Source: an uncultured Bacteroidales bacterium
GTDB taxonomy: Bacteria > Bacteroidota > Bacteroidia > Bacteroidales > Muribaculaceae
Reading direction: 5' to 3'
Assembly (NCBI GenBank): GCA_902777835.1
Contig: CACYVC010000005.1
Span: forward strand, 1 to 64,000
Length of the DNA: 64,000 nt
Both the position numbers and the translations under genes were made by a program. Below, in pieces: positions 1-64,000 of the stretch (position 1 is the stretch's first letter; each line of letters starts with the position of its first letter). The notes below the pieces were generated by a model. It had not been told where the DNA came from, made no database searches, and saw nothing but the letters and a program-made list of their open reading frames with translations.

Positions 1-770
1 TTTTGGCTGCTGCTGAAGGTCGCTGTGCCAAAGTAGGAGTAGTTTGTGAAACTATTAATTGGGTTGATGCCATAACCAATCGTCATCGTTGAATAGGTGA
101 GCAAAGTGAATGATTTCACATTGTACATGGCAAATGCAGTTTCGCTACCAGTGCGTAGAAGCAGTGCCGAACCGTCGCTTGTCACACTAGAAAATCGTGA
201 CAATGCACTGCCGTTGTCACTATAAACGTAAACTCGTGAGTGGTGAAACACGATTTTTTCATTGGTCGTGCTGCTGCAAGATATTGCGGGGTTAGAATTA
301 CCATAATGGTGCATATAAAATGTAGCATGGTCAAAAGTCACGGTAGCGCCATCAGTGGCATATAGGCAATTAGCATCACCATCGGTCCCGTAAACATCTA
401 CCCGCATTAAAGCCTCGCAAGTGAAAGTGGTGTTGGCCTCTAACCGGATTGGAGCACAAGTAGTTGAACTCAAATAACTATCGCTTGTTTCAAACATTAC
501 TGTCAAACCATCGCAATTCTCATTATAAATGCATCGGTTGTCGTTGCCGGTGCGCACTATTTTCACGTTTTTGAGTGTCACCGTCTTGGTTGAAGGATTA
601 TATACCACCGAGTAAGGCTGGCTTTCGTCGTTGGCTTTTATGTTAGAACCTCTCACATTGGTATAGTTGTCGCTATTGACCGCTACACCACCAATCTTGA
701 AGCCATAATAGTCCGACGCTTGAGCTGTAATTGCTAGAATTAATGACAAAATGATGAATATTTTTTTCAT
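1..770 (-). CDS. Secreted protein of unknown function, 3' end outside the window
   Basis: An open frame runs from an ATG at 770 to the window edge, 256 codons without a stop. The first 19 residues (MKKIFIILSLILAITAQAS) are a clear Sec signal peptide. The visible part is rich in Ser, Thr, Asn and Tyr with short alternating hydrophobic stretches, as in beta-sheet or beta-helix surface proteins. I recognise no catalytic motif and no family. A TAnnTTTG box lies 37 bases upstream, so it starts its own transcript. It is divergent from the EamA transporter at 905. The function is unknown; the C-terminus, which might carry a sorting domain, is not in the window. Confidence 0.75.
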   Translation of the reverse strand, partial: MKKIFIILSLILAITAQASDYYGFKIGGVAVNSDNYTNVRGSNIKANDESQPYSVVYNPSTKTVTLKNVKIVRTGNDNRCIYNENCDGLTVMFETSDSYLSSTTCAPIRLEANTTFTCEALMRVDVYGTDGDANCLYATDGATVTFDHATFYMHHYGNSNPAISCSSTTNEKIVFHHSRVYVYSDNGSALSRFSSVTSDGSALLLRTGSETAFAMYNVKSFTLLTYSTMTIGYGINPINSFTNYSYFGTATFSSSQ

Positions 771-806
771 ATTGTGAGTATATTTTATATCATGAATTTT
801 ATTGCA

Positions 807-814
807 CAAATTTA
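807..814 (-). promoter_or_regulatory. Promoter -7 box for the secreted protein gene
   Basis: TAAATTTG on the minus strand matches the Bacteroidota sigma-ABfr -7 consensus TAnnTTTG and lies 37 bases before the ATG at 770. Confidence 0.6.
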
Positions 815-877
815 GTTATATTTTTCAATTAATAAAAAAAGTAATTATAAAAAAGTGTATAACTGAGAGAAAATTCG

Positions 878-885
878 TACCTTTG
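878..885 (+). promoter_or_regulatory. Promoter -7 box for the EamA transporter
   Basis: TACCTTTG matches TAnnTTTG and ends 19 bases before the ATG at 905, predicting a very short leader. No convincing -33 TTTG is seen at the usual distance. Confidence 0.6.
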
Positions 886-904
886 CACCCCAAAATCGGG
901 TACC

Positions 905-1780
905 ATGTGGATTTTACTGGCAGTGATATCATCGATTAGCCTGGGGTTCTTTGATGTGTTCAAAAAACTCTCGCTAGAGCGCAACAACGTGTATGTTGTG
1001 CTATTCATCAACGTGTTGCTGTGCACAGTGCTGGTGAGTCCGCTCATAGTTATGTCGCTAATGGGCAATGAGAATTGCTCGCTCTCAGCACATGGACACA
1101 TGCTGATTTTCATAAAGTCGGCAATCGTGACGCTATCGTGGTTACTAGGCTTCATGTCAATTAAATATCTACCTCTTAGCATCAGCGGTTCTATCAATGC
1201 CGCTCGCCCCATCCTTGTACTGGTGGGTGCCATCGCCATCTTTGGCGAGAGCCCTAACGCCATTCAGTGGGTAGGTATCATACTTGGCTTTGTGTCGCTG
1301 ATGTGGGTGGGATTCATTGGCCGCAAGGAGAAGACTGAAAAAGGTCTTGGCATCTGGATTGTGCTAGGAGTCATGTCGATAGTTCTATGGGCAGCAAGTG
1401 GTCTATATGATAAGTGGCTCCTAACCAACGGCTATACCCCACTGGCTATCGAGGCGTGGTATCCCTTCTATCAAACGCTTATCATGGCAGTAGTGGTGTC
1501 GGCAATCCATAAAGGTAAATTCAATCTTGACTCGTTCCACTGGAACAAGAACATCATTGTCATCTCCATTTTCATAGTTATCGCCGACTTGAGCTATTTC
1601 TTCAGCCTCTCTTATCCTGAGTCGCTGGTGTCGATAGCCTCTATGATACGCCGTGGCAGCTCACTCGTGGCATTTTTCTACGGCGCAATAGCCCTCAAAG
1701 AGAAAAACCTGCGACTCAAGATTATCGACCAGATAATCCTAATCGCAGGTATGACCTTGATTATTATAGGAAGTCTGTAG
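905..1780 (+). CDS. EamA/DMT-family membrane transporter
   Basis: 291 residues, almost entirely hydrophobic, with about ten predicted membrane helices in two repeated halves of roughly 140 residues each, the layout of the drug/metabolite transporter (EamA) superfamily. The N-terminus (MWILLAVISSISLGFFDVFK) is the first helix of the first EamA repeat. Its substrate cannot be told from sequence; family members export amino acids, sugars or small drugs. The ATG at 905 fits a promoter box ending at 885. It is a single-gene unit facing the long minus-strand operon that ends at 1869. The stop codon is followed at once by a heptamer array and a hairpin. Confidence 0.85.
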   Translation: MWILLAVISSISLGFFDVFKKLSLERNNVYVVLFINVLLCTVLVSPLIVMSLMGNENCSLSAHGHMLIFIKSAIVTLSWLLGFMSIKYLPLSISGSINAARPILVLVGAIAIFGESPNAIQWVGIILGFVSLMWVGFIGRKEKTEKGLGIWIVLGVMSIVLWAASGLYDKWLLTNGYTPLAIEAWYPFYQTLIMAVVVSAIHKGKFNLDSFHWNKNIIVISIFIVIADLSYFFSLSYPESLVSIASMIRRGSSLVAFFYGAIALKEKNLRLKIIDQIILIAGMTLIIIGSL

Positions 1781-1814
1781 GTTAAGTAGTAAGTAGTGAG
1801 AAGTGAGAAATAGG
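1780..1814. repeat. Heptamer tandem array, left half of a composite element
   Basis: Five consecutive 7-bp words in one register, ending in AAG, GAG or AGG (such as TAGTAAG, TAGTGAG, AAGTGAG). The array begins at the last base of the EamA stop codon. With the hairpin at 1826-1841 and the array at 1844-1878 it forms an array-hairpin-array element between two convergent genes. Confidence 0.65.
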
Positions 1815-1825
1815 CACAAAAACAT

Positions 1826-1841
1826 AAGCCGCATGCGGCTT
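1826..1841. terminator. Hairpin between convergent genes, likely bidirectional terminator
   Basis: AAGCCGCATGCGGCTT is a perfect 16-bp palindrome, giving a 6-bp stem with a CATG loop. It sits midway between the stops at 1780 (+) and 1869 (-). There is no long T-tract, so termination is an inference from position. Confidence 0.5.
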
Positions 1842-1843
1842 CG

Positions 1844-1878
1844 CTTAACACTTAAAACTTAACTCATTCTACTTAACA
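1844..1878. repeat. Heptamer tandem array, right half of a composite element
   Basis: Five 7-bp words in register, mostly CTTAACA and CTTAAAA, in inverse orientation to the array at 1780. The last words contain the stop codon and final residues (Val-Lys) of the HD::RpiB gene, so the repeat has reached into coding sequence. Confidence 0.65.
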
Positions 1879-2963
1879 GCGATTTTGTCCACTCGTTTCT
1901 GGTGGCGGCCTCCTTCAAACTCTGTTGAGAGGAATGTTTTTACCATCTCGAGAGCTTCTTCATTTGTGACAAAACGTCCTGGCATGGCTAGAACATTAGC
2001 ATCGTTGTGCTGGCGGGCAAGGCGCGCCAATTCTGGTTGCCAGCACAATGCTGAGCGAATGCCCTGATGCTTGTTGAGGGTGATGTTAATGCCCTCGCCA
2101 CTGCCGCACACAGCAATGCCTGGGTAGCATTCGCCACTCTCCACTGCCAAGGCACAAGGATGAGCGAAATCGGGGTAGTCACAACTATCCTCGTTATAGG
2201 TACCAAAGTCTTTATACTCAATGTTGTTCTCCTTGAGGTATTCAATCACTGCTTGCTTGGTGGCAAAGCCGGCATGGTCGCTGCACAGTGCCACAGGAAC
2301 GCCTGGTTTTAAGATTGTTGTCATATCATTATGTTTTATTAGTGAGTCATATATTTCATCAAATTTCTCTCTGAGAGCAGCGCCGTCATGAAGCAGGCTA
2401 CGAAACTCCTGCAAGCGTTGAGCGTTGACCGACTCAGGAATCCACAATTTTAGATAGCCACCCTCGTCATATTTCTCAGCCATGTGCTCCAAAAAACGTT
2501 CATAGTTCTCCTCCTTGTTGAGGTTAGGATAATGCTTAAATGAGAACTGGATGGTGCGACGCACTATGGTGTCGCCATCTATCTGCCTATCGGCCTCGGC
2601 AACAATGCGGCCATAGATGGAACGTGGATCGTGGTCGCTTGAGGCACGGTGATCCTCGGCAGCTTGGGCTATGGTCTCTATCTCCTCGGCTGTGAACCAC
2701 TGTAGCAGTCGTTGGTCTTCACGGATGATGCGTGCGCTCTCGGTGTGATGAACCTTGCGCCCCACCTCCAGACCCAAGTCATGATAAGCCGCTGCCACAA
2801 GCAGCATGGCACGGTTAACGCTTGGATAATACTGCGCCAGATTTTGACTCTCCTGCATCACATAATGCACATGGTCACGGCGATGCCCAGCATCGAAGGC
2901 GTCATATCTTGGCACTATCTCCTGCTCGAGGAAGGATGCTATCTCGTTGTATTTTTCGTTCAT
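1869..2963 (-). CDS. rpiB: HD-domain protein fused to ribose-5-phosphate isomerase B
   Basis: 364 residues with two domains. Residues 1-205 form an HD-superfamily hydrolase domain: an N-terminal HRRDHVHYV segment, the metal-binding HD pair in AAAYHDLGL, and the downstream DHRASSDHD and EADRQID stretches. Residues 214-364 are a complete RpiB, which interconverts ribose 5-phosphate and ribulose 5-phosphate: the SDHAGF motif, the catalytic cysteine in CGSGEG, the QHNDANVL segment and a basic C-terminus. A methionine (codon at 2322-2324) begins the RpiB part, so a separate internal start is possible, but I see no ribosome site and the frame is unbroken. The start overlaps the lpxB stop by four bases (ATGA). 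It is the last gene of the long operon. The role of the HD part is unknown. Confidence 0.88.
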   Translation of the reverse strand: MNEKYNEIASFLEQEIVPRYDAFDAGHRRDHVHYVMQESQNLAQYYPSVNRAMLLVAAAYHDLGLEVGRKVHHTESARIIREDQRLLQWFTAEEIETIAQAAEDHRASSDHDPRSIYGRIVAEADRQIDGDTIVRRTIQFSFKHYPNLNKEENYERFLEHMAEKYDEGGYLKLWIPESVNAQRLQEFRSLLHDGAALREKFDEIYDSLIKHNDMTTILKPGVPVALCSDHAGFATKQAVIEYLKENNIEYKDFGTYNEDSCDYPDFAHPCALAVESGECYPGIAVCGSGEGINITLNKHQGIRSALCWQPELARLARQHNDANVLAMPGRFVTNEEALEMVKTFLSTEFEGGRHQKRVDKIAVK

Positions 2964-4090
2964 TTCAATTGTCCTATTATGCGCTCTGCGGTTATCAATG
3001 CGCAGTCTTTATCAGTTAGTATCTCAGCCATGCGCTGATAGCCATCAAGCATCTCCTGACGCTCGGAGCCGTCATTGAGCAATTTTGTAAGCCATCCATC
3101 CACGCTCTCCACCGAGCAGTTGTGCAACAGCAATTCAGGGATCAACCGTGCATCAGCAATGAGATTGGGCAAGGTCACATATTTTCCCTTGATGAGTTTT
3201 CTGTAGAACCAATATACCCGCTTGCTACCATTCATGCGGTAGCAAGCCACCTGAGGAGTGCCTAGTAGAGCAGTTTCAAGGGTGGCAGTGCCCGATGTCA
3301 CTATCGCCACACGGGCATTATGCACCAACTCAAAAGTCTGGTCACGAAGCACTGGAATATTGTTATCGCCTATAACCTCTTTATACAACTCATCATCAAT
3401 GCTTGGGGCACCAGCAACCACCGCCTGACAGTCGCCATGAATGCGTGCCGCAGCAAGCATCGTTGGCAAGTTGTCGCGAATCTCTTTCTTGCGCGAACCA
3501 GGAACTATAGCAATGATCTGTTTCTCGAAATCGAGACCATTGTCTTTACAAAACGCGGCAACGGGGCGCATCTTGGCAACGGCAGTTGCAATCTCCTTCA
3601 CCGTTGGGTTGCCCACATATTCCACCTCATAATCGTGCTTAAGGTAAAACTCAGTCTCAAAGGGCAAAATCGAGAACATGCGCTGCACATATCGCTTAAT
3701 ATCCTTCACGCGGTATTCTTTCCACGCCCACACCTTTGGAGAGATAAAATAGAACACAGGTATTCCCTGCTGTTTTGCCCATTTCGCCATCTTAAGGTTG
3801 AACGACGGATAGTCGATAAGAATCAGGGCATCTGGGCGATTGTCGGTCATAGCATGCTTGGCACGTTTCATAACCCCCAAAATGCTACCTAGATGTTTTA
3901 TCACCTCGATAAAGCCCATGAACGCCATGTCACGATAATGGATGAGCGGTTCGCGGCCAGCACTGCGAGCCATCAAGTCACCGCCAAGAAAGTCAAACTG
4001 CGCCTGACTGTCCTTCTCTTTGAGCGCCTCGATGAGTGCACTGCCATGAATATCACCCGAAGCCTCGCCTGCTATGATAAAATATTTCAT
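2960..4090 (-). CDS. lpxB: Lipid-A-disaccharide synthase
   Basis: 376 residues, normal length for LpxB (glycosyltransferase family 19), which joins UDP-2,3-diacylglucosamine to lipid X to make the lipid A disaccharide at the inner membrane. Seen directly: the N-terminal GEASGDIHGSALI motif, the central PGSRKKEI segment, the TSGTATLETALLG nucleotide-binding motif near residue 265, and the conserved YRMNGSKRVYWF...YVTLPNLI block. It lies 30 bases after the flippase gene and overlaps the HD::RpiB gene by ATGA, so the three are co-transcribed. The flippase next door suggests a shared envelope-glycolipid theme. Confidence 0.95.
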   Translation of the reverse strand: MKYFIIAGEASGDIHGSALIEALKEKDSQAQFDFLGGDLMARSAGREPLIHYRDMAFMGFIEVIKHLGSILGVMKRAKHAMTDNRPDALILIDYPSFNLKMAKWAKQQGIPVFYFISPKVWAWKEYRVKDIKRYVQRMFSILPFETEFYLKHDYEVEYVGNPTVKEIATAVAKMRPVAAFCKDNGLDFEKQIIAIVPGSRKKEIRDNLPTMLAAARIHGDCQAVVAGAPSIDDELYKEVIGDNNIPVLRDQTFELVHNARVAIVTSGTATLETALLGTPQVACYRMNGSKRVYWFYRKLIKGKYVTLPNLIADARLIPELLLHNCSVESVDGWLTKLLNDGSERQEMLDGYQRMAEILTDKDCALITAERIIGQLK

Positions 4091-4120
4091 TAATGAGTTA
4101 TTATTTCTTGTTATTAGTCG

Positions 4121-5554
4121 TCATTTCACCCAAGCACGATAAGCCAATCGCAAACAGAAAGGAGCTGCTACTGCAAACACTATCAATGCCAAGTACCACA
4201 TCCCCAGTTGCATTGCCATGACTGCCACAACGCACACAAGCAAGGTTGCTGCCAAGTTGCGATAGCACTTGACACTCAACGTGAGATGATAAACCTTGAA
4301 ATATACCACACCAACAATTATGGTGTAGATGAGATACCATGCAAAGTAGGCATAACCCAAACCATCAATGTCCCATAATATGAAACAAACAATGTTGAGC
4401 GCCAAGCCCATCACAGCACTCAGCGACTCTGTGATAAGATACACCTTGCCGTCACCCTTTGCAAGCATAACAAATGCCATGCACCACGACATTGCACGCA
4501 ACACGGTTCCAACAACGCCCCAAGAAATAAAGGTAATGATTACCTCAAACTCCTTGCTATAGAGCAGCCACACTAGCTGAGAGCGCAATAAGATGAACGC
4601 CAATAGGCATGGCGTTAGAACCATAAAAGCAATATTTATCTCCTGAGAGACAAAGACACGAATGCGACGAGCACTATTTGCCACACGTGACAAACGAGGG
4701 TAAAATTCCATACCCAAAGCGGCAAACACCAAACCAGCATATTTGACTATGAGCGTGTATCCCGCTTGGTAAAATCCTACTGAATCGGTGCCGCTATAGA
4801 TATTGAGCCATGACACAAAGGCATAGGATGCAAGCATCGCCACAAACGAGCCAAGCGTCATGAACACACCAAGTTTAATGAATCCAGCGCCCATCTTCTC
4901 TGTATCTCGAGGAGACACCTCAGCGGGAGGATATTCTTTGTCTTTATATATAAAAGCCGCCACAACCACACACAACGCATATGCAATGATTGACGGCAGC
5001 ACACTATCCTCACGAAGGAAATAAAAAAGTGGTATGGAGATTAACAGACCGCCAAGTACTCCACTCACCGTGACTCGCGCCAGGCGTTTTAGCTTCGACA
5101 ATCCCTGAAGCACGGCATACTCGCCATTGGTCAGTGCCATAAACAGAACTGCAGCAGCCAAAGCCATGAAATGCCACTCGTGGGAATAGTCGCCAAAAGA
5201 GAAATGGCTAAGGAACGGTGCCATGCCCATAGTAATCAACGCACCGCCAAGTCCTAACCACAGCGACCAGCGACGCACCACAGTGATAATGCGTGCTATA
5301 AGTGTAGCATCGCGCTGCTCCACTGCCATCGAGATGTCGCGCACACTACTATTGCGAACGCCAAGATTGGTGGCAGTATTCATCATCTCCAGGGCCTGGT
5401 TATAGATGCCAAACAGGCCCACTCCCAGCGGACCTATCCACATCGCCACAAGCTTAGTGCGGATTATCGAACATAAAATCGTCAAGACCTGAACACCTCC
5501 AAAGATGCCCATTGCCTTGAGTATCACCTTCGATAATCCTTCACGCTTGCTCAT
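4121..5554 (-). CDS. Polysaccharide/O-antigen flippase (Wzx/MATE-like)
   Basis: 477 residues with about 12 to 14 membrane helices. The N-terminal pattern (GGVQVLTILCSIIRTKLVAMWIGPLGVGLFG) is that of the polysaccharide-biosynthesis branch of the MOP flippase superfamily, closest in style to O-antigen/ECA translocases. These flip undecaprenyl-linked glycans across the inner membrane. There is no glycosyltransferase cluster beside it, so it may serve an orphan glycan or a locus elsewhere. The start at 5554 leaves 49 bases to the upstream GNAT-like gene, and that spacer is filled by a 9-bp tandem repeat. Confidence 0.85.
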   Translation of the reverse strand: MSKREGLSKVILKAMGIFGGVQVLTILCSIIRTKLVAMWIGPLGVGLFGIYNQALEMMNTATNLGVRNSSVRDISMAVEQRDATLIARIITVVRRWSLWLGLGGALITMGMAPFLSHFSFGDYSHEWHFMALAAAVLFMALTNGEYAVLQGLSKLKRLARVTVSGVLGGLLISIPLFYFLREDSVLPSIIAYALCVVVAAFIYKDKEYPPAEVSPRDTEKMGAGFIKLGVFMTLGSFVAMLASYAFVSWLNIYSGTDSVGFYQAGYTLIVKYAGLVFAALGMEFYPRLSRVANSARRIRVFVSQEINIAFMVLTPCLLAFILLRSQLVWLLYSKEFEVIITFISWGVVGTVLRAMSWCMAFVMLAKGDGKVYLITESLSAVMGLALNIVCFILWDIDGLGYAYFAWYLIYTIIVGVVYFKVYHLTLSVKCYRNLAATLLVCVVAVMAMQLGMWYLALIVFAVAAPFCLRLAYRAWVK

Positions 5555-5607
5555 AATTCTTAGTTTCCTAGTGATTCTAGATTTTCTGGAAATTCTAGAG
5601 TATCTAG
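5555..5607. repeat. Nonamer tandem array between two operon genes
   Basis: About six consecutive units of 8 to 9 bases ending in CTAG or CTGG (such as TGATTCTAG, AAATTCTAG, AGTATCTAG) fill the whole spacer. The last unit contains the TAG stop codon of the upstream gene at 5604-5606. It resembles the 7-bp arrays elsewhere in the window but with period 9. Confidence 0.6.
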
Positions 5608-6548
5608 AGCTTAACTTTAAACACTTGATACACTATGCCTCTCCCCCCCATGCGGCACTTTTGGCGCACTAGACCTTCGTTGAGATACAGACCACCGTTC
5701 TCGGTAGAGATACCAAAGTCGAAATAGCGATAGCCAGCCTGTGACGATTTCTTGATAAGATTATCGAAGAGCAACGTCAGAGCCTTGAGTTCACGCCCAT
5801 GCTCGGTTGAGGCTATGTACTGGCAGTGAGCAACCTCGTTGCCACAATAGTACATCACTACACCAGCCAGTATCTCATCGCCTAGCATTGCGGTGTATAG
5901 TTTTATGTTCTCAGGGAAACGAGAGTGAAGAAGCAATATCTCGTCAAGCGAATGAACTGGATGTCTGTCATACTTCTCCATCAATAATGCATCGAGCACA
6001 TCCCAGTAACCCTGCCAGTCACCTGACTCCTTTACTTCTACCCCACTCTTAAGAGCCAAATTAACATTACGCTTGTTGCCACGGTCAAAAGGCAGTGGTT
6101 CATCAAGGTCTATAGTTGTAGAAATGTTGCTCTCGGCAAGCACTCCACCAGCTCTAAAGATGGTGTAAAGGTCTTCCTCGCAGGGATAGCGATGATAGAT
6201 GTGAGGCACTGGCTTATAGACAATCTCCTCAATGCCCTCATCTTGGAGAAACTGCACCGAGGCCTCCCACACCTCCATCATAGTGGTGGCATCAAAATGG
6301 CGCAGAGGCACCAACCAACTGCCGTAGGTAAGTCCGCGGTGACTATATAGCGTGTTGCCCTTGCGACAAGCAGGAAGAACGGCAACAATATTTTCGCCAT
6401 CACGCGCAACCAGCGAAAAATCGACAAAACGGTCGCTATGATAGTCCATATAGTCGCGCAAGTGCAGGAACGTGCCATTACGTGAGTTTCTCACAGCATC
6501 ATCCCATTCATGCTTACTCTGAGCAGTGTATTTCTCAATTGTAATCAT
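5604..6548 (-). CDS. FemAB/GNAT-like acyltransferase-fold protein
   Basis: 314 residues. The opening (MITIEKYTAQSKHEWDDAVR then NGTFLHLRDYMDYHSDRF) and the later segments PACRKGNTLYSHRGLTYGSW and GYRYFDFGISTENGG are typical of the FemAB-related, GNAT-fold family, which transfers aminoacyl or acyl groups to cell-wall or glycan precursors. The specific acceptor is unknown. It has no signal peptide, so it is cytoplasmic. It lies two bases after the DUF4292 lipoprotein gene and just before the flippase, which suggests it modifies an envelope glycan before export; this is inference from context only. Confidence 0.7.
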   Translation of the reverse strand: MITIEKYTAQSKHEWDDAVRNSRNGTFLHLRDYMDYHSDRFVDFSLVARDGENIVAVLPACRKGNTLYSHRGLTYGSWLVPLRHFDATTMMEVWEASVQFLQDEGIEEIVYKPVPHIYHRYPCEEDLYTIFRAGGVLAESNISTTIDLDEPLPFDRGNKRNVNLALKSGVEVKESGDWQGYWDVLDALLMEKYDRHPVHSLDEILLLHSRFPENIKLYTAMLGDEILAGVVMYYCGNEVAHCQYIASTEHGRELKALTLLFDNLIKKSSQAGYRYFDFGISTENGGLYLNEGLVRQKCRMGGRGIVYQVFKVKL

Positions 6549-6550
6549 TA

Positions 6551-7381
6551 TCAGCTACCACCCAATAGTTTCATTATATCTTTGCCCTCAATGCGCTTGT
6601 AGTTCTTAGGAATATTGGTGTCGATGGTGAAACTTTCATTCCAATTGATGTCCTTGTATTCCATTTCAAGCTTCAGCGAATTGCCGTTGAGTTTTGTCGC
6701 AACATTGGCTTTGGTAGCCACTTTTCCTGCTACGCTGCCCTGCACCTTGCCGTAGGTCACACTATAGGTTGAAGCACCCGAGCTGCTTGGAATCACATTG
6801 AGCGACACGATGTTGTTGCGGCTGTCATAAACAAAATTATAGTCAAAACCATTGAACTGATTTTTAGGCGTCAATATCACCTTGTTGTCCTTCACCGAAA
6901 TCGTGAAATCATCTTTCAAGTCTTGTGTCAATGATCCTTTGCCAAGCTCGAATGCGCGACCTAAGAAGATGTCTTGCAAGGCGCCCACAGTAACTGGTAT
7001 GCCATTGGTGAGTAACGACGCTTTCTCAAGGATATAGCGCTTGTGCAGTTTATCAACAAGCAATATCGAGTCGCCATTAATCACCATCTTAGCGGCCTCA
7101 ATGCCCAGCACTGGCCGCACCGACACATAGATACTCTTATTCCTGATCATCTTCATCTGCATCGAAGAACTCAGGGACTTGCTACCAGAGCCTATCTCCA
7201 CATTGCCGCCACTCTTAAAGGTGCGCCAATCGGCCTGATAGAACGCCGACATGTCAACGTTTTCGTTAGTCACTGTCACTGGAACATTGTCATCATCGTT
7301 CTTAACAATTTTCTTTGAGCACGATGCTAATGCCACAATGGTGAACAACAATAATGCAATCTTAAATGAATATCTTTTCAT
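6551..7381 (-). CDS. DUF4292-type lipoprotein
   Basis: 276 residues from the preferred ATG at 7381, which opens the signal sequence MKRYSFKIALLLFTIVALAS with lipobox Cys next (LASC). A longer frame begins at 7417 but would put a basic stretch before the signal peptide and would overlap the TPR gene. The body, with SSSMQMKMIRNKSIYVSVRP and IEAAKMVINGDSILLVDKLHKR, matches the DUF4292 family, a LolA/LolB-like fold proposed to act in outer-membrane lipid or lipoprotein handling in Bacteroidota. It follows the TPR gene by seven bases. The dut, TPR, DUF4292 order is, as I recall, common in Bacteroidales. Confidence 0.8.
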   Translation of the reverse strand: MKRYSFKIALLLFTIVALASCSKKIVKNDDDNVPVTVTNENVDMSAFYQADWRTFKSGGNVEIGSGSKSLSSSMQMKMIRNKSIYVSVRPVLGIEAAKMVINGDSILLVDKLHKRYILEKASLLTNGIPVTVGALQDIFLGRAFELGKGSLTQDLKDDFTISVKDNKVILTPKNQFNGFDYNFVYDSRNNIVSLNVIPSSSGASTYSVTYGKVQGSVAGKVATKANVATKLNGNSLKLEMEYKDINWNESFTIDTNIPKNYKRIEGKDIMKLLGGS

Positions 7382-7388
7382 CCTTAAT

Positions 7389-9146
7389 CTATTTTTCAAA
7401 ATATGTTTTATTCTCAACTTTTCGTTTCAGGATATCACTATCGGGACTAAGTTCAAGTGCCTTTTCCCACTGTTTCACTGCCTCGTCCTTATCACCAGTC
7501 ATGTATAGGATGTCACCATAATGCTCTATTATATCTGAGCTAGGCTCATCAGAGTTATTTATCGCCGACTTGATATAGAACAGCGCCATGTCATAGTTCT
7601 TCTTCTTGAAATACACCCAAGCATAGGTATCGATGAATGTGGCATTATTAGGATTGGCATTTACCGCTTTAGCCGCCATGCTTTCGGCCTTGTCGAGGTT
7701 CTTCTCACTGAGCGAGAGAAAATAGGCATAGTTGTTCATAACGCTGGTGTTTCCAGGGCAGATGCTCAAAGCATGATCATAGAGTTTATAAGCGCCTATG
7801 GAGTCGCCCATCTCCACCAGAACGTCGCCCTTGCCGCCTAGAAGGTCGCTATAGAGCTCGTTGTCCTTCACGCTATCAACCAGTGCCAGGGCATCGTCAT
7901 AGATGGCGATAGCTTTGTCATATTCCTTCATCTGATAGTATAGCGGAGCGATATATCGGTACAAATCCATGTTCTCAGGGTTATACTCTAGTGCTTTCTT
8001 TGCGGCCTCTATGGCCTTGGGATAATTCTCATCTAAAACATTGACTACCATCAACCGCTGCCATGCTTGAGCATTAGTTGGATCAAGGTCTAGGCCATAG
8101 CCCAATTCCTCAACGGCATGCTTGTAGTCTTTTATCGTTGAGAAATACATGCTATAGAGCTCGTGTACCTTAGGCTCAAGTGGATGCTGCTCTATCATCA
8201 CCTTGAAAAGGTTGTTTACTCGATCGGTAGAGTCGTTGCGCATAATCTGTGTTGACGTGTATTGAGTAAGCACGTCGAGTTTTGTGTCAACATCAAGTCC
8301 TGGTGACACAAGAGCGTTGTAGATTTCCTTGTCGTAGTTGATTGAATCTCCCTTCGCATCATAATACTGGGCTTTGGCAAAATACACATTGCCATTATTG
8401 GGCTCCAACTCTTGAGCACGGTCCAAGTAATATATAGCGCTGTCGGGCATGCCAAACTGATTGAACATCTCGCTCATCACAAGGTTGTAGCTCACATTGG
8501 CAGGTGCTGTACTGTATAGGTGACGCATCTGCTCAATGGCACCAATGGTGTCGCCAATTTCGGTATACAACGCCGCTTTATAGGCAGTGGTCTCGATTGA
8601 CTCTCCCTCAAACTCCTCGATGCGCTCATATACCTTTAGCGCTTCCTCAAACTTATCGTTGCGCACGTAGGCCGCTGCCAGTCGCATTTGAACCGCAGTC
8701 TTCGTGGGATTGATTTCGGCAAGCTTCTCTATCACCTCTAGGGCCATATCATAGCGTCCCAAGGTCATGCAAGCGTCACTGTAGTATGACGCCTCATAGT
8801 AGTCCTCGGGGTGAGCGTCAACATGCTTCTTCATCAAAGCGAGGCCACGCTCCATGTCTTCTTTTGAGCTATTGTCCTTCAACAACAACAGGTAGCCGTA
8901 GTAATATGCGGCTGCAGTGTTGGTGCTATCGAGATGGTGAGCATACTTGATTAGGTCGAAGTAGGCAGCGATGCTGTCACTCTCCTTCAAGGCATGTGCT
9001 TGCAAGTAGATATAGTCGGCCTTGCGCTTGTCTTGCAGCGACACTGCCGAAGCGCCAACCGTGCTTTTGCTATTTTTTGCCATCGCAGGCCCCATTATAG
9101 CCATAACGACAAGCACCAATATTGTTATGCTGAGAAATTTCTTCAT
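7389..9146 (-). CDS. Periplasmic TPR-repeat protein
   Basis: 585 residues from the ATG at 9146, which begins a clean signal peptide (MKKFLSITILVLVVMAIMG). A second ATG at 9170 overlaps the dut stop as ATGA and would add eight residues; it cannot be excluded. After the signal, the chain is a long run of tetratricopeptide repeats, about a dozen, with typical spacing of Ala, Tyr and Pro (for example DLDPTNAQAWQRL and ALEYNPENMDLYRYIAPLYY). TPR superhelices bind partner proteins; no enzymatic domain is seen. It lies between dut and the DUF4292 lipoprotein, so a scaffold role in outer-membrane assembly is plausible but unproven. Confidence 0.85.
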   Translation of the reverse strand: MKKFLSITILVLVVMAIMGPAMAKNSKSTVGASAVSLQDKRKADYIYLQAHALKESDSIAAYFDLIKYAHHLDSTNTAAAYYYGYLLLLKDNSSKEDMERGLALMKKHVDAHPEDYYEASYYSDACMTLGRYDMALEVIEKLAEINPTKTAVQMRLAAAYVRNDKFEEALKVYERIEEFEGESIETTAYKAALYTEIGDTIGAIEQMRHLYSTAPANVSYNLVMSEMFNQFGMPDSAIYYLDRAQELEPNNGNVYFAKAQYYDAKGDSINYDKEIYNALVSPGLDVDTKLDVLTQYTSTQIMRNDSTDRVNNLFKVMIEQHPLEPKVHELYSMYFSTIKDYKHAVEELGYGLDLDPTNAQAWQRLMVVNVLDENYPKAIEAAKKALEYNPENMDLYRYIAPLYYQMKEYDKAIAIYDDALALVDSVKDNELYSDLLGGKGDVLVEMGDSIGAYKLYDHALSICPGNTSVMNNYAYFLSLSEKNLDKAESMAAKAVNANPNNATFIDTYAWVYFKKKNYDMALFYIKSAINNSDEPSSDIIEHYGDILYMTGDKDEAVKQWEKALELSPDSDILKRKVENKTYFEK

Positions 9147-9166
9147 TATTAGGTTATTGAAAAATA

Positions 9167-9613
9167 TCATTTACTACCGGTGTGCCCAAAGCCTCCTGCG
9201 CCACGCTCAGTGTCGCCAAGTTCTTCAGCCTGCACCCACTCCACTGTAGAGTGCCGTGCCACCACCATCTGGCACACGCGCTCACCATTCTCAATGGTCT
9301 GTGGTTCATTGCCGAGGTTGGCAAGAATCACACACACCTCACCACGATAATCGGCATCGATAGTTCCTGGCGAGTTGAGCACAGTGAGCCCGCGCTTTAA
9401 GGCCAATCCGCTACGGGGTCTTATTTGGCACTCATAGCCTGACGGCAGCTCAATATATATTCCCGTTGGGATAAGTGCGCGATCCATGGGTTGCAGCACC
9501 ACTGGCTCGCTTAGCCATGCCCTAAGGTCCATGCCTGCACTCAATTCAGTGCTGTAGGCTGGCAAAGCGTTTGGGCTCTTGTTTACTATTCTCACTTTTA
9601 CTTTGTCAATCAT
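9167..9613 (-). CDS. dut: dUTP diphosphatase
   Basis: 148 residues, the usual length of trimeric dUTPase, which hydrolyses dUTP to dUMP and pyrophosphate and so limits uracil in DNA. All five motifs are visible: [17 protein letters not shown], the uridine-binding [24 protein letters not shown], and the C-terminal GAGGFGHTG arm. It follows the ABC ATPase gene by 29 bases in the long operon and its stop region overlaps the alternative start of the TPR gene. Confidence 0.97.
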
Positions 9614-9642
9614 AGTAATATATAAACGTATTTATATTCTAT

Positions 9643-10617
9643 TTATTTGAAATATTCAACAACATCTTTCACGCTTGCCACTATTTTTCCATTGGGCAGA
9701 GTTATCTTATCGGAAGCAACAATTTCAAGGACAAAGGGCGAGGCTGCATCTATAGCAATGCCGTTACGCAGCAAAGCGTTGGTCATGCAACGCGTCAAGT
9801 TAGAATCATCACATTTTAGTTTAACCTTTACCTTCGTAGGCAACTGAGCCTCGTAGTCACAAAGGTTGCCGTTGAAGAATATTGACGTGTCGCCAAACAC
9901 GCGGTCCATAGCGCCACTCATCACCACCGTCTCGGTTGAACCTGTAATTACTTCATGGTCGCTAGTAATAACCCAAAGCTCATCGGCAAGTAGCAACGAC
10001 TGAGAGATGTCGTGGCTAGATAACAGCACTGCCTTGTTCTGCTCGTGTGCCAACTTATGAAGAAGCTGCATCGTCTCAATGCGGCTTGCCACATCGAGGA
10101 AGGCTGTGGGCTCATCGAGCACAATGATTGGAGTTTCCTGCGCCAATGCCTTGGCAATCATCGCCTTCTGACGCTCGCCGTCACTCAGACTCGCTATGTG
10201 CTGTTGCGCCTTATGCGATATTCCCACTGCCTCAAGGCACTGGTTCACCACTTCCTTATCGTGCTTACTTAAGCGGCCCAAGAAACCAGTATGCGGCTGA
10301 CGGCCCAACGCCACAAGTTCGCTGATGGTGAACGCCCCGCCCATAATGCGCTCGGTAGCCACGAGAGCCACAAGTCGAGAGAGCTGGTGTTTGGTAATCA
10401 AAGATGATGGGTTACCATCAATCTCCACGCTGCCTTCGATGGGCGCATTGTCGCAAGTGATGGCTCTAATCAGTGTTGACTTGCCGGCGCCATTACGACC
10501 TAGCAGGGCAACTAGTGAGCCTTGCTCAAGTTTCAAATTCAGTCCCTTGAGCAAAGTAGTTCTTTTGCTACCTTGCCCAAAACCAACCGCCATATCGTGA
10601 GTTTGAAGTATTGCCAT
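9643..10617 (-). CDS. FecE/BtuD-type ABC transporter ATPase with C-terminal extension
   Basis: 324 residues. The first 250 are an ABC ATPase: Walker A GRNGAGKSTL near residue 40, signature LSDGERQKAMIAKAL near 145, Walker B VLDEPTAFLD near 165 and the switch His in LLSSHD. It powers uptake with the FecCD permease encoded two bases downstream of its own operon neighbour. Residues 255-324 form an extra domain not present in plain FecE/BtuD proteins, with a KVKVKLKCDD segment and a GKIVASVKDVVEYF tail. Such extensions occur in Bacteroidota members but I know no function. Iron-siderophore, haem or cobalamin are all possible substrates. Confidence 0.88.
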   Translation of the reverse strand: MAILQTHDMAVGFGQGSKRTTLLKGLNLKLEQGSLVALLGRNGAGKSTLIRAITCDNAPIEGSVEIDGNPSSLITKHQLSRLVALVATERIMGGAFTISELVALGRQPHTGFLGRLSKHDKEVVNQCLEAVGISHKAQQHIASLSDGERQKAMIAKALAQETPIIVLDEPTAFLDVASRIETMQLLHKLAHEQNKAVLLSSHDISQSLLLADELWVITSDHEVITGSTETVVMSGAMDRVFGDTSIFFNGNLCDYEAQLPTKVKVKLKCDDSNLTRCMTNALLRNGIAIDAASPFVLEIVASDKITLPNGKIVASVKDVVEYFK

Positions 10618-10619
10618 AA

Positions 10620-11663
10620 TCAGTTGAAATAGTTAATCTTGCGACGGTTGATAATGATATAGATAATGATAGGTACGCCAATGATGGGTGTGATAGCATT
10701 GATGGGAATAATGCCATGCGGAGAGCTCACGCTAATAAGAGAGCATAGCAGCGCTGTCACTGCACCTGTGAGCATTGTCACTGGCATCAACCTACTGTGG
10801 TCGCTGGTGTTTAGAGCTAGGCGAGCGATGTGTGGCACAACCAATCCCAAAAAGCCGATAGGACCGCAAAATGCGGTAACTACAGCAGTCAGCACGCCAG
10901 TGATGAGCAACAGCAGGTTGCGAGTGCGGTGTGTGTTCACGCCCAGATTCTGAGCATAACGGGTGCCAAGCAACAGGGCGTTGAGTGGTTTTATCATCAG
11001 CATCGATGCCACAAGCGACAGCACTATCACTATCGCAAAAATGGGCATCTGGTCAAGCGAAACGCCAGTGAAATTTCCGAAGCCCCAATACACATAACTC
11101 TGAAGTCCCTGCTCGGTCGCTACAGAATTGAGCAAAGATATGATACTCGACGCCAGATAACTCACTAATATACCCATTATCAGTAGCATCGTCGAACTCT
11201 TTACAATCGAAGCAAACACCATTAGAATCACCAACACCACAGCAGCGCCAAGGATTGCGGCAAGTAATGTAGCCATATAGCCACCTATAGTGTCGCCCAT
11301 CACACCGCCTATAGTGCCTCCCATCGCAAGCATGACAATGGCGACTCCAAGTCCAGCTCCAGTTGATACACCAAGAATTGAGGGCCCAGCAAGGGGGTTA
11401 TTGAAGGTGGTCTGCAGCAGCAAGCCACTCACGCTCAGTGCCGCTCCTGCAAGAATTGCTGTCAATATCATAGGTACTCGCGACTCCAACACTATTGTGT
11501 TGAGCGCCGCATTGCCACTATCATTGCCCATCAAAATAGAGAAGATAACGCTTGCGTCAATGTGAACCGAGCCAAATAGCAGACATGCTACCACCAGCAC
11601 CAGCAACATCGATGTGAGCACGATGGTGACAACCGAGAACCTATGAGAACCTGTGTTAGCCAT
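10620..11663 (-). CDS. FecCD-family ABC transporter permease
   Basis: 347 residues with about ten membrane helices in the BtuC/FecCD layout. Recognisable segments include GAALSVSGLLLQTTFNNPLAGPSILG, ALLLGTRYAQNLGVN (the coupling region) and FCGPIGFLGLVVPHIARL. It forms the membrane channel of a type II importer for an iron chelate, haem or cobalamin. It sits between the binding lipoprotein (8 bases upstream) and the ATPase (2 bases downstream), a complete importer of three genes. Confidence 0.93.
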   Translation of the reverse strand: MANTGSHRFSVVTIVLTSMLLVLVVACLLFGSVHIDASVIFSILMGNDSGNAALNTIVLESRVPMILTAILAGAALSVSGLLLQTTFNNPLAGPSILGVSTGAGLGVAIVMLAMGGTIGGVMGDTIGGYMATLLAAILGAAVVLVILMVFASIVKSSTMLLIMGILVSYLASSIISLLNSVATEQGLQSYVYWGFGNFTGVSLDQMPIFAIVIVLSLVASMLMIKPLNALLLGTRYAQNLGVNTHRTRNLLLLITGVLTAVVTAFCGPIGFLGLVVPHIARLALNTSDHSRLMPVTMLTGAVTALLCSLISVSSPHGIIPINAITPIIGVPIIIYIIINRRKINYFN

Positions 11664-11671
11664 TGAGCAAA

Positions 11672-12793
11672 TTATTGTTCGATTTTTTTGAAAAACTGTA
11701 GCTGATAGTCAATATCCTGATCGGGGTGGAAAATCTTGAAATATTCCATAAGGAGCACCTCGGGATGAAATGGAAAGCGGTCAAAAAAATGGGTTGTATT
11801 AGTATCGCACACATACACATTGCCAGTCTGGAAAGCCTTAATCTTCTCATTTAGCGAGTATGAGGATTTCAGGTCGGCTAGAGTGCGTATGGCAGGAGAT
11901 TTCAGTAGCCAGATGTCGGCATTCTGGGCCTTGACAAGCACCTGGTTGAAGTCAAGGGTGAGCGAACCGGTATTTTTGTCATCGGCCCACGGATAATTGC
12001 CACCAGCGTCCTTGATGAACTGTGCCATATAGCTCTGACCTCCAGGCACATTCCAGATGCCGCTAATAACATTCTCGGTGAGCACAATAGGTTTACTCAA
12101 GTTTTTACTCGACACCATTTCTTTCACTTTGTTATAGTCGGCAACAACCTTATTATAGATTTTGTCGGCAACGTCACGCTTGCCAAGCAGTTCGCCATAG
12201 AATTTTATCCACTCTGCCCTGCCAAGAGGAGTGAACTCCATATAGTCGGCACATTCCACAATAGGAATTTTTAGTCTCTCAATCTGACCGTAAGTAGCAT
12301 CTTGATAGGGCGACAGCAAAATGGCATCGGGGTTCATCTCTATCACCTTCTCCACAGTGGGCTGCATCGAATTGCCACAATCGGTGATTGTGCCATCGGC
12401 CAAACCTTTGGCAATAATAGAGTCATTGAAATATTGGGCATCACACACACCACGCACCACATCACCACCAAGCTCTTGAAGCACACTAGAGTGGACCGAC
12501 GAATAGACCAGCACATTTTGTAAGGGAGTTCTCACCACGGTGCCATTGGGAAGGTCCTTGGGCATCTCACTGTCACGAGGCACGAGCAGATAAGTTTGGA
12601 GCAACTTTGTCGTGTCCCACGGATTGACAATTTCTACCTTAGTGTAACCATCTTCATGACTGATAGACAGAAGTTTTGCCTCAACAACCCCTTTCCGAGT
12701 ATTATCTCGCTCCAACGACTGGTTTGAGTTTCGGCAAGCACCTGCTGTAAGTAATAATACAAATGCGAAAAACGTGAATAAACTGCGTGTCAT
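11672..12793 (-). CDS. ABC transporter substrate-binding lipoprotein (BtuF/FepB-like)
   Basis: 373 residues with a lipoprotein signal (MTRSLFTFFAFVLLLTAGAC, Cys at 20). The rest fits the TroA/periplasmic-binding class III fold: an N-lobe with VVRTPLQNVLVYSSVHSSVL and DAILLSPYQDAT, a long connecting helix, and a C-lobe with NADIWLLKSPAIRTLADLKS. It captures the ligand for the adjacent FecCD permease. The ligand cannot be fixed: no cobalamin riboswitch is visible upstream, which mildly favours iron or haem. It is the first gene of the long operon and has its own promoter box at 12817-12824. Confidence 0.88.
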   Translation of the reverse strand: MTRSLFTFFAFVLLLTAGACRNSNQSLERDNTRKGVVEAKLLSISHEDGYTKVEIVNPWDTTKLLQTYLLVPRDSEMPKDLPNGTVVRTPLQNVLVYSSVHSSVLQELGGDVVRGVCDAQYFNDSIIAKGLADGTITDCGNSMQPTVEKVIEMNPDAILLSPYQDATYGQIERLKIPIVECADYMEFTPLGRAEWIKFYGELLGKRDVADKIYNKVVADYNKVKEMVSSKNLSKPIVLTENVISGIWNVPGGQSYMAQFIKDAGGNYPWADDKNTGSLTLDFNQVLVKAQNADIWLLKSPAIRTLADLKSSYSLNEKIKAFQTGNVYVCDTNTTHFFDRFPFHPEVLLMEYFKIFHPDQDIDYQLQFFKKIEQ

Positions 12794-12816
12794 ATTTATC
12801 TTTTGCTAATAACTTA

Positions 12817-12824
12817 CAAAGGTA
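12817..12824 (-). promoter_or_regulatory. Promoter -7 box for the ten-gene operon
   Basis: TACCTTTG on the minus strand, 24 bases before the ATG at 12793. It is the only good box seen upstream of the whole minus-strand run down to 1869. Confidence 0.6.
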
Positions 12825-12867
12825 CGCATTTTTTTTGCTTCACAGCAGTTTTGTTGAGGAAATATTG

Positions 12868-12875
12868 TAATTTTG
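12868..12875 (+). promoter_or_regulatory. Promoter -7 box for the HAD phosphatase
   Basis: TAATTTTG ends only nine bases before the ATG at 12885, so the predicted transcript would have a leader of a few bases at most. It faces away from the operon promoter at 12817-12824. Confidence 0.6.
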
Positions 12876-12884
12876 CACTTCAAG

Positions 12885-13535
12885 ATGGCGAAATTCAAGC
12901 ACATAATTTTTGACTTCGACGGCACCATTGCCGACACCTCACTCATCATCCTTGCCACGATGCAGGCCACAATGCGTGAGAGACACCTTAACGTGGCTAC
13001 TCCCGAGGCGATAAAACAAGTAATTGGGTTCCCACTCAAGGACTGCTTCACTCACATATATCCTGGCATGAGCGAAACAGAAGCGCTAGAATGTGCCAGC
13101 ACTTACTGCACTATCTTCGACGCCAACAAATCGTCGCTAATTCCCACCCTTTTCCCACATGTGGGTGAAACTCTTGACACTCTAAGCCAGCGTGGCATCA
13201 CAATGAGCGTGGCTTCGTCGAGAGGCAATGGATCACTTGTAGAACTGCTAGAGATGCTAAAAGTGAGGCATCACTTTGCAATGGTGGTAGGCGTGGATAA
13301 TGTTGCTAATGCAAAGCCCGACCCTGAGGCAATTATCCACATTCTTAAGGCCATGAATGTCGATGCAAGCGACGCCCTTATTGTTGGCGACATGCCTGTT
13401 GATATCGCAATGGGCAAAAACGCCCTCACCAAGACCTGTGCCGTGACTTGGGGCAACTCATCTAGCAATGATCTGATGAAAACTAACCCCGATTATCTCA
13501 TCGACGATTTCAGCCAGTTGCTAAAACTATTGTAG
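12885..13535 (+). CDS. HAD-superfamily phosphatase (phosphoglycolate phosphatase-like)
   Basis: 216 residues from the ATG at 12885. An in-frame ATG at 12873 lies inside the promoter box, so it is not used. The four HAD motifs are present: FDFDGTIADT with the nucleophile Asp, VASSRGNGS, the Lys in AKPDPEA, and VGDMPVDIAMG. The cap after motif 1 is the small alpha-helical type of Gph/PGMB-like enzymes. The substrate is unknown; house-cleaning of phosphoglycolate or pyrophosphate would be typical. It is a single-gene unit, convergent with the P-type ATPase. Confidence 0.85.
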   Translation: MAKFKHIIFDFDGTIADTSLIILATMQATMRERHLNVATPEAIKQVIGFPLKDCFTHIYPGMSETEALECASTYCTIFDANKSSLIPTLFPHVGETLDTLSQRGITMSVASSRGNGSLVELLEMLKVRHHFAMVVGVDNVANAKPDPEAIIHILKAMNVDASDALIVGDMPVDIAMGKNALTKTCAVTWGNSSSNDLMKTNPDYLIDDFSQLLKLL

Positions 13536-13538
13536 CAA

Positions 13539-13559
13539 GCATTGTGTACTGTGCATTAT
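13539..13559. repeat. Short heptamer array between convergent genes
   Basis: Three 7-bp words in register (GCATTGT, GTACTGT, GCATTAT) fill the 20-bp gap between two convergent genes and cover the stop codon of the P-type ATPase at 13556. Confidence 0.45.
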
Positions 13560-15526
13560 TTAAGTGCTCGCATAGAGTTGAGGACTGCAAGAACTGTCAC
13601 GCCCACGTCGGCGAAAACTGCCATCCACATGGTGGCAACACCTAGGGTGGCGAGAACAAGCACGGCGAGCTTTACACCTATTGCAAACCACACATTCTGG
13701 CGCGCAATACCCAGTGTGCGACGAGCTATTGCTATAGCACGGGCTATCTTAGTGGGTTTGTCGTCCATCAGCACTACGTCGGCAGCTTCGATCGCAGCAT
13801 CACTGCCTAAGCCACCCATTGCAATGCCCACATCGGCACGTGCCAGCACTGGAGCGTCGTTGATGCCGTCGCCCACGAAAGCCAAAGACTTGCCGTCGGT
13901 TTTCTCCCTTAGCAGCCGCTCCACATGCTCAACCTTATCGGTAGGCATCAATTGGCTATAGCACTCCCCTATTCCCAGTTTGTGAGCCACATCCTCACCC
14001 ACCTCGTTGCGGTCGCCAGTGAGCATCACAATGCTTTCCACGCCAGCTGCTTTAAGGTCAGAGATTGCCTGCTGGCTCTCCTCTTTTACCTTGTCGTTGA
14101 TGGTGATGTGCCCGGCATAGTCGCCATCAATCGCAATATGGACTATCGTGCCAGCATGGCGGCAATCGGCGCAGTCGTGCCAATGGGCACCCACAGCATC
14201 CATCATGCGGGTGTTGCCCACACACACCATCTTGCCATCGACAATGGCTCTAACTCCCTGTCCTGCTACTTCCTCAACATCAGTCACAGTGCAACCATCG
14301 GTAGCCTCATCGGGGAAGGCGTCGCGAAGCGCAGCACCGATGGGATGAGTGGAGAAATGCTCCACGTGGGCGGCAAGGTGCAGCAAGTGGTGTTCGTCGA
14401 AACTGTCGGGGTGAACCGCCGAGACCTCAAACTGCCCATGCGTCAAGGTGCCTGTTTTGTCTAGAACCACCGTGCCAACTTGTGCCAGCACATCCATGTA
14501 GCTCGCGCCCTTGATGAGTATGCCCTGCCTTGATGCGCCACCTATGCCGCCAAAGAAAGCTAGCGGCACACTGATTACCAAGGCGCATGGGCACGACACA
14601 ATCAAGAACATTAAGGCACGATAGAGCCATGTGTGGAACGCCCCGCCAAAGAGAGGAGGGATTACAGCCAGCAGCACGGCGGCAAGCACCACTACTGGGG
14701 TGTAGATGCGCGCAAAACGAGTGATAAACGTCTCAGCCTTTGACTTTTTGTGGCTGGAGTGCTCCACCAAGTCGATAATTTTTGACACCGTACTGTCACC
14801 AAAACTCTTAGTGGTTCGCACTTTTATCACGCCCGATAGATTCACGCAACCCGAAATCACCTCGTCGCCTACCAACACCTCTCGAGGCACACTCTCACCT
14901 GTGAGTGCAACAGTGTTGAGCGACGTTGCACCCGCACTTATCACACCATCGAGCGGAACTTTCTCACCGGGCTTGATGACAATGGTCTCACCAACATTAA
15001 CCTCGCTAGGCTCTACAGAAACCACAGCACCATCACGCTCCACATTGGCCACATCAGGGCGTATGTCCATTAGGTGAGAAATGCTCTCGCGGCTCTTGCC
15101 CTCGGCATAGCCCTCAAAGAGTTCGCCCACCTGAAAGAACAGCATCACAAACACCGCCTCGGGGAACTGCGTCTCAGCTCCTGGCAAGAAACCTATGCAT
15201 AGAGCGCCAATGGTAGCTATCGACATCAGGAAATGCTCGTTGAAAGCATCGCCATGGGCCAAACCCTCGGCAGCCTCCTTGAGCGTTTCATGGCCTATGA
15301 GCAGATAAGGAACAAGATAAACGAGAAGCAACTGCCAAGTGGCAAGATTGCAAGTTTTCTCAATTATCACAGCCCCTACCAGTAACACCGCAGTCACTGC
15401 AATCAATATTATTGACTTCTTCAAACTGCCATGCTCGTGATTATGCTCATGATGATGCTCATGACTATGATCGTGCTCATGCTCGTGGGAGCAACAGTCG
15501 CAATGTGAATGATGATTATGTGCCAT
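13556..15526 (-). CDS. Heavy-metal P1B-type ATPase (Zn/Cd/Pb/Co exporter), His-rich N-terminus
   Basis: 656 residues. A transmembrane CPC motif (VSCPCALVIS, near residue 310), phosphorylation motif DKTGTLTHG (near 355), the HP-type segment THPIGAAL and hinge GDGINDAPVLA (near 555) define a P1B ATPase that pumps soft metal ions out of the cytoplasm. The CPC type with a C-terminal MAVFADVGVTVLAVLNSMR helix fits the ZntA/CadA group. Instead of the usual HMA domain, the first 35 residues are a His/Cys-rich metal-binding tail with repeated HEH and HDH units. Its promoter box (15590) and an overlapping palindrome (15609-15625) suggest metal-dependent repression. Confidence 0.92.
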   Translation of the reverse strand: MAHNHHSHCDCCSHEHEHDHSHEHHHEHNHEHGSLKKSIILIAVTAVLLVGAVIIEKTCNLATWQLLLVYLVPYLLIGHETLKEAAEGLAHGDAFNEHFLMSIATIGALCIGFLPGAETQFPEAVFVMLFFQVGELFEGYAEGKSRESISHLMDIRPDVANVERDGAVVSVEPSEVNVGETIVIKPGEKVPLDGVISAGATSLNTVALTGESVPREVLVGDEVISGCVNLSGVIKVRTTKSFGDSTVSKIIDLVEHSSHKKSKAETFITRFARIYTPVVVLAAVLLAVIPPLFGGAFHTWLYRALMFLIVSCPCALVISVPLAFFGGIGGASRQGILIKGASYMDVLAQVGTVVLDKTGTLTHGQFEVSAVHPDSFDEHHLLHLAAHVEHFSTHPIGAALRDAFPDEATDGCTVTDVEEVAGQGVRAIVDGKMVCVGNTRMMDAVGAHWHDCADCRHAGTIVHIAIDGDYAGHITINDKVKEESQQAISDLKAAGVESIVMLTGDRNEVGEDVAHKLGIGECYSQLMPTDKVEHVERLLREKTDGKSLAFVGDGINDAPVLARADVGIAMGGLGSDAAIEAADVVLMDDKPTKIARAIAIARRTLGIARQNVWFAIGVKLAVLVLATLGVATMWMAVFADVGVTVLAVLNSMRALK

Positions 15527-15589
15527 AATAATATATTAAATGTATAAGCAAGGCTGTAAGCCAACCCGCATTATTAATTATTTACGCTG

Positions 15590-15597
15590 CAAAGTTA
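15590..15597 (-). promoter_or_regulatory. Promoter -7 box for the metal ATPase
   Basis: TAACTTTG on the minus strand, 64 bases before the ATG at 15526, giving a leader of roughly 55 to 60 bases. Confidence 0.6.
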
Positions 15598-15608
15598 AGA
15601 CAAAGTTC

Positions 15609-15625
15609 TTGCAACCAAGTTGCAA
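15609..15625. promoter_or_regulatory. Palindromic operator candidate at the metal ATPase promoter
   Basis: TTGCAACCAAGTTGCAA is a perfect inverted repeat (7-bp arms, 3-bp centre) in the -33 region of the promoter at 15590-15597. A dimeric metal sensor would fit there, but none is encoded nearby. Confidence 0.5.
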
Positions 15626-15687
15626 AGTTTCCTTAGGCATCCTTGACATTAATTGGTCAATAATAAAACTATTTTTAAAAAAAATTT

Positions 15688-15695
15688 TACTTTTG
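15688..15695 (+). promoter_or_regulatory. Promoter -7 box for the first ECF module
   Basis: TACTTTTG lies 38 bases before the ATG of the sigma gene at 15734, so housekeeping sigma can start this operon. Confidence 0.55.
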
Positions 15696-15733
15696 TGGTT
15701 TAGTAAATCGGTTTCTATGTGTATATATAGTGT

Positions 15734-16234
15734 ATGACACAACGAGAACTACAAGTTGAGCGACTCTTTAAGCTGCATTATCGTGCGATGTATAGGCTGG
15801 CCAGCATACTGCTTCACGATGATGACGAGAGCAAAGACATTGTGCACGATGTCTTTGCTAGGCTACTTGCACAGCAAGTGGAGCTTAATGAAGACACTGC
15901 TCAATCCTACCTATTATTAAGCGTGCGCAATAGGTGCATGAATGTGATTCGCAATCGCAACATTCACGAACAAGTACACCGTTACTTATTGTACGACAAT
16001 GAATTGGAACATACTTCACCCGAAAATCTTGAGCATGAGATTGAAGTGCTCAAAGTGGGTGTAAACGAGTTATTCCCGCCTATTTGTCGTGAGGTGATAC
16101 ACCTGCATTTTGCCGAGGGCTTGTCCTTCCGTGAAATTGCACTGCGCTTGGATGTGAGCGAAACCACCATCTACAAGCACTTGCGCAACGCACTTGACCA
16201 ATTACGTCAAACACTTAAAAACGCAGAGCAATGA
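15734..16234 (+). CDS. ECF sigma factor, FecI-like, module 1
   Basis: 166 residues with region 2 (LFKLHYRAMYRLASILLHDDDESKDIVHDVFARL) and region 4 (FPPICREVIHLHFAEGLSFREIALRLDVSETTIYKHLRNALDQL), and nothing between but a short linker. This is a Bacteroidota RpoE/FecI-type ECF sigma factor. Its stop overlaps the start of the membrane anti-sigma gene (ATGA), followed by the same overlap into a TonB transducer with an STN domain: the classic sigma, anti-sigma, outer-membrane transducer cascade. It therefore probably directs transcription of outer-membrane genes in this region once the receptor meets its ligand. Confidence 0.9.
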   Translation: MTQRELQVERLFKLHYRAMYRLASILLHDDDESKDIVHDVFARLLAQQVELNEDTAQSYLLLSVRNRCMNVIRNRNIHEQVHRYLLYDNELEHTSPENLEHEIEVLKVGVNELFPPICREVIHLHFAEGLSFREIALRLDVSETTIYKHLRNALDQLRQTLKNAEQ

Positions 16235-16914
16235 ACAAAACCGATTTACTATTCCAGATGCTGGAACATCCCGAAGATTATAGCGAGGCGCAATGGCAAG
16301 ACATTCTTGCCGATGATGAGTGCCGCGAACTATATACGCTGATGGCAAAGACAAAGAGTGCCGCCCAATCGTCGCAAATAACTGACGATGAAATTGATGC
16401 CGAGTGGCAACGCTTGACTCTGTCGAAACGCAAACACGCATTCACAATTCCACTATGGCGCAAGATTGCCGCTGCGGCAGCCATCGTGATAGCATTGTTT
16501 GGATTCACTTATGCCGCCATTCGCACTGGATTCTTTGGAATTGAGAAAAAAACGACTGCAAAGGAAATGCCCTATAAGGAGGAGAAAGTTTCAACTAAAG
16601 AAAATGAGCCAACTGCCCAAGAAATCTTGCAGAACACAGAAGAAAGTACCGAAAATGCGCCAGTCAAAACTGAACCGCGTCTCTATGACAATGTACCATT
16701 GGAACAGATATTAACCGAACTCTCGGCATATTACCATGTGGATGTGGAGTATCAATCTGAAGACGTGCGCTCTTTGCGCTTATACTACCAGTGGGAGCCC
16801 GATTACTCACTCGACAAGGTAGTGGAAATGCTGTCGCATTTCGAGACGTTCAACATTCATCTTGAGAATGACAAACTCATTGTTGAATCAGCATCACAGG
16901 AGGGCAAGCAATGA
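16231..16914 (+). CDS. Membrane anti-sigma factor with C-terminal DUF4974-like domain, module 1
   Basis: 227 residues. Residues 1-75 are cytoplasmic and acidic (sigma binding), a membrane helix follows (IAAAAAIVIALFGFTYAAI), then a charged linker, then a C-terminal domain (YDNVPLEQILTELSAYYHVD...) of the DUF4974 type found in FecR-like regulators. It is shorter than the usual 320 or so residues and I see no central FecR domain, so it is a reduced version. The start overlaps the sigma gene and the end overlaps the transducer gene by four bases each. The periplasmic domain should meet the transducer's STN domain. Confidence 0.85.
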   Translation: MNKTDLLFQMLEHPEDYSEAQWQDILADDECRELYTLMAKTKSAAQSSQITDDEIDAEWQRLTLSKRKHAFTIPLWRKIAAAAAIVIALFGFTYAAIRTGFFGIEKKTTAKEMPYKEEKVSTKENEPTAQEILQNTEESTENAPVKTEPRLYDNVPLEQILTELSAYYHVDVEYQSEDVRSLRLYYQWEPDYSLDKVVEMLSHFETFNIHLENDKLIVESASQEGKQ

Positions 16915-18626
16915 AAAGATTATTGATTATCACACTAATGCTTTGCGCTCTTGTAAACACCATTACCGCACAGCGCATTACCCACAATTTCCAAAACGTG
17001 TCGATGAGCGACGCTCTGAAATATGTGCAGCAACAAACAAGCAAACACAAGATAATCTTTATATATAACGAACTGGAGGACTTCAAAGTGACAACCTCGG
17101 TTCGCAGCAAGTCGGTGCCCGAAGCCATCAAGCAACTAATAGGCTTCTATCCCATCCGAATGACTCAAAACGGCGATGAAATCTATGTGGAGTGCACGCA
17201 TAAGAGCGACCGACACCTCACGGGCAAGATTATTGACGAGAATGGCCTGCCATTGGAGTTTGCCGACGTGCGGTTGCTCAATCCATCTGATTCATCATAC
17301 ATTACGGGCGGCATCACCAACGCCAGCGGTGTGTTTGTTATCCCTCTCGACCAACCGAAAGTTATCGCCAAGTTTAGTTATATCGGCTACAAACCCGTTT
17401 ACAAACTCTGTTCGCGTGAAAATGTGGGCACCATCCAGCTGCAAATTGAATCAACTCAACTCGGCGAAGTAACTGTGAAAGGTGAGCGCATCTTCTCAAG
17501 AACTGAGAATGGGCATCTCATATATAACATGCCCATGTTGCTACAAGTTATGCCAGCAGATAATGCCTACGACGCAATCACCCGCATTCCAGGTGTAGCA
17601 GAGTTCAACGGAAACATCACATTTTCAGGACAAGATGTGACACTTATCATTAACGGCAAACCAACAACTCTCACCGCTGAACAAGTGATAGAGCGATTGA
17701 AACAAATGCCTGCTGAAATGCTGGCAAAAGCTGAATTAATGCCCTCGGCACCACCAAAGTACCATGTCCGCGGAATGGCGATTAACATCATTACCAAAAA
17801 CTTTGCCGGCACAAATCAGTTTTCAGGACAATTAAATGCTGGCATAAAACAGCACAAATACACAAGCGGAAGTGCTGGCGGCAGTTTTATCTATAACCAT
17901 GGCAAATTGAGCTTAGATGCATCTTACACTTTTACAGGTGGCACGGGCTATGGCCAAGCCGAGCACAAAGCAAATCATCCGTTAGGTGACACGCGCGTGC
18001 CATATAGTGACAAAATAACGCAACGAAGCGATGGCACTAATCATCAATACCACATAGGTATGGATTATGCTTTTGCCGAAAACCACCGCTTAGGCACGAC
18101 CTATACTGGCGAGTGGAACGGCACCAAGTCAACAAACACCACTACAGGCACAGCCAACTCCACCCAACACTCCACTGAGCACGACTATATGCACAACGTA
18201 GATGTGAGCTATAGTCTCCCGTTCGGTTTGCAATTGAGCGCGTCTTATACTAACTACCAGAACCCGCGCACCCAGAATCTCGAAGGAGTGATGTATGAAA
18301 CCAACCGAAACCTCTATGTTGACAGCCGTCAGAAAGTTGGCAAATGGCTCTTTACTGCCGACCAGACCCATGTATTGAAAAACGGTTGGGAGCTCAACTA
18401 CGGAGGCAAGGCGCAGCTCACCAATAACAATAGCTATCAAACTACACTTGATGAAAACCATCAGCCCATTGCCGATGCCACCTCTCACGTTAATTACAAC
18501 GAGCGCATTCTCAATGCCTATGCTGGTTTCAGCAAGCAGATTGGCGAATCGCTGAGCCTTGATGCATCACTAACCGCCGAGCAATACCACGTGAAGCTAT
18601 ATATCCCTCCTACTGGAGCACCATGA
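16911..18626 (+). CDS. TonB-dependent transducer, N-terminal fragment (split gene)
   Basis: 571 residues: signal peptide (MKRLLIITLMLCALVNTITA), an STN signalling domain (about 22-90), a carboxypeptidase-D-like repeat (HLTGKIIDENGLPLEFADVRL, about 100-175), a plug (LGEVTVKGERIFSR... NAYDAITRIPGV), and the first part of an OMP_b-brl_3 barrel. The frame then runs out: after EQYHVKLY it reads seven foreign residues and stops at 18626. The barrel continues in another frame at 18623. Relative to the family about 30 to 40 barrel residues are missing at the junction, so this is a deletion with frame shift. The STN domain could still signal, but the protein should not form a whole barrel unless the two pieces assemble. 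Confidence 0.8.
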   Translation: MKRLLIITLMLCALVNTITAQRITHNFQNVSMSDALKYVQQQTSKHKIIFIYNELEDFKVTTSVRSKSVPEAIKQLIGFYPIRMTQNGDEIYVECTHKSDRHLTGKIIDENGLPLEFADVRLLNPSDSSYITGGITNASGVFVIPLDQPKVIAKFSYIGYKPVYKLCSRENVGTIQLQIESTQLGEVTVKGERIFSRTENGHLIYNMPMLLQVMPADNAYDAITRIPGVAEFNGNITFSGQDVTLIINGKPTTLTAEQVIERLKQMPAEMLAKAELMPSAPPKYHVRGMAINIITKNFAGTNQFSGQLNAGIKQHKYTSGSAGGSFIYNHGKLSLDASYTFTGGTGYGQAEHKANHPLGDTRVPYSDKITQRSDGTNHQYHIGMDYAFAENHRLGTTYTGEWNGTKSTNTTTGTANSTQHSTEHDYMHNVDVSYSLPFGLQLSASYTNYQNPRTQNLEGVMYETNRNLYVDSRQKVGKWLFTADQTHVLKNGWELNYGGKAQLTNNNSYQTTLDENHQPIADATSHVNYNERILNAYAGFSKQIGESLSLDASLTAEQYHVKLYIPPTGAP

Positions 18627-19333
18627 GCAGCATTTATTATTCATCGGTATATACTGAGATTTGGGGCAATCCCGACCTAAAGCCCATGTCGAAATATGAC
18701 ATTAACTTGATTTGGCAATTGAACCGTAAATACACTTTCTCGGCTTTTGCGATGTTTGAACCCGACTATTTTGTCCAACTGCCTTATCAACCTAATGACC
18801 GCATGGCAGTGATTATGAAGGAGACAAATTTTGACTACTCTAACTGCTATGGATTGACGGCTTCGGCGCAATTCGCCGTTAGCAACTGGCTTAATGGAAA
18901 TGTGAGCGCGACAGGCCTTTATCGACATGACAAGAGCAGCAACTTCTTTGACTTGCCTTTTGATCGCACATTTCTCTCGGCAATCATCAGAGGAACTGCT
19001 GTATTAAAGCTTTCTCAGCGACATAACATACAATTCATCCTCAACCCATTCTTTCAGTCACGGGCCATTCAAGGTGTTTATGACATCGACCCACTACTCA
19101 GCTTAAATGCCTCACTGCGCTGGACTTCCAATAACGGAAAGTGGAGTGTGATTGCAAAGGGCAACAACATTCTCAATAACCATATTACCACACGCTCAAA
19201 ACAAGGAAACCAAGACTATGATTTGAAACTTTGGATGAACTACGCCAGCGCCTCACTCACTGTTATCTATCGCATCGGCAGCTACAAGGAGAAAAAGCGA
19301 AAAGAGGTAGACACATCTCGTATGGGTTACTAA
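18623..19333 (+). CDS. TonB-dependent transducer, C-terminal barrel fragment (split gene)
   Basis: 236 residues, the last third of the same barrel: IYYSSVYTEIWGNPDLKP and NNILNNHITTRSKQGNQ are typical of the end of OMP_b-brl_3 proteins. It has no signal peptide. The ATG overlaps the stop of the upstream fragment (ATGA), but the frame is already open upstream and encodes the expected family sequence YPSYWST just before it, so the ATG is an accident of the break rather than a true start. Best read as the 3' part of a broken gene. A sequencing or assembly error is possible, though the missing residues argue for a real deletion. Confidence 0.75.
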   Translation: MSSIYYSSVYTEIWGNPDLKPMSKYDINLIWQLNRKYTFSAFAMFEPDYFVQLPYQPNDRMAVIMKETNFDYSNCYGLTASAQFAVSNWLNGNVSATGLYRHDKSSNFFDLPFDRTFLSAIIRGTAVLKLSQRHNIQFILNPFFQSRAIQGVYDIDPLLSLNASLRWTSNNGKWSVIAKGNNILNNHITTRSKQGNQDYDLKLWMNYASASLTVIYRIGSYKEKKRKEVDTSRMGY

Positions 19334-19364
19334 TTCCTCACTTTGGTAATATGTTGTATTCTCA

Positions 19365-19400
19365 AAAACCTTAACCTAAATCAAGATTTTTGAAAAAAGA
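19365..19400 (+). promoter_or_regulatory. 36-bp shared upstream element, copy 1
   Basis: This 36-base stretch is identical, base for base, to 22237-22272. Both copies precede an outer-membrane barrel gene (60 bases here, 96 there) and the sequence on either side differs. It starts AAAACCTTAACC and contains a TCAA...TTGA inverted pair. It is likely a promoter or activator site for co-regulation. Confidence 0.6.
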
Positions 19401-19460
19401 CGTGTTTTATTGCCGCATTTAGAAGAAGATTGCGTCTTTCTATATATAAATGTGTAAAAT

Positions 19461-21629
19461 ATGAAACAGCTTTTTATCTTATTATTTGTGATAGTGTTTT
19501 CAATGGGTCATGCTCAAACGCCGAGTGACACAACCTCTACTGCACCAGCCGACACCACCGCGTGGGACAACCTGCTTGACGGAGTGACTGTGACAGCTCA
19601 ACGCCAACTCATCAAGCAGGAAGTGGACCGAACCACCTATGATGTGCAGGCCGACAATGACTCAAAGACGCAGACCGCGATGGACATGCTGCGCAAGGTG
19701 CCAATGGTGACTGTTGACGGCGAGGAAAACATACTGGTGCGTGGCAACAGTAATTTCAAGATTTACAAAAATGGTCATCTTGATCCTAGCCTAACCAAGA
19801 ATGCGAAAGACGTGCTCAAGGCGATACCCGCATCGTCAATCAAGCGCATCGAGGTTATCACCGATCCTGGCGCGCGCGAGGATGCCGAGGGCGTGAATGC
19901 CATCCTCAACATCGTAATGATGGACAACAACCGCATGGAAGGCATCAGCGGTTCGCTCTATGGCAGCTACGACAATCTCAAAATGCCTTCGCTCAGCGCC
20001 TATCTTGCAGCGCAGATGGGCAAGGCTATCGTGAGCGTGAACTACGGCTGTCACTACATGTCGAAGAAAATCACAACTAACAATGGCTACATTGAGCGCA
20101 CATTCTTGGAGTCAGGAAACAGCGAAGTCGTGCACAACCGCGGTTCCAATCCCGGACCCATGCACTATGCCGACATCAACGCCAGCTTCGACATCGATAC
20201 TCTCAACTTGCTATCGGCATCGTTGAGCGGTTATTACTATAAGATAAATGTACAGGGCAGTGCCGATGTCACCAAGCTCGACCCAATGGGCAACCACATT
20301 TATAGCTACACCGAGAGCTACTACATGCCAAGCTATAGTCACCACTCGTGGAACACTCGTCTCAACTATGAGCACCGCACCCATCGCAAGGATGAGAAAA
20401 TCACTTTCTCCTACATGCTCGCCCTCACTCGCCAGCACTCCGACCAAGAGACCACATATAGCAAAAAGTCGCGTGAGCGATTCACTGAACACACGTTGCA
20501 GCTGGACTATGTACGCCCACTGTGGGAAGGGCATAAGCTGGAGGTTGGTGCCAAGTATATCGACCGCCTCAACAGCAGCCTGAGCGAGCAACTATTTTAT
20601 GAGAGTTCGCTTGCACCAACCTGCGATGACTTCAACCACACCATGCGCATTGCCGCCCTCTATGCCGACTACATGTGGACCCGTGGCAACTGGAGCGCCC
20701 GAGCTGGACTGCGCTACGAGTACAGCTACATGAAAGGGCACTACCCCAATGGCAAGAGTCCAGACTTCGACAAGCACCTGAGCGATTGGGTGCCGCAAGC
20801 CAGCATCAAGTACCAAATCAACGACCAACAGTCAATTCGCTTGGTCTATACCACTAGTATCAATCGTCCAGGTATTACTTACCTCAACCCAGCAGTGCGC
20901 ATTTATCCTGGAGGAGAACAGTTTGGCAATGCCCAACTTGGCAGTGTGCGCACCCATTCGATAGGTTTGCCCTACATGTACACAAGCTCCAAGCTCACCA
21001 TCCAGTTATGGCCTCAATACCGCTTCGTGAGCAACGCATTGGGGTCAATCATCTATGCCCGTGGCGACACACGCGTGCAAACCTACGGCAACGTGATTCG
21101 CCAACACCGTTGGCAACTGGAGAGTTACATCCAGTGGAAGCCACTGGAGAACACCACATTTGTCGCCAACCTCAACCTATGGCACCGCAACTACAAGAGT
21201 GACGAGATAGGATTGGAACTGAGACAAACATCAATGTACTATTACCTCTATGTGGCACAGAAACTGCCCTGGAAACTACAAGTTACAGCCTACACTTTTG
21301 GAAACATTGGGCGCTCAAGTGACAACATCTATTCGGTTGTGGAACCTTGGAACCGCTATGCCTTCACCCTGCAACGTTCATTCCTGAGCGATGACCGACT
21401 CACCGTGCGCCTCACTGCCAACTCGCCATTCCACAAGAACCAGCACTACAAGACTCGCACAACCCAGGGCGACATCGTGGGCTGGGGCGACAACTGCCTT
21501 CCCTCTAATGGCCGCTTCTTCAGGATTACTGTCACCTACCGCTTCGGAAAACTCAAAAACAAAGTAAAAACCACCGATGTCACCATTGAGAACGACGACC
21601 TGGAGGGCGGAATCTCACGAGGGAAATAA
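19461..21629 (+). CDS. Outer-membrane beta-barrel protein (OMP_b-brl_3 family), plug present
   Basis: 722 residues with signal peptide (MKQLFILLFVIVFSMGHAQ), a TonB-type plug (GVTVTAQRQLIKQEVDRTTYDV ... AMDMLRKVPMVTVDGE ... IKRIEVITDPGAREDAEGVNAILNIVM) and a long barrel ending in a C-terminal YRFGKLKNKVK strand. There is no STN or carboxypeptidase-like domain, and no SusD gene follows, so it is not a glycan SusC. Substrate unknown; such barrels take up metal chelates, peptides or cofactors. It is preceded by the 36-bp element shared with the barrel gene at 22369, and stands downstream of ECF module 1. Confidence 0.87.
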   Translation: MKQLFILLFVIVFSMGHAQTPSDTTSTAPADTTAWDNLLDGVTVTAQRQLIKQEVDRTTYDVQADNDSKTQTAMDMLRKVPMVTVDGEENILVRGNSNFKIYKNGHLDPSLTKNAKDVLKAIPASSIKRIEVITDPGAREDAEGVNAILNIVMMDNNRMEGISGSLYGSYDNLKMPSLSAYLAAQMGKAIVSVNYGCHYMSKKITTNNGYIERTFLESGNSEVVHNRGSNPGPMHYADINASFDIDTLNLLSASLSGYYYKINVQGSADVTKLDPMGNHIYSYTESYYMPSYSHHSWNTRLNYEHRTHRKDEKITFSYMLALTRQHSDQETTYSKKSRERFTEHTLQLDYVRPLWEGHKLEVGAKYIDRLNSSLSEQLFYESSLAPTCDDFNHTMRIAALYADYMWTRGNWSARAGLRYEYSYMKGHYPNGKSPDFDKHLSDWVPQASIKYQINDQQSIRLVYTTSINRPGITYLNPAVRIYPGGEQFGNAQLGSVRTHSIGLPYMYTSSKLTIQLWPQYRFVSNALGSIIYARGDTRVQTYGNVIRQHRWQLESYIQWKPLENTTFVANLNLWHRNYKSDEIGLELRQTSMYYYLYVAQKLPWKLQVTAYTFGNIGRSSDNIYSVVEPWNRYAFTLQRSFLSDDRLTVRLTANSPFHKNQHYKTRTTQGDIVGWGDNCLPSNGRFFRITVTYRFGKLKNKVKTTDVTIENDDLEGGISRGK

Positions 21630-21685
21630 ACTCAACTATACAATTTAGTAGTTTGATCTCTCGTTCATGTATTAAACAAACAATA

Positions 21686-21711
21686 AGCGCCCGAGTTTGT
21701 ACCCGAGCGCT
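21686..21711. terminator. Imperfect hairpin between convergent genes
   Basis: AGCGC at 21686 pairs with GCGCT ending at 21711, with further pairing broken by two mismatches and a TTGT loop. It lies between the barrel gene (+) and a lipoprotein gene (-). The T-tract is weak. Confidence 0.4.
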
Positions 21712-21734
21712 ATATTCTTTACTATAATGGAAGA

Positions 21735-22103
21735 TTAGCCCTTTGCTCTAGTGTAGGTTAATTCTATAGTACCTTGTTTTGTATGTAAAACATCATCTTT
21801 AATGGATATTTCCATAGACTCAGGTTCTGAAGAACCATTACTCAATGTCAAAACATTGCCCTTCAATGACCAAGTGAAATGCATGTCAGGTGATTTAACA
21901 CCATCAATAACCATCCATTCCTTACCAGTATAATCTGCATTAAAAAGTATATGATGTGTCACTTCTATGATGTTATATACATCTCCAACCCATGAACCAA
22001 TAAGTTGCTGTTCCAAAGATTGCTTTGGTTCATCTTTATCATCGCCACAGGAAGTGAGAACGAAAGGCAGGATGATTGCCAATAATAAGAGATATTTCTT
22101 CAT
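21735..22103 (-). CDS. Small lipocalin-like lipoprotein
   Basis: 122 residues, lipoprotein signal MKKYLLLLAIILPFVLTSC followed by an acidic GDDKDEP tail region. The body (LIGSWVGDVYNI ... HILFNADYTGKEWM ... FTWSLKGNVLTLS) has the GxW and the alternating strands of the lipocalin-like/DUF5004-type lipoproteins common in Bacteroidales. Role unknown. It sits alone on the minus strand between two barrel genes and has its own promoter box, so it is probably not part of either ECF unit. Confidence 0.75.
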   Translation of the reverse strand: MKKYLLLLAIILPFVLTSCGDDKDEPKQSLEQQLIGSWVGDVYNIIEVTHHILFNADYTGKEWMVIDGVKSPDMHFTWSLKGNVLTLSNGSSEPESMEISIKDDVLHTKQGTIELTYTRAKG

Positions 22104-22138
22104 AATGTGAAATTTTAGAAGTTTGACATAGTTTTTTG

Positions 22139-22146
22139 CAAAGGTA
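22139..22146 (-). promoter_or_regulatory. Promoter -7 box for the lipocalin-like lipoprotein
   Basis: TACCTTTG on the minus strand, 36 bases before the ATG at 22103. Confidence 0.6.
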
Positions 22147-22236
22147 CTACAATTTTAAATAAAGCAAGGCTATTTTGGGAAAATGTGCATAAAAACAATT
22201 CCTACAACCACGGCTCCAGCATGGTATTTTTTTGCC

Positions 22237-22272
22237 AAAACCTTAACCTAAATCAAGATTTTTGAAAAAAGA
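22237..22272 (+). promoter_or_regulatory. 36-bp shared upstream element, copy 2
   Basis: Identical in all 36 positions to 19365-19400. Here it lies 96 bases before the ATG of the barrel gene at 22369. The match ends abruptly on the downstream side. Confidence 0.6.
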
Positions 22273-22278
22273 GGTCAT

Positions 22279-22337
22279 GGAGTGAAACATTTCACCCCGC
22301 TATTTACGTCAGTATCATGAAACCGCTTGTAGCGGTT
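22279..22337 (+). promoter_or_regulatory. Two inverted repeats in the leader of the barrel gene
   Basis: GTGAAACATTTCAC (6-bp arms, extended by outer GG/CC pairs) lies at 22279-22298, and AACCGCTTGTAGCGGTT (6-bp stem, 5-base loop) at 22321-22337. Both fall between the 36-bp element and the ATG at 22369. They may be protein sites or leader hairpins; no riboswitch family is recognised. Confidence 0.4.
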
Positions 22338-22368
22338 ATGTTTTTGAAATTATAAACAACAAAATGAT

Positions 22369-24681
22369 ATGAGACGTACAGCTTTATTTATTACAGCAAT
22401 TTTAACCACTGTCGCAATGATGGCGACAAAGTTCACTGGCACAGTGATTGACGAGAACAAGCAACCTATTGCCTTTGCCAACGTTGTGCTACTAACCCAA
22501 AAAGACAGCACGTTTGTGGCTGGAACGACCACCGATGATGACGGAACATTTTCCATCGACTGCTCTTGCAAGCAAGCATTGGTGAAGATTAGTTATATTG
22601 GCTATGAGACACAATTCGTGAATTCAAACGGCGGTGATATGGGTACAATCCAATTGCTGCCCGAAGCCACGATGCTCGGTGAAGTTGTAGTAAATGGCAC
22701 GCGACCAACGTTCAAAATCACTACCGAAGGTATCAAGACCGATGTCGACGGCACTTTGCTGAGCAAGGTAGGAACCGCCAATGATGTGCTTCAAAACCTG
22801 CCTGGCGTGCAGAAGAAAAGCGACGGCATCGAGGTGTTTGGCAAGGGGGCTCCTCTCATCTACATCAACGGCCGCGAGATGCGTAACAAGAGCGAACTCG
22901 ACCAGCTCAAAAGCGATGACATCGCGAGCGTGGAGCTTATCACCAATCCAGGCGCGAAATACAAAGCCGATGTGGAGTCGGTCATCCTCATCAAGACCAA
23001 GCGTCCACAGGGCGAGGGATTCTCGTTCGACACCGAAGCTGATTACTACCAAGGCGAGAATATGGACTTAGCTCTGGGCCTGAACTGGAATTATCGCAAA
23101 GGAGGCCTTGATGTCTTTGGTAGCCATTGGTATAATGAAGACAACATGCATCAAAAGGATGGCATTCTCCTTGATGTGAAATCTGACACCATCTGGCACC
23201 TCGACCAAATCGTTGACAACCGCAACTGCAGCCGTTCGTTCTACAGCTCGATAGGTGTGAACTATGTGCTAAATGACAATCACGCTATGGGACTTCGTTA
23301 CGATACCAAGTGGTATTTTAAGAACCACTCCTGGGGCAACATGACTGCCGATGTGATAGCCAACGGTGAATTCTACGACCATCTTGTGAACACTGTCAAT
23401 CAAGATGAGAAGTCAAATATGCCCCACACACTAAATGCCTACTATAACGGCAAAATCGGGAAAACAAGCATCGATGTGAACGTTGACTATATGTTCTACA
23501 AAGACCGCAATAACCAGTATAACGATGAGGTTAGCCAGGAACAGGAAAGTCGCATCGTCACTGCACAAAGCGTTGTACGCAATCAACTGCTTGCTGGAAA
23601 ACTCGTGCTCTCGTGGCCAGTGTGGGGTGGCAACTTGCAAGTAGGCACCGAGCTGAGCAACACCCACCGCAATGATGATTACATCAACCCAGAGCAAGTG
23701 GTGCCATCATCATTTACCGAGCAACGCGAGAACAATTATGCATTCTTTGTGGAGTATGCACGTCCCCTACCCTTTGGCCAGATGCGGCTGGGACTGCGCA
23801 ACGAGAACGTGTGTGGCAAATACTATAGCATGGGCGAACTTGTGCCAGAACAGAGTCGCACCTATCACCATCTGTTCCCAACTATGGGCCTCTCGGCACG
23901 TGCCGGTAATGTGCAGCTGATGCTCAATTATGCCATGAAGATTCAGCGTCCCTATTACTGGCAACTCAACGGCAGCGTGACCTATGCCAACCGCTTCACT
24001 TGGGGCAGCGGTAACCCTACCTTGAAACCGTCGATCAACAACCAGCTGAGTTTCATGGCTATGTGGAAGTGGGTGAACCTGATGGTTGATTACAAGCGCA
24101 CTAGCGACATTATAGTGAATGTGGCACGTGAGGTTCCAGGCAGCGAGACAACAACGTTGATAACACGCGACAACGTGGACCATGCCGACGCGTTGAGGGT
24201 GATGCTCAACCTCACTCCACAGTTTGGCATTTATCAGCCACAACTCTCGATTGCCATGATGAAGGACTGGGTTAAGATTCCAACTCCCATAGGATATGTC
24301 AGTCCCAAACGCCCATTAGTATATATCCAGTTCAACAACAACATCAAGATATTACCCACACTCACAGCTTCGGCAAACCTAAGCTTAACGCCCAAGGGTG
24401 ACAAAGAGAACATGTCGCTCACGCGAGCAAATGTCGACCTCTACCTAAGTGTTACAAAGACATTCTTCAACGACCGTCTATCAATAAAGGTGGCTGGACA
24501 TAACCTATTTGACTCGCATGAGCACATCGACTTGAATTATGGCCTGCGCCATTTCCACCAAGACAGCTATCGCGACTCGCGCGAGCTGCAAGTAACTGTG
24601 CGCTACAAGTTCAACACAGCACAAAGTAAATATCGCGGCACTGGTGCCGGCAGCGATGAGAAAGCCCGCTTGGGCAAGTAA
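22369..24681 (+). CDS. TonB-dependent outer-membrane barrel with carboxypeptidase-like N-domain
   Basis: 770 residues: signal peptide (MRRTALFITAILTTVAMMA), a carboxypeptidase-D regulatory-like domain (KFTGTVIDENKQPIAFANVVL, about 20-105), a plug (MLGEVVVNGTRPTFKI ... LLSKVGTANDVLQNLPGVQKK ... ASVELITNPGAKYKADVESVILIKT), and an OMP_b-brl_3 barrel with the typical IQRPYYWQLNG and GNPTLKPSINNQ segments. It has no STN domain and no SusD partner. It carries the same 36-bp upstream element as the gene at 19461, so the two are likely co-regulated. Substrate unknown. A strong hairpin terminator follows. Confidence 0.88.
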   Translation: MRRTALFITAILTTVAMMATKFTGTVIDENKQPIAFANVVLLTQKDSTFVAGTTTDDDGTFSIDCSCKQALVKISYIGYETQFVNSNGGDMGTIQLLPEATMLGEVVVNGTRPTFKITTEGIKTDVDGTLLSKVGTANDVLQNLPGVQKKSDGIEVFGKGAPLIYINGREMRNKSELDQLKSDDIASVELITNPGAKYKADVESVILIKTKRPQGEGFSFDTEADYYQGENMDLALGLNWNYRKGGLDVFGSHWYNEDNMHQKDGILLDVKSDTIWHLDQIVDNRNCSRSFYSSIGVNYVLNDNHAMGLRYDTKWYFKNHSWGNMTADVIANGEFYDHLVNTVNQDEKSNMPHTLNAYYNGKIGKTSIDVNVDYMFYKDRNNQYNDEVSQEQESRIVTAQSVVRNQLLAGKLVLSWPVWGGNLQVGTELSNTHRNDDYINPEQVVPSSFTEQRENNYAFFVEYARPLPFGQMRLGLRNENVCGKYYSMGELVPEQSRTYHHLFPTMGLSARAGNVQLMLNYAMKIQRPYYWQLNGSVTYANRFTWGSGNPTLKPSINNQLSFMAMWKWVNLMVDYKRTSDIIVNVAREVPGSETTTLITRDNVDHADALRVMLNLTPQFGIYQPQLSIAMMKDWVKIPTPIGYVSPKRPLVYIQFNNNIKILPTLTASANLSLTPKGDKENMSLTRANVDLYLSVTKTFFNDRLSIKVAGHNLFDSHEHIDLNYGLRHFHQDSYRDSRELQVTVRYKFNTAQSKYRGTGAGSDEKARLGK

Positions 24682-24712
24682 TCATTTTACCTGTTTTAAC
24701 CCTATATTTCCC

Positions 24713-24750
24713 ATCAGCCGAGGTTGTTTCTGCCTTCGGCTGATTTCTTT
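24713..24750 (+). terminator. Intrinsic terminator after the barrel gene
   Basis: ATCAGCCGA...TCGGCTGAT forms a 9-bp stem, extended by GG/CC with a one-base bulge, followed by TTTCTTTCT. It separates the barrel gene from ECF module 2. Confidence 0.7.
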
Positions 24751-24776
24751 CTAAAACATTTTGTACTCTTGCTGTT

Positions 24777-24798
24777 ACGTTTCGTGGGGGGTAAACGT
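24777..24798 (+). promoter_or_regulatory. G-rich inverted repeat upstream of sigma gene 2
   Basis: ACGTTT and AAACGT arms (6 bp each) flank a 10-base spacer with six consecutive G. The repeat ends 12 bases before the ATG at 24811. The sigma reading frame is open through it, but translation from there has no ATG. A likely autoregulatory operator or promoter. Confidence 0.45.
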
Positions 24799-24810
24799 CT
24801 TTATAGTGAC

Positions 24811-25290
24811 ATGGGACTTGACTTGATGACATCTTCGTTTCTTGGCTTGCGCGACAAGTTGTACCACATCGCTATGCGTTATCTGCAAAACGATGAGGAT
24901 GTCCAAGATGCACTTCAAGACACCTGGCTCAAGTTGAGTGACAAAGGCGATGTTGAAAGTTCGCAAGAAGCGAGAAACAAACTCGTGACGGTGCTGCGAA
25001 ACAATTGCATCGACCAGCTGAGGAAGAAACGCACAGTTCCTATCGACTCAATCACTTCAAATGACGCGCCACAATGCAGCATCGAAACTGAAGACATTGA
25101 ACGACTTGAGCATCTGCTTCAACAGCAGTTGACGCCACTCCAACGGCAAATATTCAATCTCGTCACTCATGAGGGCTGTGACTATGAGCAGATTGCAAAG
25201 CGTCTGTCGATATCGGTTGAGGCGGTGAGGATGAACATGAGCCGCTTACGCAAAAAGATTCGTGAAACTTTAAAAAAGTTGGACCAATGA
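24811..25290 (+). CDS. ECF sigma factor, FecI-like, module 2
   Basis: 159 residues from the ATG at 24811; a second ATG at 24826 is possible. Upstream the frame is open only to non-ATG codons inside the terminator, so those are rejected. Region 2 reads LRDKLYHIAMRYLQNDEDVQDALQDTWLKL and region 4 LTPLQRQIFNLVTHEGCDYEQIAKRLSISVEAVRMNMSRLRKKI. It overlaps the next gene by ATGA. Its partner is a short membrane protein rather than a FecR type. The barrel gene at 26275 is the likeliest target by position. Confidence 0.88.
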   Translation: MGLDLMTSSFLGLRDKLYHIAMRYLQNDEDVQDALQDTWLKLSDKGDVESSQEARNKLVTVLRNNCIDQLRKKRTVPIDSITSNDAPQCSIETEDIERLEHLLQQQLTPLQRQIFNLVTHEGCDYEQIAKRLSISVEAVRMNMSRLRKKIRETLKKLDQ

Positions 25291-25763
25291 AATATTCCGA
25301 AAATCAATTCACCATAGAAGAAGTTGAAAAGCTATGCCAGCTTTACATGGATTGCCAGCTCTCGGTACTGGAGGAGACAGAATTAGAATACGTGCTGATG
25401 CAGAGTGATTTCGACTCGCCATTAATCAATGAGACTAAAGAAATAATGGCGGTTTCACGGTCTTTCAAATTGGAAGTCTCAAAACCGCATAAAAACGTTT
25501 GGAGCTGGCCCTTGCGAGTGGCGGCATGTGCTGCTATTGTGCTGGAGACATTTGCATTATTCCAGCATATTAATATCAATCGAGATGACAGCAACTGCAT
25601 CGTTTATGTTGCTGGCAAGAGGGCGAGCGCAAAGGAAGCACATATAATCGCTGAAGCAGATGTAGCAAAGATGCAGCAGTTTATGCAGGTTGTAAATGAG
25701 CAACAAGCACAAGAAGAAGCTAAAGTAGAACAATTCATGAACCATATAAACCAACCAAGATGA
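25287..25763 (+). CDS. Putative membrane anti-sigma factor, module 2
   Basis: 158 residues. An acidic cytoplasmic N-terminus of about 70 residues is followed by one hydrophobic helix (WPLRVAACAAIVLETFALF) and a short periplasmic tail rich in Glu and Gln (VNEQQAQEEAKVEQFMNH) that may form a coiled coil. I recognise no named domain. Placement directly after the sigma gene (ATGA overlap) and the topology make it the likely anti-sigma factor. It lacks a DUF4974 domain, unlike module 1. It also overlaps the next gene by four bases. Confidence 0.7.
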   Translation: MKYSENQFTIEEVEKLCQLYMDCQLSVLEETELEYVLMQSDFDSPLINETKEIMAVSRSFKLEVSKPHKNVWSWPLRVAACAAIVLETFALFQHININRDDSNCIVYVAGKRASAKEAHIIAEADVAKMQQFMQVVNEQQAQEEAKVEQFMNHINQPR

Positions 25764-26143
25764 AACGTTTTGCGATAATCATATTATGTCTGACGACTGC
25801 AATGGCGGTCTTTGCCAAACCACCAAAGTTGAATGTCGAAAAACTATTTGACGGCCGTTTCAACAGCAGCAAGAGTGTCACTATTTCCATCTATAAAAAT
25901 AATGGAAACTACTATCGAGGCATGACGGTCGAAAACAACCCCGACATCATTAAAAAGATTGCCGACGCAATAGAAAAAGATGCTCCCAGAGCCTCAAATT
26001 ATTCAGACCATCAAGGCAGCGACGGGCAATACACATCGCTCCAAATCAACAACAACGGAGAGACAATCTACATAGGCCTTCAACGCGACCGGCATGGTGG
26101 AGGGTTCTTCTTCATTCAAGGCAAAGAAAAAGCTTTTAAATAA
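25760..26143 (+). CDS. Small secreted protein, DUF6108-like
   Basis: 127 residues with a signal peptide (MKRFAIIILCLTTAMAVFA). The body (KLNVEKLFDGRFNSSKSVTI, then YRGMTVENNPDIIKKIADAIEKD and TIYIGLQRD) resembles what I remember as DUF6108, found after ECF sigma genes in Bacteroides; this assignment is tentative. It overlaps the anti-sigma gene by ATGA and so belongs to the module. It may be a periplasmic sensor or ligand of the anti-sigma factor. Its stop codon opens a heptamer array. Confidence 0.7.
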   Translation: MKRFAIIILCLTTAMAVFAKPPKLNVEKLFDGRFNSSKSVTISIYKNNGNYYRGMTVENNPDIIKKIADAIEKDAPRASNYSDHQGSDGQYTSLQINNNGETIYIGLQRDRHGGGFFFIQGKEKAFK

Positions 26144-26175
26144 GTGTTACGTTCTATGTTTTAAGTGTAAAGTTT
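26141..26175. repeat. Heptamer array, left half of a composite element
   Basis: Five 7-bp words in register starting at the stop codon itself (TAAGTGT, TATGTTT, TAAGTGT, AAAGTTT). A hairpin (ATTTTC...GAAAAT, 26176-26190) and the inverse-orientation array at 26203 follow. Confidence 0.6.
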
Positions 26176-26202
26176 ATTTTCTTCGAAAATTTGAAGTACA
26201 GA

Positions 26203-26265
26203 CACTTAACACTTGGCACATAATACTTAACACACAACACTCAACACTCAACACTTAACACTTAC
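26203..26265. repeat. Heptamer array, nine units, right half of a composite element
   Basis: Nine consecutive 7-bp units in perfect register, mostly CACTTAA and CACTCAA, in inverse orientation to 26141-26175. It ends ten bases before the barrel gene ATG at 26275 and so occupies that gene's leader. Confidence 0.8.
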
Positions 26266-26274
26266 AATAGTAGT

Positions 26275-28548
26275 ATGAACAAATTTATTCAAGCCATCGT
26301 TTTGATGGCTATGCTCCCTGTGTCCCTATATGGGCAAAATGTTACCGACTCTATCGCACTTGACTCTATCGCCGATTATTGGGATAAAGTCTTGGAGCTC
26401 AACGAAGTGGTGGTGTTTGGGCATCGCACTGTACTCAAACAATCGCCCGACCGCATTGTCTATCTCACCAAGAACGACACTTTTGCACGAGGTCTGAACG
26501 GCATCGAGGTGCTCGACCGCATTCCGCGTGTGTCGGTAGCGGGCGACCTGGTGACTGTAGCAGGAAAGTCGTCGGTGAGGTATATCGTTGACGGTCGCCT
26601 TTTGGAGATGAGCGACGAAGCCATCGCCATGCAACTCAAGAACTTGCAAGCCTCAGGAATTGAGAAAATAGAATTGCTCACCACTCCCCCATCCAAATAT
26701 GCCGCTGGCGCAAATGTGGCATTCATCAGCATCACCACCCGCAACGAGTCGCTTGGCACTCGCGGAAATGCGTGGGCAAACGGCAATATCCGAGAAAATT
26801 TCAATTACATTCTTGGTGGCAATCTTTCGCACACAACCCGCAAGGTGGAACTCTCGGCCGACGCAAGTTGGAGCGACATAAAAGGCATCAACGACCTGAA
26901 CCGAACCTTCACCTTTGATGACCACATCAAGACCTCTAACCGCACCACCCATTTCACCAATAGGACGCTTGGCATCAATGGCCTATTCAAATACAAGTTC
27001 AATGATAGGTTATGCGCTGGAGCCATTGTCAATTTCAGCACAAACCGCCTCAGCAGTGATCTCAACGACAAAACAACCGACAACGACATTATATTTAGCT
27101 CTTATAATCACTCTCCATCACGGCCAAACAACTCACTTACTGTGACTGCGTTCACCGACTGGCAATTAGACGACAAAGGCAAGATGCTCAGCCTCACCTA
27201 TAACTACTTCAACCGCAGCAGCAAATCGTTTTCGGAAGTGACAACCAGTAATGGTGGAACGTGGAAAGTGGAAAGTGGAACGAGATTTCACCTTTCACAA
27301 ATAAACGATAAACGACAAACGACAAACGAACTCCGTTCCTCGTTCCACGATTTTCGCGCGAAGCGCTCAAATAATGCCAGCAATGAAGAGAAACTAACCA
27401 ACGAGGGACACAACAAATACAGCATTCACTCAGCAAAGATCGATGCCACCCTGCCATTCAAAACATTCAGGATGGAGACAGGCGTTGCTTTAACAAGCAT
27501 AGGCAATAACACCGCTTTGAATGTCTGCAATTACGAAAATGGTGAGTGGATTAACGACCCTTTGCAGAGCAACCGATTCAACTATGATGAGAACACAGCA
27601 GCAGTCTATTTAAGTGCTGAGAAGATCTTCTCGGAGGCATTATTCGGAAAACTGGGACTTCGATATGAACACACCAATGTGAAAGGGTTTCAAGACATCG
27701 GCAACGAGCGTCACAACAATAGCTATGGCTATCTCTTCCCCGCGCTGAGCCTTAGTTGGAACAGCCAGAATGCAGGGCGCATCTCACTATCTTACTCTAT
27801 GGGAATCACCCGACCAAACTTCGCCGATCTCAACCCATTCCGCTACTACACAACTACCACCGACTATGTTTCGGGCAACCCCAACCTACTGCCAAGCATA
27901 GCGCATAACGCTGAAATTAATTACAGTCTTAAAGGCCTCTATGCCGTGCTTTACAATTCCTACAACCATAATTCCATTAGTTATGTAACGCGCTTCAATG
28001 CCAACGGAAGTCAGCAAACCACACCCGAGAATTGTTTCAACAGCAACAAAATAGGCCTTTATGTTTCTTACAATCGCTCACTGCGTGAGTGGTGGAACAT
28101 CAGCATTGGTGGCGAAGTTTTCAACACCTGGGCAAAATCCAAGATTGACGATTTCAAAGACCTTGACCAAAGCGACTGGAGCGGCAAATTGGAACTTAAC
28201 ACATCTTTCATGCTCAACCGCCAAAAGAATCTCATCTTCAATGTGCGATTCAGTCACTATTTCCCATATAATGAGCGCATGGTGCATTACGAGTCAATGT
28301 CATTGATAGGCTGTGAACTGCGTTATATGCTTCTCGACAACCGCCTAACCATGACCGCCTCAGTCAGCGACCCATTCGGGTGGAACATAACCCGCTCTAC
28401 CGCCTATTACAAGGACTACATTGTCACTTCCCGCAACAATATCCACTCCCACTCAGTGCAACTGCGCATATCCTACTCTTTTGGCAGCAACAAGGTGAAC
28501 AACGTCTATCGCGATACTAAAGAACGTGAATCTACACGCTCTTATTAA
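26275..28548 (+). CDS. Outer-membrane beta-barrel protein with an in-frame heptamer insertion
   Basis: 757 residues: signal peptide (MNKFIQAIVLMAMLPVSLYG), a plug (LNEVVVFGHRTVLKQSPDRIVYLT ... IEKIELLTTPPSKYAAGANVAFISI) and an OMP_b-brl_3 barrel (ITRPNFADLNPFRYY, GNPNLLPSIAHN). No STN or carboxypeptidase-like domain and no SusD partner. Residues about 328-362 are translated from a 105-bp tandem array of 7-bp units (27254-27358), which stays in frame because 15 times 7 is divisible by three; the stretch should be an extra loop. The gene follows ECF module 2 after a spacer of heptamer repeats and ends before a strong terminator. Confidence 0.87.
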   Translation: MNKFIQAIVLMAMLPVSLYGQNVTDSIALDSIADYWDKVLELNEVVVFGHRTVLKQSPDRIVYLTKNDTFARGLNGIEVLDRIPRVSVAGDLVTVAGKSSVRYIVDGRLLEMSDEAIAMQLKNLQASGIEKIELLTTPPSKYAAGANVAFISITTRNESLGTRGNAWANGNIRENFNYILGGNLSHTTRKVELSADASWSDIKGINDLNRTFTFDDHIKTSNRTTHFTNRTLGINGLFKYKFNDRLCAGAIVNFSTNRLSSDLNDKTTDNDIIFSSYNHSPSRPNNSLTVTAFTDWQLDDKGKMLSLTYNYFNRSSKSFSEVTTSNGGTWKVESGTRFHLSQINDKRQTTNELRSSFHDFRAKRSNNASNEEKLTNEGHNKYSIHSAKIDATLPFKTFRMETGVALTSIGNNTALNVCNYENGEWINDPLQSNRFNYDENTAAVYLSAEKIFSEALFGKLGLRYEHTNVKGFQDIGNERHNNSYGYLFPALSLSWNSQNAGRISLSYSMGITRPNFADLNPFRYYTTTTDYVSGNPNLLPSIAHNAEINYSLKGLYAVLYNSYNHNSISYVTRFNANGSQQTTPENCFNSNKIGLYVSYNRSLREWWNISIGGEVFNTWAKSKIDDFKDLDQSDWSGKLELNTSFMLNRQKNLIFNVRFSHYFPYNERMVHYESMSLIGCELRYMLLDNRLTMTASVSDPFGWNITRSTAYYKDYIVTSRNNIHSHSVQLRISYSFGSNKVNNVYRDTKERESTRSY
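27254..27358 (+). repeat. Fifteen-unit heptamer array inside a coding sequence
   Basis: Fifteen units of exactly 7 bp in one register; the word changes along the array (GTGGAAC/A, then CACCTTT, then AAACGAC, then CCTCGTT). It is followed by the hairpin GCGC-gaa-GCGC at 27356-27366. The reading frame of the barrel gene passes through without a stop. Confidence 0.85.
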
Positions 28549-28572
28549 CACAACCAATACCTGCTTTATAAT

Positions 28573-28617
28573 TAATGTGGTTGACTCACCTGTTGATGTC
28601 AACCACATTATTATTTC
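28573..28617 (+). terminator. Intrinsic terminator after the barrel gene
   Basis: A perfect 13-bp stem (TAATGTGGTTGAC and its complement ending at 28610) with a 12-base loop, followed by TTATTTC. Confidence 0.75.
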
Positions 28618-28635
28618 AAATATTGATATACCACA

Positions 28636-28669
28636 TTTTTGAATAAGTGCAAACTATTTATTACCTTTG
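28636..28669 (+). promoter_or_regulatory. Promoter for the M13 peptidase
   Basis: TTTG (28638-28641) and TACCTTTG (28662-28669) separated by 20 bases, the textbook -33/-7 arrangement of Bacteroidota. The ATG is 40 bases downstream. Confidence 0.75.
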
Positions 28670-28709
28670 CGCCTTAGAAACTAATACACATTATTAATTA
28701 ACAATAACT

Positions 28710-30734
28710 ATGAAGATCAAGAAACTATTAATCTTTTCACTTGCTATGACAGCAATGACGATGAGTGCTGGGAACTTGAACAAGGGTGTTGACCGCAGCA
28801 ACCTTGACCTGAGCACAAAGCCTGGAGAGAATTTCTATCAGTATGCATGCGGCGGATGGATGAAGGCTAATCCCCTCGACCCGCAGTATGCGCGTTTCGG
28901 CACCTTCGACCAACTCGGCGAGAATAACCGCGAGCAGCTCAAGGACCTTATCATGAATTTGGGCCGCAACAACCCCAAGGGCAGCTTGGCACAGAAGGTG
29001 AGCGACCTCTACCTGCAGGGCATGGACAGCACCATTCGCAACCAGCAGGGCAATAAACCTGTGGAGGCGATGCTGGCACAGATTTATCAGATGCCTCGCA
29101 CCGACCTAGTGGCTATGCTTGCCGATTTGCACCGCGGCATCACTTCGCCATTCTTTGACGCTGGCGTGATGGCCGACCTGAAGAACAGCGACCAGAACCT
29201 AATGTACCTCACCGCCGCTGGTTTGGGAATGGGCGACCGTGACTACTACCTCGAGAATGATGAGAATACCGTTAAGGTGCGCAACGCCTATCTGGCTTAT
29301 ATCGAGAAACTGTTAACCCTCTCGGGCCGCAAGGCAAAAGACGCCAAGAAGGTAGCAAAGAACATTCTGGCTATTGAGACTGAGTTTGCAAAGGTTGCCA
29401 TGACCCGCGAGGAAAGCCGCGACTACAGCAAGCAGTACAACATCCGCACATTGGCACAGCTTAAAGCCGACTACCCAAACTTTGACTGGGATACATATTT
29501 CAATCTGCTTATGCCTGGCAATATCAAGGTTGACAAGGTGTGCGTGATGCACCTCAACTCAATGGCAAAGTTCAACGAGATGCTGAAAACCCTAAAGGAC
29601 AACGAGATTAGAGACTATCTGGCATTCAAATATCTAGATGCTGCATCTGACTATCTGACCGATGAGTATGAGCAGGCCAACTTCGACATGTACAGCCGCG
29701 CCATGAGTGGTAAGACTGTGATGCAGCCTCGCTGGAAACGCGCACTCAACGTGCCTAACTATGTGCTGGGCGAGGCAGTGGGCGAGCTCTATGTGAAGAA
29801 ATATTTCCCCGAGGAGTCTAAAAAGAAGATGACTAAGCTGGTGAACAATTTGCGCATCGCTCTTGCCGAGCACATTGCCGGTCTCACTTGGATGAGCCCC
29901 AAGACTAAGGTTAATGCTCTTGTAAAGCTCAACAGCTTCACATTAAAGGTTGGTTATCCCGACACTTGGCGCGACTACAGTGGCATCACAATTGATCCTA
30001 CTGCCTACTACTGGGAGAACGTGAGCAACGCCCGCCGCTTTGAGGCCGATTATCAACTCTCGCAGCTCAACAAACCCGTTGACAAGGCAAAATGGCAGAT
30101 GACTCCACAGACAGTGAATGCCTACTATGACCCATCTACCAACGAGATTTGCTTCCCCGCCGGTATCCTCCAGAAGCCTTATTTCGACCCCGATGCAGAT
30201 GATGCCAGCAACTATGGCGCTATTGGAGTAGTTATCGGTCACGAAATGACTCACGGCTTTGACGACCAGGGCCGTAACTTCGACCACAACGGCAATATGC
30301 TCGACTGGTGGACCGAAGAGGACGCTGCCAAGTTCCAAGAACTCGCCGACAAATTGGGCGCACAGTATAGTGCAGAAATTGTTGCCGACGACGTACACGC
30401 CAACGGCACCTTCACTATGGGTGAGAACATCGCCGACCATGGTGGTCTGCGTGTGGCTTACAGCGCTTTCAAGAAGACTGAGCAGGGTGCTGGCGACGAG
30501 AAGATTGATGGTTTCACACCCGACCAACGCTTCTTCCTGAGCTATGCCAACGTTTGGGCCGCCAACATCACTAAGGAGGAAATCCTACGCCGCACAAAGG
30601 TTGACCCACACTCACTTGGCATCAACCGCGTGAACGTGGCAATCCGCAACCTCGACTACTTCTTCAAAGCCTTCGACATCAAACCAGGTGAGAAGATGTG
30701 GCGCGCTCCAGAGGATCGCGTAACGATTTGGTAA
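28710..30734 (+). CDS. pepO: M13-family (neprilysin/PepO) metallopeptidase
   Basis: 674 residues with signal peptide (MKIKKLLIFSLAMTAMTMSA), the usual length for bacterial M13 peptidases. After the N-terminal M13 domain (KPGENFYQYACGGWM), the catalytic domain has the zinc motif HEMTH near residue 510, the third zinc ligand in GENIADHGG near 570, and the C-terminal CXXW-like end replaced by MWRAPEDRVTIW. It cuts small peptides on the N-side of hydrophobic residues in the periplasm or at the cell surface. Single-gene unit with a strong promoter and a strong terminator. Confidence 0.95.
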   Translation: MKIKKLLIFSLAMTAMTMSAGNLNKGVDRSNLDLSTKPGENFYQYACGGWMKANPLDPQYARFGTFDQLGENNREQLKDLIMNLGRNNPKGSLAQKVSDLYLQGMDSTIRNQQGNKPVEAMLAQIYQMPRTDLVAMLADLHRGITSPFFDAGVMADLKNSDQNLMYLTAAGLGMGDRDYYLENDENTVKVRNAYLAYIEKLLTLSGRKAKDAKKVAKNILAIETEFAKVAMTREESRDYSKQYNIRTLAQLKADYPNFDWDTYFNLLMPGNIKVDKVCVMHLNSMAKFNEMLKTLKDNEIRDYLAFKYLDAASDYLTDEYEQANFDMYSRAMSGKTVMQPRWKRALNVPNYVLGEAVGELYVKKYFPEESKKKMTKLVNNLRIALAEHIAGLTWMSPKTKVNALVKLNSFTLKVGYPDTWRDYSGITIDPTAYYWENVSNARRFEADYQLSQLNKPVDKAKWQMTPQTVNAYYDPSTNEICFPAGILQKPYFDPDADDASNYGAIGVVIGHEMTHGFDDQGRNFDHNGNMLDWWTEEDAAKFQELADKLGAQYSAEIVADDVHANGTFTMGENIADHGGLRVAYSAFKKTEQGAGDEKIDGFTPDQRFFLSYANVWAANITKEEILRRTKVDPHSLGINRVNVAIRNLDYFFKAFDIKPGEKMWRAPEDRVTIW

Positions 30735-30776
30735 TTCGGAGAACGAGGACAGGAGATCGGAACTCGTGAACGGAAA
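30735..30776. repeat. Degenerate heptamer array after pepO
   Basis: Six 7-bp words, G/A rich (such as TTCGGAG, AACGAGG, ATCGGAA), begin right after the stop codon. Conservation between units is weaker than elsewhere. Confidence 0.4.
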
Positions 30777-30781
30777 ATTCA

Positions 30782-30813
30782 GCCGCCATTGCAAGAACAG
30801 TTGCAATGGCGGC
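30782..30813. terminator. Terminator between convergent pepO and rlmB
   Basis: A perfect 13-bp stem, GCCGCCATTGCAA and complement, with a 6-base loop, followed on the plus strand by GTTTGTATATTTC. It is the core of an array-hairpin-array element. Confidence 0.7.
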
Positions 30814-30830
30814 GTTTGTATATTTCTTTG

Positions 30831-30893
30831 TTCTTGATACTTAGTCCTTTGTACTTTTTACTTCATCCTTCTTACTTTTTACTTTCTCCTTCA
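30831..30893. repeat. Heptamer array, nine units, ending at the rlmB stop codon
   Basis: Nine 7-bp units, mostly TACTTTT and TCCTTCA, in one register. The last unit contains the rlmB stop codon (30891-30893). Confidence 0.75.
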
Positions 30894-31637
30894 ATCCACT
30901 CCTTGCCCATCTGCTAGGCGCTGACGCACCACTTCATACATCATGATGCCGCCAGCTACCGATACGTTAAGGGAATTGATATTGCCAAATTCTGGGATTT
31001 TGACAAAAGCGTCGCACAATTTCATAACCTCGCGCGAGATGCCTTTGCCCTCTGAACCGAGCACAAGTGCCACAGGTCCGGTATAGTTCTCTTGAGTGTA
31101 ATTTACAGAATTTTTGTCGCTAGTGCCTATGATGCGGCAACCACTGTCGCGCAGGTATTTGATGGCATCTTGCAGACTCTTCTCACGGCACACGGGCAAG
31201 TAATTGAGTGCTCCAGCCGAGGTCTTCACGGCATCGCCATTGACGGTTACACTACCCTTCTCGGGAATCACTACCGCACTCACTCCTGCACAGTCGCAGG
31301 TGCGTGCTATGGCGCCAAAGTTGCGAACGTCGGTCACTCCGTCGAGCACCACAAAAAACGGATTCATTCCTTCGTCAAAGACGGCAGGCAGCACCTGTTC
31401 CACCTTGTAGTAGGTGACTGCAGCGAGCATCGCCACCGCGCCTTGATGGTTCTTGCGGGTGAGGCGGTTGAGCTTCTCTACAGGCACCCGCTGCATAGTG
31501 ATGTCGCGCTCACGGGCAAGGTTGATGAGTTCGCGGGCAAGATCTCCGCTCAGGTCTTTCTTGAGCAGTAGTTTGTCAATATTCTTACCAGCCTCAATGG
31601 CTTCGATAATAGCGTGAAGTCCGAAAATGAGATCCAT
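30891..31637 (-). CDS. rlmB: 23S rRNA 2'-O-ribose methyltransferase (RlmB/TrmH family)
   Basis: 248 residues. An N-terminal substrate-binding domain (FGLHAIIEAIEAG ... VPVEKLNRLTRKNHQGAVA) and a C-terminal SPOUT domain with the three family motifs: DGVTDVRNFGAIARTCDCAG, VLGSEGKGIS and IPEFGNINSLNVSVAGGI. It methylates the ribose of a guanosine (G2251 in E. coli numbering) in 23S rRNA using SAM. It is minus-strand, after recN, separated by an array and hairpin. Confidence 0.93.
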   Translation of the reverse strand: MDLIFGLHAIIEAIEAGKNIDKLLLKKDLSGDLARELINLARERDITMQRVPVEKLNRLTRKNHQGAVAMLAAVTYYKVEQVLPAVFDEGMNPFFVVLDGVTDVRNFGAIARTCDCAGVSAVVIPEKGSVTVNGDAVKTSAGALNYLPVCREKSLQDAIKYLRDSGCRIIGTSDKNSVNYTQENYTGPVALVLGSEGKGISREVMKLCDAFVKIPEFGNINSLNVSVAGGIMMYEVVRQRLADGQGVD

Positions 31638-31644
31638 ATTATCT

Positions 31645-31679
31645 ATAAGTGTTAAGTAGTAAGTGTTAAGTTTTAAAGG
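31645..31679. repeat. Heptamer array between recN and rlmB
   Basis: Five 7-bp units (ATAAGTG, TTAAGTA, GTAAGTG, TTAAGTT, TTAAAGG) in the rlmB leader, next to the hairpin at 31694. Confidence 0.65.
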
Positions 31680-31693
31680 CTGTTCCGTTTAGT

Positions 31694-31716
31694 GTGTTGC
31701 GATGGCATCGCAACAC
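31694..31716 (-). terminator. Hairpin after recN
   Basis: A perfect 10-bp stem (GTGTTGCGAT and complement) with a GGC loop just after the recN stop. It lacks a T-tract, so it may only partly terminate. Confidence 0.55.
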
Positions 31717-31723
31717 AAGAGAC

Positions 31724-33388
31724 TTAAAAGAGAGTGCTGTTTATTAATGCTCTTGCGTTGTCGATTGCTGCTTGGTTTAACTCACTGCCGCTTAGCATAC
31801 GGGCTATCTCGGTAACGTGCTCCTCGTCGTTGAGACGCTGCACACTGGTAATGGTCTGTGTGGCTGTGTCGGTCTTGAACACGCGCAGATGGCAGTTGCC
31901 ATGAGCTGCCACTTGCGGTAGGTGGGTAATGGCAATCACCTGAATCTTGTGAGATATCTCGCCCATCATGTCGCCAATCTTATGGGCAATCTCGCCCGAG
32001 ACACCAGTATCCACCTCGTCGAAGATGATAGTGGGCAGGTCCATAGAACGCGCTATCACCGACTTTATGCAGAGCATAAGCCTAGAAATCTCCCCTCCTG
32101 AGGCGGTGTCTTTAACGGGCATAAGCGTCTGGTTCTTGTTGAAGGCGAAGAGGAACTCCACACTGTCGCAACCATTGGCATTGAGCTCCACTGGCTTGAA
32201 GTCAATCTGGAACTGCAGATTTTTCATTCCCAAGTTCTGTGCCAAAGGCTGGAGTGTTGATGCAAACTTCCCAGCAGCATTCTTGCGATTAGCGCTGATA
32301 ACCTGCGCAAGCTGCATAGCAGCATTACGCTGGCTCTCGAGCGTTTCTTGAATTTTTGTGATGCGCTCCTCGCTGCTGTCGATGGCAGCAAGGCGATGTT
32401 CATATACCTCCTGCAGTTTTAGCAGCTCGTTAACAGTTTTAACGTTATGCTTGCGCTCAAGCGAGTAAATCGTATTTAGGCGCTCTTCCACTTGTTGCAA
32501 GGCGACAGGATCGCTGTTCAAGCTCTCCTCGATGGCAGAAACGCTCTGCGCAATATCCTTTAGGTCGATGAGAGCGTTGTTCACGCGCTCGCTCATGCCA
32601 GCAATATCGTCAAGATTCTCCTCGGCAGTGGCAAGGGTGTTGCGTAGGTCCTGCAGTTGATCAAGAAGTGAATTGTCCTCACTGTTGAGAGTGCTGATAA
32701 CCTTCCATAAGTCCTCCTTAAGGCTGGTTGCGTTGGCAAGTCGCCGTTGCTGCTGCTCGAGCTCATCGTCCTCATCAGGACGGAGATTAGTCTCTTGAAA
32801 TTGGTTTAACTGGAAGCGCAGGTAGTCCTCCTCACTGCGATTGCGGTCGTAGTTGTCGCGCAACTCTTTGAGCTGGCGTTCTGTAGTTTTATATTCGTTG
32901 AATAGATTGTGATACTCACTCAAGTCGTTATCATGACCAGCGATGTTGTCGAGAACAGAGAGCTGGAATGCAGGCCTTGAGAGCAGCATATTGCTGTGCT
33001 GAGAGTGGATGTCCACAAGCCGCGTCATCAGTTCCTTGAGGGTGGCAAGTCCCACAACGCCATCGTTGACAAAAGCCCGTGACCGTCCATTTGGATTTAT
33101 CTCGCGACGCACTATTAGTTCGTCGTCGAAGTAGTCTAAGTCATTGTCTCTAAAGAAAAATTCGAGGGTGTAATCCTCGATGTCGAAAGTGGCCTCCACC
33201 ACCGTCTTGCGCTCTTTATCACGAATCGACGAAGAATCGGCACGCTCGCCTAGTATGAGCGACAGCGCACCAAGTATAATAGACTTTCCTGCTCCCGTCT
33301 CGCCAGTGATGATAGTGAGCCCTTTTTCAAAGTCTATCTCAAGCTGGTCGATGAGAGCATAGTTAGATATTGATAATCGCTTTAACAT
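31724..33388 (-). CDS. recN: DNA repair protein RecN
   Basis: 554 residues, the family's normal length. An SMC-like ATPase: Walker A GETGAGKSIILGAL near residue 30, the QHSNMLLSR region after the N-lobe, a long coiled coil (about 150-370), and the C-lobe with SGGEISRLMLCIKSV, Walker B IIFDEVDTGVSG and the TITHLPQVAAHG switch region (here VIAITHLPQVAAHG). It holds broken DNA ends during double-strand break repair. The PorD-like gene lies just upstream on the same strand, a pairing I recall as common in Bacteroidota. Confidence 0.97.
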   Translation of the reverse strand: MLKRLSISNYALIDQLEIDFEKGLTIITGETGAGKSIILGALSLILGERADSSSIRDKERKTVVEATFDIEDYTLEFFFRDNDLDYFDDELIVRREINPNGRSRAFVNDGVVGLATLKELMTRLVDIHSQHSNMLLSRPAFQLSVLDNIAGHDNDLSEYHNLFNEYKTTERQLKELRDNYDRNRSEEDYLRFQLNQFQETNLRPDEDDELEQQQRRLANATSLKEDLWKVISTLNSEDNSLLDQLQDLRNTLATAEENLDDIAGMSERVNNALIDLKDIAQSVSAIEESLNSDPVALQQVEERLNTIYSLERKHNVKTVNELLKLQEVYEHRLAAIDSSEERITKIQETLESQRNAAMQLAQVISANRKNAAGKFASTLQPLAQNLGMKNLQFQIDFKPVELNANGCDSVEFLFAFNKNQTLMPVKDTASGGEISRLMLCIKSVIARSMDLPTIIFDEVDTGVSGEIAHKIGDMMGEISHKIQVIAITHLPQVAAHGNCHLRVFKTDTATQTITSVQRLNDEEHVTEIARMLSGSELNQAAIDNARALINSTLF

Positions 33389-33390
33389 TT

Positions 33391-33462
33391 GTCAGAAGTA
33401 AGAAATCAGAGAGGTGCAGCCACTTAACACTTAAAACTTAACACCTACTACTTACCATCACA
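33391..33462. repeat. Heptamer arrays between the PorD-like gene and recN
   Basis: Three loose units (GTCAGAA, GTAAGAA, ATCAGAG) at 33391-33411 and six units (CACTTAA, AACTTAA, TACTTAC) from 33421 to 33462, the latter running over the stop codon of the upstream gene at 33458. Confidence 0.6.
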
Positions 33463-34375
33463 TATTCTCAGTCTTCTTTATTTTATTCAGACGTTCGGTC
33501 TCAGTGGGGTAGAGGGGATAAAGCAGCTCATATACCTTCTCTTTCTCAGTACTGTTTGCTTTGGAGTAGATGTTAACGAGCTCGTCCATCTTGGCATCTT
33601 TGAACATCGAGAGGCACACCGACATTGGCGCAACATCATAAATTGCTTTCATTGTCTCCATCTGCTGGGTAATTGTGGCGCGACCCTTGTCAACACTGGT
33701 CGCCATCTGGTCAAGGCCCTGACGGTGGTAGTTATAAATCACATCACGGATGGCCGAGGTCTGTTTGTCGGTGTAGGCGCTCAATATCGCGCTGCGGTTT
33801 TTTGAGTCCTCAAAAGCCTTCCATCCGCTCTCGCCGCTACTCTGCGCCATACGCACGATGTTGCCCAACTTCTCGTAATAAGGATCTCCACCGTTAGGAG
33901 CAAATGAATCGAAATCCATCGCTATAACAAAGAGGGCATAGAAGTTGAGAATTGCCGTAAGGTTACTCTGCATTTCCTGCTCGTTATACACAAGCTGCTC
34001 ATTATTGTCGTAGGTGAACTCAATGCGGGTGTCCTTGAAGTTTATCAAGGTTGTGGTGTAAGAGCTGTTATAAACTGGACGTGAACTCTGAATCTGGAGG
34101 TCGCCTTTCATCAATCCATTCGACTCGTCGTACTCAGCAATTGTCAAGAACATCTTGCACTCAATTTTCTCGTTGGCGGCAAACTGTGCGTCGGTCCACA
34201 CCGTAGTATTGAGGTATTCGTTCACAGCCTCCTTCAAGGTGTTGAAAACATCTTTATTGGCGTTCTTCACCTTCTTTGAATCAACTTCAAAGGTGCAATT
34301 CAACTCCTGTGCACCAACTCCCAGGCAACATAACGCAGCCATCGTAGCGAGCAATATATTTCTGAATCGTTTCAT
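33458..34375 (-). CDS. DUF4835/PorD-like secreted protein
   Basis: 305 residues with signal peptide (MKRFRNILLATMAALCCLGVGA). The sequence after it (QELNCTFEVDSKKVKNANKDVF, then LQIQSSRPVYNSSYTTTLIN and YALFVIAMDFDSFAPNGGDPYYEKL) is a clear DUF4835 match; the Porphyromonas gingivalis member is PorD, linked to the type IX secretion system. Beta-rich N-half and helical C-half. It is directly upstream of recN. I see no TAnnTTTG box in the 145-base spacer before it, so its promoter is not identified. Confidence 0.9.
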   Translation of the reverse strand: MKRFRNILLATMAALCCLGVGAQELNCTFEVDSKKVKNANKDVFNTLKEAVNEYLNTTVWTDAQFAANEKIECKMFLTIAEYDESNGLMKGDLQIQSSRPVYNSSYTTTLINFKDTRIEFTYDNNEQLVYNEQEMQSNLTAILNFYALFVIAMDFDSFAPNGGDPYYEKLGNIVRMAQSSGESGWKAFEDSKNRSAILSAYTDKQTSAIRDVIYNYHRQGLDQMATSVDKGRATITQQMETMKAIYDVAPMSVCLSMFKDAKMDELVNIYSKANSTEKEKVYELLYPLYPTETERLNKIKKTENM

Positions 34376-34520
34376 TTCATTAATGTTATAATAATAAATA
34401 ACGTATGGTATAATAAAAAATTGCCCAAAAGCGAGTGTCTTTTGAGCTAATTAAACATTAATCGGTCATCAGGACCTATGAGTGAAATAATGAGTGGTTT
34501 TTTCATTAATAGCAGATGTC

Positions 34521-35051
34521 TTATCTCGGCACGATTTGTTCAAAAGAGTTGTCGTCATAGAAAATCATTATATTGACAATTCTGCGGCCTTGCGATGAGG
34601 GAGTGGGGGATGAGCCATTACTGCGGGCTATGCTTTGCAGAGCATTAGTGAGTGCCATAGCGCCAGTATTGTTTCGGCCTTGATTGTCATCATCGAAACT
34701 GATGGTAGAGGGCTGGCGTGAAGGGTTGGCAGATGAATTTTGGGCGACATTAGTACCCATGAATAAATTTCCACTTTGTGGAGTTTTGGACAACTTTTGC
34801 GCATCACCATTTCCCGACAAGTTAGTGGCGTGAGAATCGAACATTTCGCCATCTCCGAACATAAGCCACATAATATTCAACGCAGGATAGGCTGCGTGAA
34901 TTTTCGAGATCACTTCATCACTCACTTTTTTGTTGCGTCCATTGAGCAACTGGGAAAGTGTGGGGCGAGGAATCTCACAGGTGTCGGCAAACTGTGAATT
35001 AGAAATGCCATTCTGTTCCAAGAAGCGTTTTAAGCGCGAAATAATGTCCAT
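34521..35051 (-). CDS. XRE-family helix-turn-helix regulator
   Basis: 176 residues from the ATG at 35051. The frame is open further up, but the preceding stretch covers the promoter box at 35084-35091, so it is not coding. Residues 1-65 are a Cro/CI-type helix-turn-helix (LKRFLEQNGISNSQFADTCEIPRPTLSQLLNGRNKKVSDEVI). A long linker rich in Ser, Asn and Gln follows, then a conserved-looking tail, RRIVNIMIFYDDNSFEQIVP, that I recall from other Bacteroidales XRE proteins. Its targets are unknown. It stands alone beside a 1.1-kb gene-free region, which may contain its sites. Confidence 0.8.
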   Translation of the reverse strand: MDIISRLKRFLEQNGISNSQFADTCEIPRPTLSQLLNGRNKKVSDEVISKIHAAYPALNIMWLMFGDGEMFDSHATNLSGNGDAQKLSKTPQSGNLFMGTNVAQNSSANPSRQPSTISFDDDNQGRNNTGAMALTNALQSIARSNGSSPTPSSQGRRIVNIMIFYDDNSFEQIVPR

Positions 35052-35083
35052 TTTGCTATTAACAATTATAAATTTTTCGTTTG

Positions 35084-35091
35084 CAAATTTA
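35084..35091 (-). promoter_or_regulatory. Promoter -7 box for the XRE regulator
   Basis: TAAATTTG on the minus strand, 32 bases before the ATG at 35051. Confidence 0.6.
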
Positions 35092-35126
35092 GAACATGCT
35101 GTTGAAAAAACCAAATTTTTAAACAT

Positions 35127-36180
35127 AAATCTTCAAATTTACATTTTTTATTTCGAAAATTTACTGTTTTATTCTGCAACTACAGCTCCTTCAATACAAT
35201 TTAAAGCAATACTACAATAGATGATGTCTATTTTACTTTATTTCAATATCTTATACTATAAAAAACACACTAAAACGAGTCAAATCGTGCAACATATCCA
35301 CCTTTTATGAGTAAACACTATATTTAGGCATAGTTATTTTTCTGATTTTCAGAAGAATATGTTAAATGTAAATATCTGTTAATTGCCAATTTGTTTGGGA
35401 TTGCAAATTTTAGAAACGCAAATTCACGAAACAACACTTCTATTTTATGGCAAAATTCAGGTTTATGATTGCTGAATTTTCAGTTTTTATTTGCAAAACC
35501 GCCACCCTACCCTTTGATTAACTTTAGTAAACCACAAATGGTAAACTTACCATTTTGATGAAAAAGTGAGTATTTTGACGATAAATCTAAAGAATCCCCT
35601 ACCAGAACCCATATTTTGAATTCTCAGCCACTTATTTTTAGTATTTCCACCCTACTCTACCCATATTAAATCACCGATTATCAGCGAGTTTATTATCACA
35701 AGCAAAACGCTATGGCATTGTCTCAAAAATGCTTCAGAAAAGCATAAAAACAGTCATTCTAACCTTTTTTTTCCTCTCAAAATCGCCTTACCATTACAAA
35801 TTATAACCACAAACAGTACACTTGCTGCCGTTTCTGGAGTTTTTCACCCTTAATTGAGGAGGAGAGCCTACAATTTTCATTCCCTCACTATCAACCATAG
35901 CACTCAATTTCTCATCACCAGGCTACCCAATTCCCAGCATCTAGACCAACCACCTCAACCGCCCTATCCCACCCTATCTTTTTTCCCGCCAATTTATCGG
36001 CATGGTGAATCACACGCAATTCTCACGGAGTTATTTTTTCAGGCAAACAAGAATAAAACCGACTTTTGGACAATAAACCAAAAAGTGATTTTCACGATTA
36101 TAATGGATTGGATACACATATTTTTCCCAAAAATTAAACCCCGTTTTTCCTGCAACATGTCATGATTGTTGAGTTAGCAA
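35127..36180. other. AT-rich 1.05-kb region without a supported gene
   Basis: No open frame here has an ATG start with a plausible protein; the longest (35854-36165) has a TTG start and no family features. The region is AT-rich in its left half. CCACCCTA-type motifs occur three times (35502-35512, 35647-35662, 35959-35978), and there is a 20-bp palindrome at 35536-35555. It could be a decayed gene, a regulatory region or a site for chromosome maintenance. Confidence 0.6.
35536..35555. promoter_or_regulatory. 20-bp palindrome in the gene-free region
   Basis: AAATGGTAAACTTACCATTT has 9-bp perfect arms around AC. A plausible dimer-binding site; no promoter box lies next to it. Confidence 0.4.
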
Positions 36181-36223
36181 CGCAACAAAAAATGAGACTT
36201 GGGAGGTGAATCCTAGTCTCATT
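36181..36223 (-). terminator. Intrinsic terminator of uvrA
   Basis: AATGAGACT and its complement (36191-36223) with an inner GGA/TCC extension, followed on the minus strand by TTTTTTGTTGCG. It lies 46 bases after the uvrA stop. Confidence 0.75.
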
Positions 36224-36268
36224 ATCTCTCGCAAAAAAACAAAATATCCACTGATTTTTTGCTTCTAT

Positions 36269-39109
36269 TTATTCCTTTGCATTCAGTTCTATTTTCAGAT
36301 ATTTTGCGGTGATGGAATTAGGAGCTTGAGCCACTTGCTCAGGGGTGCCGGTGGCTACCACTTCTCCCCCATTTCGTCCTCCGTCGGGACCGAGGTCAAT
36401 GATGTAATCGGCACATTTTATCACGTCCATGTTGTGCTCAATGACGATTACGGTATTGCCCTTTGCCACGAGTCGGTTGAGAACACCGAGCAATATCTTG
36501 ATATCTTCGAAGTGAAGGCCTGTGGTTGGCTCATCAAGAATGTAGAGTGTCTTTCCGGTGTCCTTCTTTGAGAGTTCGGCGGCGAGTTTCACACGCTGGC
36601 TCTCACCACCCGAGAGGGTGCTTGATGGTTGGCCGAGCTTAATGTATCCCAGTCCCACATCTTGCAGCACCTTAATCTTGTGCAGTATGCTTGGCACTGC
36701 CTCAAAGAACTCCACAGCCTGATTGATCGTCATGTCGAGCACATCGGCGATAGACTTACCCTTGAAGCGCACTTCTAGAGTCTCACGGTTGTAGCGCTTG
36801 CCACCACACGCCTCACAGGGTACGAGTACGTCGGGCAAGAAGTTCATCTCAACCGTCTTGTAGCCATTGCCTTTGCACACCTCGCAGCGTCCGCCGCTGG
36901 TGTTAAACGAGAATCGTCCAGGCTTGTATCCACGAATCTTGGCCTCCGGCAGATTCACAAAAAGGTTGCGGATGTCGGTGAATATATTAGTATAAGTCAC
37001 GGCATTGGAACGCGGGGTGCGTCCAAGCGGAGACTGATCGACAGTAACCACCTTATCAATGTTCTCAAGGCCCTCGATGGTCTCATAAGGCAACGGCTCG
37101 GTTAGCGAACGGTAAAACTTCTGGCTCAATATGGGCTGAAGAGTAGCATTGATGAGTGATGACTTGCCGCTGCCGCTCACGCCAGTAACGCACACCAGCA
37201 AGCCCAGCGGAATTGTCACATCCACATCCTTGAGGTTGTTGCCTCTACAGCCATGCAACGTTATCGCCTTGCCATTACCTGGCCTGCGCTCGGCAGGGAT
37301 GGCGATTTTTTCCTTACCATTAAGGTATCGCGCCGTGATTGTGTCGGCATTGAGCAACTGCTTGGGAGTTCCCGAGAACACCACATTGCCCCCTCGCCTA
37401 CCAGCCTTGGGACCAATATCAACCACATAGTCGGCTTCAAGCATCATGTCACGGTCATGCTCGACAACCAGTATGGTATTGCCCTCGTCGCGCAGGTTCT
37501 TGAGTGAGTTTATGAGTCGCTGGTTGTCGCGCTGGTGCAGGCCTATGCTCGGTTCGTCTAAGATATAGAGAACGTTCACCAGCTGCGAGCCAATCTGTGT
37601 GGCAAGTCTGATGCGCTGGCTCTCACCACCAGAGAGAGATGAGCTGCTTCGGTTGAGCGACACATAGTCAAGTCCCACATCGAGCATGAACGAGAGGCGA
37701 CTGTTGATTTCCTTCACAACCTCCTCGGCAATCGCCCACTGGCGCTCGGAAATGTGATTTTTCAGGTCAAGCATCCATTCACGCAGTTGCGCGATGTCCA
37801 TACGCGCTAATTCGGCGATATTCTTGCCACCAAGCCTAAAATGCAACGCCACCTTGTTCAAGCGGTCGCCATGACACTCAGGGCACACTGTTCTCGAAAA
37901 GAACTGGCCAGCCCACTTCTGCGCCTTGGATGTGGCGTTCTCGCTCTGCTGCATCTCGATATACTTTACCAGTCCCTCGTAGGAGAGAAAATAGTTGTTG
38001 ATACTCATCGTCTCGTTCTTGATGTTGAGACGCTCATCGGTGCCGTTGAGGATGTCGTCGATGGCCTCTTCGGGCAGCTGGTTGAGTGGCGTGTCGAGCG
38101 ATGCGCCATATTTCTCGCAGATAGCTTGAATCTGCCAAAATATCAGTGAGTTCTTATATTTTCCTAATGTGGTGATGCCTCCGTCTCGAATCGAAAGACT
38201 CGGGTCGGGCATAATCTTGTCCTTGTCGATTATATTGACATATCCCAGACCCTTGCACTTGGGACACGCACCTTGAGGCGAGTTGAACGAGAAACTATGC
38301 GGAGCAGGCTCGGCATAGGACAGCCCAGTAGCGGGGTCCATTAGCGAACGGCTGTAATGCTCAAGTGCACCACTGTCTGAATCCATCACCATGAGTTGAC
38401 CATCTCCTTGCTTAAAGCAAGTGTTGATGGTGTCGCGCAGGCGCACCTCGTCTTTCTGTGCTACCTTTAGGCGATCCACCACCAGCTCAACATCGTGGTT
38501 GTGGTAGCGGTCGAGTTTCATGCCAAAGGTGATCTCTCGCAGCTCCCCATCGACCCTAACATGCAGGTAACCCTTCTTGCGAAGTTGCTCAAATAGGTCT
38601 TTGTAATGTCCCTTACGATTTTTAACTAGTGGCGCGAGCAAATAAATCTTCTTTCCATCATATCGCTCAAGGATGAGATTGAGAATCTTGTCAAGCGAAT
38701 ATTTCACCATCTTCTCGCCCGAGAGGTAACTATAGGCATCACTGGCACGTGCAAAAAGCAGTCGCAAGTAGTCATAAACCTCGGTGGTCGTCCCCACCGT
38801 AGAGCGAGGGTTCTTATTGGTCGTCTTCTGTCCTATTGAGATTACCGGCGAGAGGCCCGAAATCTTATCCACATCGGGACGCTCAAGCACACCGAGCATA
38901 TTGCGGGCGTAGGATGAAAATGTCTCAAGATAGCGGCGCTGACCTTCGGCAAAAATTGTGTCGAAAGCCAGCGATGATTTGCCGCTGCCGCTAAGCCCAG
39001 TAATCACACTTAGGCTATAATGAGGCAGCTCCACATCTATGTTCTTGAGATTGTGCACTCGTGCGCCTTGCACCTGCACGCTCTCAACGTCGTTGCCGTT
39101 AATTTTCAT
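36269..39109 (-). CDS. uvrA: Excinuclease ABC subunit A
   Basis: 946 residues, full length. Two ABC modules with Walker A motifs TGLSGSGKSSLAFD (near residue 36) and GVSGSGKSSLINAT (near 650), two signature regions (SLSGGESQRIRLA and LSGGESQRVKLAAEL), and zinc clusters CPKCKGLGYV, CPECHGDRLN and CEVCKGNGYK with its partner CEACGGKRYN. It recognises bulky DNA lesions and loads UvrB. It starts four bases after the stop of the lytic transglycosylase gene, so the two are co-transcribed. Confidence 0.98.
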   Translation of the reverse strand: MKINGNDVESVQVQGARVHNLKNIDVELPHYSLSVITGLSGSGKSSLAFDTIFAEGQRRYLETFSSYARNMLGVLERPDVDKISGLSPVISIGQKTTNKNPRSTVGTTTEVYDYLRLLFARASDAYSYLSGEKMVKYSLDKILNLILERYDGKKIYLLAPLVKNRKGHYKDLFEQLRKKGYLHVRVDGELREITFGMKLDRYHNHDVELVVDRLKVAQKDEVRLRDTINTCFKQGDGQLMVMDSDSGALEHYSRSLMDPATGLSYAEPAPHSFSFNSPQGACPKCKGLGYVNIIDKDKIMPDPSLSIRDGGITTLGKYKNSLIFWQIQAICEKYGASLDTPLNQLPEEAIDDILNGTDERLNIKNETMSINNYFLSYEGLVKYIEMQQSENATSKAQKWAGQFFSRTVCPECHGDRLNKVALHFRLGGKNIAELARMDIAQLREWMLDLKNHISERQWAIAEEVVKEINSRLSFMLDVGLDYVSLNRSSSSLSGGESQRIRLATQIGSQLVNVLYILDEPSIGLHQRDNQRLINSLKNLRDEGNTILVVEHDRDMMLEADYVVDIGPKAGRRGGNVVFSGTPKQLLNADTITARYLNGKEKIAIPAERRPGNGKAITLHGCRGNNLKDVDVTIPLGLLVCVTGVSGSGKSSLINATLQPILSQKFYRSLTEPLPYETIEGLENIDKVVTVDQSPLGRTPRSNAVTYTNIFTDIRNLFVNLPEAKIRGYKPGRFSFNTSGGRCEVCKGNGYKTVEMNFLPDVLVPCEACGGKRYNRETLEVRFKGKSIADVLDMTINQAVEFFEAVPSILHKIKVLQDVGLGYIKLGQPSSTLSGGESQRVKLAAELSKKDTGKTLYILDEPTTGLHFEDIKILLGVLNRLVAKGNTVIVIEHNMDVIKCADYIIDLGPDGGRNGGEVVATGTPEQVAQAPNSITAKYLKIELNAKE

Positions 39110-39113
39110 TCAC

Positions 39114-40049
39114 TCAATCAACCACCCAGTTTCTGTTATACACTTTGTTGCCTGCCTTGCTGCGATAGAGCGAATCATCTTTTGGCACCTTTACCCTATA
39201 TACTTTTCCTGAAGCGTTAGGAAGCTTGGTGCTTCTAATCCATGGGTTTGCGTCACGCAGCTGCATATAGGAGATGCCATGCTCCTTAGCCCATATCACC
39301 CAGTTGGAAACTGGAGTACTAACCTCTATCACCTCGCAGTCAATGGGCTGATATAGTTGATTACTGTAGATACGATAGCCATATTTCTTTGGGTTCTCAA
39401 GGAAGAGTTTGTAGGCTATGATACGGAACACATAGCGTGATGTCTCACTTACCAGTCGCAGGTCAAATGAGTTATTCACCTGCTGCGACGATAATTCATT
39501 TGTAATTCTACCCGTACCAGCATTATAACTAGCACAAACGGTAGCCCAATTGTGATACCTAGAATAGGCATCGCGAAGATAACGACATGCTGCCACGGTC
39601 TCCTTCTCAGGGTCGTAACGTTCATCAACATCGTCGTTTACCTCTAGGCCATACTGCTTTCCTGTTGCTGCCATAAACTGCCAGATTCCAGCTGCCTTAG
39701 CTGGCGATAGAGCATTGATGTCGAGCGAGCTTTCAGCTACAGCAAGGTAAATAAGGTCCTCAGGCATATTGTTTTCCTTCAGGATTTCAATAAGTCGCGG
39801 AAAATAGCGGTTGGCGCGCTTTATGATGAGCGATGTCATGGTTTGGCCATAAATAACCGAAGTCATCTCTCGGTCGAGGCGCTCAGCCATATCTATACGG
39901 TCAAAACTCACATGGTCACCGCAAAAGTTGATTGACTCGGGAATTTCGGGTGCCGCCACTGCCATAAATTCTCCCGCGCGCTGCGCTGGGGATGTAAATG
40001 CTGTTGCACACGCAACTATTGTTACCAAAAGGATGTTGATATATTTCAT
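39114..40049 (-). CDS. Lytic murein transglycosylase (SLT/MltD-like)
   Basis: 311 residues with signal peptide (MKYINILLVTIVACATAFTSPAQ). The SLT domain is clear: catalytic Glu in AVAESSLDINALSPAKAAGIWQFM, then KQYGLEVNDDVDERYDPEK and ASYNAGTGRI. A LysM-like C-terminal segment (WVIWAKEHGISYMQLRDANPWI) may bind peptidoglycan. It cleaves glycan strands to 1,6-anhydro ends in the periplasm. It is the first gene of a pair with uvrA. Its promoter is not obvious in the 83-base spacer upstream. Confidence 0.92.
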   Translation of the reverse strand: MKYINILLVTIVACATAFTSPAQRAGEFMAVAAPEIPESINFCGDHVSFDRIDMAERLDREMTSVIYGQTMTSLIIKRANRYFPRLIEILKENNMPEDLIYLAVAESSLDINALSPAKAAGIWQFMAATGKQYGLEVNDDVDERYDPEKETVAACRYLRDAYSRYHNWATVCASYNAGTGRITNELSSQQVNNSFDLRLVSETSRYVFRIIAYKLFLENPKKYGYRIYSNQLYQPIDCEVIEVSTPVSNWVIWAKEHGISYMQLRDANPWIRSTKLPNASGKVYRVKVPKDDSLYRSKAGNKVYNRNWVVD

Positions 40050-40132
40050 ATTTTATTAATTTCCAGATATTTATAAAAGATGTAAAAACGAAAGCAAAGG
40101 CAGAAAAAGCACAAGTTTTTTGAAGTGATTAT

Positions 40133-41482
40133 TTAGTCCACAGGACCATCCATCGTTCCTCCGCCCATGTCGCGATGCTCATAGCGCAAGATGTTGATGT
40201 CGCCACTGAGTTTGTACTTCTTGCCATCGCTGCCAGTAGCCCGAATGACATAGAAATATACTCCAGTGCCCACCAGCTTGCCACGATAGGTGCCGTCCCA
40301 ACCGTCGGATGGGTCAGTAAACTCCTTAATTAGCACGCCCCAGCGATTGTATATCCAGCAGTGGAAATCAATAATCGACTTGTAAGAGACTTTCCACACG
40401 TCATTGACTTCCTCGGTAGTGCCTGGCGAGAAGATGTTTGGGCACACCAAGTCGCTTTCGCCGATGTTCACAGTGTAAATATCGCTGTAGTCTTCACAAG
40501 AGCCATCACTGTTGGCGTAGTAGAATCGCCAGTAAGTGGTTCCTACTTCTTCAAAGGTATATTCCACCTCTTCCTGCGCGAAGTCCATCAAGATGTAGTT
40601 GAAATCAGGATTATCGCTAACCTGCCACTGTTTGAACGACACCGCATCGGTGCAGTGGGCGGTGAACGTGATTCTTGCCGGTGCCGAACCGCCTAACGCC
40701 GAACCAGGAATTTTCTGCTCGTTGTCGTTATCACGTTCTTCCTGAACGGCAGAAGTCTCAACATCTATAGCTATGGCAGTAAAGGTTTCGGACGTTTTAC
40801 TCTCCTTCTCGTTCCAGAATTCAAGAAATTTATCTCCACTTACTGTGAATGTAGTGTTACAATAAGGAGCAGGCACAGCAATAGTGTTCTTCAAGAATCT
40901 CTCTTCCTCAACCACACTTTGCTCTTTCCAGTAAACATCTTCTTCATCCCACTCAAGAGTGTTGTAGGTCACCTTTATTTCACGATCAAGAGTTTTTGTG
41001 CCATCATATCTTATCTCTGGTCCTGAGCCATCAACGTGCAAAATCGCGGTTCCACAATCGCTGCCTTCTTGGTCAATTGATACGCCATTGATATGAAGAC
41101 GATGCTTGCTGTAGTCTATTACCCACAAATAAGTCGTTTGGGAGTCTCCCTCCTTGATGATGTAGCCCTGATCGGCCTTCACTTGTGTCAAAGAGGTCAC
41201 ATTACCATTATGCAAGACATCAATATCGTTGTATATCCTTTCTCCAATATCGTTAATTATAATTTCCTTCCAACTCACATTATAGGGGTCAGTGCTAGCT
41301 GTATATTGCATCGACACTCCTTGCAGCGAGTATAGCACGTAAACAGCCATACTGCCAGTGTTGGAAGATTGCCCTTCAACATATACTGGTTTAGAGTTGC
41401 CCACAAATTCCACCTGTGCCATAGCCGAAACTGTAGCCATGACCATCATCAAGGGTATCACAAAATATTTAGCAATTCTCAT
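40133..41482 (-). CDS. Secreted protein with gliding-motility-type C-terminal domain
   Basis: 449 residues with signal peptide (MRIAKYFVIPLMMVMATVSAMA). The last 90 residues (LVCPNIFSPGTTEEVNDVWKV ... IYNRWGVLIKEFTDPSDGWDGTYRGKLVGTGVYFYVI) are the gliding-motility/CHU_C type domain used for type IX secretion of the type B sorting class. The central part is beta-rich, likely Ig-like or PKD-like repeats. A role as a surface or adhesin-type protein follows from the family only. With the PorD-like protein at 33458 it suggests a type IX secretion system in this organism. Confidence 0.85.
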   Translation of the reverse strand: MRIAKYFVIPLMMVMATVSAMAQVEFVGNSKPVYVEGQSSNTGSMAVYVLYSLQGVSMQYTASTDPYNVSWKEIIINDIGERIYNDIDVLHNGNVTSLTQVKADQGYIIKEGDSQTTYLWVIDYSKHRLHINGVSIDQEGSDCGTAILHVDGSGPEIRYDGTKTLDREIKVTYNTLEWDEEDVYWKEQSVVEEERFLKNTIAVPAPYCNTTFTVSGDKFLEFWNEKESKTSETFTAIAIDVETSAVQEERDNDNEQKIPGSALGGSAPARITFTAHCTDAVSFKQWQVSDNPDFNYILMDFAQEEVEYTFEEVGTTYWRFYYANSDGSCEDYSDIYTVNIGESDLVCPNIFSPGTTEEVNDVWKVSYKSIIDFHCWIYNRWGVLIKEFTDPSDGWDGTYRGKLVGTGVYFYVIRATGSDGKKYKLSGDINILRYEHRDMGGGTMDGPVD

Positions 41483-41567
41483 AGTATTTCCTATATATAC
41501 ATTATAATATATTATAACGTAATATCGTTGCTAAAATTGTTTAGTTTGCACTAGGCGCTGACCTAGC

Positions 41568-42128
41568 TCAATTGTTTACCATTACAGCTACACAATTCAC
41601 CAAGTCGCCAACAGTGTGCATCATATCAAATGTTTCGTCATAAATATTGATTCCAAACCTATCTTCAAGTTCCTGCTTGATTTGATTTCGCTGCTGCTGC
41701 GTGATTTTGAAATCCTCGTTAAGTCTTGAGGAGAGCTGAACGTTCATGGGGTCTATTTTAAGCGTATTTGCAACCACTTCCATCACATTACGTTCAATAG
41801 CAGCAAGGTTGTTTGGATTATCGGGCTTATTCATTCCCGGACGTGGTCTTGGACGTGGCCCATACATAAGATGAATGGGACGCTGACGCACGCCATACAT
41901 GGGTCGCACCACATTGCGACGGTCATCCTGCGGCAGCAAATCGGCAGAGTCAACTTCCTGACCATCTATCACCACCTTATCGGCGGCAGTGAGTTCCACA
42001 TCAGGTTTCTCACTTTGCACAGGCTTTGCCTCATTGCCAGCACATGCTGCAATAGCACCCGTTGTCACTCCTGCTGCAATCACAGCTCCGATAGCCGCCT
42101 TGCGACGATTTTTGTTATCTTTGTTCAT
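41568..42128 (-). CDS. Lipoprotein with two MYG motifs and an ACP-like C-domain, likely rSAM substrate
   Basis: 186 residues. A basic N-terminus and hydrophobic stretch lead to a lipobox (GAIAAC, Cys 29). Residues 70-100 are Arg/Pro-rich and contain MYG twice (77-79 and 88-90). Residues 108-186 align with acyl carrier protein: IERNVMEVVANTLKID, then LNEDFKITQQQ where ACP has the DSL phosphopantetheine site, then LEDRFGINIYDE and a TVGDLVNCV helix. The modified Ser is replaced by Gln, so it cannot carry the prosthetic group. It lies 11 bases after a radical SAM/SPASM gene. The rSAM/lipoprotein systems known from Bacteroidales have a YG-containing motif as I recall, so it may be the enzyme's substrate. 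Substrate status is inference. Confidence 0.7.
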   Translation of the reverse strand: MNKDNKNRRKAAIGAVIAAGVTTGAIAACAGNEAKPVQSEKPDVELTAADKVVIDGQEVDSADLLPQDDRRNVVRPMYGVRQRPIHLMYGPRPRPRPGMNKPDNPNNLAAIERNVMEVVANTLKIDPMNVQLSSRLNEDFKITQQQRNQIKQELEDRFGINIYDETFDMMHTVGDLVNCVAVMVNN

Positions 42129-42139
42129 AATATATAGTT

Positions 42140-43210
42140 TTATAATTTCACATTCTTCAATCTGTTGTAGTGGCAGACCATGAGGTCGCCGTTCTGGTCG
42201 CGGAGGTGGAAACCGTTTCCTTTACAGTAGCGGAACATATCGCACTCGGCACAGACACCTCGCTTCATCCACTCACGGTTGCGGTATTTCTCAAAGCGGT
42301 TGTTCCACACATCCCAAAAACTGTCGTGGTAGATATTGCCCTGATTGTAGTCGCTGCGAATGCTTAGGCATCCCGAAATAGCGCCATCGTGGCGGACACT
42401 TGCCACAGTTAGCCCTGCCTCACAGGAGTAGAAATAGTCACGCACCATTCCTTCGTAGGCCCCAAGGAATCCCTCACAAGCGAAGGACAGGTCAATCTTG
42501 CTCTCAAGGCGTGTCTTAACAATAAAGTTGAGCAGATCACGAAACTGATGGTCGGTAATTTGCAGTTCGTCAAGTCCCACAGCCCTACCCATTGGCACAA
42601 TGGTAAAGCATCGCCAATATTTAACCCCTGAGTTGATAAGCAGTTGTTTAATTTCGTCAAGGTGATTGATATTGCGAGAGTTGACGCAGGTTATCACGTC
42701 CCACTCAAGGTCTTCAACCTTACTCATCAATTTGATGGCACGCAATGCTCGGTCAAAGCTATGAGAATTATTTCTAAGCCAGTTGTGGTCGCTAGCAGTA
42801 CCATCTAGGTCAACTGCCATGCTGTCAATGCCCGCCTCAGCGAGAGCATCCATCATTTTCTCATCAAGAAGATAACCATTGGTAACCAGTCCCCACTGGA
42901 AACCTCGCTGCTTAATCTCACGTCCGCATGCCACAATGTCGTGGCGAACGAGCGGCTCGCCCCCTACCGTCGACACCATGATTGTCGCCGGGTCTTGATG
43001 CTGCGCAATCTCGTCAAGAACCGGCAATAAATCCTGCAGCGGCATCTCGGTAGCACTCAGGTCTTTGGCGCAGTCGCTGCCGCAATGCCTGCATGAGAGG
43101 TTACACCGCAACGTGCATTCCCAGAACAGTTGCTCCAAAGGATGCTCTCGGCACAGACGCTCATTCTCACGCCTTGCCACCTCGAGTGCCATTTGCTGCG
43201 TGTGGTCCAT
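42140..43210 (-). CDS. Radical SAM/SPASM enzyme, rSAM/lipoprotein type (TIGR04133-like)
   Basis: 356 residues. The radical SAM cluster motif CNLSCRHC lies near residue 33 in the context FWECTLRCNLSCRHCGSDC, with the GGEP motif (VGGEPLVR) and a TNGYLL strand. The C-terminal SPASM domain has the extra iron-sulfur cysteines (CEAG, GC, CAECDMFRYC and VCHYN). This opening is what I remember from TIGR04133 enzymes, which are paired with lipoproteins and are thought to modify them. It lies nine bases after a PepSY-like lipoprotein gene and 11 before the MYG lipoprotein, so the three genes form one operon. The chemistry is unknown. Confidence 0.88.
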   Translation of the reverse strand: MDHTQQMALEVARRENERLCREHPLEQLFWECTLRCNLSCRHCGSDCAKDLSATEMPLQDLLPVLDEIAQHQDPATIMVSTVGGEPLVRHDIVACGREIKQRGFQWGLVTNGYLLDEKMMDALAEAGIDSMAVDLDGTASDHNWLRNNSHSFDRALRAIKLMSKVEDLEWDVITCVNSRNINHLDEIKQLLINSGVKYWRCFTIVPMGRAVGLDELQITDHQFRDLLNFIVKTRLESKIDLSFACEGFLGAYEGMVRDYFYSCEAGLTVASVRHDGAISGCLSIRSDYNQGNIYHDSFWDVWNNRFEKYRNREWMKRGVCAECDMFRYCKGNGFHLRDQNGDLMVCHYNRLKNVKL

Positions 43211-43219
43211 TATATGATA

Positions 43220-43705
43220 TCAGTCGTCTGTTCCTGTCCTCTTGCAATTGACATCATAATTGATATCCATGCCGTTATCAAGTTTCACATCATAACCACC
43301 AAAGCTGTCTTTGTCGATTTCTACTATATTAGCTTCAGGATCTATTGATTTGACGTCATTCAATATTCTCTCATCAATTACTGACGCTGGAATTCCTGCA
43401 GGACATTCAATCTCCCTTATATAGCCATCCATGTCAAACTCCAATAATTCACCTGTCCTAAGCCACACTCTGATGTCATGATTGTCGGCAATTACTCTGA
43501 CAATCTCATAGCCAGGCAGATACTTATCCAGATATTTTATAGTTACTTCAGGGAGTTTATCTAAATTGGCAATACTATCGCCACCATGAACAGGAGCATT
43601 AATAACAGAAGTTTGCTCATTGCTTGGCACATCATTAACATGTTTGCACGACATAGCAAGAGTGACTAATGCTATCACCACAACTGCATTAAAAATGTTT
43701 CTCAT
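43220..43705 (-). CDS. PepSY-like lipoprotein (DUF2874 type)
   Basis: 161 residues from the ATG at 43705, where a lipoprotein signal starts (MRNIFNAVVVIALVTLAMSC); the longer frame from 43744 adds a non-signal stretch. The body contains two related halves with the pattern of Bacteroidota PepSY-like proteins: YEIVRVIADNHDIRVWLRTGELLEFDMDGYI and VEIDKDSFGGYDVKLDNGMDINYD. These are small periplasmic proteins of unknown role. It is the first gene of the radical SAM operon; whether it is a second substrate or a chaperone is open. Confidence 0.8.
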   Translation of the reverse strand: MRNIFNAVVVIALVTLAMSCKHVNDVPSNEQTSVINAPVHGGDSIANLDKLPEVTIKYLDKYLPGYEIVRVIADNHDIRVWLRTGELLEFDMDGYIREIECPAGIPASVIDERILNDVKSIDPEANIVEIDKDSFGGYDVKLDNGMDINYDVNCKRTGTDD

Positions 43706-43793
43706 ATATATAATTTTAAAGATAAAAAACTGTTGAATTTCCACAAAAGATAACCAGTTGTCAAATGTGGGGTATTATGATTTTAAAATTTCC

Positions 43794-43801
43794 CAAAGTT
43801 A
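43794..43801 (-). promoter_or_regulatory. Promoter -7 box for the radical SAM operon
   Basis: TAACTTTG on the minus strand, 88 bases before the ATG at 43705. No better box lies closer, although a poorer one (TATCTTTTG-like) is near 43742. Confidence 0.5.
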
Positions 43802-43820
43802 CAAAAAAAATAGAAAGCGC

Positions 43821-43860
43821 GAAAAAAATAACAGGAAAAATCAATAAGATTTCTCCTGCC
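43821..43860 (-). terminator. Intrinsic terminator of the pseudouridine synthase gene
   Basis: Arms CAGGAGAAATC and GATTTTTCCTG pair over 11 bases with one G-T, six-base loop, followed on the minus strand by a run of T. Confidence 0.7.
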
Positions 43861-43869
43861 ATTATCATT

Positions 43870-44805
43870 TTAAATCATCTGCTTTGGAAATAGATCAAGG
43901 AATACTGTGGGGAACGGAGTCTCAAACTCCAGTTCTTCATGAGTGATGGGATGGATGAAAGCGAGACGAAAAGCATGAAGCCCTAATCGTCCTAGACAAT
44001 CCTCGATGCTGCCATACTTATAATCACCCACCACAGGATGCCCAAGCACTTCCATGTGCACTCTAATCTGATTTTTGCGACCAGTGTTGAGATGCAACTC
44101 AATAAGTGAGAAGTCGTCGTTGCGGTCAAGGAGCCACCAATCGGTGCTAGCCCATTTGCCGCCATTGTTAAATGGGCTGCTCACCACCTTGCGCGATGGT
44201 GTGTCGCGCAACCAACTCTCGATGTGCCCATGGTCTTCCTCCATAGGGCCTTCTACTACAGCTACATATCGGCGGTCGAGGACACATGAGTGCCAATTTT
44301 TCACCAACATCTGCTGCACTTCCACACTCTTGGCATAGACCATCACTCCTGAGGTGCGCGTGTCGAGCCTGTGCACCACATGAGCTGTGCAGTGCTGCTT
44401 GGTAGATGCAAGATACTGGTCAAGGAGTATCTTCATGTTAAGGCTTCCCCGCCCTACCCCCATTGAGAGCACGCCGTCGGACTTATCCACCACAATCAGA
44501 TATTCATCTTCATATAGTATTCCGAAGAATCGGTCGAAATTCCTCATCGGCATGAAACGCGGGTTTTTGGTGACTTCTACCACCATGTCGGGTTTTACAG
44601 CGAAGTTGTACTGTTTCTCTACCCTACCGTCAACCTTCACCATCTCATGGCTAAGCAATCCCTTTGCCTTATTGCGGCTGATTCCATCCATCTTCTTGAG
44701 GAGGAAATCGAGCAACGGCATCTCCTCGGCAGCAAGGAAAGTTGTGACTTTCATCTGGTTGCGAGGAACGTTAGGACCGTTATATGCAAATCGGCGATTC
44801 TTCAT
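43870..44805 (-). CDS. RluA-family pseudouridine synthase
   Basis: 311 residues. An S4-like RNA-binding domain (LLDFLLKKMDGISRNKAKGLLSHEMVKVDGRV, about 30-65) precedes the catalytic domain, with the family motif HRLDTRTSGVMVYAKS holding the catalytic Asp and the later GRKNQIRVHMEVLGHPVVGDYKYG block. It converts uridine to pseudouridine in rRNA or tRNA; the exact site (RluD- or RluC-type) cannot be told. It lies upstream of the radical SAM operon, separated by a terminator, and downstream of dnaJ. Confidence 0.9.
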   Translation of the reverse strand: MKNRRFAYNGPNVPRNQMKVTTFLAAEEMPLLDFLLKKMDGISRNKAKGLLSHEMVKVDGRVEKQYNFAVKPDMVVEVTKNPRFMPMRNFDRFFGILYEDEYLIVVDKSDGVLSMGVGRGSLNMKILLDQYLASTKQHCTAHVVHRLDTRTSGVMVYAKSVEVQQMLVKNWHSCVLDRRYVAVVEGPMEEDHGHIESWLRDTPSRKVVSSPFNNGGKWASTDWWLLDRNDDFSLIELHLNTGRKNQIRVHMEVLGHPVVGDYKYGSIEDCLGRLGLHAFRLAFIHPITHEELEFETPFPTVFLDLFPKQMI

Positions 44806-44818
44806 TTTTATCTTACTT

Positions 44819-44849
44819 GTAACGACTAGGAGTTACACTTAACACTTAA
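44819..44849. repeat. Short hairpin plus two heptamers between dnaJ and the pseudouridine synthase
   Basis: GTAAC and GTTAC arms (44819-44836) followed by two CACTTAA units (44836-44849) that overlap the dnaJ stop codon at 44846. Confidence 0.45.
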
Positions 44850-46009
44850 TCAAACATGTGGCGCAGGCGGCTGAAAATGCGTTCTTTAGCTGCCGATGTG
44901 GGTTTGAACGATTGTGAGTCGCGCATCGCCTCCAATGTGCGCTTATCGGCTGATGATAGATTCTCAGGAACATACACCATAACATTAACCAACAAGTCGC
45001 CATTACCATAGCCATTAATTGATGGTAAGCCTTTTCCTCTGAGTCTAAGCACCTTGCCAGGTTGCGTACCAGGTTCGATAGTGACACGTGCCCTGCCGTC
45101 GATAGTAGGAATCTCCACCTTGCCTCCAAGAGCAGCAGTTGGGAAGTCTATCATCAGGTTGTAGATGAGGTCTTGCTCGTCGCGGATGAGGTGCTCATCG
45201 CGCTGCTCCTCGATAACAATCTGCAAGTCGCCAGGCACACCACCGCCAGGAGCATCGTTACCCTTGCCGCGCATAGTGAGCATCATGCCCTCTTTAACGC
45301 CGGCTGGAATATTAATTGTGACAACCTCTTCTTGTTTGACAAGACCTTTTCCTCCACAGTTAGGACAACGTTCCTTAATGCGTTTGCCCGAGCCGCCACA
45401 TGCGCTGCACGCGCTCTGTGTCTGCATCTGGCCTAGGATTGTGCGGCGTATGCGCACCTCCACGCCCGAGCCGTGACAGTTAGGGCATGTCTCAAGCGCT
45501 GTACCGTTCTTGGCTCCAGTGCCATTGCAGGAGTGGCACGACACCTGACGCGGTATCTTTATCTTTTTCTCGGTGCCTTTAGCAACTTCCTGCAAATTGA
45601 CTTTCACACGCACGCGCAGGTTAGTGCCATAATTCACCGACGAGCCACCGCCTGTGTCGCCAAAGCCGAATCCGCCAAAACCTCCAAAGCCACCAAACAG
45701 GTCGCCAAACTGGCGGAAAATGTCTTCCATCGACATACCGCCGCCCGAGAAGCCACCGCCACCCATCTGGTCATAGCCTTCAGGACCGAGCTGATCGTAG
45801 CGTGCACGCTTATTGGGGTCACTGAGAACGTCGTAGGCTTCGGCAGCTTCCTTAAACTTCTCTTCGGCCTCTTTTTTCTCAGCGTCGCTTTTACCTTGCT
45901 GACGGTCGGGATGATATTGTATAGCGAGTTTTCGATACGCTTTTTTCAGCGCATCGGCATCGGCGTTGCGATCAACACCCAGCACCTCGTAAAAATCTCT
46001 CTTTGCCAT
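44846..46009 (-). CDS. dnaJ: Chaperone DnaJ
   Basis: 387 residues, the full type I layout: J domain with HPD ([10 protein letters not shown]), Gly/Phe-rich region ([12 protein letters not shown]), zinc-binding domain with four CxxCxGxG repeats ([32 protein letters not shown]) and two C-terminal beta-barrel domains. It delivers substrates to DnaK and stimulates its ATPase. It lies after grpE on the same strand, with an array of heptamers between. Confidence 0.98.
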
Positions 46010-46021
46010 GATATCTTTTTA

Positions 46022-46049
46022 AATGCATAATGCAAAATGCACAATGCAT
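46022..46049. repeat. Four-unit heptamer array upstream of dnaJ
   Basis: AATGCAT, AATGCAA, AATGCAC, AATGCAT in register, ending 13 bases from the dnaJ ATG side. Confidence 0.7.
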
Positions 46050-46072
46050 ATTTTTATAATTTCTAATATTAC

Positions 46073-46114
46073 CACTTACTACTTAACACTTACTACTTAA
46101 CACTTAAACTACTG
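46073..46114. repeat. Heptamer array at the grpE stop codon
   Basis: Six 7-bp units (CACTTAC, TACTTAA, CACTTAC, TACTTAA, CACTTAA, ACTACTG) in register; the last contains the grpE stop codon. Confidence 0.7.
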
Positions 46115-46726
46115 CCCCACTACCACTTTGGCATGGCGCAGCACTTTGTCGTTCAACTTATAGCCTTTGAGCACGGTGTCGATCACCTTGCCTTTTTGGT
46201 CCTCGTCGGGAGCAGGGAATGTGGTAACTGCCTCGTGGAAGTCGGTGTCAAAGAGTTCGCCTGTCGATTCTATAGGCTCCACATTGTTGCTCTTGAGGAA
46301 AGAAAGGAGCTTGCTGTGAATGAGATCGACACCCTCCTTAAGACTGTCGAGGTCGCCACCTTGCGCAATTGCATCGATGGCGCGCTCTATATCGTCAACA
46401 ACGGGGAGGATGCCCTCAAGCACCTTCTGTCCACCGTTCTTGATGAGGTCTTGCTTCTCTTGCAATGTGCGCTTGCGGTAGTTGTCGAAGTCGGCCATCA
46501 GGAACAGATATTCCTTCTTCTCCTTCTCGAGCTCGGCCTCGAGTTGCTCACAGCGCTGCTCAGGAGTAATTTCAGTAGCTTCCTCCTCCTGGTTTTCATC
46601 TTCAGCGTCTTCAGCACCTTCGCTCTCTTCTTGAACCGCTCCTTCGGTTTCTACATCAAGTTCGGGTTCATTGATTATCTCCTCGTCCTTTTGTTTTTCG
46701 CTTTCTTTATTTTTATCTTTGTTCAT
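46109..46726 (-). CDS. grpE: Nucleotide exchange factor GrpE
   Basis: 205 residues from the ATG at 46726; an upstream ATG at 46774 would add 16 residues of no family similarity. A long acidic N-terminus (ELDVETEGAVQEESEGAEDAEDE) precedes the coiled coil (CEQLEAELEKEKKEYLFLMADFDNYRKRTLQEKQDLIK) and the beta-wing domain with the motif HEAVTTFP and KGYKLNDKVLRHAKVVV. It releases ADP from DnaK. Paired with dnaJ. Confidence 0.95.
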   Translation of the reverse strand: MNKDKNKESEKQKDEEIINEPELDVETEGAVQEESEGAEDAEDENQEEEATEITPEQRCEQLEAELEKEKKEYLFLMADFDNYRKRTLQEKQDLIKNGGQKVLEGILPVVDDIERAIDAIAQGGDLDSLKEGVDLIHSKLLSFLKSNNVEPIESTGELFDTDFHEAVTTFPAPDEDQKGKVIDTVLKGYKLNDKVLRHAKVVVGQ

Positions 46727-46783
46727 TTTTTTAGAGTTTTTTATCTGATTTTTTAATAACAAAAAACTTGCCACACCACATTA

Positions 46784-47608
46784 TTATAATAACTCAATGA
46801 CATATGTGGTAGTGTTGTCAAATTTCCCCTTCATTTTCTCTGCCAAATTGACATCATCAAAAATTCCAAAAATCGACGACCCAGAACCCGACATCGAGGC
46901 ATAGATCGCACCACCATTTTCGATAACCAGTTTTATTGTAGCCAGTTCGGGAAACGAGGCAAAGACACTAGGCTCGAAGTCGTTCTTCACCACCTCGCCC
47001 CACTGGTCCACGCTTTTCATCACATCTTTCTCAAGACTTGACATGCTAGGAGTAGGCGTCACGCGAGAATATGCCACATTAGTGGGCACACTCACGGCAG
47101 GCTTTACAAGAAACAGATACAGCCCTTTGAGGCTCACATTAATGGGTGTGAGCACATCTCCAATTCCAGTCGCCATCATAGGTTGGTTGTAAATAAAGAA
47201 TGGGCAGTCGGCACCCAATGTAGCAGCAAGGCGGGCAAGTTGGTCTTTCTCGACGTTGAGATTAAACATCTCGTTGAGCATGAGCATAGTGCTAGAAGCA
47301 TCGCTCGAGCCACCACCCAGGCCAGCGCCATCGGGAATGTGCTTGTAGAGGTAGATATCCACCTCGGGCACATCATAGTGCTGCTGCATAAGGCGCAACG
47401 CCTTCATCACCAGGTTTTTCTCCACAGGGCAATCAACAGGATTGCCATAGGTGGTAAGAGTAGAATCGCCGCCTTTTGCCGGCACAATCTCCAGCACATC
47501 AGTTAGACCTATCGGGTAAAACACCGTCTCAAGGTTATGGTAGCCATCACTGCGACGCTCCACAATGTTGAGCCCAAGATTTATCTTAGCATTTGGGAAA
47601 GAAATCAT
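46784..47608 (-). CDS. ispE: 4-diphosphocytidyl-2-C-methyl-D-erythritol kinase
   Basis: 274 residues, GHMP kinase fold. The N-terminal AKINLGLNIVERRSDGYHNLET, the ATP-binding loop IPDGAGLGGGSSDASS and the SGSGSSIFGIF C-terminal glycine loop are all visible. It phosphorylates CDP-ME in the MEP isoprenoid pathway, next to ispD elsewhere in the window (60343). It has its own promoter box at 47705 and a leader with a heptamer array. Confidence 0.96.
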   Translation of the reverse strand: MISFPNAKINLGLNIVERRSDGYHNLETVFYPIGLTDVLEIVPAKGGDSTLTTYGNPVDCPVEKNLVMKALRLMQQHYDVPEVDIYLYKHIPDGAGLGGGSSDASSTMLMLNEMFNLNVEKDQLARLAATLGADCPFFIYNQPMMATGIGDVLTPINVSLKGLYLFLVKPAVSVPTNVAYSRVTPTPSMSSLEKDVMKSVDQWGEVVKNDFEPSVFASFPELATIKLVIENGGAIYASMSGSGSSIFGIFDDVNLAEKMKGKFDNTTTYVIELL

Positions 47609-47609
47609 A

Positions 47610-47644
47610 TTAAGTGTTAAGTGTCAAGTGTTAAGTGTAAAGCA
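47610..47644. repeat. Heptamer array in the ispE leader
   Basis: Five 7-bp units (TTAAGTG three times, TCAAGTG, TAAAGCA) in register, ending two bases from the ispE start. Confidence 0.75.
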
Positions 47645-47704
47645 AAAAATGCACACTAATTAAACGTATTTCAACTAATTATTTGATGTCACAATACTAA
47701 ACTG

Positions 47705-47712
47705 CAAAGTTA
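47705..47712 (-). promoter_or_regulatory. Promoter -7 box for ispE
   Basis: TAACTTTG on the minus strand, 96 bases before the ATG at 47608, so the transcript would include the heptamer array. Confidence 0.55.
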
Positions 47713-47785
47713 GTGAATAGTTTTTAGTTGTTGTTATTCCGTTGTTAGTTTTTTAGCACATGACTTGCGAATTGTGCATAAAGCA

Positions 47786-48316
47786 TTATAATAAACATTC
47801 CTCACGAATGCTTTCCAAGATGGGACGGAGCGATTGTGAGGCTGATTGAAGCTCTTTATCGATAGAAGAAACAAGGTTTGTGGGATTCTCTATCTTACTC
47901 ATCAACAGTAGATTGAGCAACAAGCGCCATGCGGCATAGTGCGACAAAGGCTGCTCGCTCTTTAGCATCTTTTCCCATAGTTGAGGGGCATAATTGAGAT
48001 GTCTTAACAGGCGATGGCACAGCACGTCGGCAATCTCGGTGCTTTCCAGGTCATTGCACCACTCAAGCGCATTATTAACAGTGAACTCTTCTACGGGATA
48101 CAGCATTGTCGCTGCCATGCGGCACTCTCGGTGCTGCTTCTCGTTCCACAAAGCCTGAGCCAACTGTGAATCCTTGCCATATAGGCTTGTGATGGCGACA
48201 ATATCCACCAGCTGACAACCCATTATGATGGTGTGTGGGTCGCCAGCAGCCTTGAGTTGCTGTGCAAGCATCCCGTTGCGGTGGGCAAAGAATTGTTTTT
48301 TAAGCGTTTGCAACAT
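47786..48316 (-). CDS. DNA alkylation repair (AlkD)-like HEAT-repeat protein
   Basis: 176 residues from the ATG at 48316; the promoter box at 48357 lies right before the longer frame start at 48355, so the inner ATG is preferred. The chain is helical with repeated Leu/Ala/Trp pairs (ALWNEKQHRECRMAATMLYP, LCHRLLRHLNYAPQLWEKML, SHYAAWRLLLNLLL), the pattern of AlkC/AlkD-like HEAT proteins, which excise 3-methyl- and 7-methyl-purines. Shorter than full AlkD (about 230), so function is uncertain. Confidence 0.55.
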   Translation of the reverse strand: MLQTLKKQFFAHRNGMLAQQLKAAGDPHTIIMGCQLVDIVAITSLYGKDSQLAQALWNEKQHRECRMAATMLYPVEEFTVNNALEWCNDLESTEIADVLCHRLLRHLNYAPQLWEKMLKSEQPLSHYAAWRLLLNLLLMSKIENPTNLVSSIDKELQSASQSLRPILESIREECLL

Positions 48317-48356
48317 GATTAGAAATTGAGGGAATAAAAACCCTGAGAACACCATG

Positions 48357-48364
48357 CAAAGTTA
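48357..48364 (-). promoter_or_regulatory. Promoter -7 box for the AlkD-like gene
   Basis: TAACTTTG on the minus strand, 40 bases before the ATG at 48316. Confidence 0.55.
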
Positions 48365-48414
48365 CTAAAAAGTTTTCAGTTTCTCTGCCAGAACTCATAT
48401 ATCCCCTAAAAAAT

Positions 48415-48443
48415 GACACCGCAAAAACAATTTTTGCGGTGTC
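48415..48443 (-). terminator. Intrinsic terminator of the third ECF module
   Basis: A perfect 13-bp stem (GACACCGCAAAAA and complement) with a 3-base loop, followed on the minus strand by ATTTTTTAGG. Confidence 0.8.
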
Positions 48444-48462
48444 GTGCTGTAAATGTCTTTTA

Positions 48463-48903
48463 TTATTTCTTCTTTTTCTCAGTCATCTGCCGATAAAACT
48501 TAATTTCGGCTTGTTTCAAAAGAAACAGTTGCTTTTTTGAAAGTATTTTTGAAAACTGATTGAAATATCTTGTTTCTATCTCTCCTTCTTTTGACTTTAC
48601 CTCAGCCATAGCCTTTGCTGCTTTGGCATACTCTTCATCACTCACTTTATTAGCGGCACCCACTTTTCGGGCATGCTGCCTGGCTTTGTGGTTAGCATTG
48701 TAGATTTCCTTTTCCATAGCTTCGTAGAGAGGCATGAACTTGTCGCGTTGCGCTTGCGTCATTCCTGTCTCTTTTACGATGAACTCATGCTTATAATCCA
48801 GCATCTCTTTAGTCCACTGGCGTTTTCTCTCTTGGGCTTGCGCGCTGCACACACAAGCCGTGAGTATCAGTAAAAACAAAGCTATTTTAAAGTTTGTCCT
48901 CAT
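48463..48903 (-). CDS. Small periplasmic CpxP/Spy-like helical protein
   Basis: 146 residues with signal peptide (MRTNFKIALFLLILTACVCSAQAQ). The rest is highly charged and helical with LTEEQ-like arrangement (ETGMTQAQRDKFMPLYEAMEKEIY ... GEIETRYFNQFSKILSKKQLFLLKQAEIKF), as in Spy/CpxP family stress chaperones; I do not see a metal site. It is the third gene of sigma, anti-sigma, helical periplasmic protein, an arrangement I recall from other Bacteroidales. It may be a periplasmic sensor for the module. Confidence 0.7.
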   Translation of the reverse strand: MRTNFKIALFLLILTACVCSAQAQERKRQWTKEMLDYKHEFIVKETGMTQAQRDKFMPLYEAMEKEIYNANHKARQHARKVGAANKVSDEEYAKAAKAMAEVKSKEGEIETRYFNQFSKILSKKQLFLLKQAEIKFYRQMTEKKKK

Positions 48904-48943
48904 GTAAGTGAAATTTTAAGTAAAAATACTTACTAGCAGTTTT

Positions 48944-49336
48944 CTATTTGGCTTTCACATTTTCAGATTCCATATACAAAGAGTCTTCATACAACAAGTC
49001 ATATTCGGAGTACCCCTCATAGTCCATGAAATCCTCAACATTATTTATGGCTGGTAAACTTTTAGATAGTTGTGATCTAATTTGCTGCATATCGGCCGAC
49101 GAATTTTTCCCAATGGTGAAGATGTTCATCATCACCCAGATGCCTGCAAACATGGCAGCCATATATACAAACGGCCTAATGCGCACCCATAGAGTGGGCT
49201 TCTCTTCCTCGGTGATTTTCACCTCTGGAAGCGAATCCATCAGCTCTGAAGTAAAGTTGGCAAAGTAATTCTCAGGGACTGTAAATCCTGGATCTTTGCC
49301 TAATTTATCTAATATTTTTGAATTCTCTTTTTTCAT
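48944..49336 (-). CDS. Putative membrane anti-sigma factor, module 3
   Basis: 130 residues from the ATG at 49336 (the earlier ATG at 49357 adds seven residues). A cytoplasmic N-terminus (ILDKLGKDPGFTVPENYFANFTSELMDSL) is followed by one hydrophobic helix (FVYMAAMFAGIWVMMNIFTI) and a short acidic periplasmic tail. The PENYFxxF motif is typical of small Bacteroidota anti-sigma proteins next to RpoE. It stands between the sigma gene and the CpxP-like gene. Confidence 0.7.
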   Translation of the reverse strand: MKKENSKILDKLGKDPGFTVPENYFANFTSELMDSLPEVKITEEEKPTLWVRIRPFVYMAAMFAGIWVMMNIFTIGKNSSADMQQIRSQLSKSLPAINNVEDFMDYEGYSEYDLLYEDSLYMESENVKAK

Positions 49337-49420
49337 GACACTTTTTTGACTACTCAAATGCCAAAAGGTTTAAGGGAAGTTCTAAAAAATAATGAAAAAT
49401 TTAAAATTGTTTTACATCCC

Positions 49421-49981
49421 TCAATCGTTATTCTCAAAATAAGACTCTATCTTCTTCAGAGCATGATGATAGGATGCTTTTAGAGCTCCCACCGAGGTGC
49501 CGAGAATCTCACTCATCTCTTCATATTTCATCTCGTCGTAGTAGCGCATATTGAAGACCAGGCGCTGCTTCTCGGGCAGTGTGGCAATAGCGCGCTGAAG
49601 CTTGAGCTGCGCCTCGTCGCCATCGAAGTACTTGTCGGCCTCCAAGCTGTTGACCAAGAAGGAGTCGTCATCATCGAGCGAGATGTTGTTCTGCACCTTT
49701 TTCTTGTTGATGAAAGTGATTGACTCATTGATGGCTATCTTGTAGAGCCACGTCGAGAGTTTGGCATCGCCACGGAAGTTGTCGATGTTAGTCCAAGCCT
49801 TTATAAATGTATTCTGAAGCACATCGTTAGCGTCGTCATGGTCAACTACCATGCGACGTATGTGCCAATAAAGCTGCTCGGAATAGTGCTCTATCACTCT
49901 CCCGAAAGCGGTGCGGCAAGTGTCCTGCTTGTGCAGTTGCTCAACAATTTCTTCCTCGTCGTATTTCGCTCGTGCTGCCAT
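49421..49981 (-). CDS. ECF sigma factor, RpoE-like, module 3
   Basis: 186 residues. Region 2 is in LYWHIRRMVVDHDDANDVLQNTFIKAWTNIDNFRGDAKLSTWLYKIAINESI, with the WLYKIA motif and linker, and region 4 in ATLPEKQRLVFNMRYYDEMKYEEMSEILGTSVGALKASYHHALKKI. It is a Bacteroidota RpoE-type ECF sigma, here with a TM anti-sigma factor and a periplasmic helical protein, so probably an envelope-stress module. It has a promoter box at 50001. Confidence 0.93.
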   Translation of the reverse strand: MAARAKYDEEEIVEQLHKQDTCRTAFGRVIEHYSEQLYWHIRRMVVDHDDANDVLQNTFIKAWTNIDNFRGDAKLSTWLYKIAINESITFINKKKVQNNISLDDDDSFLVNSLEADKYFDGDEAQLKLQRAIATLPEKQRLVFNMRYYDEMKYEEMSEILGTSVGALKASYHHALKKIESYFENND

Positions 49982-50000
49982 GCATTTTCAAAAACCGCTT

Positions 50001-50008
50001 CAAAGGTA
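50001..50008 (-). promoter_or_regulatory. Promoter -7 box for ECF module 3
   Basis: TACCTTTG on the minus strand, 19 bases before the ATG at 49981. Confidence 0.6.
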
Positions 50009-50054
50009 CTGCATTTTTTTCAGTTTAGGGCAAAAAAGTGACATTAAATGCAAA

Positions 50055-50090
50055 AAAATACCTGCACAAATTGTTTTGTGCAGGTATTTT
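50055..50090 (-). terminator. Intrinsic terminator of the lipoprotein gene
   Basis: A perfect 16-bp stem (AAAATACCTGCACAAA and complement) with a four-base loop, followed on the minus strand by TTTGC and further T. It separates the lipoprotein gene from ECF module 3. Confidence 0.8.
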
Positions 50091-50111
50091 GAGCCGTTTT
50101 TAGGACTTTTC

Positions 50112-50903
50112 TTAGTTGGCAAATGCTTTTCCGTTGAAGGTGCCATTGAATTTCTCATTGATAGTGAAAGTACCGCTAACGGCCTTTCCGCTATTACTAA
50201 TGACGCCATCAAAAGCGTTTAGAACGTAGCTTCCATCGGTGGAGCGCTGATCGCCACTGTAAGTCACGTGGTAGCCTGTAGCGGTGGGCTCGGCATGCAA
50301 TCCATAGAACACCACTTGCTGAATTATGCCGCTGGTCTCAGAGAGAGCAAAACCTCCCATTGCCAATTGCGCAGTCATGTCCTTTGGGTTGATGTAGATT
50401 GCCATAGCTCCGTTGGGGCTCTCCTTGCTTGTTCCATCATCAGCGTATGTGATGTTGTACTTGAGGTAGGGATAATAGAGGTTGGCTGTACTCATCACAC
50501 GGTGAGTGCCAAAGGCGATAAACTCAACGTAGAGGCATCCAGTCTCGGGACGGTAATATCCGTTAAGGTTGGTGATGCCTGTGCCCCCGTTTGCTGCCGA
50601 GAAGATATAGCAGTTATAAGTGTCGCTAGGCTGCAGTTCCACGTCTTTAAGAGAGACTGTTACAGTGTTGCCAGGAGTCACTGCCACAGTGTAGTTGAGC
50701 GAGAGTAGGAATTTAGTCACGTCCAACTCCAAAACCACACCACTTGTTGTCACATTAACCGATTGTCCTTCTTCGATGTCAACCGAGTTGTTAAGGACTT
50801 CGCCAGTAATCGTTTGTTTTCTTGAATCTTCTTTATCGTCATTACAAGCAGTAATGCCAATCAGTAACAATGCTAATGCAAAGATTGATAATACTTTTCT
50901 CAT
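50112..50903 (-). CDS. Lipoprotein of unknown function, downstream of a TonB receptor
   Basis: 263 residues from the ATG at 50903; the ATG at 50909 adds two. Lipoprotein signal MRKVLSIFALALLLIGITAC, then an Asp/Lys-rich linker. The body is beta-rich (VVLELDVTKFLLSLNYTVAV, then YYRPETGCLYVEFIAFG) and ends KFNGTFNGKAFAN. I recognise no family. It has a layout similar to the next lipoprotein (N-terminal beta-sheet after a T-rich linker), so the two may be distant paralogues. It has its own promoter inside a palindrome and so is not solely dependent on the receptor operon. Confidence 0.7.
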   Translation of the reverse strand: MRKVLSIFALALLLIGITACNDDKEDSRKQTITGEVLNNSVDIEEGQSVNVTTSGVVLELDVTKFLLSLNYTVAVTPGNTVTVSLKDVELQPSDTYNCYIFSAANGGTGITNLNGYYRPETGCLYVEFIAFGTHRVMSTANLYYPYLKYNITYADDGTSKESPNGAMAIYINPKDMTAQLAMGGFALSETSGIIQQVVFYGLHAEPTATGYHVTYSGDQRSTDGSYVLNAFDGVISNSGKAVSGTFTINEKFNGTFNGKAFAN

Positions 50904-50939
50904 AGTCATGTTATTTAGTTGTTAATATTATCATTAAAG

Positions 50940-50969
50940 AATAATGTGCCACAAAAGTAGCACATTATT
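50940..50969 (-). promoter_or_regulatory. Promoter -7 box bracketed by a perfect inverted repeat
   Basis: TACTTTTG (50952-50959, minus strand) sits between arms AATAATGTGC and GCACATTATT, ten bases each, with a ten-base centre. A repressor bound there would cover the -7 box, and the arms could also form a hairpin. It is 43 bases upstream of the ATG at 50903. Confidence 0.55.
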
Positions 50970-51026
50970 TTATAATAGGAGTTATATTTAAATCTAATTA
51001 ACTGAAAACATTGTTAATGATGAGAA

Positions 51027-51932
51027 TTAAAAACCCCAGTCGGATGCTCCTTTCCATTCCCAAAGGTAAAGTCCAGAAAATCCGTCCCACTCACCACCCA
51101 TGCTATTGAAGTAGATGGTGTGCATGCCCTCTAGTATGTCAATCTTACCACTATAATTTGTAACAACCATGGGAGGCATTGGAATTGCTTGGCCGAGATT
51201 TTCGCCTGAGAAGTTGAATGGCACAATATTGTCGCCGCTTAAGTCAAAACCATAGACTGTTGGTGTCACATCGAGGTCGGGGATAGAGATTTTCTTGAGC
51301 ACGGGGCTACTGGCTTCACCAATTTTGAATTGAATGTTGTGGAGGAACACCTCGGCCTTCATTGTGGCGATGTCAATCTTGTAGATATAGTAGAGATCTG
51401 TGGGGGCTGTATAGTCATTGCCTGGAGCAATACGACTACGAATAGTGCTGCTGGTGACAATCACTTTCCATTTGTTGTTCACTGTGTACCGCAAGGTAAA
51501 TACTTTGTTGACTTTGTCAATAAAGCCAACCACATCGGTGAGTGTGTAATTAGTGTTTTCCTCGCCTGTTGAAGGATTCAAAAACTTAACCTTCGAAGAT
51601 ATGAATCTCACATACTGGTCGTTTAGCTGGTTAGTCTTAATTCCTTCCATGGCAAATGACACTGCATAGGGCATGTGGGAGTCGAATTTAACATTATTTG
51701 CTACAACTTTGACGGTAGCTTCCTTCATGTCGCGGTACTCGATGTTGAAAGTGTAATTGGCTGTCTCAATGTAGGTCACACTATTGGAAGCAAGTGTAAC
51801 TGTACTATTGATAAGGTCTTTGCCTTCAACAGTCTCGTTAGTAATTTTGGGCACATAAGGTTCATCATCACCACAAGATGTGAATGACAATGTCAAAGCC
51901 ACAAGGGCGAGTGATAATAAAAATTTCTTCAT
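51027..51932 (-). CDS. Lipoprotein of unknown function, operon partner of a TonB receptor
   Basis: 301 residues with lipoprotein signal MKKFLLSLALVALTLSFTSC and acidic GDDEPYVP linker. The body is beta-rich with repeated KVVANNVKFD / VEGIKTNQLND-like strands and ends in a Trp-rich WEWKGASDWGF. No family recognised. It starts 17 bases after the receptor stop, so it is co-transcribed and may bind the ligand at the surface or in the periplasm. A haem-binding HmuY-like role is possible in principle but no motif supports it. Confidence 0.7.
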   Translation of the reverse strand: MKKFLLSLALVALTLSFTSCGDDEPYVPKITNETVEGKDLINSTVTLASNSVTYIETANYTFNIEYRDMKEATVKVVANNVKFDSHMPYAVSFAMEGIKTNQLNDQYVRFISSKVKFLNPSTGEENTNYTLTDVVGFIDKVNKVFTLRYTVNNKWKVIVTSSTIRSRIAPGNDYTAPTDLYYIYKIDIATMKAEVFLHNIQFKIGEASSPVLKKISIPDLDVTPTVYGFDLSGDNIVPFNFSGENLGQAIPMPPMVVTNYSGKIDILEGMHTIYFNSMGGEWDGFSGLYLWEWKGASDWGF

Positions 51933-51949
51933 AATTATATTTTTATTCG

Positions 51950-54175
51950 TTAGATGTTTATTCTCAAAGTTGCTCCTAGCATTCTTCCACGTCCTCGTTG
52001 CAGGAACTCGTGGCTAATCGATACAAAGTAGAACGTGTTGTAACGCGTGCCGGTAAGGTTCTGACCCCACAGCTGCAGCGAGTAGTGCTTGCCCGCAAGG
52101 GTGATGCTGCTACCTAGCAGAGCATAGAATGGTTGGTGCTGAGTGTTAGCCTCGTTCCAGTAAATCTCGCCAGTGCCCTTGAGGCTAGCGTCAATTGTGA
52201 TGCTCTGCGCCCAGTCGCTGCCGCTCTTGATGTCATAAGTGTAGAACGCTTGAGCAAATAGCGTGTGCTGCGGACAATAAGGCACGCGCTTGTCCTTGTA
52301 GTCGGCCTTGCCATCGTTGTAGCGCACGAAACGCGCGTCGCAGTATCCGTAACTCAGGTTCATACCCAGATTATCAGTAAAGTTGACACTTAAACTCGCC
52401 TCGGCACCCAGGCTGCGCGTCTTGCCAGCATTGGTCATGATGCGGCCTGTGGTGGTGCCATCGGGAAAAATGGTCATCTGACGGTCGCGGCAGTCAATGT
52501 AAAACAAAGCGAGATCACCCTTGACGCGGCGATTGGCACTCTCGAAGTGACCGCCAATCTCATAGTTCCATGCCTTCTCGGGCTTGTAGCCCACGATGTC
52601 GTTTATGTCGTAGGCAGCACCAATACCCATAATGCCCATGAGCCGTTGCTGCAGCACGTCGCTGAACATTTGGGTGTTGAAACCGCCTGCTTTGTAGCCC
52701 TTGCTCACGCTAGCGTATATACTGCTTTCGCCAATTGTGGGCAAATGATATGTTATTGAGAACTTTGGCAACAATTCGGTAAAGTGTTTACTAAGGTTAC
52801 CTCCATCGTTGATATCGATATTCTCACTGTGATATACTGCGCCAGTTGCTGCCTCCACCACTTTATAACCAGTGTGTGTCTCACTGTGATGGCGCAACGA
52901 CGCATGCTCATAGTCGAGACGCAAACCTGCAGTGAATGTGAACCGATTCCAATCATAACTCGACTGGTGATAGAGCGCTATACCCCACGTGGGATTGGTG
53001 AAATCGCTGCCTAAAATGAAGCTGCGTTCGTCCCACGACACAGGATAGTAGGGATTGACGCTGTTTATATGACCCTCAATGAGTTCCGAGATGCCAGTGT
53101 CTTTGAAGGTCACTGGAGCATCCATCTTGTAACGACGATAAAAGCCGAAGGCGCCCACAAGCCACTCATAAGCATGGTCATACTTGCCTCGTGCCACCAC
53201 ATCTTGAGTCACGGCATGCTCACGTCGCGCCTGAGTGAGGGTGAAATATGGCATGGGGGTGAAGTCATTGTCAAGCGTCATATTATCATCAATATACTGG
53301 TAGCTGGTTATGCTCGAAAGTGACCAACTATCAAAGCGCTTGGTAATAGTCAATCCGTCCATCACGCTGGTGCGACGATAAAAACAAGTGTCGTCATACG
53401 CAATCTGACCGGTCTCAACCCACTCGTAAGGGTAGCCGCCCTGACGGCTTATCGAGGTACTCAAGGTGTTGCTCACAGTGAGTGACGGCGACGGCTGCCA
53501 CACTAACTTCATCCGTGCTGTGCCTTGACGCTCCCAATCACAGAGTTTGCCATTAAATTCGTTTCTGTATTGTCCTTTAGTCGAAGTATAATAGATTCCA
53601 CCGGCAACACCAAAATGCTCATTAACACGCGCATAGTGACTCGCGCCGAACTTCAAACTCGTGTGCGACGCCACTTCAGCAATAAGACGAGTGCCTTGCC
53701 ATGTCATTGGCGAAAGGGTGTAAACGTTCATCAGTCCGCCCATCGTGTTGCGGCCATAAAGAGTGCTTTGCGGGCCGCGCAACATCTCCACGCGCGCAAT
53801 ATCGGCGATGTCGAAGTCGTAGTTCTCTTTGCACATAACCGGCACATTGTCAATGTTCAAGCCCATCGATGGCTGGTCGATGCGCGCGCCAAGGCCACGA
53901 ATATATATGGTCGAGGTCATTCGGCTGCCATAGTCAGGCAAGAAAAAGTTTGGCACAAGGTCACTAACATTGCGAACCGTGACAATGCCGTTGCGCTCCA
54001 CCGCACGTCTGTCGAGCACCGTCGATGATGTGGTGAGGTCAACATCGGTCCCTTGCTTGATAGCCGTGACACTCACGCCCTCAAGCGCCACTGTATCGAG
54101 CACAGCATCATCTGATGCCATCATCGACATCCACGCTGCTGCAATAACACTCAATATGAAAAACCGTTTTTTCAT
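51950..54175 (-). CDS. TonB-dependent receptor (siderophore/FyuA-like)
   Basis: 741 residues: signal peptide (MKKRFFILSVIAAAWMSMMA), TonB plug (LEGVSVTAIKQGTDVDLTTSSTVLDRR ... VRNVSDLVPNFFLPDYGSRMTSTIYIRGLGARIDQPSMGLNIDNVPV ... RVEMLRGPQSTLYGRNTMGGLMNVYT) and a 22-strand barrel with a C-terminal LGATLRINI. There is no SusD and no carboxypeptidase-like domain, so it is of the classical ferric-chelate or cofactor type; the plug resembles FyuA. Ligand not determined. The promoter box ends six bases before the ATG, so the mRNA may be leaderless, and an 18-bp palindrome lies in the -33 region. Confidence 0.9.
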   Translation of the reverse strand: MKKRFFILSVIAAAWMSMMASDDAVLDTVALEGVSVTAIKQGTDVDLTTSSTVLDRRAVERNGIVTVRNVSDLVPNFFLPDYGSRMTSTIYIRGLGARIDQPSMGLNIDNVPVMCKENYDFDIADIARVEMLRGPQSTLYGRNTMGGLMNVYTLSPMTWQGTRLIAEVASHTSLKFGASHYARVNEHFGVAGGIYYTSTKGQYRNEFNGKLCDWERQGTARMKLVWQPSPSLTVSNTLSTSISRQGGYPYEWVETGQIAYDDTCFYRRTSVMDGLTITKRFDSWSLSSITSYQYIDDNMTLDNDFTPMPYFTLTQARREHAVTQDVVARGKYDHAYEWLVGAFGFYRRYKMDAPVTFKDTGISELIEGHINSVNPYYPVSWDERSFILGSDFTNPTWGIALYHQSSYDWNRFTFTAGLRLDYEHASLRHHSETHTGYKVVEAATGAVYHSENIDINDGGNLSKHFTELLPKFSITYHLPTIGESSIYASVSKGYKAGGFNTQMFSDVLQQRLMGIMGIGAAYDINDIVGYKPEKAWNYEIGGHFESANRRVKGDLALFYIDCRDRQMTIFPDGTTTGRIMTNAGKTRSLGAEASLSVNFTDNLGMNLSYGYCDARFVRYNDGKADYKDKRVPYCPQHTLFAQAFYTYDIKSGSDWAQSITIDASLKGTGEIYWNEANTQHQPFYALLGSSITLAGKHYSLQLWGQNLTGTRYNTFYFVSISHEFLQRGRGRMLGATLRINI

Positions 54176-54180
54176 GGGTG

Positions 54181-54188
54181 CAAAATTA
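54181..54188 (-). promoter_or_regulatory. Promoter -7 box for the TonB receptor operon
   Basis: TAATTTTG on the minus strand ends only six bases before the ATG at 54175, implying little or no leader. Confidence 0.6.
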
Positions 54189-54210
54189 CAACTTTTCTAT
54201 AAAACCAGCA

Positions 54211-54228
54211 ATCACTACATGTAGTGAT
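54211..54228. promoter_or_regulatory. Perfect 18-bp palindrome at the TonB receptor promoter
   Basis: ATCACTACATGTAGTGAT is a perfect palindrome beginning 23 bases upstream of the -7 box, overlapping the expected -33 position. A dimeric regulator site is likely. Confidence 0.55.
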
Positions 54229-54456
54229 AAAATAATGAAGGACTTTGCTATGGCTGTAATATCCTGAAGGCTACAATTAATACTGTTAAAAGGGATAGTA
54301 AATTCTTCATATACATTTATGTTTATCTGCGGCAAAAATATGAAGAATAGATAATTGGTGCAAGTATTTTTATAAACATTCAATGAATAATAATTACATA
54401 TCAAACAAATCAAGGTATTGAGAAATAAATGATGTAAAAAAGAGGGAATCAATTAA
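54229..54456. other. AT-rich spacer between pnuT and the TonB receptor
   Basis: No gene is supported; the only longer open frame here starts with TTG and has no family feature. Nothing else beyond the palindrome at 54211 is recognised. Confidence 0.5.
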
Positions 54457-55041
54457 TCAAGAAACCGATTCGTTGACCACCATCTTTTTCCACTTGAGAT
54501 AGCCGAAAATAGCTATCACAGTATATAAACCGTATAGGCAGGCTCTGAAAGGTATGCCTTTGTAGATATAAAGGCCACACGAAACTGCGTCAACCACGAG
54601 CCACAGGAGCCATTGTTCCAAATATTTGCGCGCCAAAGCCCACATTGCCACGGCACTCAGAGCGGTGGTAAAACTGTCAAGGATTGGCACAGTGCTATCG
54701 GTGTGATATTTTAGGAACCAGAAAATTCCTCCCCACAATAGTATGAAAGTGAATAATGAAGCAACTACATGTCGCAGGGTGTAATGAGTTATTGGCAATT
54801 CTTTCCCTTTTTCTTTCTTGTTGCCCCATCGCCAGCAGCAATAGCCATAGATAGCAATCACCACGTAGTAGAACTCCATGCCAAAATCGGCATAAAGCCC
54901 TTTGGCAAATAATAGAGTGGAATTGACTATTGGCATGATTATGCCCACCGCCCATAGCCAAATGTTGGCACGGTACTCGAGCCACAAATAAATGAGCCCG
55001 AGCACCAAGCCAGTAATATCGATGAGTCGCAGCCAGTCCAT
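54457..55041 (-). CDS. pnuT: Thiamine transporter of the PnuC family (PnuT)
   Basis: 194 residues, about seven membrane helices. The segments LGLIYLWLEYRANIWLW, CCWRWGNKK and WLLWLVVDAVSCGLYIYKGIPF match PnuC-family vitamin transporters. In Bacteroides a PnuC member next to a TonB receptor under a TPP riboswitch is the inner-membrane thiamine transporter PnuT. The receptor gene here is just upstream and the riboswitch before it. No thiamine pyrophosphokinase gene follows, unlike in Bacteroides. Confidence 0.88.
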   Translation of the reverse strand: MDWLRLIDITGLVLGLIYLWLEYRANIWLWAVGIIMPIVNSTLLFAKGLYADFGMEFYYVVIAIYGYCCWRWGNKKEKGKELPITHYTLRHVVASLFTFILLWGGIFWFLKYHTDSTVPILDSFTTALSAVAMWALARKYLEQWLLWLVVDAVSCGLYIYKGIPFRACLYGLYTVIAIFGYLKWKKMVVNESVS

Positions 55042-55096
55042 TGTCAGTCGTGAGTTGCCAGTTGTCAGTCTTGATCTCCGATCCCCAATCTTCGAT
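55041..55096. repeat. Heptamer array with a word change in mid-array
   Basis: Eight units of exactly 7 bp: first TTGTCAG, TCGTGAG, TTGCCAG, TTGTCAG, then TCTTGAT, CTCCGAT, CCCCAAT, CTTCGAT. The word changes but the register does not. A GCGC-ttt-GCGC hairpin follows, like the GCGC-gaa-GCGC after the array at 27254. Confidence 0.75.
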
Positions 55097-55110
55097 TCCC
55101 GCGCTTTGCG

Positions 55111-57360
55111 CTAGAACAAGAACGTCAAGTGCGCCAGCACGTTAGTTCCTGCCATTGGGTAGAAACGTGGGTCGCTCGCGAGTGTGGGTTGATTGCTCTT
55201 GTCGCCGTCTTTATAAACTGCGGCAGTCTGCGAGTAACCGTTGTTCTCATACATCTTGTTGAATAAGTTGTAAATAGTCACGCCAGCAGTGATTTTCTTC
55301 ACGTGAGGCAATTTGAACGAATAAGAAAGTCCAAGGTTACTGATGAAATATGGGTCAAGCGAGTCCTCTTTGCTCTCGAAGTTATCGAGATACTGGCGGC
55401 TTACATATTGCGACTGCAATTGTGCCTCAAAGCCTTTGTAATTGAAAGCCAACACACTGTTTACAACGGCTTTAGGCGAGAAGGCGATGGTTGTGTTGCC
55501 CTTCTCGATAGCGGTCTGTGTCCACATGTCGTTCCATTGGTCATCGTAGTCACTCACGTAGCCCACATAGTTCTTGATGATGTTGCGGCTAAAGGTGGCG
55601 TTCACGTCCCATCGCATCCAGCTGGTGAACTTCATACCTGCCATCAGCTCAATGCCGCAGCGATAACTGTCGGGCACGTTCTCGGCCATTAGCTCACCAA
55701 TCTCGTTGAGCTTGCCGTTAAGCACGAGCTGATCCTTGTACTTCATATAATAAAGATTGATGCCAGCCGAGAATCGACTGCTCTTGAACTCATATCCTGC
55801 CTCCCAATCAAGGAGTTTCTCAGCTTTGGGATGCACGGTGAGTGGTCCATCGTTATAATTGTTGCGGGTAGGTTCCTTTTGTGCCACAGCAAACGAGGCA
55901 TATACTCTGTTCTTGCGGTTAACTTGCCAGTTGACACCCACCTTAGGGTTGAAGAAGTTGAACTTATCGTCAACATCGAGAATCTGCATGTGCTCGGGGC
56001 TTGCTGTCCAATCCCACTTATCGTTAAGGCCCTTTATGGTGTAGTTGATGTGACGGTACTGCAAGTCGAGGTAAGCACTGAGGCCACGCCAGATGGTGTA
56101 GTTATTCTTCCAATAAATGTTTAGCTCGGTCTTTTTTCCCTTATTGCGGTAGTACTCGTGGTCGGGATCAAGAGTGCCAATGTAGTTCTCCACCCATATC
56201 ACTTGGCCGTGGTGATTGTTGCTGTATTTGTTGAAGCCGCCACCCAGCACGCTAGCAAAACGCTCGCCAGTGTAATGCACTGAGAACACGCCACCGCCAA
56301 AGCCACTGTCAAGAATCTTCTTGCGCACAAGGTTCGACTTCTTCACCTTGTTGCCATCAACCATAAATGGCTCGAGGGCATATTCAGTGAGCGTGCGCTG
56401 GTTCTTGTACTCTTGGTAGTAGCCATAGCCATCTGTATAGTGTAGTGCGGCATTAATTTTCCAGTTGTTGTTAAAAATATGGTCAAAGAGCAATTGATAG
56501 TGGAACTGCTTGTAGATGTCTTTTTGGTCATCGTAGAAGCCAGTCACCACATCATTATGCTTGATTTCGCCGTTAGGATTGTATTTGCGGTCGCTCTCAA
56601 GCTTGCTGCGACTAATACCGTCCCAAGCATGATAGGTGTCTTCTTTACCGCCAAAGGAGACAAACTTGAGCGATGTGTTGTCGCTATAATAACCCACTTG
56701 GGCAAAATAGGAGAACATCGCCGAAGTAGCGCGGTTGCGGTAACCGTCGCTAGAAATATGCGACAAGCGAGCATCAATCAACCAATGGTCGCCGATGCGG
56801 CCAGTGCCTAGTTTTATTGTCTCTTTATTAGTGTTGAAGGAGCCATACGATCCCGAGACCTCAGCGTATGGGATGAGTGATGGAGCCTGCGAACGCATAT
56901 TCACACTTGCACCGAAGGCACCCGAGCCGTTAGTAGAAGTGCCTGCACCACGCTGAATTTGGATATCGCGCAGCGACGAGGCAAGGTCGGGGGTGTTTAC
57001 CCAGAACACGCTGTGGCTCTCTGAGTCGTTGATGGGAATGTCGTTCATAGTCACATTGATGCGTGTGGCATCGGTACCACGCACGCGCATCGACGTGTAA
57101 CCCACTCCTGCGCCAGCGTCGCTCGTGGTGAGCACGCCAGGGGTGAACTGCAGCAGTTGTGGCATGTCAACGCCATGGTTCACGGCATCAATTTGTTTCT
57201 TACTCACGTTTGTGAAAGCAACAGGGGTGTTGCTCGTTGCACGTGTTGCCAGTACTTCCACATCCTGGAGATACAAAGTGTCGCTCTCCGCAACAGTCTG
57301 TGCGGAGGCAAGTGCGCTGCCACACATCACGGCGGCAGCAAGAAGCATAGTCTTCTTCAT
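55111..57360 (-). CDS. TonB-dependent thiamine receptor (OMP-thi)
   Basis: 749 residues from the ATG at 57360, which begins the signal peptide MKKTMLLAAAVMCGSALASA; the ATG at 57375 would add five. TonB plug (LQDVEVLATRATSNTPVAFTNVS ... VGYTSMRVRGTDATRINVTMNDIPINDSE ... QRGAGTSTNGSGAFGASVNM) and a long barrel (YTDGYGYYQEYKNQRTL, then YRHINYTIKG). The TPP riboswitch directly upstream and pnuT downstream make thiamine or a phosphate ester the likely ligand, as for the equivalent Bacteroides receptor. Without the riboswitch, the sequence alone would not name the ligand. Confidence 0.88.
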   Translation of the reverse strand: MKKTMLLAAAVMCGSALASAQTVAESDTLYLQDVEVLATRATSNTPVAFTNVSKKQIDAVNHGVDMPQLLQFTPGVLTTSDAGAGVGYTSMRVRGTDATRINVTMNDIPINDSESHSVFWVNTPDLASSLRDIQIQRGAGTSTNGSGAFGASVNMRSQAPSLIPYAEVSGSYGSFNTNKETIKLGTGRIGDHWLIDARLSHISSDGYRNRATSAMFSYFAQVGYYSDNTSLKFVSFGGKEDTYHAWDGISRSKLESDRKYNPNGEIKHNDVVTGFYDDQKDIYKQFHYQLLFDHIFNNNWKINAALHYTDGYGYYQEYKNQRTLTEYALEPFMVDGNKVKKSNLVRKKILDSGFGGGVFSVHYTGERFASVLGGGFNKYSNNHHGQVIWVENYIGTLDPDHEYYRNKGKKTELNIYWKNNYTIWRGLSAYLDLQYRHINYTIKGLNDKWDWTASPEHMQILDVDDKFNFFNPKVGVNWQVNRKNRVYASFAVAQKEPTRNNYNDGPLTVHPKAEKLLDWEAGYEFKSSRFSAGINLYYMKYKDQLVLNGKLNEIGELMAENVPDSYRCGIELMAGMKFTSWMRWDVNATFSRNIIKNYVGYVSDYDDQWNDMWTQTAIEKGNTTIAFSPKAVVNSVLAFNYKGFEAQLQSQYVSRQYLDNFESKEDSLDPYFISNLGLSYSFKLPHVKKITAGVTIYNLFNKMYENNGYSQTAAVYKDGDKSNQPTLASDPRFYPMAGTNVLAHLTFLF

Positions 57361-57393
57361 TACGTTTCCTAACAATAAAATTAATAAGTTTTG

Positions 57394-57519
57394 TTCTCTA
57401 CGCCGGCATTACCCGGTTCAGATTCCATGGGTATGTTCTCAGCCACACCAGCATCAAGCAGCTGTCGCAATAGACAAGCGACACACTCTCAATGCCTTGT
57501 GAGGTGCAGCACCCCCAAA
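57394..57519 (-). promoter_or_regulatory. TPP riboswitch (THI box)
   Basis: Read on the minus strand: GGGGGTGC start, a P3 region with the extra hairpin TGTCGC...GCGACA, then GCTGAGAACATACCC and TGAACCGGGTAATGCCGG, the hallmark pyrimidine- and pyrophosphate-sensing helices. It lies 34 bases before the receptor ATG, so translation control by occluding the start is likely. It shuts expression when TPP is high. Confidence 0.9.
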
Positions 57520-57536
57520 CTCATTGAATCGTGGTG

Positions 57537-57568
57537 CAAAATTAGTGCAAGCCGAGGGAAAAACCAAA
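57537..57568 (-). promoter_or_regulatory. Promoter for the riboswitch-controlled thiamine operon
   Basis: TAATTTTG (57537-57544) and TTTG (57565-57568) on the minus strand, 20 bases apart, the textbook -33/-7 spacing. The -33 box lies inside the first copy of the repeat at 57559. Confidence 0.7.
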
Positions 57569-57739
57569 TTTATTTGAGTTTTTCCGAACCGCCGCCTAAT
57601 TTATCTAAAATTAGTGCAAGGTGAGTGAAAAATGCGATTAAGTGAGAGAAAGCATGAGCTTGCTCAATGCTTTCCGAACGTGAGCATTTTATACAAAAAC
57701 CAAATTTATTAGAGTTTTTCCGCCGCCTAATTTATCCAA
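57537..57739. repeat. Two imperfect copies of an intergenic repeat
   Basis: 57559-57608 and 57695-57739 are the same sequence except for two substitutions and a five-base CGAAC insertion in the first. Each is preceded by AAAATTAGTGCAAG (57538 and 57607). The second copy carries an insert with a hairpin at 57648-57674 (GAAAGCATGAGC and complement with one bulge). A dispersed element, by its look. Confidence 0.6.
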
Positions 57740-57751
57740 CAGTAATAAAAA

Positions 57752-57793
57752 GTTTTCAGTTTTCAGAGGTCAGTTTTTTCTCAACTTATCTCA
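57752..57793. repeat. Heptamer array beside the intergenic repeat
   Basis: Six 7-bp units: GTTTTCA twice, GAGGTCA, GTTTTTT, CTCAACT, TATCTCA. Conservation drops in the last two. The rest of the 57745-57872 spacer holds nothing recognised. Confidence 0.5.
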
Positions 57794-57872
57794 ATTTATA
57801 GCGCAAAATATACCCCCATTCCACTATCACACAAGCGAAACGGGGGTATTTCTATTTTTATATCTCGGTTTG

Positions 57873-58931
57873 CTATTTATTGCCGAGCAGTATGTTGTAG
57901 ATTGCTGTCACGTCGGCGCTGGTGATAGAGCCGTCGCCGTCAACGTCGCTGGTTTCGATGTAGGTTTCATCGCCGTTGAGCAGGTAGTTGTACAAACAGG
58001 TGATGTCGGCAACTGTCACATCTCCGTCGCAGTTCACGTCACCAACCATAGCAGTTTCTTGTTGCTCAATCACTTCCATATTCACAAGCCATGAGTTGTC
58101 AGGAAGCTGCATCAGTTGAGTCGCCGACACTTGACCCAGTGTTGGGTTTATCTCATAGAGGTAGCTCTTCTGGTCGTTGAGCACAACAGCCCAGTAGAAC
58201 TTACCGGTGCGCTTATCATAGGTCATAGTGCTAGGGTTAGTCGAGATATTGTCAATGCCTAGGTCGCCCATAGGGAACACTTCAATCTCGCCAATAGCAC
58301 CAGGATCATCGGTGCTGATAGCATAAAGCCATCCCTCCTGACCCACACCATAAAGCACGCCCTGATCACTAAATGCGATGGCAGCCATGGGGATAGAGGC
58401 AGTACCAATAATAGTGCGTGTTGGGGTATTAGTCGAGAAGTCGATCTCGGCGAGCTTGCGGTTCACAACCTGCCAACTCATGTTGAAGTTATAGAAAATA
58501 CCGTAGTTCTTGCCAGTGACGGGGTTATGCGCCATGCCGCAACTCGAGATATAGTTACGATCCATAGAGCTCAAAGTCACTGCCTTAACACGTTGCCAGG
58601 TCTCCATATCGTATTGCACATGATAGAGCACGTAGGTGTAAGCCTGATCAAAATCGTCCCACACTGTCTTGAAGTGGATGCCCTTCATCAGGCCATCCTC
58701 ATAGACAGCACCGCCAAGAGGAGCCTGATACACGTCGCGACCCTCGGTGAGCTTTGTAAGAGTGGCACTGGCGAGGTCAAACTCGTATATGCCCTCCATG
58801 TTGTTGTCGGTTGTCCAGGAGTCGGCTTTCACCACTCCACACAAGAATTTGGGTTGATATTCTCTGGCTTGAGCCATTAAACAGCTGGTAATCACAACCA
58901 GCACAATGCATAAGGTTTTAATTGTGTTCAT
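57873..58931 (-). CDS. Secreted protein with C-terminal dockerin-like domain
   Basis: 352 residues from the ATG at 58931 (signal peptide MNTIKTLCIVLVVITSCLMAQA); the longer frame to 58997 adds a non-signal leader. The first 290 residues look like a beta-propeller-like sequence (IYEFDLASATLTKLTEG; ISSCGMAHNPVTGKNYGIFY; MTYDKRTGKFYWAVVLN). The last 57 residues hold two calcium-binding dockerin repeats: DVNCDGDVTVADITCLYNYLL and DVDGDGSITSADVTAIYNILL. No cohesin is seen in the window, as is usual for dockerins in such bacteria, where partners are unknown. Confidence 0.8.
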   Translation of the reverse strand: MNTIKTLCIVLVVITSCLMAQAREYQPKFLCGVVKADSWTTDNNMEGIYEFDLASATLTKLTEGRDVYQAPLGGAVYEDGLMKGIHFKTVWDDFDQAYTYVLYHVQYDMETWQRVKAVTLSSMDRNYISSCGMAHNPVTGKNYGIFYNFNMSWQVVNRKLAEIDFSTNTPTRTIIGTASIPMAAIAFSDQGVLYGVGQEGWLYAISTDDPGAIGEIEVFPMGDLGIDNISTNPSTMTYDKRTGKFYWAVVLNDQKSYLYEINPTLGQVSATQLMQLPDNSWLVNMEVIEQQETAMVGDVNCDGDVTVADITCLYNYLLNGDETYIETSDVDGDGSITSADVTAIYNILLGNK

Positions 58932-58971
58932 TAAATAAATTGTTTTAGCGATATTAATGTAAATTTGACCG

Positions 58972-58979
58972 CAAAAGTA
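58972..58979 (-). promoter_or_regulatory. Promoter -7 box for the dockerin-like protein
   Basis: TACTTTTG on the minus strand, 40 bases before the ATG at 58931. Confidence 0.6.
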
Positions 58980-59034
58980 CATTATTTTGTCGAACAAATA
59001 GCCAATTTCGATAATTATTTCAATATTTCAAGCT

Positions 59035-59062
59035 TTATTACTACAGCTTTCTGCAGTAATAA
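59035..59062. promoter_or_regulatory. Interrupted palindrome upstream of the EamA gene
   Basis: TTATTACTACAG and CTGCAGTAATAA pair over 12 bases with one mismatch, separated by CTTT. It overlaps the -33 region of the promoter at 59074. Confidence 0.45.
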
Positions 59063-59073
59063 AATATTAGTTG

Positions 59074-59081
59074 TAATTTTG
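59074..59081 (+). promoter_or_regulatory. Promoter -7 box for the second EamA transporter
   Basis: TAATTTTG, 34 bases before the ATG at 59116. Confidence 0.6.
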
Positions 59082-59115
59082 CAACACCAAATTATCACAC
59101 AAAACATCAACACCA

Positions 59116-60015
59116 ATGATAGGCGAAAGAGGTAGAGCACATGTGGGACTGTTATTTGCCATGGTGGCATTTGGCCTAATGTCGCCTCTGAGTAAAGACA
59201 TCATAAATCAAAGTCTCACCGGACTGCAATTGGCAACGCTTCGCATTAGCGGAGCGGCATTGCTATTGTGGTGCGCCGCTCCATTTGCTCCTCGCCAGCA
59301 TGTGCCTCGCCACGACCTGATGCTCATGGCCATTGCTGGACTGTTAGGAGTTGTGATTGCACAAGGTGGGTTTATCGTAGGCGTTGAGCTCACATCGCCC
59401 ATCAACTCGGCCATCGAGGTCACATCGCAACCCATCTTTGCCATGCTCATGGCTGCCATTATCATGCATGAGCACATCACGGTCAAGACTTCGGCAGGCA
59501 TATTTTTAGGTTTTGCCGGTGCTTGCCTGTTGATTATGAGTAATGCCCCACAAGCGGGTCACGCCGCCGACTATCGTGGCGACCTGATAATTCTCGGCAG
59601 CCAGTTGGGGTTTGCTGTTTATCTAACGGTTTTCCCCTCGGTAATACGCCGTTATCATGTGCTCGTATTCAACAAGTGGATGTTCACTTTTGCTGCCATT
59701 GCCATCTTGCCTGTCACTATTCACGAAATGCTCTCGCTTGATGTCCAAGCCATCACTACTCAAGTATTTCTTGAAATCGCATTTATTATTGTGGTGTGTA
59801 CTTTTGTCAACTTCATAATCGTGACCAATGCTCAACGAGTGCTTGCCCCCACCACAGTTAGCACCTACAACTATCTCCAACCACTAATAGCAAGTATTGC
59901 CAGCATTGGCATGGGTCTTGCAACCCTGCGGTGGCAGCACTTCGCCTCTACCCTATTGATATTCACAGGAGTGTGGCTCGTCATCAATAGTAATTCACAC
60001 CATAGGATTAGGTAA
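59116..60015 (+). CDS. EamA/DMT-family transporter
   Basis: 299 residues, about ten membrane helices in two EamA halves: FGLMSPLSKDIINQSLTGLQLATLRISGAALLLW and PINSAIEVTSQPIFAMLMAAIIMHE, then the second repeat ending LLIFTGVWLVIN. It belongs to the RhaT/EamA group of exporters. Substrate unknown. It has its own promoter with a palindrome at the -33 position, suggesting a repressor. Unrelated in position to the first EamA gene at 905. Confidence 0.85.
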   Translation: MIGERGRAHVGLLFAMVAFGLMSPLSKDIINQSLTGLQLATLRISGAALLLWCAAPFAPRQHVPRHDLMLMAIAGLLGVVIAQGGFIVGVELTSPINSAIEVTSQPIFAMLMAAIIMHEHITVKTSAGIFLGFAGACLLIMSNAPQAGHAADYRGDLIILGSQLGFAVYLTVFPSVIRRYHVLVFNKWMFTFAAIAILPVTIHEMLSLDVQAITTQVFLEIAFIIVVCTFVNFIIVTNAQRVLAPTTVSTYNYLQPLIASIASIGMGLATLRWQHFASTLLIFTGVWLVINSNSHHRIR

Positions 60016-60286
60016 TAGACAATACACACAATATGCCTTGCCACAAAAGGCTTGTCATGAAACTGGAGCAACAATCATGCTTGCTCGATTTCACCCTCAG
60101 AAGTCGTAATGATAGGCGATAAATGCTCCAAGCAGATAGGGGAATCGGAAATGGAGCCGATGATAACATCTACATGTCGCACCCATTGAGATTTGACATC
60201 AATCTGGGCATCAAGATAAACCTTGGCAAGTAGATGGAAAGGAATGGAAAGGAATGATAATAATTGCAAGAAAAACAAAAAAGAAA
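60016..60286. other. Spacer without a supported gene
   Basis: 270 bases after the EamA gene. A 67-codon minus-strand frame (60075-60278) has only a TTG start and no recognised family, so it is not called. A weak GCCTT/AAGGC hairpin near 60033 could terminate the EamA transcript. Confidence 0.5.
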
Positions 60287-60318
60287 TTTGCCCAAGCGTG
60301 AAATTCTTGCTAAATTTG
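60287..60318 (+). promoter_or_regulatory. Promoter for the ispD-recG unit
   Basis: TTTG (60287-60290) and TAAATTTG (60311-60318) with a 20-base spacer, 24 bases before the ATG. Confidence 0.75.
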
Positions 60319-60342
60319 CATGATTAATAACTCTGAACGACT

Positions 60343-61041
60343 ATGAGCGAAAACAACAGTAAGCGATATGCAATAATAGTTGCCGGAGGCAGCGGTAAGC
60401 GCTTTGGTAGCGAGGTGCCCAAGCAGTTTTTACCTCTTGAGGGCAAGGCAGTTCTTATGCGCACCATCGAGAAATTTGACCAAGCGGGAGCTACCATCGT
60501 GGTGGTTCTGCCTGCTGAGCATCAGCAGATGTGGATTGATATGTGCAAGGAAAGCAATTTCCCTGTCACCCACACTATTGCCAATGGCGGAAAAACTCGA
60601 TTTGAGTCGGTAAAAAATGGCATCGCAGCCATCGAAAACCTCTGCGCCAGCGACCTTGTGGCAGTGCATGACGGTGTGCGTCCACTTGCTAGCGTAGAAA
60701 TGATAAACCGCTGCTACGACACAGCTCAACAAAGTGGCAGCGCAATTCCTGTAGTCAATCCCAGCGACTCGATTCGCCAGGTACTTGACGACGGCAGCAG
60801 CAAGCAATTATTGCGTTCTTCGCTGAGAGCCGTGCAAACACCACAAACCTTCAAAGCAGAGTTGCTACAAGGCGCCTACGATGTGGAAGAATCACCTCTT
60901 TTCACCGACGATGCCAGCGTGGTTGAAAGTGCTGGGCATCAAGTGACTCTCGTTGAGGGCGAAGTGACAAATATCAAGATTACTACTCCCATAGATATGA
61001 TAATCGCATCGCAAATCATTGCTGATGGAGAAGCTTGCTAA
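60343..61041 (+). CDS. ispD: 2-C-methyl-D-erythritol 4-phosphate cytidylyltransferase
   Basis: 232 residues. The CTP-binding AGGSGKRFGSEVPKQFLPL at the N-terminus, AVHDGVRPLAS and the VQTPQTFK and EGEVTNIKITTPIDM motifs are all diagnostic. It makes CDP-ME in the MEP isoprenoid pathway, upstream of the ispE product (46784). Its 3' end overlaps recG by 17 bases. Confidence 0.95.
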   Translation: MSENNSKRYAIIVAGGSGKRFGSEVPKQFLPLEGKAVLMRTIEKFDQAGATIVVVLPAEHQQMWIDMCKESNFPVTHTIANGGKTRFESVKNGIAAIENLCASDLVAVHDGVRPLASVEMINRCYDTAQQSGSAIPVVNPSDSIRQVLDDGSSKQLLRSSLRAVQTPQTFKAELLQGAYDVEESPLFTDDASVVESAGHQVTLVEGEVTNIKITTPIDMIIASQIIADGEAC

Positions 61042-63121
61042 AACCGACATAAAATACCTGCCTGGAGTGGGACCGAAGCGTGCCGAACTGCTGGGGAAAG
61101 AGCTAGACATTCACACATTTTATGACTTGCTCTACTACTTTCCTTTCCGCTATATCGACCGCTCTACCATCCATAATATCAGCGAGATGCAAGGCGAGAT
61201 GCCTTACATCCAGCTCAAGGGGCATTTTATCTCGTTCGCTCCACAAGGCGAGGGTGCTAAACGTCGCCTTAACGCGCTTTTTACCGACGGCACGGGCACT
61301 ATAGAAGTGGTATGGTTCAACCGTGTGAAATACATCATGGACAACTACCACACCGGTAAGGAGTACATCCTCTTTGGAAAGCCCGCCATCTACAAAAACC
61401 ATTATAATATGGCGCATCCAGAGGTGGATCCTTACAAACCAGAGGCTCTGAACCGAGGACTCGTGGGCGTATATACCCTCACCGAGAAGATGCACAACCG
61501 CAACATCACCACCCGTGTGATGCAGAAAATTGTTAAGGCACTACTTGAGCATCAAGAGTTTAACAGCATCCACGAGACGTTGCCACAGTCCATAATTGAC
61601 CGCTACAAACTCATGCCTCTGCGTGAGGCGCTTTTCAACATACACACCCCACAAAGCATAACCCTACTACAACAAGCACAACGACGGTTGAAATTTGAGG
61701 AATTGTTCTTCCTGCAGATGAACATCCTTAAATACATAAAAGGCCGCAACGCACAAGTGCCAGGGCACATATTCTCACAAGTGGGCGATTATTTCAATAA
61801 CTTTTATAAGAGTTACCTGAAGTTCCCACTTACCGGTGCGCAGAAGCGTGTCATCAAAGAGATTCGCCACGACATGGGCAGTGGCAGGCAGATGAACCGA
61901 CTGCTGCAAGGTGATGTGGGCAGCGGAAAGACAATCGTAGCATTTATGACCATGCTGCTGGCTGCCGACAACGGATATCAAGCGTGCATCATGGCACCCA
62001 CCGAAATCCTTGCAACACAGCACTATGAGAGCATCGGTGAAATGGCGCAGGCGGTTGGGTTGAAAGCAGCATTACTCACTGGTTCCACCCGCAAAAAGGA
62101 ACGCGACAATATTCACGAGCAGCTTATGAGCGGCGAACTCAACATCCTAATCGGCACCCATGCCCTAATTGAAGACACCGTGAAATTCAAGAATTTGGGT
62201 CTTGCCATTATCGACGAGCAGCACCGCTTTGGCGTGGCGCAGCGTGCCAAGCTATGGCGCAAGAACACTACCCCACCCCATGTGCTGGTGATGACGGCGA
62301 CACCCATCCCACGCACCCTTGCTATGACGGTATATGGCGACCTTGACGTGAGCGTCATTGACGAACTCCCACCAGGCCGCAAACCCGTAACCACAGTGCT
62401 TCGCTATGAGAACAACCACATGGCGGTGTATCATTTCATCGGTCAGGAGTTGAAAAAAGGGCGTCAGTGCTACATCGTCTATCCTCTTATAGAGGAAAAC
62501 GAGAAACTCGACCTGCGCGCGCTTGAGGAAGGGTATGAAATTATTCGTGAAAATTTTCCAAGCTATAATGTAGCATATGTTCACGGCAAGATGAAACCCA
62601 GCGAGAAAGACTATCAGATGGGACTTTTTGCAAGCGGCAAAGCGCATATACTCGTCTCTACCACAGTGATTGAGGTGGGTGTGAACGTGCCTAACGCCAG
62701 CGTGATGGTGATTGAGAACGCCGAGCGATTTGGTCTCTCACAGCTGCATCAGCTACGAGGTCGTGTGGGACGCGGAGCCGACCAGAGCTACTGTATCTTG
62801 ATGTCAAAATATAAGGTGACAAAAGAAACGCGCCACCGCCTCGAGGTGATGACGCAGACCAACGACGGCTTTGTGGTAGCCGAGGAGGACATGAAACTGC
62901 GTGGACCAGGTGACATGGAGGGCACGCAGCAGAGCGGCGTAGCGTTCAACCTGCGCATCGCCAACCTCGCCAGCGACGGCATGGTGCTACAAGCCGCCCG
63001 CGACGAGGCGCAACGCATCCTCGACGAGGACTTCGACCTATCCACCCCCGATGGTCAACTCCTCCAGCGCCACATGCGCTTCCTCTTCTCAAGAGAAACC
63101 AACTGGGGAATGATATCCTAA
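61025..63121 (+). CDS. recG: ATP-dependent DNA helicase RecG
   Basis: 698 residues from the ATG at 61025; a TTG six bases earlier is less likely. N-terminal wedge with an OB fold (FPFRYIDRSTIHN ... FISFAPQGEGAKRRL), then helicase motifs: Walker A LLQGDVGSGKTIVAFMT, DEQHRFGVAQRA, MTATPIPRTLAM, VSTTVIEVGVNVPNA and QLRGRVGRG. It remodels stalled forks and Holliday junctions. It overlaps ispD and is probably translationally coupled to it. Confidence 0.97.
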   Translation: MEKLAKTDIKYLPGVGPKRAELLGKELDIHTFYDLLYYFPFRYIDRSTIHNISEMQGEMPYIQLKGHFISFAPQGEGAKRRLNALFTDGTGTIEVVWFNRVKYIMDNYHTGKEYILFGKPAIYKNHYNMAHPEVDPYKPEALNRGLVGVYTLTEKMHNRNITTRVMQKIVKALLEHQEFNSIHETLPQSIIDRYKLMPLREALFNIHTPQSITLLQQAQRRLKFEELFFLQMNILKYIKGRNAQVPGHIFSQVGDYFNNFYKSYLKFPLTGAQKRVIKEIRHDMGSGRQMNRLLQGDVGSGKTIVAFMTMLLAADNGYQACIMAPTEILATQHYESIGEMAQAVGLKAALLTGSTRKKERDNIHEQLMSGELNILIGTHALIEDTVKFKNLGLAIIDEQHRFGVAQRAKLWRKNTTPPHVLVMTATPIPRTLAMTVYGDLDVSVIDELPPGRKPVTTVLRYENNHMAVYHFIGQELKKGRQCYIVYPLIEENEKLDLRALEEGYEIIRENFPSYNVAYVHGKMKPSEKDYQMGLFASGKAHILVSTTVIEVGVNVPNASVMVIENAERFGLSQLHQLRGRVGRGADQSYCILMSKYKVTKETRHRLEVMTQTNDGFVVAEEDMKLRGPGDMEGTQQSGVAFNLRIANLASDGMVLQAARDEAQRILDEDFDLSTPDGQLLQRHMRFLFSRETNWGMIS

Positions 63122-63154
63122 TACACAAGGCATAATTCACAATTGTGATGCGCG

Positions 63155-64000
63155 TTATTCTAATGCTCTCGCCTCTCTCCTAGCGTTGATTTTATCAACG
63201 ATTAGGGCGATGGCTCCGTCGCCAGTCACGTTGCATGCGGTGCCAAAACTGTCCATAGTGATGTAGAGGGCAATCATCAGGGCCTGCTGCTGGGCGTCGA
63301 AGCCTAAGATTGACTGTATCACTCCTAGCGCCGCCATGATAGCTCCGCCAGGCACTCCAGGCGCGGCCACCATCATCACACCGAGCATGAAGATAAAGCC
63401 CGAGAAGATACCCAAGTCAAAAGGCATCCCTGTCATTAACATTAACGCCACAGAGCATGCCACAATCTTCAGACAGCTTCCTGAGAGATGGATGGTGGCA
63501 CACAACGGCACCACGAAACCGGCAATGCCGTCGCTCACTCCATTCTTAAGCGCGCTTTTCAGAGTCACAGGAATAGTCGCTGCGCTCGATGATGTGCCTA
63601 GGGCGGTGAAATATGCAGGCAGCATGTTCCACAGCAGTTTAAACGGATTGCGGCGAGTAATGGCTCCAGCTATACAGTATTGCAGCACAAGCAGGAAGAT
63701 GTGCAGCAAGAATATCACACCAATTATTGAGATAAACACGTTGAGTACATGCCATGCTTGCCCAGTGTGACTCATCTCGAGGAAAATGCCGAAGATATAC
63801 AATGGCAACAGCGGGATAAGCACAACCTCAATGGTCTTGGCAACGATGTCCTTGAATTCGTCGAAACCCGGTTTGAGCGTCTTAGAACCAAAAAATGCTA
63901 TTCCCAATCCCACGGTGAACGCAGTCACCAATGCCGACATCACATCTACCAGCGGCGGGATATTGATAGTGAAGTACGGTTCAAGTGCCTTCACTTCGGC
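63155..64000 (-). CDS. Sodium:dicarboxylate/cation symporter (DAACS family), 5' end outside the window
   Basis: 282 codons are visible, the frame open to the window edge, so the N-terminal 100 or so residues are missing. The helical hairpins and signature segments ALGTSSSAATIPVTLKSA, ATIHLSGSCLKI and GVPGGAIMAALGV, then MDSFGTACNVTGDGAIALIVDK, match GltP/DctA/SstT-type transporters. It imports acidic or small neutral amino acids or dicarboxylates with Na+ or H+. The second signature differs from the usual INMDGT, so the substrate is uncertain. Confidence 0.85.
   Translation of the reverse strand, partial: AEVKALEPYFTINIPPLVDVMSALVTAFTVGLGIAFFGSKTLKPGFDEFKDIVAKTIEVVLIPLLPLYIFGIFLEMSHTGQAWHVLNVFISIIGVIFLLHIFLLVLQYCIAGAITRRNPFKLLWNMLPAYFTALGTSSSAATIPVTLKSALKNGVSDGIAGFVVPLCATIHLSGSCLKIVACSVALMLMTGMPFDLGIFSGFIFMLGVMMVAAPGVPGGAIMAALGVIQSILGFDAQQQALMIALYITMDSFGTACNVTGDGAIALIVDKINARREARALE

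Follow-up and report, generated by a model that had tools for sequence, protein, structure and literature searches.

TIGR04133 radical SAM/SPASM enzymes as predicted spliceases of exported proteins with X-Tyr-Gly sites

Radical SAM/SPASM enzymes of the TIGR04133 family are, as we predict from sequence, spliceases acting on exported proteins, a reading to which we assign a probability of about 0.6. The evidence favours excision of tyramine from the protein backbone at X-Tyr-Gly sites, as carried out by PlpX, over a decoration of the tyrosine. The initial annotation of the locus described here had proposed that tyrosines of an exported lipoprotein are modified; the X-Tyr-Gly sites involved are indeed conserved, and it is the kind of modification that we would revise. 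The prediction builds on observed gene order, family membership, motif sharing, genomic linkage and enzyme kinship.

Gene order and components of the locus

The window, a stretch of 64,000 nucleotides from an uncultured Bacteroidales bacterium (contig CACYVC010000005.1), contains three minus-strand genes, for a PepSY-like protein, a radical SAM/SPASM enzyme and a lipoprotein with two MYG sites, separated by intergenic gaps of 9 and 11 bases. Coordinates and profile matches agree with the initial annotation on all these points. The genes, and the features of the lipoprotein, are the following.

43220..43705, minus strand: PepSY-like lipoprotein, 161 aa (PF11396 PepSY_like, E=3.7e-8)
42140..43210, minus strand: TIGR04133 radical SAM/SPASM enzyme, 356 aa, predicted splicease (TIGR04133 and Pfam Radical_SAM and SPASM)
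41568..42128, minus strand: exported lipoprotein with two MYG sites, 186 aa, predicted substrate (open reading frame; homologues adjoin TIGR04133)
42042..42128, minus strand: signal sequence with lipobox IAA-C (Cys29), read from the sequence (lipobox pattern in 7 of 44 clade partners)
41961..41990, minus strand: conserved segment TAADKVVIDG, residues 47-56, candidate recognition element (four-row alignment)
41892..41900, minus strand: MYG site 1, M77-Y78-G79, followed by VRQRP (sequence; YG enrichment in partners)
41859..41867, minus strand: MYG site 2, M88-Y89-G90, followed by PRPRPRP (sequence; YG enrichment in partners)
41571..41816, minus strand: ACP-fold domain, about residues 105-186 (PF00550, AF2, Foldseek, C-termini of partners)

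The next downstream gene starts 85 bases past the lipoprotein gene, so that the transcript may extend beyond the three genes. A single promoter, as had been supposed, could not be established: a sigma-70 scan, whose consensus does not cover Bacteroidota promoters, gave seven sites where 5.6 were expected, which is the chance level. The idea of a fixed three-gene operon was rejected as well, since only 5 of 138 enzyme loci, each within the window's clade, have the PepSY-like gene upstream. This gene is a local accessory that is not conserved with the enzyme-lipoprotein pair, and the core of the system is therefore the pair, an enzyme and an XYG protein.

Judged by its profile score (513 bits, full length, for a cut-off of 425), the enzyme is a full member of TIGR04133, a family that it had initially been said to resemble. 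It also matches the Pfam families Radical_SAM (PF04055, 3.4e-22) and SPASM (PF13186, 7e-8), with C36, C40 and C43 forming the radical SAM CX3CX2C motif. Eleven cysteines are invariant across an alignment of 55 rows (the window enzyme and 54 of 64 listed), including the radical SAM and SPASM cysteines C36, C40, C43, C263, C281, C320, C323, C329 and C346. In the AF2 model of the enzyme (pLDDT 94), a single helix (residues 3-22) precedes the barrel strands.

Within the partner lipoprotein, T47, A48, A49, V52, I54, D55 and G56 are invariant in a four-row alignment, TAA[DEQ] having itself served as the selection pattern for clade partners. Both MYG sites lie within an Arg/Pro-rich stretch and read YGVR and YGPR, with no Pro at +2. 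AlphaFold, with an alignment of four sequences, gave a whole-chain pLDDT of 62 and a confident fold (about 90) at about residues 108-185 only. This C-terminal fold resembles solved acyl carrier proteins in Foldseek (TM-score up to 0.92 by target length), and the C-terminus scores 21.2 bits with the PP-binding family PF00550, barely above the cut-off of 20.8. The position of the phosphopantetheine serine is taken by Gln144 (judged visually, by setting the protein without gaps against the first partner of L085), and we rejected a working carrier protein since the attachment serine is absent. The lipoprotein had no match at E<=1 to TIGR04134, the family with which the enzyme is usually paired, in line with the earlier view that the putative substrate is of a different build, and its Pfam and NCBIfam search matched no leader of the Nif11 or nitrile-hydratase type.

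Linkage of enzyme and partner in the window's clade

TIGR04133 is found above cut-off in 56 of 225 genomes of the window's family, and the lipoprotein is matched (E<=1e-3) in 42 of them, 29 from the window's genus and 13 from another genus in which the matches span the ACP part only (residues about 97-181). In 27 of the 29 same-genus genomes with a match, the lipoprotein gene adjoins, on the same contig, a TIGR04133 gene above cut-off; the exceptions are G205, where the match is close to the contig start, and G172, where the partner genes stand mid-contig without the enzyme. This co-occurrence, which the initial annotation had suggested checking across genomes, means that the lipoprotein does not occur widely without the enzyme, G172 being the one clear exception.

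The enzyme is at least 63% identical to the window's at 32 loci, of which 30 were used, L143 and L146 having the same proteins as L083 and L110. These loci encode 45 proteins with TAA[DEQ] near the N-terminus, and 44 were kept as partners, the second row of L105 being another gene. At least one XYG is present in each of the 44, which share the order of a Lys/Arg-rich signal or anchor, a TAADxVxIDG segment, an XYG stalk and a C-terminal domain. A lipobox is recognised by pattern in only seven, including the window's partner; the word lipoprotein suits the latter, and we rejected it as the name of the unit because the pattern finds no lipobox in 37 of the 44. Eleven partners end in a TonB_C-like domain (ten by pattern, one by eye; one was scanned and matched Pfam TonB_C at 5.1e-23), and in the remaining ones the C-terminal domain is ACP-like or unclassified. 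One ACP-like partner scanned besides the window's matched PP-binding at 1e-11, and the Ser of DS[LI] is kept in 7 of the 44 partners (by eye).

The X-Tyr-Gly motif across the wider family

Among 198 species genomes drawn from the window's order, 47, or about a quarter, have TIGR04133 above cut-off. The pooled loci, 70 sequences of a first set and 80 drawn from named genomes using an alignment of 17 enzymes, yielded 138 usable enzymes and, after five were dropped as at least 97% identical, 133 non-redundant ones. Left out of the first set were L129-L132, fetched for lipoprotein or ACP matches and without an enzyme match, and L064 and L128, which have no full enzyme ORF, as was the case for six of the 80 named-genome loci.

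Small exported or membrane proteins of unrelated build beside TIGR04133-type enzymes have in common X-Tyr-Gly, often as X-Y-G-x-P. Some are TIGR04134-type proteins (MYGTP), others small lipoproteins carrying VYGPP, and in a group of very small lipoproteins the lipobox cysteine itself takes the place of X (CYGSP, CYGTP, CYGAP); there are also membrane proteins with MYGGP close to the C-terminus and a few proteins without a hydrophobic N-terminus (VYGPPP; for example at L078, L101 and L102). This variety bears on the possibility that XYG is a recognition or sorting motif and that the enzyme alters the partner elsewhere. One could imagine a role in sorting for the small C-YG-P lipoproteins, which carry the motif at the lipobox cysteine itself; however, XYG lies variously at the lipobox, in a mid-chain stalk, near the C-terminus or in proteins devoid of a hydrophobic N-terminus, we noticed no other feature common to all partner builds, and the same XYG is reported to mark the splice sites of PlpX (PMC10533398, in the part available). 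We consider a recognition or sorting role quite improbable.

A chained exported or membrane protein bearing YG is present at 115 of the 133 loci, a count that depends on ORF chaining, by which some partners may be missed or misread; the same holds for the residue counts around YG, the strict-motif count and the enrichment counts given below. The strict motif YG.P or YG[VP]R, picked after the sequences were seen, occurs in a chained exported protein at 100 of the 133 loci; of 173 control anchors from the same loci, 8 have it. When the 33 misses were read by eye, an XYG partner turned up in the neighbourhood of 25 (at a distance above 1 kb for L093, L109 and L175) and eight showed none there (L116, L150, L154, L178, L212, L214, L215 and L218; for L214, the neighbourhood comprised fewer than 600 bases upstream of the enzyme).

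Enrichment is also seen among neighbours chosen without requiring YG (132 proteins from 114 of the 133 loci, reduced to 78 representatives at 40% identity). YG occurs 93 times in these representatives, versus 26.3±5.2 times in 200 shuffles (maximum 41), while FG, WG, YA, YS, YP and GY are not enriched in the same test. Fifty-nine of the representatives contain YG and 19 do not. Tyrosine is followed by glycine in 93 of 353 cases, compared with 105 of 1327 in 398 non-adjacent control ORFs. Of the MYG motif noticed initially, it is YG that is kept across partners and not the methionine, whose position is variable (V, M, K, E, R, Q, C and L being most frequent). Proline stands at +2 after the glycine in 162 of 350 YGs, the figure for the representatives being 57. 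A variable X with a frequent proline at +2 is the pattern to be expected of a splice site that keeps X. In the window's own genome, a DNA pattern for Tyr-Gly-Pro-Pro gave 13 matches, versus 21 in the backward control; four of the 13 belong to a second TIGR04133 locus.

Seven loci have record titles naming no Bacteroidota (L206, L214-L218 and L221); they are metagenome bins whose labels may be wrong. An XYG partner is present at four of them, labelled Spirochaetaceae (L206), Campylobacteraceae (L216), Deltaproteobacteria (L217) and Myxococcales (L221), and none was seen at L214, L215 and L218. A plasmid copy from an isolate, Treponema saccharophilum, has a CYGMP partner, and a plasmid record of Parabacteroides distasonis contains a TIGR04133/TIGR04134 pair. 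If enzyme and partner were ordinary neighbours, merely co-located and with YG sites due to chance, the partner genes without enzyme in G172 would be readily explained, and the motif is short, single YGs being common (at least one in 79 of the 398 control ORFs). Against this, the pair is kept in nearly all same-genus genomes with a match, YG is enriched relative to both shuffles and control anchors, and XYG partners recur at loci labelled Spirochaetaceae, Treponema, Myxococcales, Deltaproteobacteria and Campylobacteraceae, so that we give chance neighbourhood hardly any weight.

Kinship with the TIGR04103 and TIGR03913 enzymes

In unrooted trees, which did not include AhbD and NirJ2, TIGR04133 and a TIGR04103/TIGR03913 clade were joined at 99/97, and again at 98/95 in a second tree that left out PqqE, NirJ and four TIGR04133 rows. 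Nine TIGR04103-like loci of the phylum lie outside the window's genome; six were candidates for the trees, L133 yielding no protein. The joint clade also includes functionally unassigned enzymes, from Agathobacter and from the TIGR04103-like loci of the phylum. Among the annotated neighbours of the Agathobacter enzyme no precursor is named, and the TIGR04103-like loci of the phylum showed no clear XYG precursor among the ORFs of the plus strand, which is that of the enzyme. G44 (HCGS after CX3CX2C) and E253 are found in at least 19 of 20 TIGR04133 rows, in all four TIGR04103/TIGR03913-type rows and in at most one of 12 others.

Profile scores place the window enzyme at 116 bits with TIGR04103, below the cut-off of 725; this model ranks sixth after TIGR04133, behind AhbD, TIGR04053, NirJ2, TIGR03913 and NirJ. 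Among the 55 members, at 1e-35, AhbD is matched by 29, TIGR04053 by 28 and TIGR04103 by 21. When NCBIfam models are ranked by E-value, TIGR04103 comes second for five of eight distant TIGR04133-type enzymes (L193, L206, L214, L216 and L221), and a different model does so for the other three (L215, L217 and L218). A bona fide TIGR04103 member, encoded on a Nostoc plasmid (853 bits, cut-off 725), adjoins a Nif11 precursor ending in IALYGLPPELF, an instance of X-Y-G-x-P; YG is absent from two further precursors nearby, one of the Nif11 and one of the NHLP type. The Nostoc enzyme scores 154 bits with AhbD versus 152 with TIGR04133, and it shares 26% identity with the window enzyme (124 bits). Beside TIGR03913-type enzymes, 9 of 11 DUF1843 peptides contain YG, six of them in the N-terminal third (LYGGAM twice, PYGVAI twice, PYGPAM and PYGAGI); the two without YG have LYAAG and MYAAS at the corresponding place.

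We take PlpX to be a TIGR04103 enzyme, because spliceotides have Nif11-type precursors and because of an InterPro correspondence. Such precursors have been described for spliceotides (PMC8868522; PMC11002830). In the portions of the literature available to us, PlpXY removes tyramine at XYG, with MYG and LYG as natural sites, and an Affibody carrying the tag GGPIRPGYGLPI underwent splicing (PMC10533398). Several splice sites per precursor are possible, and splicing works in proteins via a ten-residue tag, the leader being dispensable, some tagged FtsZ variants not being accepted as substrate (PMC10533398; PMC10373908; PMC11002830).

The motif evidence gives the place of the reaction and not its chemistry, and the best solved folds for the window enzyme (anSME, SkfB, BlsE, SuiB, PqqE and ChlB) belong to enzymes of other chemistry. 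Both points would suit a modification of the tyrosine, or of the residue preceding it, without excision, either by a C-C, C-O or C-N cross-link to a Pro or Arg neighbour or by dehydrogenation, as in other SPASM RiPP maturases; the frequent +2 proline could then serve as cross-link partner. That proline is, however, missing from 188 of the 350 YGs, the window's included, X and the residues past the glycine vary widely, and the nearest relatives in the trees are the TIGR04103/TIGR03913 group, whose precursors often bear XYG too. Modification without excision appears unlikely to us, and we retain tyramine removal as the preferred reading.

Proposed mechanism and significance

For the window's pair, the splicing chemistry, the succession of steps and the purpose of the ketoamides are what we infer. 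The enzyme would act in the cytoplasm before Sec export, on a stalk that is still unfolded, and would use SAM and its 4Fe-4S clusters at each X-Tyr-Gly of the neighbouring precursor, removing the tyramine part of the tyrosine and rejoining the backbone. Met-Tyr-Gly would become an alpha-keto-beta-homoMet residue followed by Gly, at two sites and with a change of -135.08 Da each. The protein would then be exported and lipidated at Cys29. Its flexible Arg/Pro-rich stalk, which would link the membrane anchor to the ACP-like head, would expose two reactive ketoamides. The signal sequence or the TAAD..IDG segment may serve for recognition, because no RRE partner was noticed among the neighbours listed. 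Spliceotide products are described as protease inhibitors in the accessible parts of two sources (PMC11117315; PMC10373908), and a tethered protease trap is therefore our first guess for the function of the ketoamides, carbonyl cross-linking to amines being the second.

TIGR04133 reaches loci labelled Spirochaetaceae, Myxococcales, Deltaproteobacteria and Campylobacteraceae. As a more tentative proposal, for which the odds seem to us slightly adverse, the family might form a large splicease branch that edits the backbone of exported, mostly membrane-anchored proteins, even at the lipid-bearing cysteine (C-Y-G), and does so without a dedicated RRE. Its products might be ketoamide-studded envelope proteins in which X determines the P1-like residue and the head is exchangeable (ACP-like, TonB_C or CarboxypepD_reg); they might trap proteases in a tethered, covalent and reversible manner or form cross-links through their carbonyls.

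TIGR04133 is a named family without an assigned function, and filing it under the spliceases would make an orphan enzyme directly testable. If the assignment is right, exported proteins of gut and rumen bacteria join the range of backbone splicing and the natural role of spliceotide-type products becomes a question to ask; according to the available part of a 2022 review, not one natural spliceotide had yet been isolated, and the role of these products was a complete blank (PMC8868522). The family also suggests spliceases that perhaps work without a separate RRE partner, which is relevant to protein labelling. Our literature search, which did not include the survey of Scott et al. 2022, found no paper naming TIGR04133 or TIGR04134, nor one that connects the TIGR04133 family with splicing in its title or in the passages seen, and the accessible portion of a paper mining Bacteroidales for RiPPs has no 'lipoprotein', 'splice' or 'tyramine' (PMC10352776). 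The survey (Chem 8:2659) covers 939 predicted splicease systems, as cited in the available part of PMC10533398; the priority of the assignment is uncertain, and it may already be in print.

Comparison with known systems

The window's pair resembles the TIGR04133/TIGR04134 pair, whose second member NCBIfam names 'radical SAM-associated putative lipoprotein', in that its enzyme is a TIGR04133 member and that the TIGR04134-type lipoproteins of related loci have comparable sites (MYGTP, CYGTP, EYGSP and CYGMP). Three of these related lipoproteins were scanned with TIGR04134, one being above cut-off (a group A partner, 70 bits) and two just under it. The window partner differs from TIGR04134 in its TAAD..IDG segment, Arg/Pro stalk and ACP-like head, and its gene lies downstream of that of the enzyme. 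With acyl carrier proteins (PF00550) it shares the fold of the C-terminal domain, which, unlike theirs, has no attachment serine and sits on an exported protein. The GDL-motif peptide system (TIGR03913 with DUF1843 peptides) belongs to the same wider clade as TIGR04133, whereas its peptides are short and have no signal sequence. The likeness to PlpXY and the spliceotides (TIGR04103, nif11-class peptide radical SAM maturase 3) lies in the XYG sites of the partner, the full-length similarity of the radical SAM and SPASM enzymes and the shared clade. In contrast with PlpX, the window enzyme stays under the TIGR04103 cut-off. On reading the TIGR04133 neighbours listed, neither a separate RRE protein like PlpY nor a third conserved gene was noticed. 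Whereas PlpXY substrates are associated with Nif11 or nitrile-hydratase leaders, to which the window partner has no match, its predicted substrate is an exported and membrane-anchored protein.

Additional enzyme and partner loci

The genome to which the window belongs encodes a second radical SAM/SPASM enzyme of the TIGR04133 family (G000:C12:103866-104903; L002, L121), which is 56% identical to the window enzyme and is preceded by a tandem row of three small lipoproteins with the X-Tyr-Gly (XYG) sites KYGPL, VYGPP/VYGPP and VYGPP/VYGPP, respectively. Two close relatives carry a tandem pair of XYG partners with the ACP-like domain (L085, about 6080-7235, and L093), the first of which has the phosphopantetheine attachment serine of the DSL motif while the second has lost it. 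The window lipoprotein is the orthologue of this second protein, the first being absent from the window. The next gene starts 85 bases beyond the lipoprotein:

41482-40133, protein whose CHU_C domain (PF13585) is a type IX secretion signal

By eye, among the neighbouring genes listed, similar genes lie 3' of the partner in several close relatives.

Elsewhere, a partner gene beginning 23 bases past its TIGR04133 enzyme (L118) encodes CEYGGP alongside IYAPP and VYAGP, in which the glycine following the tyrosine is substituted; these are either dead sites or a sign of relaxed specificity. Genome G172 has two XYG partner genes (both in G172:C8, locus L130) and no TIGR04133 gene, either at that locus or, above the cut-off, elsewhere in the genome, possibly reflecting enzyme loss. 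Very small lipoproteins (about 60-70 aa) occur at six loci (L180, L189, L190, L192, L198, and L210), and in them the lipobox cysteine doubles as the X of XYG (C-Y-G-S/T/A/P-..), so that splicing at C-Y-G would change the lipidated residue.

In the related system of the TIGR03913 (GDL motif) type, YG occurs within the N-terminal third of 6 of the 11 DUF1843 peptides (L226, L227, L244, and L245), hinting from their sequences that this system may also be splicease-like.
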